Below, piece after piece: positions 1-39,703 of a stretch of 39,703 nucleotides of DNA. Within the stretch, counting starts at the first letter, position 1, and each line of letters begins with the position of its first letter. The position numbers were made by a program, and so were the translations under genes. The notes below the pieces were generated by a model. It saw only the letters and a program-made list of their open reading frames with translations, ran no database searches and was not told the origin of the DNA. This DNA is from Actinomycetales bacterium. Lineage in GTDB: Bacteria; Actinomycetota; Actinomycetes; Nanopelagicales; Nanopelagicaceae. The stretch is taken from positions 1 to 39,703 of the forward strand of contig JAGWYO010000014.1 in assembly GCA_018969355.1 (NCBI GenBank). Direction: 5' to 3'.

Positions 1-392
1 ACGCGGCACTTCATTGGAAGTTTGTGAATCGCAAGACGCATCGCTTCGTGAGCGATTTCTTCGGTTACACCTGAAATTTCAAACATGATGCGACCTGGCT
101 TCACGTTTGCTACCCACCACTCTGGTGAACCTTTACCAGAACCCATACGAGTTTCAGCAGGCTTCTTTGTCAGTGGACGATCTGGATAAATATTGATCCA
201 CACCTTTCCACCACGCTTGATGTAACGAGTCATTGCAATACGCGCAGATTCGATCTGGCGGTTTGTTATGTATGCAGGCTCTAGTGCTTGCAAACCATAA
301 TCGCCGAATGCAACTGCTGTTCCGCCCTTTGCTGCACCACTACGAGATGGGTGGTGCTGCTTACGGTGCTTAACACGACGTGGAATTAACAT
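1..392 (-). CDS. rplP: 50S ribosomal protein L16 (partial, C-terminus cut by window edge)
   Basis: L16 sits in the large subunit near the peptidyl-transferase centre and the A-site tRNA elbow. The reverse strand reads [14 protein letters not shown] from an ATG at 390-392, followed by the family signature [21 protein letters not shown] and a GGKVWINI stretch. About 130 codons are present; the family is usually near 138, so only a few C-terminal residues are missing. The ATG shares its A with the rpsC stop (TAATG at 390-394), so translation is probably coupled. It is a distal gene of the S10 operon. Confidence 0.96.
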
Positions 393-1165
393 TAGTTCCC
401 AGCTCCTTCCGCAGTTGCAGTTGGTTGAGTGTGTGAAACAGTTACTTCACCGCGAGGTGCACGTGGAGAACGTGGTCCGCGACGCTCTGGCTTTGGTGCG
501 CGTGCTTCTGCAAGAGCAGTTGCTGCACGCTCTGCACGTGAACCAATAATTTCGCCCTTGTAGATCCATACCTTTACACCCAAGCGACCGAAGGTTGTAT
601 GGGCCTCATAGAAGCCATAATCAATATCGGCACGCAGTGTGTGCAATGGAACGCGACCTTCGCGATAGAACTCAGAACGTGACATTTCAGCCCCACCTAG
701 ACGACCACCGCACTGAACACGAATGCCCTGTGCGCCAGATTTCATCGCGGTCTGCATGGACTTCTTCATTGCGCGACGGAAAGAGACACGTGCAGCAAGC
801 TGCTCAGCAATTCCCTGTGCAACAAGTTGTGCATCGATTTCTGGATTCTTCACTTCAAGAATATTGAGCTGAACTTGCTTGCCTGTTAGCTTCTCTAGAC
901 GCTGACGCAAGATGTCTGCTTCTTGACCACGACGGCCAATAACAATTCCTGGACGAGCAGTAAAGAGATCGATACGGACACGATCGCGTGTGCGCTCGAT
1001 TTCAATTCGAGATACACCAGCGCGCTCCATACCTTTTTGCATCAAGCGACGGATTTCGACATCTTCCTTGACGTAATCCTTGTACAACTTGTCTGCATAC
1101 CAACGTGACTTAAATTCAGTTGTAATGCCGAGACGGAAGCCGTGTGGGTTTACTTTTTGACCCAT
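392..1165 (-). CDS. rpsC: 30S ribosomal protein S3
   Basis: S3 is part of the mRNA entry channel of the small subunit. The product of 257 residues starts [14 protein letters not shown], which is diagnostic of S3. It has the KH domain with [11 protein letters not shown] around residues 78-88 and a C-terminal S3 domain with [11 protein letters not shown]. The tail after about residue 215 is rich in Ala, Pro and Arg, as in other actinobacteria. The start ATG overlaps the rplV stop and its own stop overlaps the rplP start, both as TAATG, so it is translationally coupled on both sides. Confidence 0.98.
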
Positions 1166-1584
1166 TACTTGGTCGCTCCCTTCTGAGTTGTCTTCTTTGA
1201 GTTACGAACCTTAGAAGCAGCCTTTACATCGCTGACTGCAACGGAGATGTGTGATGAACGCTTCAAGATACGGAAACCGCGACCTTGTGCACGAGGGCGA
1301 AAACGCTTCATTGTGCGACCCTCATCAACGAGAGCTTCAACAACCCATAGCTCTGAGGCATCACGAATAGCTGGGTTCTGCGCTTTAGCATTAGCAACTG
1401 CAGAGTTAAGAAGTGTGAACACATCAGAACCAGCTGATTGTGGAGCAAACTTCAATACAGAGAGAGCTTCATCTGCGCGCATTCCACGGACTAAGTCGAC
1501 AACGCGACGAGCCTTCTGTGGTGTGTGTCGAATGTCGCGCAAAATTGCGCGAGCAATCAAAGGAGTATGAGTTGTATTAGGCAA
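1165..1584 (-). CDS. rplV: 50S ribosomal protein L22, TTG start
   Basis: L22 lines the peptide exit tunnel. The reading frame is open much further upstream, but that part is antisense-like sequence lying over rpsS. The conserved protein begins [28 protein letters not shown]. The only sensible initiator is the TTG at 1582-1584, with a GGAGAG Shine-Dalgarno sequence a few bases upstream, giving about 139 residues. This start overlaps the end of rpsS by 8 bases. The core motif [17 protein letters not shown] and the C-terminal [18 protein letters not shown] loop are intact. Family identity is certain; the TTG start is inferred from the SD and the homologous N-terminus. Confidence 0.95.
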
Positions 1585-1861
1585 GTTTTGCTCTCCGATC
1601 TTCGCCCTTGATGTGACCGCGGAAGGTACGAGTTGGTGAGAACTCACCAAGCTTGTGTCCGACCATCGCATCAGTAATGAAAACTGGGATGTGTTTGCGT
1701 CCGTCATGGACTGCAATGGTGTGACCAATCATCGAAGGAACGATCATTGAGCGGCGTGACCAGGTCTTGATTACGTTCTTTGTATTGGCATCGTTTTGTG
1801 CATCTACCTTCTTTTGTAGATGTCCATCAACGAATGGACCCTTCTTGAGACTTCTTGGCAT
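1577..1861 (-). CDS. rpsS: 30S ribosomal protein S19
   Basis: S19 binds the head of 16S rRNA next to S13. The 94-residue product starts [15 protein letters not shown] and contains the signature [29 protein letters not shown] and [13 protein letters not shown], all standard. Length is normal for the family. It lies 12 bases downstream of rplB, and its last bases overlap the TTG start of rplV. It is an ordinary S10-operon member with nothing unusual. Confidence 0.98.
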
Positions 1862-1873
1862 GAGGGCTCCTAC

Positions 1874-2707
1874 CTACCGCTTCTTATTCGACTTGCGACG
1901 ACGGATGATCATTGAATCTGATGCTTTCTTCTTACGTGTGCGGCTTTCAGGCTGACCCCATGGAGTCACTGGGTGACGTCCACCAGAAGTCTTACCTTCA
2001 CCACCACCGTGTGGGTGATCTACTGGGTTCATAACAACACCGCGAACAGATGGGCGCTTGCCCTTCCAACGCATACGGCCTGCTTTTCCGTAGTTAATGT
2101 TTGCCTGTTCTGCGTTTCCAACTTCACCAACAGTTGCGCGGCAACGAACATCAACGTTACGAATTTCACCAGAAGGCATACGAAGTTGCGCAGTTGCACC
2201 TTCTTTAGCAACAAGCTGAACTGATGCACCAGCTGAACGAGCAATCTTTGCTCCTCCACCTGGACGAAGTTCAATTGCGTGAACTGTTGTACCGACTGGA
2301 ATATTGCGAAGTGGCAGGTTATTTCCTGGCTTGATATCTGCCTTTGGACCGTTTTCAACGGTTGCACCCTGCTCTAATTTATTAGGAGCGATGATGTAAC
2401 GCTTTTCTCCATCTGCATAATGCAGCAGAGCGATACGTGCTGTGCGGTTTGGGTCGTACTCAATGTGAGCAACCTTTGCTGGCACACCATCTTTATCGTT
2501 GCGGACAAAGTCAATCAAACGGTAAGCACGCTTGTGACCGCCACCTTGGTGACGAACAGTGATGCGACCTGCATTGTTACGACCACCCTTTGAGTGGATT
2601 GGACGTACCAAAGATTTTTCTGGAGTGGAGCGTGTGATTTCAGCGAAATCTGGAACGCTCGCGCCGCGCTGACCCGGGGTCGTTGGCTTTAATTTACGAA
2701 GTGCCAT
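1874..2707 (-). CDS. rplB: 50S ribosomal protein L2
   Basis: L2 is a primary 23S rRNA-binding protein needed for subunit association and peptidyl transferase activity. The 277-residue product has [15 protein letters not shown] at the N-terminus, the SH3-like/OB region with [13 protein letters not shown], and the conserved C-terminal motif [17 protein letters not shown] holding the functionally important His. The basic tail [11 protein letters not shown] is typical. It lies 33 bases after rplW in the S10 operon. Confidence 0.98.
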
Positions 2708-2740
2708 GATGATCCTTTTCTCTTTAAAGTCCGCTTTCCC

Positions 2741-3034
2741 TTAGGAAACCGGTCCCCCGAAGATGTCGATACGGTCGCCAGCTGCTACCTGCACAATTGC
2801 GCGCTTTGTGTCTTTACGCTTTCCATCACCGAAACGGGTCTTCTTATTTTTACCCTGACGGTTCATGGTGTTAACGCTAAGCACCTTTACACCAAAGACT
2901 TTTTCAACAGCGATCTTGATCTCTGTCTTATTTGCATCTGGTGAAACAATAAATGTGTACTTATTCTCATCCAGCAATCCGTAGCTCTTTTCAGAGACAA
3001 CAGGTGCTACTAGTACATCGCGGTAATCTTTCAT
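2741..3034 (-). CDS. rplW: 50S ribosomal protein L23
   Basis: L23 sits at the exit of the peptide tunnel, where trigger factor and SRP dock. The 97-residue product has the family core [21 protein letters not shown] and [21 protein letters not shown]. The start ATG overlaps the rplD stop by four bases (ATGA at 3031-3034), which indicates coupled translation. Length is normal. Confidence 0.97.
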
Positions 3035-3696
3035 GCGTTGACCTCGCTCTCACGTGCAACAGCCTTTGCCACCTTACGTGGGCCAGCCAGGAAATCCTTG
3101 ATCGCGTTTTCAGAGAAGACAATGTCATCACTTTTTAGGATGTCATAGGCGTTCAACTGATCTGGAACCAGAAGATGTAGATCATCTGCGTTACGAAGTG
3201 AGCGCCAAGCAACATCCTCAGTACGTGAGACAACTACAAGAAGATTCTTGCGCTGTGAGAACTGACGAACAGCTGCAATTGCTGCCTTAGTTGAAGGAGC
3301 TGCAGAGATTGAATCCAGCACGTGAATACGATCATTGCGCTGGCGATCAGAGAGAACTCCGCGCAAAGCTGCAGCAATCATTTTCTTAGGTGTGCGTTGG
3401 AAATATGTGCGTGGGCGAACAGCATGAGCAGCTCCACCACCGCGTTGCAAGGGAGCACGAACAGAGCCCTGACGAGCACGTCCAGTTCCCTTCTGCTTGA
3501 AAGGCTTTTTACCTGAACCAGATGTTTCACCACGGTTCTTAGCCTTTTGAGTACCTTGACGTGAAGCAGCTAATTGCGCTGTTACGACTTGGTGAATCAG
3601 TGGAACGTTTGTCTGTGCGTCGAAGATCTCAGCAGGTAAATCTACAGATCCAACCTTTTTGCCTTCGGTGTTTTTTACTTCAAGAGTAAGCGCCAT
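3031..3696 (-). CDS. rplD: 50S ribosomal protein L4
   Basis: L4 binds 23S rRNA domain I and has an extended loop reaching the exit tunnel. In some bacteria it also represses the S10 operon. The 221-residue product shows the loop with [29 protein letters not shown] around residues 60-90, then the globular C-terminal Rossmann-like half. It begins 2 bases after the rplC stop and overlaps rplW by 4 bases. No L4-type leader could be identified upstream of rpsJ by eye. Confidence 0.97.
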
Positions 3697-3698
3697 GA

Positions 3699-4391
3699 TT
3701 ATGCACCAGCCTTTGCAGTCTCATACACCGCATGCTTTGCAGCAGAGCGGATGAACACTAGTTGTCCGTCAGGACCAGGAACTGATCCCTTAATAAGAAG
3801 GAGGTTGCGCTCTGCATCAACAGAGTGCACAACAAGGTTTTGAGTTGTAACGCGAACGCCACCCATAACTCCTGACATACGCATTCCCTTGAAAACGCGA
3901 CCTGGTGTTGAACATGCACCGATTGAACCTGGCATACGGTGCTTACGATCTACACCGTGAGATGAACCAAGACCACCAAAACCATGGCGCTTCATCACAC
4001 CAGCAGTTCCTTTACCTGTGCTTGTTCCAGTTGCATCAACTAATTCACCAGCTGCAAATACTGTGGCACCTAGTTCTTGTCCAACTGAATATGAAGTTGT
4101 ATCAAGGGTACGAAGTTCTGCAACGGAGCGACGTGGGGTCACGCCAGCTTTAGCGAAGTGGCCAGCAAGTGGCTTTGTAATCTTCTTTGGGTCGATTGCG
4201 CCAAATGCGATTTGAACAGCTGAGTAACCATCTTTCTCAGGTGTTCGAATCTGTGTAACGACGCATGGACCAGCTTCAACAACGGTTACAGGAACCATCT
4301 TGTTGTTAGCATCAAAAACCTGTGTCATTCCAAGTTTCTTACCGAGGACGCCCTTGATGGACGAGCCAGCGCCTTGAGTTGTATATGTCAT
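3699..4391 (-). CDS. rplC: 50S ribosomal protein L3
   Basis: L3 is an early assembly protein of the large subunit near the A-site. The 230-residue product carries [18 protein letters not shown] at residues 14-31 and the central signature [47 protein letters not shown]. The first 13 residues ([13 protein letters not shown]) are a short extra N-terminus compared with many homologues. A GGA-containing SD lies about 10 bases upstream of this ATG. It follows rpsJ by 17 bases. Confidence 0.97.
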
Positions 4392-4408
4392 CTACTGTCG
4401 TCCTTTCC

Positions 4409-4717
4409 TTAGAGCTTTATCTCGATGTCGACGCCTGCAGGCAGATCAAGACGCATCAATGAATCAACAGTCTTAGGTGTTGGGTCGATGATGTCGATTA
4501 AGCGCTTGTGTGTGCGCATCTCGAAATGTTCGCGGCTGTCCTTATATTTATGAGGAGAGCGAATAACACAGTACGTGTTCTTCTCTGTTGGTAGCGGCAC
4601 TGGACCTGCGACCGTTGCACCAGTGCGCTCAACTGTTTCAACGATTTTCTTCGCTGAAGAGTCAATCACCTCATGGTCATAGGCCTTGAGTCGAATGCGG
4701 ATCTTTTGTCCCGCCAT
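4409..4717 (-). CDS. rpsJ: 30S ribosomal protein S10
   Basis: S10 is a small-subunit head protein that also acts as NusE in antitermination with NusB and NusG. The 102-residue protein starts [19 protein letters not shown] and contains [19 protein letters not shown] and [13 protein letters not shown]. The frame is open 20 codons further upstream, but the ATG at 4715-4717 is preceded by a strong GGAGAAC ribosome-binding site and matches the family start. It is the first gene of the S10 operon, separated from tuf by 111 bases with a GC hairpin. Confidence 0.97.
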
Positions 4718-4776
4718 GTCGTTCTCCTTCGTTTTAATTCTTCGTTTACATGTAGTTATCAAGCTTTTGTTTGTCA

Positions 4777-4800
4777 CCCGGCGGCTTTTACACCGCCGGG
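4777..4800 (-). promoter_or_regulatory. GC-rich stem-loop between tuf and rpsJ
   Basis: A perfect 8-bp inverted repeat CCCGGCGG / CCGCCGGG surrounds an 8-base loop. On the minus strand it lies downstream of tuf and upstream of rpsJ. It is not followed by a run of T in either direction, so it is not a classic intrinsic terminator. It could be an mRNA-processing or 3'-end stabilising hairpin for tuf, or part of the S10 leader. No convincing promoter could be read between it and rpsJ. Confidence 0.5.
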
Positions 4801-4828
4801 CTCAAACATTTACATCTTTACTGCTCTT

Positions 4829-6022
4829 TTACTTCTTAATCTTTGTAACGCGACCTGCACCTACTGTGCGGCCACCTTCGCGGATTGCAAAGCGAAGTCC
4901 TTCTTCCATAGCAATTGGCTGAATCAGTGTTACTGACATTTCAGTGTTATCGCCAGGCATAACCATTTCGGTACCTGCTGGAAGAGTTACAACACCAGTC
5001 ACGTCAGTTGTACGGAAGTAGAACTGTGGACGGTAGTTGTTGAAGAATGGTGTGTGACGTCCGCCTTCATCCTTAGAAAGGATGTATGCAGATGCATCAA
5101 ACTCTGTGTGAGGTGTGATTGATCCTGGCTTGCAAACAACCTGTCCACGCTCAACATCTTCACGCTTGAGACCACGAAGAAGTAGTCCAACGTTCTCGCC
5201 TGCTTGACCTTCATCGAGCAACTTACGGAACATTTCAACGCCTGTAACAGTTGTCTTCTGTGCATCGGTACGGATACCAACGATTTCAACTTCTTCGTTG
5301 ACCTTCACGATGCCGCGCTCAATACGCCCAGTGATAACTGTTCCACGACCTGTGATTGTGAAAACATCTTCAACTGGCATAAGGAATGGCTTATCAACTT
5401 CACGTGCTGGCTGTGGGATAAATGAATCCACTGCATCCATGAGTTCGATGATCTTCTCGCCCCAAGCAGCGTCTCCTTCGAGAGCCTTAAGTGCTGAGAT
5501 GCGAACGATTGGAGTGTCATCTCCTGGGAACTCGTACTTAGATAGAAGTTCACGAACTTCCATTTCAACGAGTTCAAGAATTTCTTCATCATCGACCATG
5601 TCTGACTTATTAAGTGCAACAACAATTGATGGAACGCCTACCTGACGAGCAAGGAGAACGTGCTCCTTTGTCTGTGGCATTGGACCGTCAGTAGCTGCTA
5701 CGACGAGGATTGCTCCATCCATCTGTGCAGCTCCAGTGATCATGTTCTTGATGTAGTCAGCGTGGCCTGGGCAGTCAACGTGCGCGTAGTGACGCTTCTC
5801 TGTCTGGTACTCAATGTGAGCGATAGAGATTGTAATTCCGCGTTGACGCTCTTCTGGTGCCTTATCGATATCAGAGAAAGCTGTTGCTGCGTTAAGAGTT
5901 GGGTACTTGTCATGCAACACCTTGGAAATTGCCGCAGTAAGAGTTGTCTTACCGTGGTCAATGTGACCGATGGTGCCGATGTTTACGTGCGGCTTTGTGC
6001 GCTCAAACTTGGCTTTTGCCAT
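4829..6022 (-). CDS. tuf: Elongation factor Tu
   Basis: EF-Tu delivers aminoacyl-tRNA to the ribosome as a GTP complex. The 397-residue protein has the G motifs GHIDHGKTT (P-loop, near residue 19), DCPGHADY (G3) and NKSD (G4), then beta-barrel domains 2 and 3 ending [11 protein letters not shown]. Length is normal for actinobacteria. It lies 59 bases downstream of fusA with the usual str-operon order. No kirromycin-type or other unusual substitutions were evident by eye. Confidence 0.99.
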
Positions 6023-6081
6023 TTCGTTTCCTCTTTCGTTTTCTAGTGCTTAGTTATTAGGGGTTGTGCTTTTTATTAGGG

Positions 6082-8187
6082 TTATTCGCCACGAACTTTT
6101 GCAATAATTTCCTTCGCTACGTTGCCAGGTACTTCGGCATACGAATCGAATTCCATTGAATAGCTCGCGCGACCTTGAGTTCTAGAGCGAAGATCTCCGA
6201 CATAGCCGAACATCTCTGACAATGGAACTAGCGCCCTAACAACGCGGGCACCTGACCGCTCATCCATGGCCTGGATTTGGCCACGACGACTGTTGAGATC
6301 GCCGATGACATCACCCATGAAGTCTTCAGGGGTAACAACTTCGACTCTCATCACTGGTTCTAGAATCGCAGGATCAGCAAGTTTTGCTGCTTCCTTAAAC
6401 GCTGCTAGTCCAGCAATCTTGAAAGCAAGCTCCGATGAGTCAACATCGTGATACGCGCCATCAAGAAGAGTTACTCGTACATCTGTAATTGGGTAGCCAG
6501 CTAGTGGACCAGCAGTCATACCTTCCTTACACCCTGCATCAACTGAAGGGATGTACTCCTTGGGAACACGTCCTCCAGTGACCTTATTGACAAATTCATA
6601 TCCACTTTCAACTTCACCCGTTGGAAGTGGCTCAACGGAAATTTGAATCTTTGCAAACTGTCCAGAACCACCAGTCTGCTTCTTATGTGTGTAATCGTGA
6701 CGGGCAACGGCCTTGCGCAATGTTTCGCGATAGGCAACTTGTGGCTTACCAACATTTGCTTCAACCTTGAATTCACGGCGCATACGGTCAACAAGGATTT
6801 CAAGGTGAAGTTCACCCATACCCGCAATGATTGTCTGGCCAGTTTCTTCATCAGTATTAACGTGGAAAGTGGGATCTTCTTCGGAAAGACGTTGAATAGC
6901 AATGCCAAGTTTTTCTTGGTCACCCTTTGTCTTTGGTTCGATAGCAACAGAGATAACTGGATCTGGAAAGTCCATTGATTCAAGGATTACTGGCTTAGCT
7001 GGATCGCAGAGAGTTTCACCTGTTGTTGTGTCTTTTAGACCCATAACAGCAACGATCATTCCTGCACCAACGTTGTCACGCTCTTCGCGCTTGTTGGCAT
7101 GCATCTGGTAGATCTTTCCGATGCGCTCTTTGCGATCCTTATTTGAGTTAAGGATTGTTGAGCCAGTTTGTAGAACACCTGAATACACCCGGATAAATGT
7201 GAGCTTTCCTAAGTGTGGGTCAGTCATAATCTTGAAGGCAAGGGCGGCAAATGGCTCCTTATTCTCAGGGTGGCGGATAACCTCAATGGATGCGTCGTTC
7301 ATATTTGTACCGACGATTGATTCAACATCGAGTGGGCTTGGCAGGTAGCGAACTACAGCATCAAGCATTGGCTGAACACCCTTATTCTTGAAAGCTGAAC
7401 CAGTAAGAACAGGTGTGAGCTTTGCAGCAAGAGTTGCACGGCGAATACCAGCGATTATTTCAGATTCTGAAAGTTCAGCACCTTCTAGGTATTTCTCCAT
7501 AACAATGTCATCATTTTCAGCAAGAGTTTCAATCATGTCGTGACGAGCTTGCTTGCACTTATCGGCCATGTCAGCTGGAATCTCTTCAACTGCATAATCT
7601 TCGCCCTTTTGTGTTTCTCCACGCCATGTCAGCGCCTTCATTGCAATGAGGTCAACTACTCCTAGGAAATCTGATTCGTTACCGATGGGAAGTTGGAGAA
7701 CAAGTGCCACAGCATTCAAACGATCTTTGATCATGCCTACGCACTTATCAAATGAAGCACCAGTGCGGTCTAGCTTGTTAATAAAACAAATGCGAGGTAC
7801 TGAATAACGATCTGCTTGACGCCACACTGTTTCGGATTGTGGTTCAACACCTGCAACGCCATCAAATACTGCAACGGCGCCATCTAGAACACGAAGGGAG
7901 CGCTCAACTTCAACTGTGAAGTCCACGTGACCTGGTGTGTCAATAATGTTGATCAAATGCTTATCCCACATACAAGTAGTGGCCGCAGAGGTAATAGTGA
8001 TACCGCGCTCTTGCTCCTGCTCCATCCAGTCCATCGTTGCTGCACCTTCGTGCACTTCACCGATCTTGTAGTTAATTCCTGTGTAGAAAAGGATGCGCTC
8101 AGTAGTCGTGGTTTTGCCCGCGTCGATGTGAGCCATGATTCCGATATTGCGAACCGTAGCTAGATCGATGTTCTCTACTGCTGACAC
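6082..8187 (-). CDS. fusA: Elongation factor G
   Basis: EF-G catalyses ribosomal translocation and, with RRF, ribosome recycling. The 701-residue protein has [15 protein letters not shown] (P-loop), the switch-II motif DTPGHVDF and NKLDRTG, followed by domains II-V. Domain IV includes the YRETLRKAV and [12 protein letters not shown] regions. It is full length. It lies between rpsG (48-base gap) and tuf (59-base gap), the standard str operon. Only one fusA-like gene occurs in this window. Confidence 0.99.
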
Positions 8188-8235
8188 TTATATTCCTCTT
8201 CTCGTCGTTTCTATATTCTTCGGGTTAGTCAGTAT

Positions 8236-8706
8236 TTACCAGCGATAGTGAGCAAAAGCCTTGTTAGCTTCAGCCATCTTGTGAGTATCTTCGCGACGCT
8301 TCACAGCAGCACCAAGGCCATTGCTTGCATCGATTAATTCATTAGTTAGACGCTCTGCCATTGACTTTTCACGACGTGAACGTGAGTAGTCGATTAACCA
8401 GCGAAGTGCCAAAGTTGTTGAACGGCCTGCTTTGACTTCAACAGGTACCTGGTATGTAGCACCACCAACACGGCGTGAACGTACCTCAACAGCTGGCTTG
8501 ATATTTTCTAGTGCGCGCTTCAAAGTAATAAGTGGATCTACTTCAGTCTTCTTGCGGCAACCTTCAAGTGCATCGTAAACAATTGACTCAGCTGTTGAAC
8601 GCTTACCGTTTAGTAATACACGGTTAATGAGCGCAGTAACAATTGGTGAGTTGTAAACAGGATCTGAAACAACTGGAGACTTAACTACCGGACCTTTACG
8701 TGGCAT
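8236..8706 (-). CDS. rpsG: 30S ribosomal protein S7
   Basis: S7 nucleates assembly of the small-subunit head and contacts E-site tRNA. The 156-residue product starts MPRKGPV and has the family pattern [55 protein letters not shown] and the C-terminal [14 protein letters not shown]. Its ATG shares a base with the rpsL stop (TAATG at 8704-8708), so S7 translation is probably coupled to S12. Confidence 0.98.
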
Positions 8707-9086
8707 TAGCTAGCCTTCTTCTCTCTCTTAGTACCGTAGCGGGAACGTGATTGCTTACGGTTCTTAACACCTTGTGTATCAAGGGAGCCGCGAATGATCT
8801 TGTAACGAACACCTGGTAGATCTTTTACACGACCACCGCGAACAAGAACAATGGAGTGCTCTTGTAAGTTATGACCTTCACCAGGAATGTATGCAGTGAC
8901 TTCCATGCCACTAGTAAGGCGAACACGTGCAACTTTGCGCAGTGCAGAGTTTGGTTTCTTAGGGGTTGTTGTATAAACGCGTGTACAAACACCGCGTCGT
9001 TGTGGTGAACCCTTAAGTGCAGGCGTGCTTGTCTTCGTGGACTTTTCTGCACGACCACGACGAACTAGCTGTTGAATTGTTGGCAC
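8706..9086 (-). CDS. rpsL: 30S ribosomal protein S12
   Basis: S12 is part of the decoding centre. The 126-residue protein starts [12 protein letters not shown] and has [19 protein letters not shown] and [15 protein letters not shown]. Both lysines that are the classic streptomycin-resistance sites (Lys42/43 in TPKKPNS and Lys87/88 in GRVKDLPGV) are wild type. It is the first gene of the str operon. Its 285-base upstream region holds alternative leader hairpins and the divergent start of the Ste24-like gene. Confidence 0.98.
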
Positions 9087-9135
9087 TTCATCTCCATTTC
9101 TAACTTCGTTACTGATCTTTATTCACGCTCAATTG

Positions 9136-9165
9136 CCGACCCACGCGGTCGGGTGTGTTGCACCC
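9136..9165 (-). promoter_or_regulatory. rpsL leader with two mutually exclusive hairpins
   Basis: Two short inverted repeats overlap. The first has arms CCGACC at 9136-9141 and GGTCGG at 9147-9152. The second has arms GGGTG at 9151-9155 and CACCC at 9161-9165. They share bases 9151-9152, so they cannot form together. They lie in the 5' leader of the rpsL-rpsG-fusA-tuf mRNA, about 50-80 bases before the start codon, on the minus strand. This arrangement would suit leader-based autoregulation, but I know of no named motif that it matches. Confidence 0.35.
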
Positions 9166-9358
9166 GCTTGGCATAGATGGTGTAAAAAGTTTTTCAACTT
9201 ATTTACAGCACAAGCAACAAAGCTCTACAAAAGAGCAGACGCGAAGGGTAACCCAGCCGGCTTATGCCAGGCAAATCGCCCCTTTTACTCCTGCAAGCCC
9301 GTAGTTTGTGGCCACAAGCCTTATTTTTCACAGTCGGGCGTGTCGCTTAAAAATCCCC

Positions 9359-9364
9359 CATAAT
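9359..9364 (+). promoter_or_regulatory. Candidate -10 element for leaderless transcription of the Ste24-like gene
   Basis: CATAAT ends 7 bases before the ATG at 9372 and no Shine-Dalgarno sequence is present. In actinobacteria a -10 box at this distance typically gives a leaderless mRNA that starts on the ATG itself. No good -35 was seen. The call rests on spacing only. Confidence 0.35.
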
Positions 9365-9371
9365 CACGGCC

Positions 9372-10613
9372 ATGAGCACATCAGATCTACTCCTTCTGGG
9401 AATTGTCCTCTTTGTCCTCATTGATTTCAGCGCAGGAATGCTCATCAACTACCTCAATGAGCGCTCAAAGAATCAGCCCTTGAGCGCTGAGGGCGCCCAG
9501 ATCTTCAACCCCGAGGAATATGCCAAATCCATGGCCTATGGCAGCGCCAAATACCGCTTTGAAATGCTCACCACCCTCATCAGCACAGTTGTAATCCTGG
9601 CCGCCATCATTGTGGGCGCTTTTGCCTGGCTCGATGCCCAGCTGCGCGAACGTCTCGGCAATGACCTGCTCATTACCGTGGTTTTTATAGGGATTTTAAT
9701 CCTCATCTCAACTATCGCAAATCTGCCCGCAGGCTATTACTCAACTTTTGTGATTGAAGAAAAATTTGGTTTCAATAAATCAACTAAGAAGCTGTTTTTC
9801 CAAGATGCCATAAAGCAATTAGTTATCTCCTTAGCACTTGGATTAATCCTTCTCTATGCAGTCGCCTGGATCTATCAAGAACTACAGAGCCAGTTCTGGA
9901 TTATCGCGTGGGCACTCTTTGCTGCCTTCTCACTTTTCATGTTTATCTTTGGTACTCGCATCTTCTTACCAATGTTTAATAAATTAAAGCCGTTGCCTGA
10001 AGGTGAACTGCGAACTGCAGTTGAGGATTACTGCCAGAAGCAAGGCTTCCCACTTTCTAAGCTCTATGAGATGGATGCATCAAAGCGCTCTACTAAACTC
10101 AATGCATTCTTTTCTGGAATGGGCAAAGTTAAAATCATTGGTCTTTATGACACCTTGATTGAAAAACTTACAACAGAGGAAACAGTTGCCGTGCTTGCTC
10201 ACGAGGTAGGTCACTACAAGCGCAAGCATGTTTACACCATGTTTGCTTTTAGCAATCTACAAAGCCTCATCATCTTCTCTCTTATGGGTTGGCTACTCGG
10301 TAATCCCAATCTTTCTAAGGCCCTTGGCTCAGATACTCCAAGTTTTCATTTATCTATGCTGGCCTTCTTCTTACTCTTTAGCCCTGTTTCAACCCTGCTG
10401 GGCTTGATTAATAACTCATTCTCACGTCGCAATGAATATCAAGCAGATCAGTATTCAATCGACACATATCCAGGTGCCAGAGAGCATATGTATAACGCCC
10501 TTGTGAAACTATCTCGTGAATCACTCTCTAACTTAAGCCCACACCCGGTGTATGTAGCGGTGCATTATTCACATCCACCCATCCTTGATCGATTGGCTCA
10601 CCTGCACAAATAA
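9372..10613 (+). CDS. Ste24-like M48 family membrane zinc metalloprotease
   Basis: This is predicted to be a membrane-embedded zinc endopeptidase of family M48, close to the CAAX prenyl protease Ste24. The 413-residue protein has an N-terminal CAAX_prtease-type membrane domain with about five hydrophobic segments in residues 1-215. The conserved stretch EEKFGFNKSTKKLFFQD precedes the catalytic HEVGH (His277, Glu278, His281). The third zinc ligand Glu355 sits in NEYQAD. Bacteria mostly lack prenylated CAAX proteins, so the role is probably membrane-protein quality control rather than CAAX processing (inference). It runs opposite to its neighbours and its stop abuts the stop of the convergent FMN-binding protein with no gap. 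It appears intact and functional. Confidence 0.9.
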   Translation: MSTSDLLLLGIVLFVLIDFSAGMLINYLNERSKNQPLSAEGAQIFNPEEYAKSMAYGSAKYRFEMLTTLISTVVILAAIIVGAFAWLDAQLRERLGNDLLITVVFIGILILISTIANLPAGYYSTFVIEEKFGFNKSTKKLFFQDAIKQLVISLALGLILLYAVAWIYQELQSQFWIIAWALFAAFSLFMFIFGTRIFLPMFNKLKPLPEGELRTAVEDYCQKQGFPLSKLYEMDASKRSTKLNAFFSGMGKVKIIGLYDTLIEKLTTEETVAVLAHEVGHYKRKHVYTMFAFSNLQSLIIFSLMGWLLGNPNLSKALGSDTPSFHLSMLAFFLLFSPVSTLLGLINNSFSRRNEYQADQYSIDTYPGAREHMYNALVKLSRESLSNLSPHPVYVAVHYSHPPILDRLAHLHK

Positions 10614-11243
10614 CTACAGAATATGTGGCGGAATGGCAATTCCGGCTGCATTTTTAGCAGTGATTGCACTTCCTTGAACAGTTCTCAGCGGAATGATTCC
10701 TGCCCACAGGCCAATATCTAGATCCTCTTCATCATCGGATGGATCACCGCTGCGTGCCTTAGCGGAAATCTTCTCCAAGCTCAGTTCCACAATCATTGTT
10801 GCTGCAGATTCTTTCTTTGTCATTGTGCGGCCATATTCCCACAGACCTGGAACGAGCTTTGTTGTGATGCGCTCTAATGCGACTTCTTTTTCTTCTTCTT
10901 TTAAAACTCGTGCTTTGCCAAAGATCATTACTGATTCATAGTTCATTGATGAATTAAAGGCAGAGCGCGCAACAACGATTGCATTGAGTTGAGTGACTGT
11001 CACACAGAGATCTATTCCCTTAGCAATTGCCATCATGATGCGAGAGCCAGTGGAACCGTGAATCAAAATACGGTTTTCATCTCTTGCAAAACCCATAGGA
11101 ACAACAAAAGGCGCATTGATATCTGGATCAATGAAGCCAACGTGTGCAACGTATTGGCTATCTAGTAATGCATTGATATTTAAGCGATCGTGAACTTCTC
11201 GATCAGCGTGTCGCTGCACATGAAATTTCTCATCGTTTGCCAT
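10614..11243 (-). CDS. Pyridoxamine 5'-phosphate oxidase-like FMN-binding split-barrel protein
   Basis: The 209-residue protein resembles the PNPOx-like / NimA group of flavin- or deazaflavin-binding split barrels. Support comes from RLNINALLDSQYVAHVGFIDPDINAPFVVPMGFARDENRILIHGSTGSRIMMAI, followed by the CVTVTQLNAIVVARSAFNSSMNYESVMIFGKARVL core, which is typical of the family. A C-terminal acidic stretch (GDPSDDEEDLD) precedes a conserved GIIPLRT-like strand. Substrate is unknown and a cytosolic reductase or oxidase role is inferred. The ATG is just 12 bases from the T-tract of the rpoC terminator and has no Shine-Dalgarno, so it is expressed either by read-through or as a leaderless mRNA. 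Confidence 0.8.
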   Translation of the reverse strand: MANDEKFHVQRHADREVHDRLNINALLDSQYVAHVGFIDPDINAPFVVPMGFARDENRILIHGSTGSRIMMAIAKGIDLCVTVTQLNAIVVARSAFNSSMNYESVMIFGKARVLKEEEKEVALERITTKLVPGLWEYGRTMTKKESAATMIVELSLEKISAKARSGDPSDDEEDLDIGLWAGIIPLRTVQGSAITAKNAAGIAIPPHIL

Positions 11244-11255
11244 TGTTTGAGTGTA

Positions 11256-11287
11256 ATAAAAAAGGCTCCCCGGAGGGAGCCCTTTTC
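11256..11287 (-). terminator. Intrinsic terminator of the rpoBC transcript
   Basis: A perfect 7-bp stem, arms GGCTCCC at 11264-11270 and GGGAGCC at 11275-11281, closes a CGGA loop. On the minus strand it is followed by six T residues and ATT, immediately downstream of the rpoC stop at 11301. This is a textbook rho-independent terminator. Confidence 0.92.
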
Positions 11288-11300
11288 ATTGAATTATTAT

Positions 11301-14300
11301 CTAGCGAGGAATGTCTACCTCATCAAGACGCACTGCTTCACCTGAACCCTGTTGGTCAAATGGTGTGAAGTCATATTCATCATAAGCTGCATACACAGCG
11401 GCCTTTGCTTCTTCCGTTGGCTCAACACGAATGTTGCGATAACGGGCAAGACCAGTACCGGCAGGAATTAACTTACCGATGATGACATTCTCTTTTAGAC
11501 CAAGCAGTGGATCACTCTTTTCAGAAATTGCCGCGTCCGTTAGAACACGAGTTGTCTCCTGGAATGATGCAGCTGACAACCATGACTCAGTTGCCAGTGA
11601 TGCCTTAGTGATACCCATAAGTTCTGGGCGACCAGAGGCGGCCTTTCCACCAGTAGTAACTACGCGACGGTTTTCAGCTTCAAAGCGTCCGCGCTCAACG
11701 AGCTCACCTGGAAGTAGATCGGCATCTCCTGCTTCAAGCACAGTGATGCGTTTGAGCATTTGGCGAACGATGACTTCGATGTGCTTATCGTGAATGCCTA
11801 CACCCTGTGAGCGATACACAGATTGAATTTCATTGACCAAGTGAACTTGAGTTGCACGGGGTCCAAGAATACGAAGCACCTGCTTTGGATCAATTGCACC
11901 GACGACCATCTTCTGGCCAACTTCAACGCGAACGCCATCTTCTACAAGTAGCTTCTGACGACGAGTGATTGGGTAAGCAACTTCTTCGCCACCATCATCT
12001 GGAGTTACGATGATTTTCTTACCTTTTGCATCTTCGCGGAATGAAACAACACCTGCTGTTTCAGCAATTGGTGCAACACCCTTTGGTGTGCGTGCTTCGA
12101 AGAGCTCGACAATACGTGGAAGACCATGAGTGATGTCATCACCGGCAACACCGCCAGTGTGGAAGGTACGCATTGTTAACTGTGTACCAGGCTCACCAAT
12201 TGACTGTGCTGCGATGATTCCAACTGCTTCACCCACTGCCACTCGTTGTCCTGCTGCAAGGGATCGACCATAGCAAGCTGCGCACTGTCCGACCTTGCTA
12301 TCGCAAGTAAGAACGGAGCGAATCTTTACTTCATCAACACCAGCTGCAACAAGTTGATCAATGTTGCGATCTCCAAGATCTGTTCCCGCCGTAAGAATGA
12401 CTGTGCCATCAACTTCAATGTCATCGGCCAACGTGCGGCCAAATACTGAAGTTTCAACATGGTCATACTTGACAAGGTTTCCTGCATCCTGACGAACACC
12501 AATCTGTAGAACAAGACCGCGATCAGTACCGCAATCTTCTTCACGGATGATGACATCCTGAGCAACATCGCACAGGCGACGAGTCAAGTAACCAGAGTCA
12601 GCAGTACGAAGGGCAGTATCTGCAAGACCCTTACGTGCACCGTGAGTAGAAATGAAATACTCAAGCACAGAAAGACCTTCACGGAAGTTAGATTTAATGG
12701 GGCGAGGAATAATTTCACCCTTTGGATTTGCTACGAGTCCGCGCATACCTGCAATCTGGCGGATCTGCATCATATTTCCGCGAGCACCAGAGAAGACCAT
12801 CATCCACACTGGGTTAACGCGAGGGAAGTTTTCTTCCATCTCTTTACCCACTTCAGCTGTTGCCTTTGTCCAGATTTCGATCAATTCCTGACGACGCTCG
12901 TCATCAGTGATGAGTCCCTTTTCATATTGAGATTGAACCTTGTCGGCCTGTGTTTCATAGCTCTCAAGGATTTCTTTTTTGCGTGGTGGTGTAACAACAT
13001 CCTCAATACCAATAGTTGCTCCTGCGCGAGTTGCCCAGTGGAAGCCAAGTGCCTTCAACGCATCAAGGGTCTGTGCAACAACGACCTTTGGATAGAACTC
13101 AGCAAGACGATCGACAATGCCACCCAGTTGCTTCTTGGTTACATCTAGATCCACATATGGGAAATCAGCTGGAAGCGCTTCGTTAAACAAAGCGCGACCG
13201 ATAGTTGTTTCAATAGTTTCATTTGAATTGGCAAGACGAATTTTAATCTGTGCCTGCAAAGAAACTGAATGTTGATCATGAGCCATGATTGCTTCAGCAA
13301 TCGAGCTAAATGCACGACCTTCCCCTAGTTCACCATCGCGAACCATGGTCAAGTAATACAGACCAAGAACCATGTCCTGTGTTGGTGAAGTAATGGGGCG
13401 ACCGTTAGCAGGGGACAAAATGTTATTTGAAGACAACATCAAGATACGAGCTTCAGCCTGTGCTTCAGCAGAGAGCGGCAAGTGAACAGCCATCTGATCA
13501 CCATCGAAGTCAGCGTTGAAAGCTGTACACACGAGTGGGTGAATTTGAACTGCCTTGCCTTCTACCAACTGTGGTTCAAAAGCTTGGATACCCAAACGGT
13601 GAAGGGTAGGTGCACGGTTGAGTAGTACTGGATGCTCTGCAATAACTTCTTCCAAAACATCCCACACAACTGGACGAGCACGTTCAACCATGCGCTTTGC
13701 AGATTTAATGTTCTGCGCGTGGTTAAGGTCAACAAGTCGCTTCATTACAAATGGCTTGAAGAGTTCAAGTGCCATCTGTTTAGGAAGACCGCACTGGTGC
13801 AGCTTCAACTGTGGACCAACAACAATGACTGAACGACCTGAGTAGTCAACGCGCTTTCCGAGCAAGTTCTGGCGGAAACGTCCCTGCTTACCCTTGAGCA
13901 TGTCTGAAAGTGACTTGAGTGCACGGTTACCTGGACCTGTAACTGGACGACCACGACGACCATTATCAAACAAGGCATCTACAGCTTCCTGCAACATACG
14001 CTTTTCGTTGTTAACGATAATCTCTGGTGCACCAAGATCAGCAAGTCGCTTCAAACGGTTGTTACGGTTAATAACACGGCGGTAGAGATCATTGAGATCT
14101 GAAGTCGCAAAGCGACCACCATCGAGTTGAACCATAGGGCGTAGATCAGGTGGAATAACTGGAACACAATCAAGCACCATGGATGCTGGCTTATTGCTTG
14201 TTGTAAGGAATGCGTTAACTACCTTTAAGCGCTTGATTGCACGAGTCTTCTTAGCGCCTTTGCCATTTTCTGAAAGGTCAGTAAGCAACTTGTGCTCAGT

Positions 14301-15113
14301 TTCAAGATCAAAAGTCTCTAAGCGATGCTTAATTGCAGCAGCACCCATATCTCCCTTGAAATACATTCCATAACGATCACGCATTTCGCGGTAAAGGTTT
14401 TCATCACCCTCAAGATCTTGAACCTTCAAGTTCTTAAAGCGAACCCAGACGCTTTCTAGGCGATCAAGCTCGCGCTCTGAACGATCACGGATTGATTTGA
14501 GTTCACGCTCTGCAGATTCGCGCACCTTACGCTTCACATCAGATTTAGCATCTTCAGATTCAAGCTCAGCTAGATCTGATTCAAGCTTCTTGGTGCGAAC
14601 ATCGAGATCGTTATCACGACGAGTTTCAATCTTCTTGCGATCATTAGCCAACTTCTTTTCAAGTTGTGGCATATCTTCTTCACGCGCTTGCCCATCAACT
14701 TCTGTGATCATATAAGCAGCAAAGTAAATGACTTTTTCTAGATCCTTTGGAGCAAGATCAAGTAGGTAACCAAGGCGTGATGGAACACCCTTGAAGTACC
14801 AGATGTGAGTGACAGGAGCAGCAAGCTCGATGTGACCCATACGTTCGCGACGAACCTTTGCTCGTGTTACTTCAACACCGCATCGCTCGCAGATGATTCC
14901 CTTAAATCGAACGCGCTTGTACTTACCGCAATAACATTCCCAGTCACGAGTTGGTCCGAAGATCTTCTCGTCAAATAGGCCATCCTTTTCAGGCTTAAGC
15001 GTGCGGTAGTTGATTGTCTCTGGCTTTTTTACTTCGCCGAAAGACCATTCACGAATGTTTTCAGCCGATGCAAGGCCGATACGTAGTTCATCAAAGAAGT
15101 TAACGTCTAACAT
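11301..15113 (-). CDS. rpoC: DNA-directed RNA polymerase subunit beta'
   Basis: This is the catalytic clamp subunit of RNA polymerase. The 1270-residue protein starts [18 protein letters not shown] as in other actinobacteria. It has the zinc ligands Cys60, Cys62, Cys75 and Cys78 (ECYCGKYK ... CERCGVE) and the Mg2+-binding catalytic motif NADFDGDQM near residues 530-538. A coiled, charged Lys/Glu/Arg-rich segment at about 140-235 is the actinobacterial clamp insertion. The second zinc site (CGTDRG ... [13 protein letters not shown]) is present. It lies 13 bases after rpoB and ends at a strong terminator. Confidence 0.99.
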
Positions 15114-15126
15114 GGTTTTATCCCTC

Positions 15127-18100
15127 TCACACTTCTTCTACGCTGCTTGGCTCAACTCGTGACAAGTTGATACCTAGCTCTTCGGCGGCACGGAATACTT
15201 CTTCATCTGTATCGCGCATTTCAATTGCGACACCTTCAGAAGAGAGCACTTCAACATTAAGACATAGGGATTGCATTTCCTTAATAAGCACCTTGAATGA
15301 TTCAGGGATGCCTGGTTCAGGAATGTTTTCGCCCTTAACAATTGCTTCATAGACCTTGACGCGTCCAAGAACGTCGTCAGATTTAATTGTGAGGAGTTCT
15401 TGAAGTGTGTAAGCAGCACCATAAGCTTCAAGTGCCCACACTTCCATCTCACCAAATCGCTGACCACCGAACTGAGCTTTTCCACCCAGTGGCTGTTGCG
15501 TGATCATTGAGTATGGACCAGTTGAACGTGCGTGAATCTTGTCGTCGACCAAGTGATGCAGCTTCAAGATGTACATGTATCCAACTGAAATTGGTGTTGG
15601 GTATGGCTCGCCAGAACGGCCATCGAATAAACGGGCCTTTCCTGAACGACCAATTAATTGATTGCCATCGCGGTTAGGCAATGTGCTTGATAAAAGCCCA
15701 GAGATTTCATCTTCTAGTGCACCATCAAATACCGGTGTTGCAAACTTAGTTCCTGGCTCTCCCTTTTCAGCACCGATTGCGCGCATGTGGTTCTGCCAGG
15801 CTTCATCGACACCGGATAGATCCCAACCAGTTTTTGCAACCCACCCTAAGTGCATTTCAAGCACCTGACCAACGTTCATACGACCAGGCACACCCAGTGG
15901 GTTAAGAACAACATCTACTGGTGTTCCATCTTCAAGGAATGGCATATCTTCAACTGGAAGAATCTTAGAGATAACACCCTTGTTACCGTGGCGACCAGCA
16001 AGCTTGTCACCATCTTGAATCTTGCGCTTTTGTGCAACATAAACGCGAACCAATTGGTTAACGCCAGCTGCTAACTCAAAGCCTTCTTCAGATTCGAAGA
16101 TCTTTACGCCAATAACTTTTCCTGATTCACCGTGTGGAACCTTAAGAGACGTATCGCGAACTTCTCGAGCCTTCTCACCAAAGATTGCACGCAGCAATCG
16201 CTCTTCAGGAGTTAACTCTGTTTCTCCCTTAGGAGTTACCTTTCCAACCAATATGTCGCCAGGTACTACATCGGCGCCAACACGGATGATTCCGCGCTCA
16301 TCTAGATCGGCTAGAACTTCCTCTGAAACGTTAGGAATATCGCGAGTGATTTCCTCGGCGCCAAGCTTGGTGTCGCGTGCATCTACTTCGTATTCCTCAA
16401 TGTGAATTGATGTCAAAACATCGTCTTGAACCAAACGCTGCGACAAGATAATCGCATCTTCATAGTTATGGCCTTCCCATGACATAAATGCCACGAGCAA
16501 GTTCTTACCCAAAGCCATTTCACCAAGTTCGGTACATGGACCATCAGCAATTACTGAGCCAACTTCAACTCGTTGACCTTCAGAAACAATAACTTTCTGG
16601 TTATATGAAGTCCCTTGGTTAGAACGTGTGAACTTGTGAAGTGAATATGTTTGGTATGTGGAGTCATCTGCCATGACCTTTACTTCTCCAGCAGATACTT
16701 CAGTAACAACGCCAGCCTTAGTCGCAGTCACAACATCACCAGCATCAACAGCTGCACGAAACTCCATGCCTGTACCGATAAGAGGTGCTTCTGCGCGCAT
16801 CAGCGGAACTGACTGGCGCATCATGTTAGAACCCATCAACGCACGGTTAGCATCATCGTGCTCAAGGAATGGAATCATCGCTGTTGCAACAGAGACCATC
16901 TGACGTGGAGAAACATCCATGTAATCAACTTCATCAGCTGGGATGTATTCAACTTCGCCGCCACGACGACGCACAAGTACACGTGCTTCAGCAAAGTGAT
17001 TGTCCTCAGTAAGTGGTGCATTTGCCTGAGCAATAATGTGCTCGTCTTCTTCATCAGCAGTTAAGTAATCAACTTGATCGGTTACGCGACCCTTTAAAAC
17101 TTTGCGATAAGGAGTTTCGATAAACCCGAATGCAGTGACGCGACCATATGTTGCAAGCGAACCAATAAGACCGATGTTTGGTCCTTCAGGAGTTTCAATG
17201 GGGCACATACGTCCGTAGTGCGATGGGTGAACGTCACGAACTTCAAAGCCTGCGCGATCTCGTGAGAGACCACCAGGCCCAAGTGCTGAAAGACGGCGCT
17301 TGTGTGTAAGTCCAGAGAGTGGATTTGTTTGATCCATAAACTGTGACAACTGAGAAGTTCCAAAGAACTCCTTAATTGATGCCACTACTGGCCGAATGTT
17401 GATCAATGTCTGTGGCGTAATCGCTTCAACATCTTGTGTAGTCATACGTTCGCGAACAACTCGCTCCATACGTGAAAGACCGATGCGAACCTGGTTTTGA
17501 ATCAATTCACCAACAGTACGTAGGCGACGATTACCGAAGTGATCGATATCGTCCTTCTCAACGCGCACTTCGCGGCCGTATTCCATCAATAGATCGCCAC
17601 GGTGAAGGGCTACTAGGTAGCGCAGCGTTGCCACAATGTCAGAGATAGTAAGGAGTGACGCTTTGAGTTCAAGGTCTAGGCCTAGTTTCTTATTAACCTT
17701 AAAGCGACCGACCTTGGCCAAGTCATAGCGCTTAGGGTTGAAGTAAAGATTCTCGATTAAGTTCTGTGCAGCTTCCTTAGTTGGTGGTTCACCTGGACGT
17801 AGCTTGCGGTATATATCTAACAGAGCCTCATCCTGTGTTTTTACAGTATCTTTTTCTAGAGTTATGCGCATTGATTCGAAATCACCGAACTCTTCAAGAA
17901 TCTGTTCTTCAGTCCAACCTAATGCCTTCAAGAAGACAGTTACAGATTGCTTACGCTTGCGGTCGATGCGAACACCAACCAAATCTTTTTTATCGACTTC
18001 AAATTCCAGCCATGCACCACGGCTTGGAATTACCTTAGCTGTGAATACATCTTTATCAGATGCTTTTTCAATTGTGCGCTCGAAGTAAACACCAGGTGAG

Positions 18101-18582
18101 CGAACTAGCTGTGAAACAACAACGCGTTCTGTTCCGTTAATAACGAAAGTTCCACGAGGTGTCATCACTGGAAAGTCACCCATGAAAACAGTCTGAGACT
18201 TAATTTCACCAGTGATGTTGTTTGTAAACTCTGCCGTTACGAATAATGGTTGTGAATATGTCATGTCGCGTTCTTTGCACTCATCGATTGAGTACTTTGG
18301 TGGCTCGAAACGGTGATCGCGGAATGAGAGAGACATAGATCCTTGGAAATCTTCGATTGGTGAAATCTCTTCAAAGATTTCTTCCAAACCAGAAGTTGTT
18401 GGGATTTCTCCACGATTCATTGAATCGGCTGCAGCAATACGTGAGCGCCATGCATCGTTGCCCAATAACCAGTCAACGCTTTCAACTTGCAACGCTAATA
18501 AGTTAGGAACTTCAAGAGGTTCCCGGATCTTTGCGAAAGAGATTCGGCGTGGAGCTACTGATGTTTTTTTATTCGCGGCCAA
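15127..18582 (-). CDS. rpoB: DNA-directed RNA polymerase subunit beta
   Basis: The beta subunit forms the second half of the RNA polymerase active-site cleft. The protein is 1151 residues. The rifampicin-binding cluster reads [18 protein letters not shown] then [14 protein letters not shown], around residues 395-430. The residues equivalent to E. coli Asp516, His526 and Ser531 are all wild type, so target-based rifampicin resistance is not predicted. The C-terminal half has [21 protein letters not shown] and [36 protein letters not shown] good promoter lies about 130 bases upstream, and the rplL terminator precedes it. Confidence 0.99.
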
Positions 18583-18712
18583 GAGATGTCCTTCCAGACA
18601 ATAAAGCGGGCACGCACAACTATTAGGTCTCAGCCGCTATATGCCCTGACCATTTGAATTTTGTGCGAAGGTGAAGGCTATCGCGCGGGCCCGCTCTCTG
18701 TCCAACCGGGCC

Positions 18713-18741
18713 CTTATACCCCCAGGCGTTGGATTTGTCAG
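18713..18741 (-). promoter_or_regulatory. Sigma-70-type promoter for rpoBC
   Basis: On the minus strand CTGACA (18736-18741) and TATAAG (18713-18718) are separated by exactly 17 bases. They lie downstream of the rplL terminator and about 130 bases upstream of the rpoB start. The bases after the -10 are strongly G/C (GGCCCGG), the kind of discriminator seen at stringently controlled promoters. Promoter call by pattern; regulation by ppGpp is inference. Confidence 0.72.
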
Positions 18742-18781
18742 GAGATTGCCTAAAAAATGTGAATAAAGGGGCTGGGAATAG

Positions 18782-18815
18782 AAAAAGCCCCGCCTGGCGT
18801 GATGCCAAGCGGGGC
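18782..18815 (-). terminator. Intrinsic terminator of rplJL
   Basis: The outer stem GCCCCGC / GCGGGGC (18787-18793 and 18809-18815) and the inner stem TGGC / GCCA are split by one mismatch and close a 5-base loop. On the minus strand TTTTTC follows directly. It sits 14 bases after the rplL stop and before the rpoB promoter, so rpoBC has its own transcript start. Confidence 0.9.
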
Positions 18816-18829
18816 GATCTCTAACGCAA

Positions 18830-19216
18830 TTACTTGATTGTGACTGTTGCGCCAGCTGCCTCTAGGGCTGCCTTTGCTTTGTCTGCGCTCTCCTTGTTGA
18901 CCTTCTCTAGGAGAACTGCTGGTGTTGCATCGACAAGATCCTTCGCTTCCTTCAAGCCAAGACTTGAATTGAGGGCGCGAACTTCCTTGATCACTGCAAT
19001 CTTGGCTGAGCCAGCGTTTTCCAAGATAACTGTGAAGTCATCTTGTGCTGCAGATGCATCGCCACCTGCTGCTGCTCCACCTGCTGCTGCAGCTGCTACT
19101 GGAGCTGCCGCTGTTACATCGAACTCAGTTTCAAATGACTTAACGAACTCAGAGAGCTCGACCAATGTCATTTCCTTGAACTGTTCCAATAGGTCTTGTG
19201 TATTGAGCTTTGCCAT
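18830..19216 (-). CDS. rplL: 50S ribosomal protein L7/L12
   Basis: L7/L12 forms the flexible stalk that recruits translational GTPases. The 128-residue product has the N-terminal dimerisation domain ([26 protein letters not shown]), an Ala/Gly-rich hinge near residues 36-52, and the C-terminal domain with [22 protein letters not shown] and [13 protein letters not shown]. It begins 5 bases after the rplJ stop. A strong intrinsic terminator follows. Confidence 0.98.
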
Positions 19217-19221
19217 TTTCG

Positions 19222-19848
19222 TTATTCCTTCTCTTCTGTTTCTGTGGATGCTTCAGTTGCTTCCGCTGCTGCAACTTGCGCAACTTCAGCCACAACTTCT
19301 GGTGCAACAGCTTCGGCAGCTGGTGCTTCTACTACAGCCTGCGCTGCTGGTGCTGATGCACCTTGTTCTGCTTCAAGCTTGATACGCAATGCATCGAAAA
19401 TACGAGCTGCCTTAGCAAGCGATCCCTTCATCGCACCTGCAAGCTTTGCCAATAGAACTTCACGAGACTCGAGGTTAGCGAGCTGCATGATCTCTTCTTT
19501 GGTTACGGCTTTGCCTTCGTAGATTCCACCCTTGATTACAAGTAATGGATTCTCTTTTGCGAAATCGCGCAGGCTCTTAGCCGCATCGATTGGGTCTCCC
19601 TTAATGAAGGCAACAGCTGAAGGACCAACAAGCAGATCTGGTGAAAGATCAACTCCGGCATCCTTTGCTGCAATCTTTGTAAGAGTGTTCTTGACTACTG
19701 AGTACTTGGTTTTTGCACCAAGTGCACGGCGAAGTTCCTTCATTGAAGTAACGGAGAGTCCGCGATATTCAGTAAGGACAGTTGCTGTAGCTGTGCGGAA
19801 ATCTTCCGTCAGTTCTGCAACTGCTGATGTTTTATCTGGGCGAGCCAT
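19222..19848 (-). CDS. rplJ: 50S ribosomal protein L10
   Basis: L10 anchors the L7/L12 stalk and represses its own operon by binding the mRNA leader. The start chosen is the ATG at 19846-19848 ([17 protein letters not shown]), with AGGTGA five bases upstream. A GTG three codons earlier would overlap that ribosome-binding site. The product is 208 residues with the core [20 protein letters not shown] and [12 protein letters not shown]. The last 45 or so residues are a low-complexity Ala/Glu/Val tail ([19 protein letters not shown]) beyond the L12-binding helix, longer than in many homologues. Confidence 0.97.
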
Positions 19849-19881
19849 TCGGTTCACCTTTCCTGGTACTTAGTGATCACA

Positions 19882-19918
19882 GGAAATAAAAAATCCGTAA
19901 CGCATAAGCGCCACGGAT
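19882..19918 (-). terminator. Attenuator terminator in the rplJL leader
   Basis: On the minus strand an 11-bp stem (ATCCGTGGCGC with GCGTTACGGAT, including two G-U pairs) closes a TTAT loop and is followed by TTTTTATTTCC. It lies upstream of rplJ, between the L10 leader and the start codon, so it can stop transcription before the operon. A premature terminator behind an L10 leader is a familiar attenuation layout. Confidence 0.8.
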
Positions 19919-19924
19919 GACCAT

Positions 19925-20000
19925 GAACACCTACGCGGGTTGAGATTTCCTCATTTATCGAATCTTCCTTGCGGAAAATTGCGACCTGCGGTCTTTGGTT
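19925..20000 (-). ncRNA. L10 leader (ribosomal protein L10-binding mRNA structure)
   Basis: The minus-strand leader has elements seen in bacterial L10 leaders: CAAAGACCGCAGGTCG (rc of 19983-19998), a small TTCC-GCAA-GGAA stem with a GNRA-type tetraloop (19965-19976), AATGAGGAAATCTCAACC in the kink-turn position, and CCCGCGTAGGTG (rc of 19928-19939). It lies between rplA and rplJ, directly before the attenuator. It would let free L10-(L12)4 shut down rplJL. Boundaries are approximate. Confidence 0.75.
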
Positions 20001-20009
20001 ATGGGTAGA

Positions 20010-20031
20010 GGGTAGGCCGGTTGGCCTACCC
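20010..20031 (-). promoter_or_regulatory. Stem-loop after rplA
   Basis: A perfect 9-bp stem, GGGTAGGCC at 20010-20018 and GGCCTACCC at 20023-20031, closes a 4-base loop 11 bases beyond the rplA stop. On the minus strand it lacks a T-tract, so it may be a weak terminator, an mRNA-end stabiliser or the base of the rplJ leader rather than a classic terminator. Confidence 0.45.
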
Positions 20032-20042
20032 CCGTCAAATTC

Positions 20043-20747
20043 TTAGTTAGCTGCTGGCTCGCGAACTAGGTTGGGATCTACAGCGATGCCAGGTCCCATA
20101 GTTGTTGAAACCACTGCCTTTTGCACATAACGACCCTTTGAAGAGTTTGGCTTTGCACGCATCACTTCTTCCATCGCCGCTGCGTAGTTCTCAGCTAACT
20201 GCTCGGCAGTAAATGAAACCTTGCCGATAAGGAAGTGAAGATTTGAGTTCTTATCAACGCGGAATTCAATCTTTCCACCCTTGATATCTTCAACAGCTTT
20301 TGCAACATCTGTTGTTACTGTGCCTGTCTTTGGGTTTGGCATTAAGCCGCGTGGTCCAAGAACCTTTCCAAGGCGACCGACCTTACCCATCAGATCTGGT
20401 GTTGAAACAACTGCGTCGTAATCAAGACGACCCTTTGAAACTTCATCGATCAATTCATCGCCACCGACGATATCTGCGCCAGCTGCGCGAGCTGCATCTG
20501 CTTTTTCTCCGTTAGCAAAAACCAATACGCGAGCAGTCTTACCTGTTCCGTGTGGCAAGTTAACAGTTGAGCGGATTGCTTGATCGGCTTTCTTTGGGTC
20601 AACGCCAAGTACTAAAGCAACTTCTACAGATGCGTTGTACTTAACTGTTGATGTTTCTTTGGCAAGTGTTACTGCCTCGAGTGGTGTGTAAAGGTGATCC
20701 TTGATTACCTTTGCTGCAGCCTCGTTATATTTCTTTGAGCGCTTCAT
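20043..20747 (-). CDS. rplA: 50S ribosomal protein L1
   Basis: L1 forms the mobile stalk at the E-site and is a translational repressor of its own operon in several bacteria. The start ATG at 20745-20747 ([14 protein letters not shown]) is chosen for its GAGGAT ribosome-binding site and homologous N-terminus, although the frame is open 18 codons upstream. The 234-residue product contains [34 protein letters not shown] and [16 protein letters not shown]. It follows rplK with an 89-base spacer that holds a perfect hairpin. Confidence 0.97.
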
Positions 20748-20803
20748 TTCATCCTCATTCTTTCTTAGGTTGTGGTTAGCGAACCAGCGCGGTTCTCCCA
20801 CAT

Positions 20804-20826
20804 CTTCTTCTCACTCTGAGAAGAAG
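20804..20826 (-). promoter_or_regulatory. Intercistronic hairpin between rplK and rplA
   Basis: A perfect 9-bp inverted repeat CTTCTTCTC (20804-20812) / GAGAAGAAG (20818-20826) closes a 5-base loop. It begins 10 bases after the rplK stop. There is no T-tract, so it is not a terminator. It might tune rplA translation or protect the rplK mRNA end; role unknown. Confidence 0.45.
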
Positions 20827-20836
20827 AACTCTTTAT

Positions 20837-21268
20837 TTATCCGTTAGTTGTTATTCCCATTGATCGCGCCGTTCCAGCGATAATCTTTGACGCTGCATCG
20901 ATGTCATTTGCATTTAAATCTGCCATCTTCACCTTTGCAATTTCAGCAACTTGAGCCATGGTGATATTTGCAACCTTGGTCTTGTGTGGAACTGCAGATC
21001 CCTTGTCAACGCCGGCAGCCTTCAAGATCAAACGTGAAGCTGGAGGAGTCTTAGTGATGAAAGTGAATGAGCGATCCTCGTAGACAGTAATCTCAACAGG
21101 AATGATCTGGCCCTTTTGAGCTTCGGTCGCAGCGTTGTATGCCTTGACGAACTCCATGATGTTGACACCATGCTGACCGAGTGCAGGACCTACTGGTGGA
21201 GCAGGTGTTGCTGCGCCAGCCTGGATCTGCAACTTAATGAATCCGGTTACCTTCTTCTTTGGTGCCAT
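20837..21268 (-). CDS. rplK: 50S ribosomal protein L11
   Basis: L11 belongs to the GTPase-associated centre and is needed for RelA-type ppGpp signalling. The 143-residue product starts [40 protein letters not shown], the N-terminal domain with the thiostrepton-region prolines. The C-terminal RNA-binding domain includes [42 protein letters not shown]. It lies 36 bases after nusG in the conserved order secE-nusG-rplK-rplA. Confidence 0.98.
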
Positions 21269-21304
21269 TTCTTTTCCTCTTTTTGTTTTCTAGTAGTTCT
21301 TACA

Positions 21305-22054
21305 TTAAATCTTTTGTACTTGCCCGAATGAGAGTTCAACTGGTGTTTCACGCCCAAAGATAGAGACAAGAACCTTGAGTTTTGCCTGCTCAGGCATGAT
21401 CTCTGAAATCGATGCTGGAAGGGTTGCAAAAGGTCCATCCATTACTGTGACTGATTCGCCAACTTCGAAATCGATCAGTCGCAGCTCTGCTTTGTCAGCT
21501 TTCTTCACTGGACGTGGTGCAAGAATCTTCTCAACTTCATCCATGCTAAGTGGGCTTGGGTGATGGGCATTGCCAACAAATCCTGTAACACCTGGAGTAT
21601 TACGAACTGCCGACCATGACTCGTCGGTGAGATCCATGCGAACTAAGACATAACCAGGATAGATGTTGCGCTTAACCATCTTGAACTGACCGTTCTTTAG
21701 CTCCTTGACTTCTTCTTCAGGAACTTCAATCTGGAAAATGTAATCTTCCATGTTCAAAGACTGAATACGGGTTTGAAGGTTGCCCTTTACCTTCTTTTCA
21801 TAGCCTGCATAAGAGTGGACTACATACCAATCGCCCAAAGCGCTGCGAAGTGTGCGGCGGAACTCTGCATGTGGGTCATTCTCATCTGACTCGATATCGC
21901 CATCTTCATCTGATGCCAATGCCAAATCAGGCTCAGTTGAAGTTAGAACTTCAACAACGTTCTCACCGATCACTTCAACGATCGGAGTTGCAATCTCGCT
22001 CGCTGATGCTGCGAGCGCGGCCTCGAAGGCATCTGCTTTAATCTCTTCGCTCAT
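21305..22054 (-). CDS. nusG: Transcription termination/antitermination protein NusG
   Basis: NusG is the universal elongation factor that bridges RNA polymerase with Rho or the ribosome. The ATG at 22052-22054 ([13 protein letters not shown]) is preferred because AAGG lies just upstream; the longer frame would need a TTG. The 249-residue protein has an acidic, disordered N-terminal extension of about 75 residues typical of actinobacteria. Then comes the NGN domain ([47 protein letters not shown]) and a C-terminal KOW domain ([21 protein letters not shown]). It starts 10 bases after secE ends. Confidence 0.97.
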
Positions 22055-22064
22055 GTTCTTGCCT

Positions 22065-22289
22065 TTATCCAAATACCCAGAAGACGATCTTTGTCAGTAC
22101 AAGATCGAGCAATGAAACGACAGCGATGATGAAAGTTACGAAAACTAGAACCACGGCTGTGTAAGTGGTTAACTGATTACGTGTTGGCCACACAACTTTG
22201 GTGAGTTCGTTAACAACCTGACGGTAGAAAAGACCGACGCGGGCAAATAGACCGAGTTTTTCGGCTGCTTGATCGTGTGATTGGCTCAT
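22065..22289 (-). CDS. secE: Preprotein translocase subunit SecE
   Basis: SecE clamps SecY in the protein-export channel. The ATG at 22287-22289 has AAAGGA upstream, giving a 74-residue single-span protein [15 protein letters not shown]. The amphipathic SecE signature [19 protein letters not shown] is followed by one hydrophobic helix ([33 protein letters not shown]). Reading further upstream would run into tRNA-Trp, so the longer frame is rejected. It is sandwiched between tRNA-Trp and nusG as in other actinobacteria. Confidence 0.96.
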
Positions 22290-22330
22290 CGTCGTTCCTT
22301 TCGTTGAGTACAAATGTGTAAAACACTGTG

Positions 22331-22404
22331 CAGGGCAGGAGGGACTCGAACCCCCAACCGGCCGCTTTGGAGACGGCAACTCTAGCCAATTGAGCTACTG
22401 CCCT
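22331..22404 (-). tRNA. tRNA-Trp (anticodon CCA)
   Basis: The minus strand folds as a cloverleaf. It has acceptor AGGGCAG / CTGCCCT, a D-arm with GCTC...GAGC, anticodon stem GCCGT / GCGGC around loop CTCCAAA (anticodon CCA), a T-arm with GGTTCGAGTCC, and discriminator G. No CCA tail is encoded. It lies 41 bases upstream of secE, the classic actinobacterial position. Confidence 0.96.
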
Positions 22405-22519
22405 TCGCGAGAGCATGGCAAAACCATAGGGAAAAGCAAACCCTCGTGAGCGTCGAAGTGTAGGGGCAAGAGGGCTCCCAGGTCTAACTCGCGCCTGAAG
22501 ATACGGCAGACTTAGGGCC

Positions 22520-23719
22520 ATGACACCTCGCATCTCCTCCCGCATCGCGGCTATCACTGAATCTGCCACGCTGGCCGTTGATGCCAAGGCTAAAGCGCTC
22601 AAAGCTGCCGGCCGGCCAGTAATTGGATTTGGTGCAGGTGAACCAGATTTTCCAACACCGGCATACGTTGTTGAAGCAGCAGCTGCTGCAACACAGGTGG
22701 TTGCTAACCATCGCTACACACCAACACCAGGCTTACCAGAGCTTCGCGATGCGATTGTTGCCAAGACAAAACGCGATTCCAACTATGAGATCACTGCTGA
22801 TCAAGTTCTCGTAACTAACGGTGGTAAGCAAGCGGTATATCAAGCGTTTGCAACAATTATTGATCCAGGTGATGAAGTTCTACTCCCTTCACCTTTTTGG
22901 ACAACATACCCAGAGTGCATCAAATTAGCTGGCGGAAAAGTAGTTGAGATCTTTGCTAATGAAACACAAAACTATCTAGTTTCAATTGAACAGCTCGAAG
23001 CTGCTCGCACACCAAAGACAAAAGCGCTACTTTTCTGCTCCCCCTCTAACCCAACTGGTTCTGTGTATTCAGTTGAACAAGTAAAGGCAATTGGGGAATG
23101 GGCACTTAAGAACAACATCTGGATTATCAGTGATGAAATCTATGAGCACTTGCTCTATGACGGTGCAACTGCGCCATCTCTTCCAGTTGTAGTTCCTGCT
23201 CTTGCTGATACGTGCATCATTATTAACGGAGTTGCAAAGACCTATGCAATGACTGGTTGGCGAGTGGGTTGGATGATTGGCCCAAAGGATGTCATCAAAG
23301 CTGCAATCAATCTGCAATCACATATGACTTCCAATGTTTCAAACATTTCACAACGCGCAGCCATTGCTGCCCTAACTGGCAACCTCGATGCAGTTCATGA
23401 AATGGGTGTGGCTTTTAATCGCCGCCGAAAGTTAATCGTTGATTTGATCAATGAGATCCCAGGCTTTGTCTGTCCAACACCACAAGGTGCTTTTTATGTC
23501 TATCCATCCGTAAAAGGTGTACTTGGAAAAACTATTCGTGGGAAAACCCCTACAACATCGGCAGAGTTAGCCACGCTCATTCTGGAAGAAGTAGAAGTAG
23601 CAGCAGTACCTGGTGAGGCTTTTGGCCCCTCTGGATACCTACGTTTTTCATATGCAACAAGTGATGCTGACATTATTGAAGGTATCGGGCGTATCAAGAA
23701 GTTGCTTACTGAAGGTTAA
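22520..23719 (+). CDS. aspC: Aspartate aminotransferase-type PLP enzyme (class I)
   Basis: This enzyme should transfer amino groups between aspartate (or a related amino acid) and 2-oxoglutarate. The 399-residue fold-type I protein has the substrate-arm motif [33 protein letters not shown] with the PLP-binding Asp and Tyr, and the Schiff-base Lys240 in [13 protein letters not shown]. It belongs to the I-gamma group common in actinobacteria next to murB and secE. It is oriented opposite to its neighbours and overlaps murB by 4 bases at the stops. No Shine-Dalgarno is visible, so leaderless initiation is likely (CAGACT lies 7 bases before the ATG). Confidence 0.92.
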
Positions 23720-24732
23720 ATCTCAATACCAATCAGATTTACTTCAGCTTCTAATGTAATTCCAAAAGTATTGTGCACGTGATCACGGGCTTTACGAGCT
23801 AACTTTGCTATATCTAAAGCTGTTGCATCTCCGGCATTAGTTAGGGCAAGCACATGCTTAGTTGAAATCCTTGCCCCACCTACCTCATCACCTTTGTGAA
23901 TTCCAGAGTTTTCAATTAGCCATGCCGCAGAAATCTTCACGCGACCATCTGTTAGTGGCCACTTAGGTGCAGCGTTGGGAAGTCCATCAGCTGCTTGCTG
24001 AGAGATAATTGGGTTAGTAAAGAAAGATCCTGCAGACCAAGAGTCTTTATCGTTTTCAGTAATTAGCATGCCTTTAGCTGCCCGAAGTTCTAACACTGCC
24101 TTTCTCACATCAACAACAGATGCTTTATCCCCCATATCAACACCAAGTTTCTTAGAAAGCTCAGCATACGTAATGGGATCACTCATCTCACCACGTCGAA
24201 TTTGAAACTGAACTTCCAAAATAACATAGCGACCTGGATGGGATTTAAAGTAAGAACTGCGATACGAGAATTCACACTCGCTATTTGTAAAAGTGCGTAT
24301 CTCTTTCTTTTCACGATCATATGTGCGCAGGCGCGTAATGAACTCACTGACTTCATGGCCATAGGCACCAATATTTTGAATTGGTGCAGCGCCAACAGTT
24401 CCTGGTATTCCACTTAAAGTCTCGAGCCCAGCAAAACCTCTATCAATCGTGGTTGCAACAAATTCATCCCAGTTCTCCCCAGCACCAATAGTTAATGTCG
24501 CACCGCTGCACGCATCAACTTCTGCCTGCACAGAGTTATTTGAAATTCTAATTACTGTGCCTTCAAAACCTGAATCTGAAACCAAAACATTTGTTCCTGC
24601 ACCCAAAATTAAAATAGGTGAGTCCCCTGCTTCTTCAATTGCAGCAATAATCTCTTCCTGCGTTGATACTTGCAGGATTTTTTGCGCCGGGCCACCCACG
24701 TGAAAGCTGGTGTATTGGGATAGCTGGCTCAT
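23716..24732 (-). CDS. murB: UDP-N-acetylenolpyruvoylglucosamine reductase
   Basis: MurB reduces UDP-GlcNAc-enolpyruvate to UDP-MurNAc in peptidoglycan synthesis, using FAD and NADPH. The 338-residue product starts [17 protein letters not shown], a short N-terminus that reaches directly to the FAD-binding strand. The motifs [35 protein letters not shown] (FAD cradle) and YRSSYFK (catalytic Tyr/Ser region) and the late [10 protein letters not shown] and [10 protein letters not shown] are all present. It is type I (long form). It starts 9 bases after the preceding gene ends and is last in the rpmG-hadAB-GT cluster. Confidence 0.95.
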
Positions 24733-24741
24733 GGGTTAAGG

Positions 24742-25629
24742 CTACCGACGCGCAGACAAAATCGCTTCTTTGCCTCTGTATTTTTCCAGAATGCGGTCAA
24801 AGGTCTTCTTTGATTGCACATCACGATAATGAGGATCTACATCGTGATAACCGTGATGGCGACCTTGAGTAAGGGGTAAATCTATTTGTAAGAGTTTGCC
24901 ACCGGCTTGTCTGATTTTGAGTGAAAATTCTATATCCGCATTTCTGTAATACACCGCGCGTGGATTAAAACCACCCACTTGTGTGATTGCTTCACGATTA
25001 AAGGCCATGAAGTATGAAAAGAGAACATCTACTTCGCCAACACCTTTATCGTCAACGCTGCGCCATTGGTCTTCTACGTTAACTAATCCCCCATGCCAAC
25101 CCACAGCAACGTAATGCCCTTTTGCTAACTCATTAACAGCAGGTGTAATTGCATCACCAGTAAATTGCGTGGAGGGATCCATGACAACGACGTATTTGCT
25201 TGCTACTTTTTCTAGAAACACATTTGCACAATCTGCCCAACTAGCACCTTGGGCAACTGAGATTAAATACGTGCGCTTATCCATCTCTTCAAACAGGGCT
25301 CCTGCATCACCAATGGCGATGATTGCAACTGCGCAATCGCTATGTGCTTTGACAGTTCTCACTGTCTCAAGAGCATCATCAGTAAAGCCATCAACGATAA
25401 TTCCAACCGTGACATCATTGTCAAGATCAATAGGACGAATATCTCGTGGATAAGCCAGCGTGATGTATGGCCTCTTTGGCTTTAATTCATAGCCACCTGC
25501 GACATCTACAACTTCATAGCCTGCATGCAAAAGATCTTCTCTGTATTTATCGGCTAATTTAAAATCTTTGGCAGCACGTGCACCCATGCGCGCTTGTGCT
25601 AACTGGGTTACTTCATCTGGAATGCTCAT
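24742..25629 (-). CDS. CysRS C-terminal-like domain fused to a GT2-type glycosyltransferase
   Basis: Residues 1-53 (QARMGARAAKDFKLADKYREDLLHAGYEVVD) look like the C-terminal tail domain of cysteinyl-tRNA synthetase, but no synthetase catalytic core is present. Residues from about 72 on resemble a GT-A family 2 glycosyltransferase: a Rossmann-like start (VTVGIIVDGF), VVMDPSTQFTGDAI in the DxD position with a degenerate D-x-S, and GGFNPRAVYYRNADIEFSLKIRQAGGKL near residue 230, the acceptor/ED-type motif. Total 295 residues. Its ATG overlaps the hadB stop (ATGA), and murB follows by 9 bases, so a cell-envelope role is plausible. The sugar donor and the role of the tRNA-synthetase-like domain are unknown. 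Confidence 0.6.
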   Translation of the reverse strand: MSIPDEVTQLAQARMGARAAKDFKLADKYREDLLHAGYEVVDVAGGYELKPKRPYITLAYPRDIRPIDLDNDVTVGIIVDGFTDDALETVRTVKAHSDCAVAIIAIGDAGALFEEMDKRTYLISVAQGASWADCANVFLEKVASKYVVVMDPSTQFTGDAITPAVNELAKGHYVAVGWHGGLVNVEDQWRSVDDKGVGEVDVLFSYFMAFNREAITQVGGFNPRAVYYRNADIEFSLKIRQAGGKLLQIDLPLTQGRHHGYHDVDPHYRDVQSKKTFDRILEKYRGKEAILSARR

Positions 25630-26021
25630 TTAACTACTACAGCTTTTGCCATTCCCAGGACTTTTACCCCAGCCGAAGTTGCAGTGATATCTAATGTAAA
25701 GGTGTCGCCATCGACTTCTGTGACCGTTGCAACAACGGTTAAATCAACCTTCACACCGGCTGGAACTATCACGGGCTTAATAAATCGAGCTGAGAACTCG
25801 CGCACAGTGGCGCTGCCGCCAGCCCACTCTGTTACATATTTTCCAGCAAGTGCCATGGTGAGCATGCCGTGAGAAATAACATTAGGAAGACCAACAGAGC
25901 GAGCAAACTCTTCATTTTGATGAATGGGGTTGTGATCCCCGCTTGCATCTGCATATGCCTTGAGCAAAGCACGGTCCATAAAGAAAACCTTTTCTGGCAA
26001 AGTCATTCCAACTTCGATCAT
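25626..26021 (-). CDS. hadB: (3R)-hydroxyacyl-ACP dehydratase subunit HadB (MaoC-like)
   Basis: HadB pairs with HadA to dehydrate 3-hydroxyacyl-ACP in actinobacterial fatty-acid synthesis (FAS II). The start ATG at 26019-26021 overlaps the hadA stop as ATGA, giving 131 residues beginning MIEVGMTLPEKVFFMDR. A start 8 codons upstream is possible but lies inside hadA. The hot-dog hydratase motif ASGDHNPIHQNEEFARSVGLPNVISHGM has the catalytic Asp and His. Family known from mycobacterial HadAB; its position next to rpmG and tRNAs is the same as there. Confidence 0.9.
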   Translation of the reverse strand: MIEVGMTLPEKVFFMDRALLKAYADASGDHNPIHQNEEFARSVGLPNVISHGMLTMALAGKYVTEWAGGSATVREFSARFIKPVIVPAGVKVDLTVVATVTEVDGDTFTLDITATSAGVKVLGMAKAVVVK

Positions 26022-26407
26022 CCGCGCACCACCAATGTTGACCATGAAGTGACTACTAGTTCGCTGCCATTATGTAGATCAGATCTGACAGTGATAATTT
26101 CATTTCCAGCTGCAACTCTAAGCGTTTCAATTGTTGCTGAGCATGTGAAAACATCACCAGCAACTATGGGACGAAAGATTTCAAACTTTTGATCTCCATG
26201 AACTAACCGTGTCCAGTCAACGCCGATTTCAGGTTGAGTCAAAATGGATTCATACTGAGATAAGGAGATACGAATAGAAAAAGTAGGAGGTGCAACGCTT
26301 GTGTCACTTTCGCCAATGACAGCAGCAAAGGCATCTATTTCAGACTGTGTGACCGTAACTTCTTCCACACCTTTAAAGGTGCGCCCGACTGAATCGGGAT
26401 TGATCAT
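26018..26407 (-). CDS. hadA: (3R)-hydroxyacyl-ACP dehydratase subunit HadA (FAS1-like dehydratase)
   Basis: HadA is the non-catalytic, substrate-shaping partner of HadB. The 129-residue product starts [28 protein letters not shown] and continues APPTFSIRISLSQYESILTQPEIGVDWTRLVHGDQKFEIFRPIVAGDVFTCSATI, the N-terminal FAS1-like dehydratase hot-dog pattern. The ATG at 26405-26407 shares its A with the rpmG stop (TAATG), and the stop overlaps hadB as ATGA. A start 12 codons upstream would lie inside rpmG and is rejected. Confidence 0.88.
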   Translation of the reverse strand: MINPDSVGRTFKGVEEVTVTQSEIDAFAAVIGESDTSVAPPTFSIRISLSQYESILTQPEIGVDWTRLVHGDQKFEIFRPIVAGDVFTCSATIETLRVAAGNEIITVRSDLHNGSELVVTSWSTLVVRG

Positions 26408-26577
26408 TAGCGAGTTTCGCGGTGAAGAGTTGATGATTTGCAACGTGGGCAGAACTTCTTAAGTTCCATGCGGTCAGGATCGTTGCGGCGGTTCTTCTTT
26501 GTAATGTAGTTACGCTCTTTACAATCAACGCATGCCATGGTGATCTTTGGACGAACGTCCGCGCTCTTACTTGCCAT
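26407..26577 (-). CDS. rpmG: 50S ribosomal protein L33
   Basis: L33 is a small large-subunit protein near the E-site. The frame reads [20 protein letters not shown], then [21 protein letters not shown], then [15 protein letters not shown], 56 residues in all. Two CxxC pairs (CVDC and CPRC) make it the zinc-binding C+ paralogue. A strong AAGGAG site lies about 6 bases before the ATG. The stop overlaps hadA as TAATG. It is directly downstream of tRNA-Met. Confidence 0.95.
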
Positions 26578-26659
26578 GGTCTTTCTCCTTCAGTCGTTAA
26601 CGAGAGGCTCAGGTTACCCGAGCCATCTCGATGCGCGAAATTCACGCGTGTGAAACTTG

Positions 26660-26733
26660 TAGCGGAGGCGGGATTTGAACCCACGACACAGCGATTATGA
26701 GCCGCTTGCTCTACCAAGCTGAGCTACCCCGCC
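26660..26733 (-). tRNA. tRNA-Met (anticodon CAT, elongator type)
   Basis: The minus strand folds with acceptor GGCGGGG / CTCCGCT (two G-U pairs), D-arm GCTC...GAGC, anticodon stem AGCGG / TCGCT, loop CTCATAA (anticodon CAT) and T-loop TTCAAAT. It lacks the C1 mismatch and three G-C pairs of initiator tRNA, so it is elongator Met. A tRNA-Ile read as CAT cannot be excluded by sequence alone. No CCA is encoded. Confidence 0.93.
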
Positions 26734-26783
26734 AAGGGTTGTGCTTTGAAAAGATATCTTCATCAAGTGAAGAGCTCCCATCG

Positions 26784-26856
26784 AGCCCCCCACCGGAATC
26801 GGACCGGTGACCTTTTCCTTACCATGGAAACGCTCTACCGACTGAGCTAGGGGGGC
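26784..26856 (-). tRNA. tRNA-Thr (anticodon GGT)
   Basis: The minus strand folds with acceptor GCCCCCC / GGGGGGC, D-arm GCTC...GAGC, anticodon stem TTTCC / GGAAA around loop ATGGTAA (anticodon GGT), and T-arm CCGGTCCGATTCCGG. No CCA is encoded. It precedes tRNA-Met and rpmG, as in mycobacteria. It begins 53 bases after the stop of the oxidoreductase gene. Confidence 0.95.
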
Positions 26857-26909
26857 AGATCGAATGCGTAAGCGTACAGGCAATTAACTACTTTGGAAAA
26901 ATGACCATC

Positions 26910-27857
26910 TTATAGGGCTGGATTTAGCGTGATTTTGCCAGTTGTTTCGCGGGCCAACATTGATTGGTGAGCAGCAGTGGCCTGACTTAAGCCAAATGTT
27001 GCACCGATTACAGGTTTTAATTTTCCATCAATTACTAATGAAAATAGTTCAGTGATTACATCATTGAGAAGCTCTTTCTTTCCAAAACAGTGTGCCAACC
27101 AAAATCCCACAACCGTCTTTGAGCCATGCATTAACACACCTGGATTAATGGGTGTTGGTGCAGTACGAGATGCCATACCAAAAGTAACTAGGCGGCCAAA
27201 CGGTGCTAACACATCAAGGCTGACATCAAATGTTTTACCGCCAACCATCTCAAGAACTAAGTTAACCGGCTTTGCGCCATTGGCCTCAAGAATCGCATCT
27301 TTAAGTTTGTCTTGATTAGCATCAATAACAACATCTGCACCAAGGGATTTAGCTAAGGCGCGCTTGTCTTGACTTGAGGCTACTGCAATTACTTTAGCTC
27401 CCCACATCTTGGCCAATTGAATTGCTATAGTTCCAACGCCGCCAGCTGCTGCATGAATGACTACGCTCTCACCTTTTTGAAGGTGGCCAACAGTTTTTAA
27501 GATGTGCCAAGCCGTTGAACCTTGCACCAACATACATAGTGCCTGTTCGTCGCTAACTCCATTTGGAATCTCAATCATTGCAGCTGAGTGCGCAAGAGCT
27601 TTTTGCGCATACCCCCCGCCATCAACAGGTGCAAGCACACGGCGACCGTTGGCAATTCCAACAACTTCAATACCGGGAATGAGCGGAAGCTTTTGTGGTG
27701 AAAGATAAGAGTTTTCTGTTTGGTGCGTATCGGCATAGTTGATTCCGATTGACGTAACATCTATGACCTCTTGTCCAGGACCAGGGACTGGTTCGGCTAG
27801 ATCAACTAAGTGCATGGAGTCTGGACCGCCAAATGCGGTGATTTGTATTGCCCTCAT
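26910..27857 (-). CDS. Zinc-free quinone oxidoreductase-like MDR protein
   Basis: This is a medium-chain dehydrogenase/reductase of the quinone oxidoreductase type, expected to use NADPH and lack catalytic zinc. The 315-residue protein has GPGQEVIDVTSIGINYADTHQTENSY at the N-terminus, the VVIHAAAGGVGTIAIQLAKMWGAKVIAV cofactor loop around residues 130-155, and a C-terminal IGATFGLSQATAAHQSM motif. The structural and catalytic zinc cysteines of classic ADHs are absent. It starts 4 bases after the permease stop, so it is the last gene of the ABC operon; a substrate role in that pathway is inferred only. Confidence 0.85.
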   Translation of the reverse strand: MRAIQITAFGGPDSMHLVDLAEPVPGPGQEVIDVTSIGINYADTHQTENSYLSPQKLPLIPGIEVVGIANGRRVLAPVDGGGYAQKALAHSAAMIEIPNGVSDEQALCMLVQGSTAWHILKTVGHLQKGESVVIHAAAGGVGTIAIQLAKMWGAKVIAVASSQDKRALAKSLGADVVIDANQDKLKDAILEANGAKPVNLVLEMVGGKTFDVSLDVLAPFGRLVTFGMASRTAPTPINPGVLMHGSKTVVGFWLAHCFGKKELLNDVITELFSLVIDGKLKPVIGATFGLSQATAAHQSMLARETTGKITLNPAL

Positions 27858-27861
27858 TTTT

Positions 27862-28749
27862 TTATCCCTTAGTTGCGCCGAGAGTTAAGCCTGAAACAAA
27901 CTGCTTACGTAGTACAAGGAACAAGATGATCGTTGGCGCAGCAACAATGCTGGCACCTGCAGCAAGTAAATTGAAATCTGTGATGTATTGGCCTTGTAGC
28001 TGGCGCAGAGCAGAAGTCACTGGACGCTTGGAATCTTCAGACATCAAAATCAGCGCCCAGAAGAAGTCGTTATAAATCCAGCAACTCATTAACACGCCAA
28101 GGGCTGCTAGAGGTGGGCGAAGCAATGGCAACAAAACGTTCCAATAATGCCTAAAGACTGAACAGCCATCGAGAATTGCTGACTCTGAAATCTCCTTTGG
28201 AACAGTCTTCATATATGAAGAGAGAACGAAGGTAGCAAAACCAACTTGGAATGCAACATGGATAAGTATGATGCCAAAATAGTTGTTATAGAGCAACGAA
28301 CGGTTTCCGAAAAGATCACCAATTTTGATATATAGCCAGAAAACTGGAATATATGTTGCAATCGTTGGCAACATATTGCCAGCAGTAAAGAAAAGTAGAA
28401 GTGTGAGATTAAATCTAAATGAGTAGCGTGATACAACGAAAGCTATGAGTGAGCCTAAGAATAAGATCAAAATAACGCTAGGTACCATCACATACAGAGT
28501 ATTCAAGAAGTATTTCGTTAGGCCCATAACTCGAAAAGCTTGGAAATAGTTATCTAGGTTTAAATGACGTGGCCAAGAAAAAACACCATAGGAAATAATG
28601 TCGTTATAGGGACGAAGTGATGTCCAAAGTGTCCAAAGAATTGGAAAAATCCAAACAAAAGCAAAGAAACCAATAATGGCAGAGATGAAGTTGTCTTTGA
28701 CCTTTTGTTTATTCTTATACTCTTTATTTTGGACGATTGTCACACTCAC
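27862..28749 (-). CDS. Carbohydrate ABC transporter permease (MalG-type, CUT1)
   Basis: This is an inner-membrane permease with about six hydrophobic segments; 295 residues. The cytoplasmic EAA-like loop reads EISESAILDGCSVFRHYWNVLLPLLRPPLAAL, which contacts an ATPase. An RPYNDIISYGVF segment after the first helix is typical of MalG/UgpE-like partners. It overlaps the upstream permease by 4 bases (ATGA at 28746-28749). No transporter ATPase is encoded in the window, so it would use a shared MsmK-like one (inference). The substrate cannot be read from sequence. Confidence 0.9.
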   Translation of the reverse strand: MSVTIVQNKEYKNKQKVKDNFISAIIGFFAFVWIFPILWTLWTSLRPYNDIISYGVFSWPRHLNLDNYFQAFRVMGLTKYFLNTLYVMVPSVILILFLGSLIAFVVSRYSFRFNLTLLLFFTAGNMLPTIATYIPVFWLYIKIGDLFGNRSLLYNNYFGIILIHVAFQVGFATFVLSSYMKTVPKEISESAILDGCSVFRHYWNVLLPLLRPPLAALGVLMSCWIYNDFFWALILMSEDSKRPVTSALRQLQGQYITDFNLLAAGASIVAAPTIILFLVLRKQFVSGLTLGATKG

Positions 28750-29657
28750 TGCAGATCCTCCTTAAAGACATTGCGCAGATAAATAAGGATAGGAACAACG
28801 CAGAGCACAAGGGCTATAACTGAATAAGCCGCACCCTTCATTGAAATTCCCTGTCCCGCGAAGTTCTGGAATGCCAAAATATTGAGCAGAGGCCAGGCCG
28901 TTGAAGTGCCATAAATAATGTAGACAAGGTCAAAAGCACGCAAAGAATCGATAATTGTTATCACCAAAATAATGACATTGACTGGTCGCATGGTAGGAAA
29001 AATTATTTTCCTAAAGGTCTGCCACTCTGTAGCGCCATCGATTGCAGATGCTTCCCGAAGTGATGAATCAAAGGCCTTTAAGCCAGCTAAATAAAGCAAC
29101 ATGATGTAGCCGATATGGCGCCAAGAGGCCACAGCCATAATCACATAACTATTGATGCTGTAGTTACCCCAAATAGAAACAGCGTTTCCAATATCTCTAC
29201 CCATCACACCTTGCACAAAGCCACCCGGTTGAAGCATAAAGTTCCAAATAATTCCAATAATAGCTAAGGATAAAACTACAGGCATATAGAAAATAGTTTC
29301 ATAAATCTGGTGACCCTTAATTTTGCGATCAAATTGATAAGCCAACAGAATTCCAAGTGGTGTTGCAATGAATGTAAACCACAGTAACCAGACGACGTTG
29401 TTCTTTAGTGCATCATAGAAAACTGGTGAACCTAAAAAAATGTTTTTGTAGTTAGCTAGTCCAGCCCATTTAATATCACTAACATTCACGCCATTCCAGT
29501 AGGTAAAAGAAAGAACGACTGTAATGAGTGTAGGAAACCATAAGAAAATTATTTGCAATAAAGTTGGAATACCTACGAAAGCACTGAGCGTAAACCGATC
29601 ATTGCGGGAAAGGGAGCGGCGGCTGCGAACAATTTTGTTCACAGCCGCCGTTTTCAT
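28746..29657 (-). CDS. Carbohydrate ABC transporter permease (MalF-type, CUT1)
   Basis: This permease has 303 residues and about six membrane spans. The EAA-like loop is REASAIDGATEWQTFRKIIFPTMRPV, and YWNGVNVSDIKWAGLANYKNIFL is the periplasmic loop common in the family. The ATG at 29655-29657 has AGGG about 7 bases upstream. Codons 3-13 form an unusually strong hairpin (see separate entry), which may limit its translation relative to the binding protein. It pairs with the downstream MalG-type permease. Confidence 0.9.
   Translation of the reverse strand: MKTAAVNKIVRSRRSLSRNDRFTLSAFVGIPTLLQIIFLWFPTLITVVLSFTYWNGVNVSDIKWAGLANYKNIFLGSPVFYDALKNNVVWLLWFTFIATPLGILLAYQFDRKIKGHQIYETIFYMPVVLSLAIIGIIWNFMLQPGGFVQGVMGRDIGNAVSIWGNYSINSYVIMAVASWRHIGYIMLLYLAGLKAFDSSLREASAIDGATEWQTFRKIIFPTMRPVNVIILVITIIDSLRAFDLVYIIYGTSTAWPLLNILAFQNFAGQGISMKGAAYSVIALVLCVVPILIYLRNVFKEDLQ
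29617..29650 (-). promoter_or_regulatory. Strong hairpin just after the start codon of the MalF-type permease
   Basis: Arms CGGCGGCTG (29617-29625) and CAGCCGCCG (29642-29650) pair over 9 bp; after one mismatch GAAC / GTTC adds 4 bp around an AATTTT loop. It spans codons 3 to 13, starting 4 bases inside the gene, and lies 43 bases after the binding-protein stop. It resembles intercistronic hairpins that keep binding-protein mRNA abundant and permease expression low. No T-tract, so not a terminator. Confidence 0.6.
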
Positions 29658-29693
29658 TTCTTAACCCTAGTCTAATCCGTTAGTTTTAACGAA

Positions 29694-30998
29694 TTAAAGT
29701 GCAGGCAATGCATCCCATTGTGCTTGAGTGCTTTCAAGAATCTTTGTGAGATCTTTTGGATTCTTCAGGAAACTCTGAATCGCTGGACCAACAACTGGAC
29801 CAGCAAAATCACCGCGAGTATCGCGGTCTAGGAAGAAGCCGATGTTCTTAGCTGCGCCAAGTACAGCAAGCTTTTGCTTGTTGAATGCGTCGTAGCCAGA
29901 AGTATCGAAATCACTTGAGATGTAAATGCTTGTATCTCCAGCAGCAACAGCTGCATCAATACCTTCCTTAGATCCCCAGAACTGTGCAAGGTCTTTTCCA
30001 CCCTCGACGTTCTTGCCATTTGCGGCAACTGAAATACCGTCAAGTGGTGCATCGATAGAGTCAACACCATGCTCTGGGTTGATTTCTGGGAATGGAACAA
30101 TCCATAGATCGTCATAGTCTTCTTGTGACTTGGCTTTAAAGTCATTAGCAAACCATGAACCCATCATCATCGCTCCGCACTTCTTCTGTAGTAGAAGATC
30201 GCGCATTCCATCCCATGAAATATCAAGAACGTTCTTGTTCATGTAAGGAATCAACTGACCCATGTGTGTAAATACATCTACAACCTTGGCATCAGTCCAC
30301 TTCTCTTTACCATTGAGCAAGTCATAGTGGAACTGGTATCCATTAAGACGCATATTGAGAATATCGAAGGTTCCCATTGCTTCCCAGCCGCCCTTGTCGC
30401 CAAGTGCGTAACCAACTAGACCCTTCTTTTTTGTTGCTTCACAAAGTTTGATGAGGTCATCCCATGTTGCGATGTTTTCTGGGTTAAGTCCTAGCTCAGT
30501 CATTGTTGACTTTCGGTAGTGAAGTCCCCATGGGTAGTACGTAGTAGGAATGATGTACTGCTTACCATCTGCAGGATTTGTTGCACCTTGGATTGCAGCA
30601 GCTGAAAGTGAACTTCCTAGCGCCTTTACCTGATCTGAAACATCTGCTAGTAGCCCAGAATCAGCACGTGCATTGGTGCGCCAACCGGCCATCCAGCCAA
30701 ATGCATCATCAGGTGTTCCCTGCATGATTTGTACGAAGTTATTTTGGAAGTCATCTGAGTTAACAGCTTGTGAAATAACTTTATTGCCAGTCTTCTTTGT
30801 GTAAGCATCGTTGACTGCGATATTAATCTTTGCACCAGCATCACTGAGATTTCCACGAATTGTGTAGTGAACATCTCCGGTGACTTTCTTCTTTCCGCAA
30901 CCTGCAAGAAGAGATCCACCAGCAACAAGTCCAGCACCACCGATTGCAGCACCTTTAAGTACTGAACGACGGGAAATGCCATTGTTTACTTCTGACAT
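29694..30998 (-). CDS. Extracellular solute-binding protein (CUT1 sugar type), Tat lipoprotein
   Basis: This is a family 1-like substrate-binding protein for the adjacent permeases, anchored outside the cell. The ATG at 30996-30998 has AAAGGA 7 bases upstream and gives 434 residues; the frame extends 20 codons further but without support. A twin-arginine signal (ISRRSVLKG at residues 8-16) and a lipobox LLAGC with Cys34 predict Tat export and lipid anchoring. The mature part shows the typical pattern PTTYYPWGLHYRKSTMTELGLNPENIATWDDLIKLCEATKKKGLVG. Ligand unknown; sulfoquinovose or its glycosides are one speculative option, given the sulfonate genes upstream. Confidence 0.88.
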   Translation of the reverse strand: MSEVNNGISRRSVLKGAAIGGAGLVAGGSLLAGCGKKKVTGDVHYTIRGNLSDAGAKINIAVNDAYTKKTGNKVISQAVNSDDFQNNFVQIMQGTPDDAFGWMAGWRTNARADSGLLADVSDQVKALGSSLSAAAIQGATNPADGKQYIIPTTYYPWGLHYRKSTMTELGLNPENIATWDDLIKLCEATKKKGLVGYALGDKGGWEAMGTFDILNMRLNGYQFHYDLLNGKEKWTDAKVVDVFTHMGQLIPYMNKNVLDISWDGMRDLLLQKKCGAMMMGSWFANDFKAKSQEDYDDLWIVPFPEINPEHGVDSIDAPLDGISVAANGKNVEGGKDLAQFWGSKEGIDAAVAAGDTSIYISSDFDTSGYDAFNKQKLAVLGAAKNIGFFLDRDTRGDFAGPVVGPAIQSFLKNPKDLTKILESTQAQWDALPAL

Positions 30999-31130
30999 TG
31001 TTTTCCTTTTCTCTAGAGTCGAGCCTTTCGAAAGGTCATCAGGAATTGAAGGGGCCAAAGCCTGGTAACAGCCTCAACCTAGGGCGGATTGCTACTCAGA
31101 GGTAGGGAAATTGGATAACGAATCGGTTAC

Positions 31131-31144
31131 ATTTACGCGTAAAT
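31131..31144. promoter_or_regulatory. Perfect 14-bp palindrome upstream of the ABC operon (LacI-like operator)
   Basis: ATTTACGCGTAAAT is fully self-complementary with a central CG, the layout of LacI/GalR-family operators. It lies 133 bases upstream of the binding-protein start, in the gap between it and the last gene of the sulfur operon. A weaker dyad (TAAC...GTTA, 31116-31129) is beside it. No regulator gene is in the window, so the protein that binds is unknown. Confidence 0.45.
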
Positions 31145-31157
31145 TGCCGTTATTTGG

Positions 31158-31328
31158 CTACTTTTTGCCACCAAAAAGGCGAGAGAACAGGCCGGGCTCT
31201 TGTGGGTCATTGTCATGGCCCTGGCAGCGATCTTTTTTAGCCACCCCAGCCAAAGCCTGCTCAATATGTTGGCCACAGCCTGACCAAGTTGGCTTGTGGC
31301 ACTTACGGCAAGTAGTTCTACTGCACAA
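31158..31328 (-). CDS. Small cysteine-rich conserved protein (56 aa), TTG start
   Basis: The frame reads MCSRTTCRKCHKPTWSGCGQ, then HIEQALAGVAKKDRCQGHDN, then DPQEPGLFSRLFGGKK. It starts at TTG 31326-31328, preceded by a purine-rich AGGAGAGGA site with about 7 bases spacing, and follows the CoA-disulfide reductase by 15 bases. Cys2, Cys7, Cys10, Cys18 and Cys35 suggest metal or persulfide binding. It shares TWSGCGQHIEQALAGVA with the 38-residue protein that opens the same operon. No function is known to me. It may be a small cofactor or sensor of the sulfane-sulfur system. Confidence 0.7.
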   Translation of the reverse strand: MCSRTTCRKCHKPTWSGCGQHIEQALAGVAKKDRCQGHDNDPQEPGLFSRLFGGKK

Positions 31329-31343
31329 AGCTGTATTCCTCTC

Positions 31344-32987
31344 CTAGTTGGTAACAAGTAATGAGGCTGCTGCTGGTGAATTGATCCATGTCAAATATCC
31401 ACCATCAAGATTTACGGGATTAAATCCGAGTTCTTTGAGAAGCATGGCAGCTGTGTGACCACGTTGGCCCACTTGGCAGTTCACCAATAGTTTCTTATTA
31501 GTGATTTCAGATTGGCGTTCACGGATTTCATCAACTGGAATGTTGATAGCACCAGGAATCATTCCTTTGCCACATTCGCTAACGCTACGAACATCTATGA
31601 GGGTGTAACCCTTATCCATGTATTCATGGATTTCATCCCACTGCGCAACTTGAGTTAGACCAGAAACGATATTCTCGGCAACATAGCCCAACATGTTTAC
31701 TGGATCTTTTGCTGAGCTAAATGGCGGTGCATAGGCAAGCTCTAAATCTGCAAGTTCTGGAGCCGTAATACCACCACGTATTGCAGTTGCAATAACATCA
31801 ATTCGTTTATCTACACCTTCAACTCCAACTCCCTGGGCGCCTAAGATCTCTCCGGTAGTTGGCTCAAATATAAGTTTCAAACTCATTTGTTTTGCATCAG
31901 GATAATAACCAGCATGTGAATTTGGATGAGTATGAATTGATTGATAGGTACGGCCAGCAGCTTTAAGTCGCTTTTCATTCCAACCGGTTGTGGCAATCAT
32001 CAAATCAAAGACCTTGACTATTGCTGTACCAATTGTCTGTACAGGGCGAATTGATCGTCCAGCAATATGGTCTGCAACTACGCGACCATGGCGATTTGCT
32101 AAATTGGCTAATGGGACAAGTGTTGCACTGCCATCTAAAGCATCAATCTTTTCAGCGGCATCACCAACGGCATAGATATCTGGATTACTTGTGCGATTGA
32201 AATCATCAACTGAAATTCCATTTCTAGTGCCAATGGTGAGGCCAGCTGCCTTAGCTAAGGAAATCTCTGGGCGCACACCAATCGCCAAAATAACGATCTC
32301 GGCCGACACAGTGTCACCGTTAGAGAGCTCGACACTGTTTGCGCCAATGTTTAAAACACTTGCTCCAAGGTAGAGATTAACACCATGTTTAATCATCTCT
32401 GCAGATACTAAAGATGCAAGCTCTGAATCTAGAGGCATCAGTACTTGATCAGTTGCTTCAACCAAAGATGTTTGAATTCCTTTGTGAATCAGGTTTTCAG
32501 CGATTTCAACACCAATGAATCCGCCACCAATAACAACAGCACTCTTTGGGTTTGCACTCACACGGGCAGCAATCTTTTCAACATCCTCAACTGTTCGAAG
32601 CGTCAATGCTCTTTCAATTCCCGATAGCGGTGGAACAACTGGAGAGGCACCAGGGCTCAGTATTAACTTGTCGTAATCAATTTCATGAGTTTCGTGACTA
32701 TCTAGATTCTTAATGGTGACTGTCTTCTTATTTGGATCAATACTAAGAACTTCTGTGTTCACACGAACATCTAGGCGGAAACGTGCATGCAGTGATTCAG
32801 GGGTCTGCAACAACAACGAACTTTCCTGCTCAATTACTCCACCCACGTAATATGGCAAGCCACAGTTGGCATAGGAAACATGCCCACTTTTTTCAAGAAC
32901 GATGATCTCGGCATCTGCATCTAAGCGGCGCAAACGAGTTGCTGCAGACATACCGCCAGCAACCCCGCCAATTATGACTATGCGCAT
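31344..32987 (-). CDS. CoA-disulfide reductase / rhodanese fusion (CoADR-Rhd)
   Basis: This flavoprotein of the pyridine nucleotide-disulfide oxidoreductase family reduces CoA disulfide or CoA persulfide with NAD(P)H. The 547 residues include GGVAGGMSAATRLRRLD (FAD, residues 7-23), the active-site Cys42 in YANCGLPYY, VVIGGGFIGVEIAENL for NAD(P)H, and AVGDAAE. A C-terminal rhodanese domain (about 450-545) has its own Cys504 in VNCQVGQRGH. Homologues act in persulfide handling with CstR-regulated genes. The start overlaps the rhodanese stop (TGATG). Persulfide reductase activity is inferred from the fused rhodanese. Confidence 0.9.
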   Translation of the reverse strand: MRIVIIGGVAGGMSAATRLRRLDADAEIIVLEKSGHVSYANCGLPYYVGGVIEQESSLLLQTPESLHARFRLDVRVNTEVLSIDPNKKTVTIKNLDSHETHEIDYDKLILSPGASPVVPPLSGIERALTLRTVEDVEKIAARVSANPKSAVVIGGGFIGVEIAENLIHKGIQTSLVEATDQVLMPLDSELASLVSAEMIKHGVNLYLGASVLNIGANSVELSNGDTVSAEIVILAIGVRPEISLAKAAGLTIGTRNGISVDDFNRTSNPDIYAVGDAAEKIDALDGSATLVPLANLANRHGRVVADHIAGRSIRPVQTIGTAIVKVFDLMIATTGWNEKRLKAAGRTYQSIHTHPNSHAGYYPDAKQMSLKLIFEPTTGEILGAQGVGVEGVDKRIDVIATAIRGGITAPELADLELAYAPPFSSAKDPVNMLGYVAENIVSGLTQVAQWDEIHEYMDKGYTLIDVRSVSECGKGMIPGAINIPVDEIRERQSEITNKKLLVNCQVGQRGHTAAMLLKELGFNPVNLDGGYLTWINSPAAASLLVTN

Positions 32988-33376
32988 CAGTTTGTCACCA
33001 ATGCCATCCCGTTAGCTAGCCAGTCATTAACTCCGCTACTTAAGTTAAATAACTTAGTGAAGCCAAAATGATGCATAGTCTCAACCGCAACCCCTGATCT
33101 GCGGCCACTTCGGCAATAAACGGCATATGTAGCTGACTTATCGAGTTTGGTGATTTCACTTTCAAAATGCGACGTTTCCACATCAATATTTATGGCACCT
33201 TGAATATGCCCTGACATGTATTCACCAGGCGTTCTAACATCAAGTACAACTACATGAGGTTCGGCTATTTTCTTGGCGAAGGCCATTGTGTCCAGATTTT
33301 TTGCCGATGAGGTCGTGCTGCACCCGGCAAGAAGTAAAAGAGAGGCAAGAAATGCGAATATTTTTTTCATCATCAT
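32987..33376 (-). CDS. Rhodanese-domain lipoprotein
   Basis: The 129-residue protein has a lipoprotein signal (KKIFAFLASLLLLAGC, Cys19) and a single rhodanese domain with catalytic Cys88 in YCRSGRRSG and the conserved DVRTPGEYMSGHIQGAINIDVE. It should sit outside the membrane and transfer sulfane sulfur. The start ATG overlaps the cstR-like stop as ATGA; a run of three ATG codons makes the exact start ambiguous by up to two codons. A surface rhodanese together with a cytosolic CoA-persulfide reductase suggests handling of thiosulfate or polysulfide arriving from outside (inference). Confidence 0.9.
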   Translation of the reverse strand: MMMKKIFAFLASLLLLAGCSTTSSAKNLDTMAFAKKIAEPHVVVLDVRTPGEYMSGHIQGAINIDVETSHFESEITKLDKSATYAVYCRSGRRSGVAVETMHHFGFTKLFNLSSGVNDWLANGMALVTN

Positions 33377-33660
33377 GCCAGACTTAAGAAGAGCTTTTGA
33401 AGTTGTGCAGTTACCGCATCGGAATTGGATTTGCCATCAACAATGCATTCTTTGAGACTGGCAGAGATAAGGGTGAAGGCAGCTGTATTTACTGCTTTTG
33501 AAACTGCAGACATTTGTGTGACGATCTCTTCGCAGTTACGACCATCTTCAAGCATGCGAGAAATAGCACCTAACTGTCCCTGAGCTCTTTTGATTCGCTT
33601 TGAAATTGCGATTATCTGCTCTTCATCAGAGAGCACATGAGCAATCTTTTGAACACTCAT
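33373..33660 (-). CDS. cstR: CsoR-family, CstR-like (per)sulfide-sensing repressor
   Basis: The all-alpha DUF156 protein has the family core IKRAQGQLGAISRMLEDGRNCEEIVTQMSAVSKAVN. The ATG at 33658-33660 overlaps the stop of the small upstream protein as ATGA; an alternative two codons upstream exists. In the 95-residue form Cys43 and Cys72 are 29 apart, as in CsoR, but the position of the copper-ligand His (four residues before the second Cys) is Ser68. That Cys-Cys without His pattern marks persulfide sensors such as CstR rather than copper sensors. Neighbouring rhodanese and CoADR genes agree. Function assigned by residue pattern and context. Confidence 0.8.
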   Translation of the reverse strand: MSVQKIAHVLSDEEQIIAISKRIKRAQGQLGAISRMLEDGRNCEEIVTQMSAVSKAVNTAAFTLISASLKECIVDGKSNSDAVTAQLQKLFLSLA

Positions 33661-33773
33661 CGACATTTACAACAATCTTGCTCGGCAACGCCTGCTAAGG
33701 CTTGTTCTATATGTTGGCCACACCCTGACCATGTGATTTTCTTACAAACGGAGCACGTGACTCGTGAACACAT
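33657..33773 (-). CDS. Small cysteine-rich conserved protein (38 aa)
   Basis: The frame reads MCSRVTCSVCKKITWSGCGQ then HIEQALAGVAEQDCCKCR, from an ATG at 33771-33773 with GGGAG 8 bases upstream. Cys2, Cys7, Cys10, Cys18, Cys34, Cys35 and Cys37 make it a very cysteine-rich peptide. It is the first gene after the CstR-type promoter and overlaps the cstR-like start. Its 17-residue TWSGCGQHIEQALAGVA block is identical to that in the 56-residue protein that closes the operon. Unknown function; a metal- or sulfur-binding role is plausible. Confidence 0.65.
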   Translation of the reverse strand: MCSRVTCSVCKKITWSGCGQHIEQALAGVAEQDCCKCR

Positions 33774-33806
33774 CTTCTTTTCTCCCTAAATAACCGTTAA
33801 GGGAGA

Positions 33807-33837
33807 TAAAGTAGCATACCCTAGGGGGTATAGTCAA
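33807..33837 (-). promoter_or_regulatory. Promoter with CsoR/CstR-type operator
   Basis: On the minus strand TTGACT (33832-33837) is a good -35; TACTTT or CTACTT 17-18 bases on is a fair -10. Between them is the dyad ATACCC-N4-GGGTAT (33816-33831), which fits the G-tract inverted repeats bound by CsoR and CstR. A repressor on this site would block RNA polymerase. The -35 overlaps the stop codon of the upstream exporter gene. Confidence 0.7.
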
Positions 33838-34823
33838 ATTCCCATAATCCGCACAGCAACCAACGCCACCCCAGCAACAATCACCCAAGCGAGTAAACCC
33901 ATAACCATTGGGCGTGCACCAATCGCTCGAATTGCCTTCCACCGAACGCCAGATCCCAATGCAACTAATCCAGCACCAAGTAAGAGCTTGCTAGTGAGCA
34001 CGACATCATCGTGAATTCGTGCAGGAATATCAAAAACATTTTGGATGATGGCAACTGCCATGAAACCTAAAACAAAAAATGGAATGAGCGGAACTTTGGC
34101 AGAGTTTTCAGCCCTCTGACCTTGGGCCTGTAGATACTTGCGATGGCGAAGAGAAAGAATCAAAACAATGGGTGCTAGCAGACACACACGTGAGAGTTTT
34201 ATAACAACTGCAGATTTAACTGCATCATCACTCCAGACAGATGCCGTTGCTATAACTTGACCAACATCGTGGACTGCAGCTCCAGCCCAGGCACCAAATG
34301 TTTGATCACTTAGCCCCATTAAGTGGCCCAGAAATGGCAAGACAAAAATAGAGAGCGTTCCACACAAAGAGATCAGCCCAATTGCATAAGAAGTTTCTTC
34401 TTCGGTTGCGCGAGTTTGCGGACGAATTGCCGCAACTGCAGTTGCGCCACAAACACCGAAACCGACTCCAATAAGCAGACCTAGTTCTCCACTCATCTTA
34501 AATAGTTTTGAAAGGCCTAAGATTCCAAAGATTGTGAAACTAACTACCAAAATTACTGTGATCACACCTTTCACGCCAATGGCTTTGAGTGAAATAACAC
34601 TTACTTGGGCCCCCAGCAATGCAACTCCAATGCGCATTAACTTCTTGCTCGAAAATGAAGTTCCGGCTGCGGCAACTGCAGGCCAGGATGCAAAGTTTGC
34701 AATCAAGAATCCAAAGGCAACACAAAGCGCAAGCGGGCTGATTGCTGGTTGAAAATTGTGAATTTGAAATGCCACAGCAACAACGGCTGCAATTAAACCA
34801 AGTCCCGGAAGCGTTTTCGTCAT
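33834..34823 (-). CDS. suyZ: YeiH/UPF0324 family putative sulfate/sulfite exporter (SuyZ-like)
   Basis: The 329-residue membrane protein has about nine to ten hydrophobic segments and the family motifs GVALLGAQVSVISLKAIG, GFGVCGATAVAAIRPQTRATEEETSYAI and GAWAGAAVHDVGQVIATASVWSDDA, as in YeiH/COG2855 proteins. Members linked to sulfonate degradation are named SuyZ or TauZ and are thought to export sulfite or sulfate. It begins immediately after the comC-like stop (TAAATG) and ends the sulfolactate operon, so export of the sulfite released by SuyAB is the likely job (inference). Confidence 0.8.
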   Translation of the reverse strand: MTKTLPGLGLIAAVVAVAFQIHNFQPAISPLALCVAFGFLIANFASWPAVAAAGTSFSSKKLMRIGVALLGAQVSVISLKAIGVKGVITVILVVSFTIFGILGLSKLFKMSGELGLLIGVGFGVCGATAVAAIRPQTRATEEETSYAIGLISLCGTLSIFVLPFLGHLMGLSDQTFGAWAGAAVHDVGQVIATASVWSDDAVKSAVVIKLSRVCLLAPIVLILSLRHRKYLQAQGQRAENSAKVPLIPFFVLGFMAVAIIQNVFDIPARIHDDVVLTSKLLLGAGLVALGSGVRWKAIRAIGARPMVMGLLAWVIVAGVALVAVRIMGI

Positions 34824-35831
34824 TTAGATTCCGAGCTTCGTGGACCAAGTATTCAACTGCTCTGCCACTTGATCAGTGATTGTTATTTCATCCCCATTAT
34901 TGAGTTTTTCTGGATTTATACGATTAGAACCTGGAAGGCGGCCCCCAGAGCTATTTACTTCCTGGGCAAACTCCTTAGCTCTATCGTTGCTTCCATCAAC
35001 AGATAGCTTTGAGGCATCGATTGCAATGACAAAATGTGAAATCTCTTGAGGCAAAGCATCTTGGGTAGCTGCAAACATGTCAGGAATGTTTTTAGCCAAG
35101 GTTGGTCCAATTAACATTCCAGTCAGAGACTCAACTAGAACAGCAATTGCATACCCTTTTACACCGCCTAATGGTGCAAGCATTCCAGCTAAGGCTTCCT
35201 TTGCATTTGTGGTTGGCACACCATCTTTTGTGAAAGCCCAACCAGGTTCAAGTTCTGCACCTGCTTGAGCTTTTGCTTGAATCTTTCCACGGGCAACTGC
35301 ACTCGTTGCTAGATCAATAACAGTCGGTGGATTTGTTGGGATACCTGCTGCAATGGGAGAAGTTGATAGCAATGGTTGATTGCCACCCCATGGTGGCATA
35401 ACAGCTGGACCAGTACTAAATGCAATACCAACTAATCCACGATCAATCATAGGCCAGACATAGATACCTAATGCACCGCAGTGATTAGAACGTCCAACGC
35501 CAACGGCAGCTATTCCATTAACCATTGCGCGCTCAGATGCAATTTCAGAGGCTTTGTGTAACTGCCAATGGCCCAACCCATCATCACCATCAAAAACAAC
35601 CAAACTTGGCAAATCTGTAACAACCTTTAACTCCGCATTTGGATTAATTCCACCTGCTTGCAAACGAGAGAGGTAAAATGGAAGGCGCATTAATCCATGA
35701 CTTCCAATTCCCCATCGATCACTTGCAACAATACAGCGAGCAGTTGTTGCCGCTTCTTGTGTGGGAACACCTGCTGCTTTCAATAGCGAGGTTGCTGTAG
35801 CAATTGCAGATCCGACATTTAGCGTAGGCAT
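34824..35831 (-). CDS. comC: Ldh2/malate-lactate dehydrogenase family, ComC-like (R)-sulfolactate dehydrogenase
   Basis: The 335-residue NAD(P)-dependent 2-hydroxyacid dehydrogenase has GSHGLMRLPFYLSRL (His45 of the family), VGVGRSNHCGALGIYVWPM and AAGIPTNPPTVIDLATSAVARGKIQ. The type includes malate, ureidoglycolate and sulfolactate dehydrogenases, so sequence alone does not fix the substrate. Coupling with an SlcC-type enzyme and SuyAB is the arrangement used to invert sulfolactate stereochemistry: one enzyme oxidises (S)-sulfolactate, the other reduces sulfopyruvate to the (R) form. Its ATG overlaps the preceding stop as TAATG. Confidence 0.72.
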   Translation of the reverse strand: MPTLNVGSAIATATSLLKAAGVPTQEAATTARCIVASDRWGIGSHGLMRLPFYLSRLQAGGINPNAELKVVTDLPSLVVFDGDDGLGHWQLHKASEIASERAMVNGIAAVGVGRSNHCGALGIYVWPMIDRGLVGIAFSTGPAVMPPWGGNQPLLSTSPIAAGIPTNPPTVIDLATSAVARGKIQAKAQAGAELEPGWAFTKDGVPTTNAKEALAGMLAPLGGVKGYAIAVLVESLTGMLIGPTLAKNIPDMFAATQDALPQEISHFVIAIDASKLSVDGSNDRAKEFAQEVNSSGGRLPGSNRINPEKLNNGDEITITDQVAEQLNTWSTKLGI

Positions 35832-36769
35832 TAGTTGCTACTTTCCTTTAACGCACCAACGGCATGAGTGGCTGGTTTGGAACTAAGAACCAACTCGATA
35901 TTTGATGCAAGAATTTCATTAATTCGCAGTTGGCTTTGGCTCGTGATTCCAGCAACGTGGGGCGTAAGGATGAGGTTAGGGATACCTTCCATTTCACCTC
36001 TACTTGGTGGCTCTTGGGCTCGAACATCAAGTGCTGCCCCAGCAATAGTTTTGGCTTTTAAGGCAGAAATCAGATCTGCTTCATTAATAACTTCTCCGCG
36101 GCCAACGTTTACCAAAATTGCGTCGGGCTTCATTAACGCAAGTGTTGCTGCATTAATTACACCGTTGGTTTCTGGAGTCGATGGCATATGAATACTTACT
36201 ACATCACTGCGCCCTAAAACATCTTCAAAAGTTGTCAGTTCTATTCCTGACAAATTCATTGCATATGGGTCAAACCCAATAACGTTGCAGTTAAAACCTT
36301 GTATTAGCTTGGCCGTTGCAACTCCCGTGGCACCGCATCCCAGCAATCCCCATGTCAGATGTGAGAGTTCACGGCCAGGGGTTCGCACCCATCCACCATC
36401 ACGCGTTGCACCATCATGACCAGGAATATTGCGAAGTAAGGCTAAGGCTAAACCAAGAGTTAGCTCACCAACGCTAATCGCATTTGCACCTAACCCTGCA
36501 ACAACAACAACGCCGGCAGCATCGGCTGCTTTGATATCAATATTGTCTAGTCCAACTCCAGCGCGTGCAATAACTCGAAGTTTAGGGGCCGAAGCAATGA
36601 CATCGGCTGTGACTTTGGTGCGATTTCTTACAACAAGAGCCATTACATCTTTAAGAGAAGCCTTGAGTTTTTCAGCATCACTCCACAAATCATCATTTCG
36701 GATAATGGGAAAACTCCCTTCCAGTTTGTGGAAAGGAGTTCCCCATACATCTTCAGAGATGAGAATCAT
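35831..36769 (-). CDS. slcC: D-isomer 2-hydroxyacid dehydrogenase, SlcC-like (S)-sulfolactate dehydrogenase
   Basis: This 312-residue NAD-dependent dehydrogenase has a GLLGCGATGVATAKLI nucleotide motif and the catalytic triad Arg224 (NVGRGEVI), Glu253 (RAQEPP) and His271 (TPHVAG), so it should be active. The family also includes phosphoglycerate and glyoxylate dehydrogenases. Placement between suyB and a ComC-like gene points to (S)-sulfolactate oxidation to sulfopyruvate, as described for slcC in sulfolactate degraders. It overlaps both neighbours as TAATG. Confidence 0.75.
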   Translation of the reverse strand: MILISEDVWGTPFHKLEGSFPIIRNDDLWSDAEKLKASLKDVMALVVRNRTKVTADVIASAPKLRVIARAGVGLDNIDIKAADAAGVVVVAGLGANAISVGELTLGLALALLRNIPGHDGATRDGGWVRTPGRELSHLTWGLLGCGATGVATAKLIQGFNCNVIGFDPYAMNLSGIELTTFEDVLGRSDVVSIHMPSTPETNGVINAATLALMKPDAILVNVGRGEVINEADLISALKAKTIAGAALDVRAQEPPSRGEMEGIPNLILTPHVAGITSQSQLRINEILASNIELVLSSKPATHAVGALKESSN

Positions 36770-37935
36770 TATGCAGAGATATACAACTTCGTAAAAGTGA
36801 ACTCACGGTGACCCATAACTTCAGCCTTACAGAGGCGACCATTAACAGTGTCATAAATGACATCCATCATCATGTCGCCAGCTTTTGTCAGATCGTATTC
36901 ATAACGAAGTAATCCAGAAACATCTAGATCGATGTGCTCAGTCATTGACTTTGCAGTCTTGATGTTTGCAGTCAGCTTCAAAACCGGAACAATCGGATTG
37001 CCGATTACGTTTCCTTGTCCCGTTGGGAACAAGTGAATAACTGCCCCGCCAGCCGCCATCAGGGTTACGCACTCTGCTGCAGCTGATGATGAATCCATAA
37101 AGTACAAGCCAGGCTTTGATGCACTTGGCATTTCTGCAGGCTTGAGAACACCCACAACTGGTACAGAGCCAGTCTTGGCAATATTTCCAAGTGCCTTCTC
37201 TTCAATAGTTGTTAAGCCACCAGCAATATTTCCTTGAGTTGGCTGTGAACCAAGTAGGTTTGCACCAGTTGCTTCAATAACCTTGATGTAGTTGTCATAT
37301 GTCAACTGGAACAAGTCACGGGTAGCAGCATCAATGCAACGCTCTGCAATGAGGTGTTCTCCACCAGTTAGCTCTGATGTTTCACCAAAGAAAACAGTTC
37401 CGCCTGCATCAACCCAGCGATCAACAGCTTGAGATGTCGTTGGGCAAGAACCTAGACCAGATGTTGTATCAGACTCTCCGCACTTAATTGACATAATCAT
37501 GTCGCCCATTTCAGCTTCTGTGCGAACAAGACCAGATGCATCTTGTAAGAACATCGCTGCAACACGGCTAGCTTCTTGAATTACTTGTAGATCGCCCTTG
37601 CCTTCAATTGAAAAAGCTGCAACTGGCTTACCAGTTTTTGCAATTCCATCAGCAACTCTTTGAGTCCACTTTGGTTCGATTCCAATGACAACTACTGCTG
37701 CAACGTTTGCGTTAACACCAGTACCGATAAGTGTGTCAAAAGTAAGTTGTAGATCTTCACCAAACTGCAAGCGCCCGAAAGCGTGAGGCAGAGCTAGTGT
37801 GCCAGGAATAACTTTTGCAACGGCTTCTGCTGCTGCATTAGAAAGGTCATCAAGAGGCAAAATAATGACGTGATTGCGGATACCCATTGCGCCGTTTTCG
37901 CGGCGGTATCCCATTAAGCGCGGCTTGCTTCCCAT
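36769..37935 (-). CDS. suyB: (R)-sulfolactate sulfo-lyase subunit beta (UxaA family)
   Basis: This large subunit of the UxaA/altronate dehydratase family is inferred to cleave (R)-sulfolactate to pyruvate and sulfite with SuyA. The 388-residue product begins MGSKPRLMGYRRENGAMGIRNHVIILPLDDLSNA. It has CGESDTTSGLGSCPTTSQAVDRW near residue 155, a Cys-rich family motif, and MAAGGAVIHLFPTGQGNVIGNPIVPVLKLTAN toward the C-terminus. The ATG at 37933-37935 has GAGGAG 6 bases upstream and overlaps suyA by 22 bases; an ATG 7 codons on would make a TAATG junction but is less supported. Altronate dehydratase is the alternative, but the split SAF subunit and dehydrogenase pair favour SuyB. Confidence 0.78.
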   Translation of the reverse strand: MGSKPRLMGYRRENGAMGIRNHVIILPLDDLSNAAAEAVAKVIPGTLALPHAFGRLQFGEDLQLTFDTLIGTGVNANVAAVVVIGIEPKWTQRVADGIAKTGKPVAAFSIEGKGDLQVIQEASRVAAMFLQDASGLVRTEAEMGDMIMSIKCGESDTTSGLGSCPTTSQAVDRWVDAGGTVFFGETSELTGGEHLIAERCIDAATRDLFQLTYDNYIKVIEATGANLLGSQPTQGNIAGGLTTIEEKALGNIAKTGSVPVVGVLKPAEMPSASKPGLYFMDSSSAAAECVTLMAAGGAVIHLFPTGQGNVIGNPIVPVLKLTANIKTAKSMTEHIDLDVSGLLRYEYDLTKAGDMMMDVIYDTVNGRLCKAEVMGHREFTFTKLYISA

Positions 37936-38216
37936 CGATAACTCCTCATATTGTGTGTGTGAATGTAATCGCCCTTTTTAATGGCAGCTGATGCAAGTCC
38001 GACCTTGATGCCGTACTTAATAATTGAGTCGCCCTCAGCAAGATCTGTGAGCGCAAATTTGTGTCCGAGAGGAATCGCGTGGTTTAAAACAGCGGTGCTC
38101 TCCGTTCCTTCTTTTACCGAACGCCCTTGCAGGGTTCCAGGTTGCAGATCTGTCATCGCAACAGCAACGTTGTCGCCATCATGATGGAGCAGGAACTGCG
38201 GTGGTGTTATCGCCAT
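37914..38216 (-). CDS. suyA: (R)-sulfolactate sulfo-lyase subunit alpha (SAF domain)
   Basis: The 100-residue small subunit is a SAF/UxaA-type domain: MAITPPQFLLHHDGDNVAVAMTDLQPGT, NHAIPLGHKFALTDLAEGDSIIKYGIKVGLASAAIKKGDYIHTHNMRS. The HKFAL and GDxIxKYG elements are those of the N-terminal part of altronate/sulfolactate lyases, here as a separate gene as in suyAB systems. It is the first gene of a five-gene operon. The promoter region is shared with the divergent oxidoreductase and has a GntR-like box about 35 bases upstream. Confidence 0.78.
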   Translation of the reverse strand: MAITPPQFLLHHDGDNVAVAMTDLQPGTLQGRSVKEGTESTAVLNHAIPLGHKFALTDLAEGDSIIKYGIKVGLASAAIKKGDYIHTHNMRSYRWEASRA

Positions 38217-38250
38217 ATCTACACACGCCTCTCATCGCTTTATTTGGGTA

Positions 38251-38262
38251 GTGGTCTGACCT
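38251..38262. promoter_or_regulatory. GntR/FadR-like operator box 1 (GTGGTCTGACCT)
   Basis: GTGGTCTGACCT contains the TGGTNNNACC half-dyad of FadR-subfamily GntR operators. It lies 35 bases upstream of suyA. A near-identical second copy is 73 bases away. No GntR gene occurs in this window. Confidence 0.5.
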
Positions 38263-38323
38263 CTTGTGGGAGTCTAGGACAGTTGAGCGTGTTCCGTCTA
38301 GCCCCCTGCCTAAATTTCTTGAA

Positions 38324-38335
38324 GTGGTCTAACCT
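38324..38335. promoter_or_regulatory. GntR/FadR-like operator box 2 (GTGGTCTAACCT)
   Basis: GTGGTCTAACCT matches box 1 in 11 of 12 positions and ends 6 bases before the oxidoreductase ATG. It includes a TAACCT -10-like element with spacing that fits a leaderless start at 38342, so a bound repressor would directly cover the promoter. Confidence 0.5.
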
Positions 38336-38341
38336 GTTGCC

Positions 38342-39445
38342 ATGAAAAGCGAGCTTCGGTACGGAATTATCGGCGCAGGCAGCATGGGCCGAGAGCATAT
38401 TGAGAACATCAAAGTCATGGGTGGGGCTCTTGTGAGTGCAATCAGCGATCCCTATAAGCCTTCTTTAGAGGCCGCCCTTGCTATGGCCCCGAGTGCCAAA
38501 GTCTTTAGCGATCACCGAGCTCTCCTAGATTCTGGTCTCATCGATGCAGTTATCGTCGCAACACCCAATGACACACACGCTGAAGTTCTCAAAGACTGCC
38601 TGGCCACAGATGTTGCAGTCTTTGTTGAAAAGCCGCTTGCAACAACTGTAGAAGATTTGAAATCAATTCTTAGTTGGGATGAGAAACGAAGTGCAATGAC
38701 ATGGATGGGTCTTGAATACCGTTTCATGCCACCAGTTGCTGAAGCAATTGCCCGTGCAAAAGAAGGTGAAGCGGGAAAAATTCATCAAGTATCTATCCGT
38801 GAACACCGCGAACCGTTCTATCCAAAAGTGGATAACTGGAATCGTTTTGCTGAGCGCACTGGAGGAACTTTGGTTGAAAAATGTTGTCACTATTTCAATT
38901 TGATGGACATTGTTGTCGGCGAACAACCTGTTCGAGTTTTTGCTTCCGGTGGTCAGAGCGTTAACCATCTGGATGAAAAGTACGATGGCAAGCAAGCGGA
39001 TATGTTAGATAACGCCTACGTAGTTCTTGAGTATGCAAATGGTGCTCGTGGGATGTTAGATCTTTGCATGTTTGGTGAAGGCTCCTTCGATAAAGAGATT
39101 CTGACAATCGTAGGAGATGAAGGAAAGATTGAATCCTTTTTACCTTCACAGGTCGTCCGTGCTTCACGCAGGGAGTCAATTGGAAAACTTTCAGGATGGT
39201 CACGCGGTGCAAGCCGTGCTCGTGGAAATGAACAAAAGATTGTTCATAACTACGATGTGAAATACATGGGTCACCACTATGGTGCCTCTTATATTGAACA
39301 TACTAGATTCCGTGATGCGATATTGAATTCAACTCCTGCGGAAGTAACGCTCAAAGATGGTGTAACTAGCGTGGTTACAGGCCTTGCAGCCCATAAGAGT
39401 ATTAATGAAAGCCGAGTAGTTGAAATTAAAGAGTTGTGGGGCTAA
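38342..39445 (+). CDS. Gfo/Idh/MocA-family oxidoreductase
   Basis: The 367-residue NAD(P)-dependent protein has an N-terminal Rossmann domain (RYGIIGAGSMGREHIENI, residues 5-22), IDAVIVATPNDTHAEVLKDCLA, and the family EKP motif FVEKPLATTVEDL. The C-terminal alpha/beta domain includes GGTLVEKCCHYFNLMDIVVGEQPVRVFASGG with the catalytic-type His. Families here include inositol and glucose dehydrogenases, NAD-dependent glycosidases (GH109/GH188, the latter including sulfoquinovosidases) and others; substrate is unknown. It diverges from suyA and has no Shine-Dalgarno, and its stop abuts the convergent aldolase stop. Confidence 0.85.
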   Translation: MKSELRYGIIGAGSMGREHIENIKVMGGALVSAISDPYKPSLEAALAMAPSAKVFSDHRALLDSGLIDAVIVATPNDTHAEVLKDCLATDVAVFVEKPLATTVEDLKSILSWDEKRSAMTWMGLEYRFMPPVAEAIARAKEGEAGKIHQVSIREHREPFYPKVDNWNRFAERTGGTLVEKCCHYFNLMDIVVGEQPVRVFASGGQSVNHLDEKYDGKQADMLDNAYVVLEYANGARGMLDLCMFGEGSFDKEILTIVGDEGKIESFLPSQVVRASRRESIGKLSGWSRGASRARGNEQKIVHNYDVKYMGHHYGASYIEHTRFRDAILNSTPAEVTLKDGVTSVVTGLAAHKSINESRVVEIKELWG

Positions 39446-39703
39446 TTACCAGCTAGTCCATGGCTTTGCATGAGTATCAACAATCTCAGCCAACTGCTCT
39501 AGTCGCGGAATTGAAACTTCACGCAATGCAGCGGGAATATTGGCAGCGCCAACAATGTCTGCCCACACAGCACGGCCCGCAAGAAATCCACTAGCTCCAC
39601 CCATTGCACATGCTTTCACTGCGTCATTAAAGAAGGGCTGCTTAACTCCATTTGAAAGTACTACCCAGGGTGAACCAATAGCTTCAGAGATTCTTTCAGC
39701 GTT
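39446..39703 (-). CDS. YihT/LacD-like class I aldolase (partial, C-terminal 85 aa)
   Basis: Only the C-terminus is in the window. It reads NAERISEAIGSPWVVLSNGV ... GGASGFLAGRAVWADIVGAA ... EIVDTHAKPWTSW. The GASGFLAGRAVW block and the final PWT resemble 6-deoxy-6-sulfofructose-1-phosphate aldolase (YihT) and tagatose-bisphosphate aldolase (LacD). If YihT-like, it would release dihydroxyacetone phosphate and sulfolactaldehyde, feeding sulfolactate to the operon upstream. The catalytic Lys lies outside the window, so activity cannot be checked. The identity is from memory of motifs and is moderately sure. Confidence 0.6.
   Translation of the reverse strand, partial: NAERISEAIGSPWVVLSNGVKQPFFNDAVKACAMGGASGFLAGRAVWADIVGAANIPAALREVSIPRLEQLAEIVDTHAKPWTSW

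Follow-up and report, generated by a model that had tools for sequence, protein, structure and literature searches.

Within the window (the full 39 703-nucleotide stretch of DNA analysed, from a freshwater Actinomycetales bacterium), positions 31158–33837 of the minus strand are occupied by five genes; our reading of the open reading frames reproduces the order, positions and protein sizes given in the original prediction. Following the direction of transcription, sm38 (33657..33773) comes first, encoding a small Cys-rich protein of 38 amino acids (MCSRVTCSVCKKITWSGCGQHIEQALAGVAEQDCCKCR). It is followed by a CstR-like repressor of the CsoR/DUF156 family (33373..33666), a single-domain rhodanese with a lipobox (32987..33376), a fusion of a CoA-disulfide/CoA-persulfide reductase to a rhodanese domain (31344..32987) and, last, sm56 (31158..31328), a second small Cys-rich protein of 56 amino acids with a TTG start and a C-terminal extension ending GLFSRLFGGKK. 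From sm38 to the fusion gene, each gene shares one or a few bases with the next, which points to a single transcript; the gap before sm56 is 15 bases. As had been proposed, the proteins at the two ends are paralogues of each other (72% identity over 36 residues), and they are the only two copies of their family in this genome.

Upstream of sm38, at a distance of 43 bp, lies a G/C-tract palindrome, ATACCCTAGGGGGTAT (33816..33831), that matches the pattern ATACC-N6-GGTAT exactly—the published sulfane-sulfur-responsive site of ScCsoR in Streptomyces (PMC7533328)—and which we take as a putative operator; the original prediction did not include it. On the minus strand it is directly preceded by TTGACT, resembling a -35 element, and followed by TGCTACTTT, resembling an extended -10 element, such that a bound repressor would cover the promoter spacer. 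Both elements were read by eye, as an automatic promoter scan returned nothing above threshold at the operator; the layout of TTGAC and palindrome is repeated in several relatives. Elsewhere in the genome, the one further copy of the operator pattern (contig C18) lies inside an open reading frame and was rejected, leaving the site described here as the only intergenic one.

Most close relatives of the repressor align from its third residue, making Met3 the likely start; its ATG, at 33660, overlaps the stop codon of sm38 as ATGA. Numbered from this residue, the two cysteines Cys43 and Cys72, and the serine (Ser68) at the position of the copper-ligand histidine, are as first described. The protein belongs to the CsoR/DUF156 fold family (PF02583, 1.4e-20, above cut-off) and, when aligned with 7mq1, 4m1p and 4adz, presents a Cys-x28-Cys arrangement that lacks the His ligand. 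Its nearest relative in the PDB is 7mq1/7mq3 (E 4e-10), with CsoR structures next; 7mq1 was deposited as CsoR, but is presumably the pneumococcal CstR. The spacing of the cysteines is the same in 7mq1/7mq3 and in our protein, and neither has His at the ligand position, which is Asn in the former and Ser in the latter.

Could this nevertheless be a copper operon, its repressor a diverged CsoR? The best NCBIfam match of the repressor is RicR, albeit weak (45.7 bits, far under the cut-off of 175), and the 1.40-Mb genome contains a CopA-type copper ATPase together with no PF02583 protein that we could find other than this one. Set against this, the His ligand is replaced by Ser, the operon contains no copper genes, and the copA-bearing contig has zero copies of the operator. 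Comparison with relatives points the same way: all 43 of the 43 CsoR-family proteins encoded in loci with a small Cys-rich gene have Cys-x28-Cys and a residue other than His at the ligand position (S 15, A 18, G 8, K 2), whereas 30 of 30 control loci with a His-type (copper) CsoR, drawn from the same class and extending 1.5 kb to each side, are devoid of both small gene and palindrome. On these grounds we reject the copper reading, which we hold to be very improbable. Every sequence test run—the match to 7mq1, the operator, the match of the reductase to 3icr/8a56, and the gene content of the Enterococcus faecalis system (see below)—favours the CstR-like assignment first put forward, and we are confident that the five genes represent a CstR-type persulfide regulon, as far as sequence can tell.

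The two enzymes of the operon fit this assignment. The rhodanese (Pfam Rhodanese, 1.7e-18) carries the lipobox LLLLAGC (LPAM_1, 2.3e-4), and the 547-residue fusion protein has as its nearest relatives the Bacillus CoADR-RHD (3icr, 6e-166) and the CoA-persulfide reductase of E. faecalis (8a56, 1e-162). Both catalytic cysteines align with those of 3icr and 8a56, that of the reductase lying in SYANCGLPYY and that of the rhodanese in VNCQVGQRG; the protein therefore combines the CoADR domain, the rhodanese and the pair of catalytic cysteines by which a CoA-persulfide reductase is recognised. As its score against TIGR03385, the NCBIfam model for CoA-disulfide reductase, is 463.8 bits and so under the curated equivalog cut-off of 578.8, we file it as CoADR/CoAPR-like rather than as a certified CoADR. 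A search of the genome for SQR and full-length PDO gave only weak or partial matches, nothing close to the versions found in relatives, suggesting that the reductive branch stands alone here.

Directly upstream of the five genes, and on the same strand, are genes for a YeiH/UPF0324 membrane protein (33834..34823; PF03601, 6.7e-71) and for ComC-like (34824–35831; Ldh_2), SlcC-like (35831–36769; 2-Hacid_dh), SuyB-like (36769–37935; GD_AH) and SuyA-like (37914–38216; GD_AH) proteins, all overlapping or abutting their neighbours. The first is a putative sulfite/sulfate exporter, scoring 175.6 bits against TIGR00698 (cut-off 232.6), and adjoins a small Cys-rich gene in many relatives. For the ComC-like protein, L-sulfolactate dehydrogenase is the best NCBIfam match (200 bits, under the cut-off of 500) and, as 2x06, the second PDB match. 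SuyA, SuyB, SlcC and ComC are encoded consecutively in Paracoccus wurundjeri (MDP0926257-260; PMC12421959); the same four kinds of gene occur in the same order here, with the difference that the adjacent exporter is YeiH-like, whilst in P. wurundjeri a TauE is located elsewhere in the genome. We consider the segment 34824..38216 to be a putative sulfolactate lyase operon that would release sulfite, with YeiH as the candidate exporter. The original prediction mentioned neither YeiH nor this upstream operon, nor how widely the small genes recur.

A profile built from sm38 and sm56 identifies 129 members of the small-protein family in the loci gathered. The family is present in 122 of 297 genomes of the class and in 12 of 119 genomes spread over the phylum, with further loci in Acidobacteria and others, the sampling being chiefly within Actinomycetota and thin beyond it. 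Across an alignment of 103 members, for which an MC start was required (the sole apparent exception, at locus L058, also begins with MC once its start is moved two codons upstream), C2, C7, G17, C18, G19, H21 and C35 are invariant, and C10, K12, T14, W15 and L26 nearly so; five to seven Cys and one His are packed into some 37 residues. Among relatives the small genes have a pN/pS of 0.23–0.24 and this, taken with their presence in 122 class genomes, establishes them as more than chance open reading frames: they are under purifying selection. The same ratio leads us to reject the idea that sm38 is a mere Cys-rich leader peptide, serving translational coupling or attenuation. Its place as first gene and the ATGA overlap with the start of cstR would suit such a role, but the conservation of residues other than Cys (K12, T14, W15, G17, G19, H21 and L26), and the occurrence of family members at the end of operons or on their own, make it the most improbable of all the explanations we weighed.

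The small proteins were first described as being of unknown function, and they indeed fall outside the families of Pfam, NCBIfam and the PDB: the 103 members give only stray matches to the first two (one or two members each, E 0.002–0.007), and the best PDB chain has an E of 0.056. Searches of the literature, either with their motif strings or for a small Cys-rich protein accompanying CstR, returned nothing relevant. In the plasmid tables, themselves incomplete, most matches to the small gene coincide with no annotated feature. AlphaFold2 models sm38 as a beta-hairpin, which carries C7-x2-C10, plus a short helix, whose start coincides with C18-x2-H21 (mean pLDDT 83.9), so that the small proteins are predicted to be zinc-finger-like, with Cys2 and Cys35 as additional invariant cysteines. 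Such a fold raises the prospect that they are zinc-finger regulators or adaptors, binding protein or nucleic acid as CstR helpers, anti-repressors or general thiol-stress partners, and not carriers of sulfur. In keeping with this, the weak Foldseek matches are largely to zinc fingers, one family member matches the Cys-His-rich zinc domain of NSD at E=0.005, and copies of the gene persist where CstR is missing; against it, neither Foldseek nor VIA-align gives a significant structural match to the models, no family match is significant, and the small genes are strongly linked, through the regulon, to sulfur enzymes. On this evidence we judge an adaptor role somewhat unlikely.

When sm38 and sm56 are placed among their relatives, the former groups with short forms encoded by first genes and the latter with long forms ending ..FSRLFG.., a separation requiring 3 label changes as compared with 17.9 in shuffles, albeit from few columns and with weak forks, many of them unresolved. 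Each copy thus groups with its own kind, and a recent local duplication is rejected, subject to the same small number of columns and unresolved forks; the pair is probably older than this genome. In three relatives that lack the operon (L037, L071 and L079) a long form directly follows YeiH; the locus here resembles that layout, with the CstR block located between YeiH and sm56.

How closely, then, are the small genes tied to CstR? The core palindrome TACC-N6-GGTA is found within 120 bp upstream of 42 of 123 distinct small genes, usually at a gap of 35–60 bp; the loci hold 80 such sites in 886 kb, and simple arithmetic from the 38 lying elsewhere gives an expectation of ~0.6 genes as against the 42 observed. 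A CsoR-family gene is present in 43 of 106 small-gene loci and, in this pairing, the family is exclusively linked to repressors of the non-His type. Within genomes that have a small gene, and among the matches listed, at least 5 of 17 low-scoring PF02583 proteins are encoded within 6 kb of it, as are 0 of 29 high-scoring ones. The neighbours counted across the 106 loci are cstR (43), CoADR (29), rhodanese (24), YeiH (17), PDO (16), TauE (10) and SQR (5). In Microbacterium, for instance, a divergent cstR is followed by the operator, small genes for proteins of 61 and 38/39 amino acids, PDO, TauE and rhodanese; the Curtobacterium plasmid pC1a has CstR, a small gene missing from its feature table, rhodanese, DsrE and TauE. 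The Arthrobacter plasmid pA58H2 shows the same kind of arrangement, and in Rhodococcus pREL1 and Cnuibacter, too, the small gene has the palindrome in front of it. The original prediction was therefore right to place small Cys-rich proteins in a cst-like system, but had underestimated their extent, the family being both wider and more regular.

Limiting this link, sulfur-related genes were found in 58 of the 106 loci. Many small genes have neither cstR nor the operator nearby (for example at L041, L045-L054, L069, L092, L098, L103 and L114), and complete genomes of the genus that are without PF02583 retain one (G061, G078, G093, G118, G015, G157 and G166). This persistence, which extends to streamlined relatives, suggests that the role of the family is broader than that of a purely persulfide-related device. 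At L099 and L101—and, by sequence likeness, at L131—operator and small gene lie ahead of a gene for a P-type ATPase of the cadmium type, hinting at a metal connection. The small proteins might accordingly buffer metal, rebinding through their thiolates zinc or copper freed by persulfide or sulfite stress: their content of Cys and His would suit this, as would the operator–small gene–ATPase (Cd/Zn type) arrangement at L099 and L101. Most identified neighbours are, however, sulfur genes and not metal genes, and the small gene is found in 0 of 30 copper-CsoR loci; we regard metal buffering as improbable.

Returning to the sulfane-sulfur reading, we envisage that the repressor would bind the palindrome, which separates the -35-like from the -10-like element ahead of sm38, and keep expression of the five genes low. 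Reactive sulfur, which probably forms alongside sulfide and alongside sulfite from the SuyAB-like lyase operon next door, would oxidise Cys43 and Cys72 to a polysulfide link, releasing the DNA. The rhodanese lipoprotein, presumably secreted, would then deal with sulfane sulfur on the outer side of the membrane, whereas reduction of CoA persulfide or another low-molecular-weight persulfide to thiol and H2S would fall to the CoADR-rhodanese, and YeiH may export sulfite; effector, DNA release and enzyme substrate are here all inferred. For the small proteins we propose that they might accept sulfane sulfur and either ferry it from one of these enzymes to another or act as a buffer for it. That they are zinc-finger-like thiolate proteins acting in this manner is a tentative suggestion, which we place, in approximate terms, ahead of the adaptor role, with metal buffering third. 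A further extension strikes us as doubtful, namely that they constitute a new class of dedicated sulfane-sulfur miniproteins, built on a zinc-finger-like scaffold with additional invariant thiols, passing sulfur from SQR or rhodanese to CoA-persulfide reductase or PDO and having a sulfonate- or sulfite-related role where CstR is missing. Combining as it does the claim for the operon with that for the small proteins, the overall proposal—a CstR persulfide-defence operon with small sulfane-sulfur proteins—is one towards which we lean on balance.

Proteins of this kind are under the same sort of switch in many relatives, and so appear to be a neglected component of reactive-sulfur handling in these bacteria. 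Should they prove core to the regulon in Micrococcales, Actinomycetales and freshwater lineages, then a whole stage in how bacteria deal with sulfane sulfur would have been missed, genes of fewer than 60 codons often going unannotated; the link to the putative sulfolactate operon, if true, would connect defence against persulfides with the use of sulfonates by abundant freshwater bacteria. The arrangement of operator and first gene makes the role of the small protein directly testable.

Work on CstR as a persulfide sensor has mostly concerned Firmicutes and Streptomyces. The cst-like operon of E. faecalis comprises CstR, RhdA, RhdB and CoAPR (PMC9405070), and the resemblance to Firmicutes persulfide-defence systems noted at the outset is borne out by gene content: a CstR-type repressor, rhodanese and a CoAPR with C-terminal rhodanese are common to both, so this part of the operon is of a known kind. 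Present here and absent from the E. faecalis list are the two small Cys-rich proteins, the lipoprotein form of the rhodanese, the actinobacterial host and the sulfolactate-type neighbour. In Streptomyces coelicolor, the sulfane-sulfur-responsive ScCsoR (SCO0620) governs a circuit with PDO, rhodanese and a sulfite transporter (PMC7533328), which shares with our locus the ATACC-N6-GGTAT operator, a CsoR-like repressor and genes for sulfur clearance; clearance is oxidative (PDO) in that circuit and would be reductive (CoAPR) in ours and, as described, its four genes do not include a small Cys protein. What is new is therefore not the type of operon, but the small family as a regular member of the CstR regulon.

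Directly upstream of YeiH, the putative sulfite/sulfate exporter gene that precedes the persulfide operon, lies a SuyA-SuyB-SlcC-ComC-like gene run (34824–38216), which putatively serves to break down sulfolactate in this actinobacterium with its small genome. Relatives also keep genes from the run upstream of YeiH, at loci L033, L035, L037, L038, L066, L071 and L079. On the operon's other side we see a sugar-type ABC transporter, formed from a binding protein and two permeases (27862–31000), whose imported cargo could be a sulfonated substrate. Across relatives, such a transporter conservedly adjoins YeiH or a 'small gene' (a member of the Cys-rich sm38/sm56 family).

The C-terminus of sm56 (31158–31217) carries a tail of the ..GFFSRLFGxK.. 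type, a feature conserved across phyla in long-form small proteins; it is predicted to be a short helix, with membrane or partner docking a possible role.

Small genes lacking CstR (L041, L045–L054, L092, L098, L103, L125, L129) adjoin FUSC, MFS, MoeA or other genes, and make up an autonomous family branch. At L099, L101 and L131, the operator and small gene are followed by a heavy-metal P-type ATPase (L099:854–2788, L101:5202–7127, L131:5461–7371), cadmium-type by NCBIfam in the first two and assigned by likeness in L131; no CsoR-family gene was found near these elements.

An SQR-like gene, absent from the window and with no close match in the window's own genome, sits inside the operon of close relatives (L040, L065–L068), between sm38 and cstR, its nearest PDB entry being 3hyv.

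Follow-up and report, generated by a model that had tools for sequence, protein, structure and literature searches.

The locus described here raises the question of whether a truncated aldolase gene and a Gfo/Idh/MocA oxidoreductase gene at the end of a contig supply the sulfolactate operon beside them, such that sulfoquinovose (SQ) would be broken down and desulfonated within one organism. The window, by which we mean the whole stretch of 39,703 nucleotides that was analyzed, is the entire contig C17 of G000, a Planktophila (acI actinobacteria) MAG of 1.40 Mb in 83 contigs. We infer that the window belongs to Planktophila because its close named relatives, among them Ca. Planktophila lacus MMS-21-148, IMCC26103, and IMCC19121, are acI actinobacteria. 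The edge genes are, in our judgment, very probably part of one regulon for complete SQ catabolism in Ca. Planktophila.

The DNA of the contig ends at position 39703, inside the aldolase gene. Another contig of the same bin, C70, overlaps the window end with DNA identities of 91% (938 bp) and 87% (261 bp) and then extends past it, and it contains an extra nucleoside hydrolase gene between the oxidoreductase (GH188) and aldolase genes, which the window does not have. Because of these overlap identities and the extra gene, C70 is best read as a contig of a sister strain. It was also noted that the bin, with a stated contamination of 3.62%, holds on C70 a diverged second copy of the window end, so that at least 2 strains appear to be mixed in the MAG. 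The features of the window that are discussed below are as follows.

33834 to 34823, minus strand: YeiH/PF03601 membrane protein, probable sulfite exporter; it closes the suy block in relatives
34824 to 35831, minus strand: predicted ComC-like sulfolactate dehydrogenase (Ldh_2, PF02615)
35831 to 36769, minus strand: predicted SlcC-like (S)-sulfolactate dehydrogenase (2-hydroxyacid dehydrogenase, PF02826), conserved in position
36769 to 37935, minus strand: predicted SuyB, large subunit of (R)-sulfolactate sulfo-lyase (PF20629, PF04295)
37914 to 38216, minus strand: predicted SuyA, small subunit of (R)-sulfolactate sulfo-lyase (SAF domain), adjoining SuyB in relatives
38250 to 38264, no strand: operator AGTGGTCTGACCTCT, found by pattern match, proposed site of the GntR/FCD regulator of the cluster
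38323 to 38337, no strand: second operator AGTGGTCTAACCTGT, found by pattern match in the suyA-GH188 intergenic region
38342 to 39445, plus strand: predicted GH188-type NAD+-dependent sulfoquinovosidase (SqgA-like, Y160 variant), from phmmer matches to SqgA structures and from residues
39446 to 39703, minus strand: predicted YihT-type sulfofructose-1-phosphate aldolase, C-terminal 85 amino acids, cut by the contig end, 94% identical to the full-length orthologue on C70

The oxidoreductase gene is divergent from suyA and encodes a complete protein of 367 amino acids with the domains PF01408 and PF02894. The earlier note had placed it in a fold that includes NAD-dependent sulfoquinovosidases, and this was borne out by the structure matches and the residues. 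A phmmer search against the PDB returned 8qc2 (E-value 3.9e-103), 8qc3 (3.3e-102), and 8zn9 (3.7e-87), with all remaining matches at 5e-31 or weaker, and the alignment to the characterized SqgA 8qc2, which PMC11465081 names as the GH188 crystal structure, spans the full length. The SQ-binding residues reported for ArSqgA (PMC10755693), K107, Y136, R166, K172, E189, H193, and H321, are all kept, as K97, Y126, R156, K162, E179, H183, and H312. These comprise the active-site Lys, Tyr, Glu, and 2 His (K97, Y126, E179, H183, and H312) and the sulfonate contacts R166 and K172 (R156 and K162); the published Glu163 aligns one residue away from E154 of the window and was left out of this count. At the position of L170 in ArSqgA, which makes a backbone contact, the window protein has Y160, the same residue and number as in the "Y160" group that PMC11465081 describes for IMCC26103. 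The product is thus predicted to be a GH188-type NAD+-dependent sulfoquinovosidase. A GH31 domain search of 6 genomes gave no match, so GH188 would take the sulfoquinovosidase role.

For the aldolase, the exact string GASGFLAGRAVW was found in the window fragment and in both YihT structures, whereas the tagatose-type enzyme has GVLCGRATW at the same place, in agreement with the YihT-type end claimed for the fragment. The full-length protein on C70 scored 265 bits with 48% identity to YihT (7ag1), versus 76 bits and 32% to the tagatose aldolase 5hjl, and it missed the NCBIfam lacD equivalog cut-off (71 bits vs. 432). By these pairwise scores and identities, through which both edge proteins were placed, the aldolase is predicted to side with YihT and away from the tagatose enzymes, and the oxidoreductase with SqgA/GH188. 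An ordinary sugar catabolism consisting of an inositol-type dehydrogenase and a tagatose aldolase, with no involvement of sulfonates, would fit the names that NCBIfam gives to the edge genes, inositol 2-dehydrogenase and tagatose aldolase, but all of these scores are far under the cut-offs, SqgA and YihT are the nearest solved relatives, and the edge genes are conserved together with SuyAB. We therefore give this reading hardly any credence.

The sulfolactate module itself is predicted from a split SuyA/SuyB that is accompanied by both SlcC-like and ComC-like dehydrogenases. SuyB shares 73% identity with a protein from a Rhodococcus SuyAB/SlcC/ComC-like cluster and 60% with a split UxaA-family protein adjoining hpsN/hpsO in Cupriavidus pinatubonensis, the species in which a review places the identified SuyAB (PMC12890257). 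The best NCBIfam match of the ComC-like gene was L-sulfolactate dehydrogenase, at 200 bits and thus below the cut-off of 500. In the order given in PMC12421959, SlcC, ComC, and SuyAB lead from (S)-sulfolactaldehyde (SLA) through (S)-sulfolactate, sulfopyruvate, and (R)-sulfolactate to pyruvate and sulfite, which explains why 2 sulfolactate dehydrogenases stand alongside SuyAB. The suy block is also adjoined by a CoA-disulfide-reductase/rhodanese fusion and a rhodanese lipoprotein (31344 to 33376), which are possible sulfur-handling genes, and by a second sugar-type ABC transporter with a binding protein and 2 permeases (26910 to 31058). The latter (27862 to 31058) was rejected as part of the cluster core, as it adjoins the cluster in only some relatives.

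Past the aldolase, C70 encodes a PfkB kinase, a GntR/FCD regulator, 2 ABC permeases, a binding protein, and a protein of 466 amino acids; the bin offers no kinase, isomerase, or importer for the window's own strain except on this sister-strain contig. The best PDB match of the kinase was the sulfofructose (SF) kinase 7ag6 (5.4e-25, vs. 4.9e-18 for ribokinase). The sole NCBIfam match of the 466-amino-acid protein was SftI (NF048012; 4.4e-79), at 266 bits below the equivalog cut-off of 700, and phmmer against PDB sequences gave only chance matches to HLA. A model built from an alignment of 16 sequences (mean pLDDT 80) and then compared structurally had the fold of L-arabinose/L-fucose isomerases (Z 27.0, rmsd 3.3 over 298 residues), and we refer to the protein as an SftI-like isomerase only. 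By homology, then, an SQ isomerase, an SF kinase, and a sulfofructose-1-phosphate aldolase are encoded together in the acI clusters. The specificities of these 3 enzymes are taken from homology, and the aldolase family also includes tagatose enzymes, which would allow the same pathway to serve mainly another sulfosugar, such as sulfofucose. However, the cluster is headed by GH188, a type characterized on SQ glycosides (PMC10755693), with the sulfonate contacts kept, and the lactonase- and dehydratase-type genes of the Entner-Doudoroff-like sulfofucose pathway were not seen in it, so that a main substrate other than SQ seems very improbable.

The whole cluster is contiguous in G015, the complete genome of a relative in a single contig of 1.36 Mb. 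The order there is an M24-like gene, isomerase, binding protein, permeases, GntR, kinase, and aldolase; a nucleoside hydrolase and GH188 come next, on the opposite strand, and after them suyA, suyB, slcC, comC, and PF03601. The core order is the same in IMCC19121, including the nucleoside hydrolase, and in G013, IMCC26103, SCGC AAA044-N04, and P. lacus MMS-21-148, which lack it. The PF01156 nucleoside hydrolase (locus L006, 929 to 1798) lies between GH188 and the aldolase in C70, G015, G004, G029, and IMCC19121; since the window and several relatives lack it, it was rejected as cluster core and is optional cargo. A divergent M24/creatinase-like protein under the Pfam cut-offs (L006, 9049 to 10134; L081, 8805 to 9698) adjoins the cluster in both the Y160 and Y158 groups.

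GH188 was found in 34 of the 135 Planktophila genomes covered, about a quarter (17 of the 44 good ones), and the cluster is therefore patchy across the genus. In LanE43, GH188 and the aldolase are separated by an inserted sugar-acid/KDPG-type module (L062, 11101 to 15632). A loss of the aldolase in this genome was considered and rejected, since the gene is present at a distance of about 12 kb, past the inserted module, and the aldolase and the isomerase-side operator are located 12 to 20 kb further on. Outside the genus, the Y158 cluster of Clavibacter sp. BS5 (L081) contains GH188, isomerase, kinase, and SuyAB, and a search across that genome for a YihT-type aldolase found none. In a Limnohabitans MAG (L100), GH188 and SuyAB-SlcC-ComC-PF03601 adjoin an ILVD/EDD dehydratase, an SDR, and an ABC transporter; this freshwater betaproteobacterium seems to carry a tandem cluster of the sulfo-ED/SuyAB kind.

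The 2 halves of the acI cluster share an operator. The near-palindrome AGTGGTNNNACCWST has 2 matches in the window, versus 0.01 expected, and the perfect sites are positioned twice between suyA and GH188 and once directly before the isomerase gene. All 17 of the isomerase upstream regions examined contained a site of this type. Exactly 3 perfect matches were present genome-wide in G000, G061, G066, G067, and G143, all of them within the SQ cluster, and in G015 the same 3 cluster sites lead among the matches listed; with one mismatch allowed, matches were no commoner than those of a reversed-pattern control. Because each of the 5 fully listed genomes has 3 perfect copies, all in the cluster, the distribution suggests that the cluster is one regulon. 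The GntR/FCD protein of the cluster probably binds the operators before both halves. In Clavibacter-type clusters AGTGGTCTGACCACT precedes GH188, and in Rhodococcus a GntR protein 45% identical to that of the acI cluster adjoins TGGTAAGACCA upstream of suyAB.

The earlier note proposed complete SQ use with desulfonation in one organism and suggested that the missing enzymes be sought in the 10 kb beyond position 39703. The contiguous genes and the shared operator favor the proposal, and SF-kinase-like and SQ-isomerase-like genes were indeed found there in relatives, whereas a sulfolactaldehyde dehydrogenase or other PF00171 gene was present in the cluster of none of the acI genomes examined. 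For this reason the SLA dehydrogenase step is only inferred, and oxidation would be carried out by an enzyme encoded outside the cluster. Searches for this enzyme by phyletic profile and by operator gave no specific candidate; the 2 aldehyde dehydrogenase families profiled belong to the genus core (108 and 100 of the 135 genomes) and are not tied to the cluster. The best acI match (37%) of the aldehyde dehydrogenase in the Rhodococcus suy cluster was the SSADH-like core family on contig C35 of G000 and at 48 kb in G015, which is a candidate only.

The absence of a linking SLA dehydrogenase from the cluster would also be expected if 2 adjoining modules did not operate in series, one converting SQ to an excreted C3 sulfonate and the other, SuyAB/SlcC/ComC, using imported sulfolactate; Arthrobacter sulfo-EMP strains do excrete sulfolactate (PMC10755693). 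Such an arrangement is nevertheless unlikely given the operators common to both halves and the adjacency kept across intact acI clusters with one case of insertion; furthermore, no SLA reductase gene was noticed in the cluster.

Under the preferred reading of one regulon in series, reconstructed from the directly observed gene content, synteny, residues, and operator distribution, each reaction and the pairing of regulator and site are deduced as follows. The ABC importer would take up SQ or sulfoquinovosyl glycerol, and GH188 would free SQ, using its bound NAD+ to oxidize C3 transiently. The SftI-like isomerase would convert SQ to sulfofructose, the YihV-like kinase would phosphorylate this to sulfofructose-1-phosphate, and the YihT-type aldolase would yield DHAP, which enters glycolysis, and (S)-sulfolactaldehyde. 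After oxidation to (S)-sulfolactate by an aldehyde dehydrogenase from outside the cluster, SlcC and ComC would lead through sulfopyruvate to (R)-sulfolactate, from which SuyAB would produce pyruvate and sulfite for export by the PF03601 protein, with the GntR/FCD regulator acting on the operators before both halves. Domain searches of 6 genomes for sulfite reductase (PF01077, NIR_SIR) and sulfite oxidase (PF00174, Oxidored_molyb) found neither, and assimilatory sulfate reduction is reportedly missing from acI strains (PMC5301498), for which reasons the sulfite is probably exported rather than used.

More broadly, and only as a tentative view that we place somewhat short of probable, a sizeable share of acI may mineralize SQ fully via one sulfo-EMP/SuyAB regulon and discard all of the sulfur as sulfite, without any sulfate or sulfite reduction of their own and with sulfolactaldehyde oxidized by a housekeeping or still unrecognized enzyme. 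The acI bacteria are among the commonest in lakes. Should the pathway be active, single cells of abundant lake bacteria would obtain carbon from a major sulfosugar of plants and algae and set sulfite free, handing no half-degraded product to another species, and the acI SQ degraders could go undetected in surveys that look for YihS-type isomerases or GH31 sulfoquinovosidases. The combination of sulfosugar breakdown and C3-sulfonate mineralization in one bacterium was called unusual in 2025 (PMC12421959).

Among the closest known systems is a GH188 cluster of the "Y160" type, published in 2024 (PMC11465081), from Actinobacteria bacterium IMCC26103, a strain of the same acI-A group (tribe acI-A4, PMC5301498). 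That publication gives its gene list, which matches the gene set found here, with GH188, SFP aldolase, SF kinase, a regulator, an ABC transporter, a fucose-isomerase-like protein, sulfolactate sulfo-lyase subunits, and a 3-phosphoglycerate-dehydrogenase-like protein, and raises the possibility of a new sulfoglycolytic pathway. An SLA dehydrogenase is on the list as well, but we found no aldehyde dehydrogenase in the homologous stretch (L073); this label may refer to the ComC-like gene. The operator common to both halves and the fate of sulfite are not described in the available text of that paper.

The tandem sulfofucolytic-SlcC/ComC-SuyAB pathway of Paracoccus wurundjeri, described in 2025 with proteomic and metabolomic support for the proposed order from S-SLA to R-SL, likewise combines conversion of a sulfosugar to sulfolactaldehyde, racemization by SlcC/ComC, and cleavage by SuyAB in one organism, and there too no gene was assigned as SLA dehydrogenase (PMC12421959). 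Its front half, however, is an Entner-Doudoroff route on sulfofucose, whereas that of acI is an aldolase (EMP) route with kinase and isomerase, for SQ. The sulfo-EMP pathways of E. coli and Arthrobacter share the YihV/YihT-like kinase and aldolase (PMC12890257, PMC10755693), and Arthrobacter further resembles acI in its use of GH188 and its production of sulfolactate (PMC10755693), but the acI isomerase is SftI/fucose-isomerase-like and not YihS, and the acI sulfolactate is expected to pass onward to SuyAB instead of being excreted, as it is in Arthrobacter. The gene content of the cluster in a congener (PMC11465081) and the tandem logic for sulfofucose (PMC12421959) are thus already published, and what is new here is the sulfo-EMP/SuyAB reading, the synteny in complete genomes, the operator common to both halves, the lack of an SLA dehydrogenase in the cluster, the prevalence, and the fate of sulfite.
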